The notes below the pieces were generated by a model, which was not told the DNA's origin, ran no database searches, and saw only the letters and a list, made by a program, of their open reading frames with translations. The position numbers were made by a program, and so were the translations under genes. Below, in pieces: positions 1 to 5,570 of a stretch of 5,570 nucleotides of DNA. The stretch's first letter is position 1, and each line of letters opens with the position of its first letter. This DNA comes from an uncultured Dyadobacter sp. (lineage in GTDB: Bacteria > Bacteroidota > Bacteroidia > Cytophagales > Spirosomataceae): the NCBI GenBank assembly GCA_946481035.1, contig CAMLNK010000337.1, forward strand, positions 1-5,570, read 5' to 3'.

Positions 1-206
1 ATGACCGCGTGATGGAGAAAAGTGATTTTTATAATAAGGGTGTCAAAACGCGCCACGCCGACGAATACACCATGAGCCCCTACCACGTGTTGTGGCCGAT
101 TCCGCAATCGGCGATCGACGGGAATACGCAGGGGAGGATCAACCAGAACAAGGGATATTCGGGCTATGAGAAGAATGTGCCGCCGCTGACGGAAATCCCG
201 AAATAA
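1..206 (+). CDS. SusD/RagB family nutrient-binding outer membrane lipoprotein, C-terminal fragment (5' truncated)
   Basis: This is the 3' end of a gene that starts outside the window; the reading frame is already open at base 3 and ends with TAA at 204-206, giving 67 visible codons. SusD-like proteins are surface lipoproteins that capture glycans and pass them to a SusC TonB-dependent transporter. The typical SusD C-terminal signature is visible: a segment reading HVLWPIPQSAIDGN, followed by a conserved INQNKGY and a short tail ending in EIPK. In the family this W-P-I-P...I-D-x-N...Q-N-x-G-Y block lies close to the C-terminus, so the end is probably natural. A susC partner is expected upstream by family convention but is not in view. 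The position directly before secreted sugar enzymes suggests a glycan-uptake locus. The GTG at base 9 is an internal codon, not a start. The family assignment is firm; the substrate is unknown. Confidence 0.9.
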   Translation, partial: DRVMEKSDFYNKGVKTRHADEYTMSPYHVLWPIPQSAIDGNTQGRINQNKGYSGYEKNVPPLTEIPK

Positions 207-214
207 ATTTACAT

Positions 215-250
215 GCAATGACCCGTAGATAACGGGTCATTGCTGTTTTA
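215..250 (+). terminator. Stem-loop after susD-like gene, probable (perhaps partial) intrinsic terminator
   Basis: A perfect 12-bp inverted repeat, GCAATGACCCGT at 215-226 and ACGGGTCATTGC at 232-243, encloses the 5-nt loop AGATA. It starts 8 nt after the stop codon of the susD-like gene. The following tract, TGTTTTA, contains only four consecutive T residues, so termination may be incomplete. A leaky terminator would let some transcription continue into the enzyme genes; that is inference. Confidence 0.75.
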
Positions 251-294
251 TATCGTCTGGGAGTTATGGATTTTTACCTTAATCTAAACCTGAA

Positions 295-1191
295 ATGAAC
301 AGACGGAATTTTCTGCAAAACACTTCACTGGCCATGGCCGCTATCGTCGCCGGAGCCGGTTGGCTCGAAGCCGCAATAAAAAAGGGGGATATTAAAATCG
401 GCTATTCGGCCATTACCTGGGGCGGAAAAGACGAACAAGCCATGGCTGATCTGGCCGGGCTGGGCTTCAAGGGCATTCAGTTGCGGGCCAATACCTTTGC
501 ACCATACCGTAGCAAGCCTTCCGAATTGAAAGAGGCGTTGGCAAAGAACAACCTTACGCTTTGCATGTTTTCGAGCGGAAATGTAGAGATCGATCCTGCC
601 AAATTCGAAAGTACCGTGGATACGCACGTAGCACACGCAAGTTTTGTGAAAGCGTTGGGCGGTAGTGCGATGCAGCTTACGAACAGCCTTCGCCCGAAAG
701 ACCGCGCGCCGTCCGTGGAAGAATTGAAAAAGCTGGCGCAGGTGATGAATGAGGTAGGTAAGCAAACGGCGGATCTGGGTGTGCAGGCAGTTTATCATAA
801 TCACATGAACCAGCTCGGTGAAACACCCGAGGAAGTGGATGTGATCGTGCAGGCAATGGACCCGCGTTATATTAAACTGTTACTCGACATCGCGCATTAC
901 AAGCAGGGCGGCGGCGAGCCGCACGAGGCGATTTTGAAATACAAGGATATTTTGCATTCATTGCATTTGAAAGATACCAAACCGGCCGAGACCAAAAGCG
1001 GCTATAAGTTTGTGGAATTGGGACAGGGTAGGGTGGATGTTCCCGCGGTTTTCAAGGCATTGGACAAAGTGAAGTTCAAAGGCTGGGCTGTGGTGGAGCT
1101 CGACGGCGTGCCCGACCCGGAGAAGTCACCGCTGATTTGCGCGGAAATCAATAAAAAATACATTACCGAGGTTTTAAAATATCCGGTGTAG
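295..1191 (+). CDS. Tat-exported TIM-barrel sugar phosphate isomerase/epimerase family protein (xylose isomerase-like)
   Basis: A 298-residue protein with a twin-arginine signal at its N-terminus (RRNFLQ at residues 3-8, then an Ala/Gly-rich hydrophobic stretch to about residue 27), so it is probably exported folded to the periplasm. The rest resembles the xylose isomerase-like TIM-barrel superfamily (IolE, hydroxypyruvate isomerase and related epimerases or lyases). Recognisable strands include IKIGYSAITW (33-42), LGFKGIQLR (56-64), AVYHNHM (165-171), LLLDIAH (195-201), LHLKD (223-227) and GWAVVELD (263-270). By family analogy H168/H170, D198, H224 and E268 are candidate metal or active-site residues. 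The gene follows a susD-like gene and precedes a DUF1080 gene, so a role on keto-sugars or keto-glycosides (lyase, hydratase or epimerase) is more plausible than sugar phosphate chemistry. The ATG at 295 places the RR motif directly at the N-terminus, supporting this start. The exact reaction is not known. Confidence 0.88.
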   Translation: MNRRNFLQNTSLAMAAIVAGAGWLEAAIKKGDIKIGYSAITWGGKDEQAMADLAGLGFKGIQLRANTFAPYRSKPSELKEALAKNNLTLCMFSSGNVEIDPAKFESTVDTHVAHASFVKALGGSAMQLTNSLRPKDRAPSVEELKKLAQVMNEVGKQTADLGVQAVYHNHMNQLGETPEEVDVIVQAMDPRYIKLLLDIAHYKQGGGEPHEAILKYKDILHSLHLKDTKPAETKSGYKFVELGQGRVDVPAVFKALDKVKFKGWAVVELDGVPDPEKSPLICAEINKKYITEVLKYPV

Positions 1192-1207
1192 TCCGAACTG
1201 GATTTGT

Positions 1208-1269
1208 AGGGGTATTCTTATTAATATTTCGTTATTACTGTAATAACTGATATTAGATAGGATACCCTT
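1208..1269. repeat. Long imperfect palindrome (nested stem-loop) between TIM-barrel and DUF1080 genes
   Basis: Nearly the whole 62-nt segment can fold into one hairpin. The outer stem pairs GGGTATTCT (1210-1218) with AGGATACCC (1259-1267), with one G-U wobble. A 2x2 mismatch follows, then TAATAT (about 1222-1227) pairs with ATATTA (1250-1255), then a 3x2 internal loop, then GTTATTA (1231-1237) pairs perfectly with TAATAAC (1241-1247) around a CTG loop. It begins 16 nt after the upstream stop and ends 38 nt before the next start. No long T tract follows it directly. It could be a terminator or processing hairpin, a 5'-UTR structure of the DUF1080 gene, an operator, or a small repeat element. 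Confidence 0.6.
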
Positions 1270-1307
1270 TCGCATTTTTCAGTTATTCATCATCTTTATT
1301 CAACACA

Positions 1308-2675
1308 ATGAAAAAATTTAGATTACCGCTGGTCGCGATGGCCGCGTTCCTCCTTAGCGCTCCGCTCCAAGCCCAGAAGTCGAAAGATGGTTGGGTAGAT
1401 CTGTTCAATGGCAAGGACCTGACAGGCTGGAAACAACTCAACGGCCAGGCGAAATATGAAGTGAAAGACGGGGCCATTGTGGGGACTTCCGTGATGGGCA
1501 CGCCCAACTCATTCCTGACAACTGAAAAAGATTACGGTGATTTTATCCTCGAACTCGATGTAAAAGTGGACAATAAGTTGAATTCGGGCATTCAGATCCG
1601 CAGCTTGTCGAAGCCTGAGTATATGAATGGCCGTGTGCATGGATACCAGGTGGAGATCGATCCCAGCGACCGTGCATACTCCGCAGGTATTTATGACGAA
1701 GCACGCCGCGGCTGGCTCTATCCGCTCGATTTGAATCCCGAAGGTAAAAAGGCATTCAAAAGAGATGCATGGAACAAATACCGCATCGAAGCGATCGGCA
1801 ATTCGATCCGCACATTTCTGAATGGTGTGCCTGTGGCGCACGTGGTGGATGATATGACGCCTGTGGGCTTCATATGCCTGCAAGTGCACGCGATCGGCAG
1901 CAAGGAAATGGAAGGTACGCAGGTGAGCTGGAAAAATGTGCGCATTAAAACTGCGAACCTGAAACCGAGTCCTGCAACGAATGTTCGCATTGTGAACCTG
2001 ATCCCGAACAATCTTGATGCTGCGGAAAAGGCGCAGGGATATTCATTACTATATGACGGAAAATCGGTGGACCAATGGCGGTCATACGGCGGCACGGAGT
2101 TCCCGGCCAAAAGATGGAACTATCAGGACGGTACTATTCAGATTTCCAAATCCGACGGCTCCGAGACGGGCAACGATATTGTTACCCGCAAGCTTTACGG
2201 CCCTGCTTTCGAGTATGAATTTGAGTTTAAACTAACCGAAGGTGCCAATAGCGGCGTCAAATACTTTGTTGATCAGAAGTTTAACTCCAACGGTAAATCG
2301 GGTATCGGCTGCGAGTACCAGGTGCTCGACGACGAGCGCCACCCGGATGCGAAGCTGGGCAAAAATGGCAACCGTACTATCGCTTCGTTTTATGATGTGA
2401 TTCCTGCGAACCGTCCGAAGAATGCTGTGAAAAAGATCGGTGAATGGAACCAGGGCCGCATTGTGGTGCAAAAAGACGGTACCGTGCAGCATTTCCTCAA
2501 TGGCTATAAAGTGGTAGAATATGTGCGCGGCTCTCCCCAGTTCAAGGAGTTCGTGGCAGGTTCGAAGTTTGCCAAATTCGAAGGTTTTGGTCTTTCACAG
2601 GAAGGCAACCTGCTCTTGCAGGATCACGGCGACAATGTGTTTTTCCGCAGTTTAAAAGTAAAGGAGATCAAATAG
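1308..2675 (+). CDS. Secreted tandem DUF1080 protein (3-keto-disaccharide hydrolase family, PF06439), two domains
   Basis: A 455-residue protein with a Sec signal peptide (MKK, hydrophobic core, probable cleavage near LQA at residues 20-22). No lipobox cysteine is seen, so it is predicted to be soluble and periplasmic. It contains two DUF1080 jelly-roll domains in tandem. Domain 1 (about 27-214) shows WVDLFNGKDLTGW (29-41), NSGIQIRS (92-99), HGYQVEID (111-118), FLNGVPVAHV (170-179) and GFICLQVH (187-194). Domain 2 (about 243-453) shows the matching LLYDGKSVDQW (247-257), NSGVKYFVDQ (314-323), CEYQVLDD (335-342), HFLNGYKVVEY (395-405) and LLLQDHGDNVFFRSLKVKE (435-453). A linker with Pro and Asn residues (about 215-242) joins them. 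DUF1080 proteins act on 3-keto-glycosides in oxidation/elimination/hydration glycan breakdown. Many family members have a single domain of roughly 200-250 residues, so the tandem form is notable. The ATG at 1308 starts the signal peptide, and no Shine-Dalgarno is seen, as usual in Bacteroidota. Confidence 0.92.
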   Translation: MKKFRLPLVAMAAFLLSAPLQAQKSKDGWVDLFNGKDLTGWKQLNGQAKYEVKDGAIVGTSVMGTPNSFLTTEKDYGDFILELDVKVDNKLNSGIQIRSLSKPEYMNGRVHGYQVEIDPSDRAYSAGIYDEARRGWLYPLDLNPEGKKAFKRDAWNKYRIEAIGNSIRTFLNGVPVAHVVDDMTPVGFICLQVHAIGSKEMEGTQVSWKNVRIKTANLKPSPATNVRIVNLIPNNLDAAEKAQGYSLLYDGKSVDQWRSYGGTEFPAKRWNYQDGTIQISKSDGSETGNDIVTRKLYGPAFEYEFEFKLTEGANSGVKYFVDQKFNSNGKSGIGCEYQVLDDERHPDAKLGKNGNRTIASFYDVIPANRPKNAVKKIGEWNQGRIVVQKDGTVQHFLNGYKVVEYVRGSPQFKEFVAGSKFAKFEGFGLSQEGNLLLQDHGDNVFFRSLKVKEIK

Positions 2676-2717
2676 CCCGAATCGGCGGAAAAAAGGTAAA
2701 AAAATACAGTAGATAAG

Positions 2718-2748
2718 CGGGCGTCCGACATTTACAGTCGATTGCCCG
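2718..2748 (+). other. Imperfect stem-loop in the DUF1080-Gfo/Idh intergenic gap
   Basis: The arms 2718-2729 (CGGGCGTCCGAC) and 2737-2748 (GTCGATTGCCCG) pair with five G-C pairs plus a G-U at the base, a 2x2 mismatch, and four pairs at the top around the loop ATTTACA. The structure is not followed by a T tract, so it is not a standard intrinsic terminator. It sits 53 nt before the next start codon and could influence mRNA processing or stability. The 126-bp gap otherwise shows only an A-rich stretch (about 2690-2706) and no clear promoter. Confidence 0.35.
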
Positions 2749-2801
2749 GAAATCTGACCCAAAGGCAATCAAAACGTCAACTTTTATTCAAATCCAATAT
2801 C

Positions 2802-4142
2802 ATGACCAGTAGAAGGGATTTTCTTAAAAATGCAGCACTGGCTTCTGCGGGTGTCGCAGTAGGCACCAATGCTTTCAGTGCGGCCAGCTACCGCCGTATC
2901 GTGGGAGCGAATGATCGCGTAAGGGTAGGTATCATCGGTTTCTCGGACCGTTTCCGCAGCTCGCTGGCACCTTCTTTCTCGGATCACGCCAAGGAACTGA
3001 ACTTTGAGTTTATGGGCGTTTCCGACCTTTGGAACCGTCGCCGCGACGAAGCGGAGGCATTCATGAAAGGCAAGCCTTATGCAGCGAGCGAATTTGTAAA
3101 AGCACGCAATAATGAGGAATTGCTCGGACGCAAGGATGTGGACGCGGTGATCATCAGTACAGCAGATTTCCAGCACGCATTGCATTGCGCGGAAGCCGTG
3201 AAGTCGGGCCGTGATGTGTATGTTGAAAAGCCATTTGCAGAAACCCTTGAAGATGCGAAAGTGGCATTGAAAGCGGTGGAAGCGTCGAAACAGATTGTAC
3301 AAGTAGGCTCGCAGCGCCGCAGCGCTCCCAACTACTGGGCGGCTTATGAATATATCAAATCGGGTAAATTCGGGGATATTACCACGGTAGAAATGACCTG
3401 GAATGTGAACCAGCCGGGCCGTTGGAGACGTAAGGAGCTCGTGTCGCAGATCCGCAAAGAGGATACCGACTGGGACCGCTTCCTGATGAACCGTCCGAAA
3501 GTAGCGTGGAACCCGCGCTACTATCTCGAATTCCGCCTGTTCTACCCCTATTCATCAGGTATTCCGGGACAATGGATGGCCCACCAGATCGATACGGTAC
3601 ACTGGTTTTCAGGCCTCGACGCGCCGCGTAACGTAGTTGCCAACGGTGGTATTTACACCTGGAAAGATGGTCGTACCAATGTCGATACTTTCAGCGCGGC
3701 ATTCGAATACGGTCCGTTCGACGATAAGAGCAAAGGCTTCCAGGTAATTTATTCTTCCCGTTTCAATAACGAGGCCGGCGGTGTGAAGGAATATTATTAC
3801 TCCAATGGCGGAATGATCAACCTCGATACGAACAAGATCACCTCCGAAGGCGGCCTGAAAGAAAAAGATGCCAAAGGAATGGGCTTACAGGCGAACCTGC
3901 TTCCTGAAATGTCATTGAAAACCGGCGATAAAATCGCGACGGATGCTAATACCGGTGCCGATCCGATGACTTCGCTGCACATGCGCAACTGGATGGAGTG
4001 TATCCGCAGCCGCAAGGAAACGAATGCACCTGCCCGCGTAGGTTTCAACCACTCCGTGGCGAACATTATGGCTACCCAGGCGTTGCACACCGGAAAACGT
4101 GTGAACTGGGATCCCAAGAAAAAGGAAATCGTGCTTAGCTAA
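2802..4142 (+). CDS. Tat-exported Gfo/Idh/MocA family oxidoreductase (probable glycoside/sugar dehydrogenase)
   Basis: A 446-residue protein when started at the ATG at 2802, which puts the twin-arginine motif RRDFLKN at residues 4-10, followed by an Ala/Gly-rich hydrophobic segment to about residue 29. A TTG 60 bases upstream would only add a charged extension before the Tat motif and is unlikely. The N-terminal Rossmann fold (about 39-165) starts at RVRVGIIGF (39-47) and includes DAVIISTADFQHA (114-126) and the family EKP motif (VEKPF, 141-145; K143 is the usual catalytic lysine). The C-terminal domain carries MAHQIDTVHWFSG (259-271), where H261 and D264 align with the H-x-x-D pair of the family. 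The nucleotide motif is unusual: G46-F-S-D-R-F51 replaces canonical GxGxxG. Related exported enzymes oxidise or reduce sugars using tightly bound NAD(H). In this locus it is the likely enzyme forming or reducing the 3-keto-glycoside. The substrate is unknown. Confidence 0.92.
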   Translation: MTSRRDFLKNAALASAGVAVGTNAFSAASYRRIVGANDRVRVGIIGFSDRFRSSLAPSFSDHAKELNFEFMGVSDLWNRRRDEAEAFMKGKPYAASEFVKARNNEELLGRKDVDAVIISTADFQHALHCAEAVKSGRDVYVEKPFAETLEDAKVALKAVEASKQIVQVGSQRRSAPNYWAAYEYIKSGKFGDITTVEMTWNVNQPGRWRRKELVSQIRKEDTDWDRFLMNRPKVAWNPRYYLEFRLFYPYSSGIPGQWMAHQIDTVHWFSGLDAPRNVVANGGIYTWKDGRTNVDTFSAAFEYGPFDDKSKGFQVIYSSRFNNEAGGVKEYYYSNGGMINLDTNKITSEGGLKEKDAKGMGLQANLLPEMSLKTGDKIATDANTGADPMTSLHMRNWMECIRSRKETNAPARVGFNHSVANIMATQALHTGKRVNWDPKKKEIVLS

Positions 4143-4161
4143 CATTTTAAAAGATCGTACA

Positions 4162-5199
4162 GTGAATTTAAAACATACTGCTTTGGCACTGACCGCCGTG
4201 GCCTTTGCCGGAAGTGCTTTTGCGCAGAAGGTGGATCTCGTCCGGAATGATAAGGACAAAAAAGTGGAGGTGAAAATCGACGGGAAGCCATTTACGGCAT
4301 ACTATTACCCCGGCGAACAAAAGCTGAAAAAGGCTGTCCTGTACCCGGTAATGACCGCCAAAGGCACGGTAATTACCCGTGGATGGCCGCTGGACCCTCG
4401 CGCAGGTGAGCGCGTAGACCACCCGCACCACGTGGGGATCTGGCTCAACTATGAGGATGTGAATGGTAACGACTATTGGAATAACTCCGATGCCGTGAAC
4501 CACGAAAAACGTGCTTACGGGACGATTATCCATACCGGCATTACCTCCGTAAAAAGCGGTAAAGACAAGGGCGAGCTCACCGTCACCGCCGACTGGGTAG
4601 ATAAAAGCGGAACACTGACCCTGAAAGAAGTAACCAAATACACTTTCAGCGGCAAAGGCGATACCCGCATTATCGACCGCAGCACCACGCTGACGGCTGT
4701 GTTACCAGAAGTGAATATGCCCGATGTAAAGGATGGTATGTTCGCGATCCGCGTAGCACGCGAGCTGGAATTGCCTTCGAACAAACCTGAAATCTTCACC
4801 GACGCGAGCGGCATTGCGACCAAGGTGCCTGCATTGAACAACGAGGGCATTACCGGTAACTACCGCAACAGCAACGGCATCGAAGGCGAGACCGTTTGGG
4901 GCAAGCGCGCGATCTGGTGTAATCTCACAGGGAAAATCAAGGACGAAAACATCAGCGTCGCGATGATCGATCACCCCAAGAACGTCGGTTACCCGGCTTA
5001 CTGGCATGCGAGAGGTTACGGACTGTTTGCTGTGAACCCATTGGGTATGAAAGCGCTTAGCGACGGGAAGGAAACGCTCAATTTCAAACTGAAAAAAGGA
5101 GAATCGACCACGTTCCGCTACCGTCTGGTAATTGCTTCCGAGCACTTGAAAGATGCCGCGCTAAACGACCTCGCAGCAGCGTACGCGAAGACGGGATAG
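4162..5199 (+). CDS. Secreted DUF6807 ('PmoA-like') family protein, function unknown
   Basis: A 345-residue protein starting at GTG 4162, 19 nt after the stop of the oxidoreductase gene, so the two are almost certainly co-transcribed. No ATG is available nearby, and the GTG start gives a clean Sec signal peptide (NLKHTALALTAVAFAGSAFA, cleavage about residue 21-22), so the mature protein is probably periplasmic. The family hallmark is DHPHHVGIW (86-94) followed by VNGNDYW (100-106); a second conserved-looking segment is WHARGYGLFAVNPLG (281-295), and the C-terminal strand reads FRYRLVI (318-324). The clustered His and Asp residues suggest metal or carbohydrate binding, but no catalysis can be claimed. 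Databases often label these proteins 'PmoA, methane oxygenase'; there are no membrane helices beyond the signal peptide and no sign of a methane monooxygenase. Such proteins often sit in sugar-enzyme clusters of Bacteroidota and Planctomycetota, and the context here points to keto-sugar or glycoside metabolism. Confidence 0.88.
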   Translation: MNLKHTALALTAVAFAGSAFAQKVDLVRNDKDKKVEVKIDGKPFTAYYYPGEQKLKKAVLYPVMTAKGTVITRGWPLDPRAGERVDHPHHVGIWLNYEDVNGNDYWNNSDAVNHEKRAYGTIIHTGITSVKSGKDKGELTVTADWVDKSGTLTLKEVTKYTFSGKGDTRIIDRSTTLTAVLPEVNMPDVKDGMFAIRVARELELPSNKPEIFTDASGIATKVPALNNEGITGNYRNSNGIEGETVWGKRAIWCNLTGKIKDENISVAMIDHPKNVGYPAYWHARGYGLFAVNPLGMKALSDGKETLNFKLKKGESTTFRYRLVIASEHLKDAALNDLAAAYAKTG

Positions 5200-5224
5200 T
5201 TTGTATACTAGCAGATTGAAAGGG

Positions 5225-5253
5225 TAGCCAGCGACTTTTCGCTGGCTATTTTT
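5225..5253 (+). terminator. Strong Rho-independent terminator closing the enzyme operon
   Basis: A perfect 10-bp stem, TAGCCAGCGA (5225-5234) with TCGCTGGCTA (5239-5248), has a 4-nt CTTT loop and is followed directly by five T residues (5249-5253). It begins 25 nt after the stop codon of the DUF6807 gene and marks the end of the transcription unit. It has a clearly better T tract than the hairpin after the susD-like gene. Confidence 0.92.
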
Positions 5254-5389
5254 ATCCTAAAACAATCTGTCAGATGACGCATTTTGAGCATTACCAGGCC
5301 GAACAAATCGACGAATTCAATTCTTCGATGCGTTTTTGATATATCGATCATAGATGTTAACCTAACCTTGAATTTTACATTGTATTGTT
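5254..5389. other. Intergenic region with no recognisable gene
   Basis: Between the operon terminator and the small ORF, this 136-bp stretch contains only a 21-codon frame (ATG 5274 to TGA 5337-5339) with no recognisable similarity. It also contains an AT-rich segment (5336-5390) that includes the weak promoter-like pair. No RNA gene, repeat or riboswitch is apparent. Confidence 0.5.
5335..5370 (+). promoter_or_regulatory. Weak candidate Bacteroidota-type promoter upstream of the small ORF
   Basis: TTTG at 5335-5338 resembles the -33 element and TAACCTTG at 5363-5370 matches the -7 consensus TAnnTTTG except for one base. The 24-nt gap between them is longer than the usual spacing of about 19 nt, so this is weak evidence only. 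If real, transcription would start about 13 nt before the ATG at 5390. Confidence 0.25.
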
Positions 5390-5533
5390 ATGCTCATTGC
5401 AAAAATCAAAAAAGTTGAAGGGCCGGTAAAGCTACCCCGCAACTACTACGAGTTTTTCGAGAAAAAGGCTGCCGAGTCGAAAGCCTTTCTCGAAAAACAT
5501 CCGATACCGGAGGAACTCTTCAAAAAGAAATAA
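5390..5533 (+). CDS. Small hypothetical protein, 47 residues
   Basis: An ATG at 5390 opens a 47-codon frame ending at TAA 5531-5533, immediately followed by another in-frame TAA-less codon boundary and a TGA at 5537-5539 region after a short spacer. The product is highly charged and Lys/Glu-rich: it starts MLIAKIKKVEG, has VKLPRNYYEFFEKKA in the middle and ends in EELFKKK. A short strand (2-8) and a likely amphipathic helix (about 18-36) can be imagined, with no signal peptide or membrane segment. I do not recognise the family. Short charged proteins upstream of another gene can be antitoxins, but no partner can be read before the window ends. A strong inverted repeat (5453-5497) lies inside the frame, which could mean that this stretch is partly structural rather than coding. 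Confidence 0.4.
   Translation: MLIAKIKKVEGPVKLPRNYYEFFEKKAAESKAFLEKHPIPEELFKKK
5453..5497. repeat. Strong inverted repeat inside the 3' small ORF
   Basis: The left arm 5453-5470 begins TTTTTCGAGAAA and ends GGCT; the right arm 5482-5497 begins AGCC and ends TTTCTCGAAAAA. The arms pair in 16 positions with a single 2-nt A bulge (5465-5466) and an 11-nt loop (5471-5481). On the minus strand the hairpin includes a terminal T run, so it could also act as a terminator for a leftward transcript entering from the right. It partly reflects the similar peptide pieces FFEKKA and AFLEK encoded on opposite arms. Confidence 0.55.
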
Positions 5534-5570
5534 TAATGACTACTTCGTCCCCGGCGAATGCCAGCTGATG

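Follow-up and report, generated by a model that had tools for sequence, protein, structure and literature searches.

Breakdown of glycosides without a Koshland-type hydrolase is known from gut bacteria and from a few operons elsewhere. Nasseri et al. reportedly described in Nature in 2024 a glycoside pathway of gut bacteria which proceeds by oxidation, elimination, hydration and reduction, and the structures 8tcd-8tdh presumably represent proteins of this pathway. We take it to share with the locus analyzed here a Gfo/Idh oxidoreductase, an AL1-type TIM barrel fold, a DUF1080 protein and independence from a hydrolase. Our locus differs from it by the Tat-type nature of its Gfo/Idh and TIM-barrel proteins, by the presence of one Gfo/Idh protein only, by a tandem DUF1080 protein and by a DUF6807 protein. 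Its Gfo/Idh and TIM-barrel proteins are also distant from the gut-pathway structures (58.9 and 29.6 bits, respectively).

Two operons with a published four-step route are known outside this pathway. The levoglucosan operon lgdA-B1-B2-C of Bacillus smithii resembles our locus in its dehydrogenase, its lyase and hydratase of the sugar-phosphate-isomerase type, its Gfo/Idh reductase and the same four steps, as far as the available part of the report goes (PMC7676230). According to the same part, and in contrast to our locus, dehydrogenase and reductase are separate, two isomerase-type enzymes are present and levoglucosan is the only substrate; it contains no mention of DUF1080 and no description of SusC/SusD (PMC7676230). 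The AtOGE/AtHYD/Gfo operon of Agrobacterium tumefaciens serves flavonoid O- and C-glycosides. By its partial description it likewise combines a TIM-barrel eliminase with Mn2+ and a histidine, a presumed hydratase that carries a sugar-phosphate-isomerase annotation and a Gfo reductase, whereas the oxidation is catalyzed by another dehydrogenase, GlycDH (PMC10628242). In the lactose route of Caulobacter, in the sections available, a putatively periplasmic DUF1080 protein (CCNA_01705) acts after C3 oxidation as proposed below, but the dehydrogenase is the membrane-bound LacABC and not a Gfo/Idh protein (PMC9007349). Finally, PDB 4jqt, named only "putative glycosyl hydrolase", contains both DUF1080 domains of our tandem protein.

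The window, a stretch of 5,570 nucleotides, originates from Dyadobacter. Its proteins are, one by one, 94–99% identical to those of locus L001 of D. fermentans JDP9; plasmid records gave no match at near identity. The first-pass annotation had reported a susD end followed by four co-directional exported enzymes, and all five genes were indeed found on the plus strand with a profile match for each. The following features were assigned:

1–206, plus strand: C-terminal end of a SusD/RagB-type outer-membrane glycan-binding lipoprotein (frame 3–203, stop codon 204–206; PF07980, 25.1 bits, cut-off 23.1)
215–243, plus strand: hairpin of 12 bp followed by a T-rich tail, in the gap that separates susD from the enzyme genes (213–246 folds at -21.4 kcal/mol)
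295–1191, plus strand: Tat-type IolE-like TIM barrel, 298 aa (PF01261, 109 bits)
1308–2675, plus strand: exported tandem DUF1080 protein, 455 aa (PF06439, 274.4 bits, cut-off 26.8, in two stretches)
1389–1949, plus strand: N-terminal DUF1080 domain, residues 28–214 (E116, Q192 and H194 in 81/81 rows)
2013–2666, plus strand: C-terminal DUF1080 domain, residues 236–453 (E336, Q438 and H440 in 81/81 rows)
2802–4142, plus strand: Tat-type Gfo/Idh/MocA oxidoreductase, 446 aa (PF01408, 58 bits)
4162–5199, plus strand: exported DUF6807 protein, 345 aa (PF14100, 279.3 bits, cut-off 27)
5220–5253, plus strand: hairpin of 15 bp with a T-run, 3' of the last gene (5219–5262 folds at -21.5 kcal/mol)

The genes from susD to the DUF6807 gene are separated by gaps of 88, 116, 126 and 19 bases. 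The hairpin at 215–243 is a possible terminator or attenuator and the one at 5220–5253 likely marks the end of the operon. A terminator scan of the window listed four terminator-like sites, compared with 6.9 expected in shuffled sequences; its list covers the first hairpin and not the second. The part cut off by the window is supplied by L001, where a 1065-aa SusC is followed by a 608-aa SusD to which our SusD piece is 94% identical. Thus, the locus is of the polysaccharide-utilization type with adjacent SusC and SusD. By domain family, Gfo/Idh protein, lyase-type TIM barrel and DUF1080 protein occur together as in an oxidation/elimination/hydration/reduction cluster. The earlier statement that no classical glycoside hydrolase is present holds for the window and fails for the wider loci. 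In L001 a GH9 gene is located some 2.2 kb past the DUF6807 gene, with further GH9 matches in L002, L003 and L017, and a GH3 gene is situated between the tandem DUF1080 and Gfo/Idh genes of two loci (L011:11373-13391, L017:11350-13350). At the latter position L022 and L055 carry a gene of similar size. A short frame of 47 aa at 5390–5533 of the window, which gave no Pfam match, resembles a stretch at L001:14509 (about 60% identity over 43 residues).

We consider it fairly probable that the locus represents the enzymatic half of an operon fed through SusC/SusD. Glycosides would be cleaved periplasmically via oxidation, elimination, hydration and reduction, with no Koshland-type hydrolase taking part. 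The longest frame of the Gfo/Idh gene starts with TTG at 2742, and the ATG at 2802 yields the Tat-type protein of 446 aa. In an alignment of 64 rows, window included, with minima of 500 bits and 400 aa, the RR pair, K143 of the EKP motif and D264 were present in 64/64. The Tat model TIGR01409 scored 23 bits (cut-off 16.7). We propose that this protein is both a glycoside C3 dehydrogenase and a 3-keto-sugar reductase. A separate reductase comparable to LgdC of the lgd operon was not found, since the window holds a single Gfo/Idh gene and no further match was detected in 21 kb of L001. Unless a reductase is encoded elsewhere in the genome, the one protein would have to oxidize and to reduce. Against the model NF058561 of the BT_2158 family of glycoside 3-dehydrogenases it reached 85.8 bits, far below the cut-off of 750, which was exceeded by no match in four related genomes or in 14 controls. 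Paralogous BT_2158-like loci of D. fermentans (L112-L114) were considered for comparison and discarded, as no relative of the DUF1080 halves or of the TIM barrel of the window lies alongside at E 1e-4.

The TIM barrel starts with MNRRNFL, and its RR pair was invariant in 22/22 aligned rows, window included, with minima of 150 bits and 250 aa. Hence the RRxF motif of Tat substrates is kept in the relatives of both proteins; TIGR01409 reported no match for the TIM barrel. We propose that it is a metal-dependent 3-keto-glycoside lyase and/or hydratase. Its score of 105.3 bits against the myo-inosose-2 dehydratase model TIGR04379 (IolE) also brings an inositol-type catabolism into view, in which the Gfo/Idh protein would oxidize a free inositol or cyclitol to an inosose, the IolE-like barrel would dehydrate it, and the DUF1080 and DUF6807 proteins would handle a glycosylated derivative, for instance a galactinol-like compound. 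In our reading the IolE match does not discriminate, because dehydration by IolE and hydration of 2-hydroxy-3-keto-glucal are chemically alike. Both model scores are well below their cut-offs (290 for IolE and 355), and no further iol gene was recognized among the nine scanned neighbors in L001. This explanation is therefore weaker than keto-glycoside cleavage and rather unlikely. Slightly less probable still is an epimerization route, in which the barrel would act like YcjR as a 4-epimerase on 3-keto-glycosides and DUF6807 would be an anomerase; an unusual glycoside would thus be remodeled before cleavage by DUF1080. The structure ranking that bears on it does not go beyond a tie, scores are higher for IolE structures, and no epimerase model reached its cut-off.

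The tandem protein clearly belongs to PF06439, the 3-keto-disaccharide hydrolases, and carries at its N-terminus a Sec-type signal sequence as read by eye. Aligned over 169 columns, its two halves are 24% identical. PDB 4jqt aligned over residues 28–455 of 455 (E 2.6e-153) with both domains in the same order, and the structures 8tda, 8rr2 and 8v31 matched the C-terminal domain. The E, Q and H residues are retained in both halves of 81/81 aligned tandem rows (at least 420 bits and 420 aa, window included). E336/Q438/H440 and E116/Q192/H194 are candidate active-site residues of this putative 3-keto-glycoside lyase/hydratase. A new architecture is ruled out by the solved relative, and the idea of the N-terminal domain as a dead copy finds no support in the 81 rows. 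Consequently, the tandem form cannot be regarded as the mark of a variant route, as had been suggested initially. In locus L149 (L149:7950-10498) two separate single-domain DUF1080 genes adjoin TIM-barrel and Gfo/Idh genes as an unfused counterpart of the tandem; the second one gave no match to the tandem N-terminal half at the threshold used. PF06439 has 23 matches in the genome G001 and the BT_2158 model has 37, without any of the latter exceeding its cut-off; this species is rich in genes of the keto-glycoside type.

Steps were assigned to the Gfo/Idh, TIM-barrel and DUF1080 proteins after the pattern of the levoglucosan and flavonoid-glycoside routes, as partially available (PMC7676230, PMC10628242). 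We infer the chemistry, its location, the substrate, the single-Gfo redox cycle and the part played by DUF6807 along the following lines. The Gfo/Idh protein, folded with its nicotinamide bound and exported via Tat, would oxidize C3 of the glycosyl residue. The aglycone would then be expelled by beta-elimination, catalyzed by the TIM barrel, whose presumed metal and histidine would suit beta-linkages, and by DUF1080, which would suit alpha-linkages. The resulting 2-hydroxy-3-keto-glucal would be hydrated by DUF1080 to the 3-keto-sugar, which the same Gfo/Idh protein, still carrying the reduced cofactor, would reduce to the free sugar. If one protein retained its cofactor for both redox steps, no cofactor import into the periplasm would be needed, and this would explain NAD(P) chemistry in this compartment. 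In Cytophagales and related Bacteroidota, a recurring exported version with one Gfo/Idh protein per locus would amount to a minimal machine that is redox-neutral. The most likely target of DUF6807 is the 3-keto-sugar of this route; as a first guess the protein would interconvert its anomers (3-keto-aldose mutarotase), as a second guess it would be a further lyase or hydratase.

The order TIM barrel, tandem DUF1080, Gfo/Idh, DUF6807 recurs in L001, L002 and L004-L007, and L003 lacks the TIM barrel; due to this recurrence the gene order is not attributed to chance. With the tandem DUF1080 protein as query we collected the best 80 of at least 578 confirmed stretches, all 80 of which by selection contain both DUF1080 halves. 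At least 1500 bases downstream were available in 73 of them, and a Gfo/Idh gene of at least 50% identity was found within 600 bases in 38/73 and anywhere in the locus in 42/73. Among the 52 loci of this set flanked by 5 kb on either side, Gfo/Idh was present in 31, DUF6807 in 13, a SusC relative in 19 and a SusD relative in 15; the TIM barrel was found in 9, which in comparison with Gfo/Idh further argues against the inositol explanation. In L003 and L007 the SusC/SusD pair beside the enzymes is distant (identity of 31–32% for SusC and 24–27% for SusD) while Gfo/Idh, DUF1080 and DUF6807 stay, which would suit enzymes of broad specificity served by varying transporters. In one locus (L071:9989-16066) the genes for tandem DUF1080, Gfo/Idh and DUF6807 are followed by those for a short-chain dehydrogenase and the glucuronate isomerase UxaC, a hint that the substrate may be a uronide there.

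The DUF1080 module itself is not constant. We fetched 18 of the 30 Gfo/Idh matches without an adjacent tandem gene, a chosen and non-random set. In 13/18 a single DUF1080 gene lies beside Gfo/Idh, matched by the C-terminal half at 95–235 bits and by the N-terminal half at 45 at most; the contig of L138 ends there, and L139, L147, L148 and L151 are without DUF1080. The same TIM family was present in 11 of the 18 loci, a same-strand downstream DUF6807 gene in 12 and relatives of SusC, SusD or both in 9. Trees were calculated by a quick method for Gfo/Idh (64 rows without duplicates, with minima of 500 bits and 400 aa, which left out fragmentary loci like L145 and L150; midpoint-rooted) and for the C-terminal domain (94 rows, with minima of 60 bits and about 140 residues per piece); support is weak at several inner forks. 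In the Gfo/Idh tree the eight Dyadobacter and Rhabdobacter rows (support 99) fall inside a group of 25 rows (97) with all 11 single-DUF1080 rows, and a tree forced to unite all tandem rows was rejected (p-AU 0.0012). In the C-domain tree one branch (98) parts all 82 tandem from all 12 single domains. From this conflict the putative lyase looks exchanged within the layout SusC-SusD-TIM-DUF1080-Gfo-DUF6807: either one or more swaps relative to Gfo/Idh took place, or the two kinds formerly coexisted and one or the other was subsequently lost.

DUF6807 had first been seen as an addition to the route. It proved to be a regular partner: among 194 genomes of the order Gfo/Idh occurs in 51, DUF6807 in 47 and the tandem DUF1080 in 36, and the genomes with Gfo/Idh contain DUF6807 in 45/51 and the tandem in 30/51 cases, figures which are descriptive because the genomes share ancestry. 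DUF6807 immediately follows Gfo/Idh in 27 of 52 matches, the tandem immediately precedes it in 22, and 10 show both arrangements. Keto-glycoside cleavage as such stands in outline as the best explanation, with its supposed variant traits corrected. The protein is a clear member of PF14100 with a Sec-type signal sequence as read by eye. Among the families in the structure-search listing its predicted fold resembles the galactose-mutarotase-like supersandwich well above background, and also PL26 lyases. It gave no match to the aldose 1-epimerase family PF01263 at E 0.01, hhalign against seven aldose epimerases from related genomes yielded a probability of 0.3%, and mutarotase active-site residues could not be placed on it by sequence. 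The PL26 resemblance would also fit a polysaccharide lyase which opens the attack on an acidic plant glycan, leaving the released disaccharide to the other enzymes; we regard this as improbable. Within the keto-glycoside reading we tentatively suggest, at somewhat less than even chances, that DUF6807 is an unrecognized standard enzyme of periplasmic keto-glycoside breakdown, a 3-keto-sugar mutarotase or lyase of supersandwich fold which would partner a self-recycling Tat-exported Gfo/Idh protein, with the DUF1080 lyase as an exchangeable module.

In the open PMC literature no relevant paper was found under the term DUF6807 and none joining it with DUF1080; the recurring locus gives this unstudied family a first testable role. 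PF14100 still carries the label "methane oxygenase PmoA" in databases and, in the available part of one study, was taken as a PmoA marker of methane oxidation (PMC10291797). The predicted carbohydrate-enzyme fold warns against this use. DUF6807 is also part of a 1301-aa Dyadobacter protein (L115:9387-13289; genome G001, contig C27) together with DUF7133, HEAT repeats and cytochrome c. The latter two are shared with Lac161_ORF7, which according to the accessible part of its report hydrolyzes lactose (PMC5342196).
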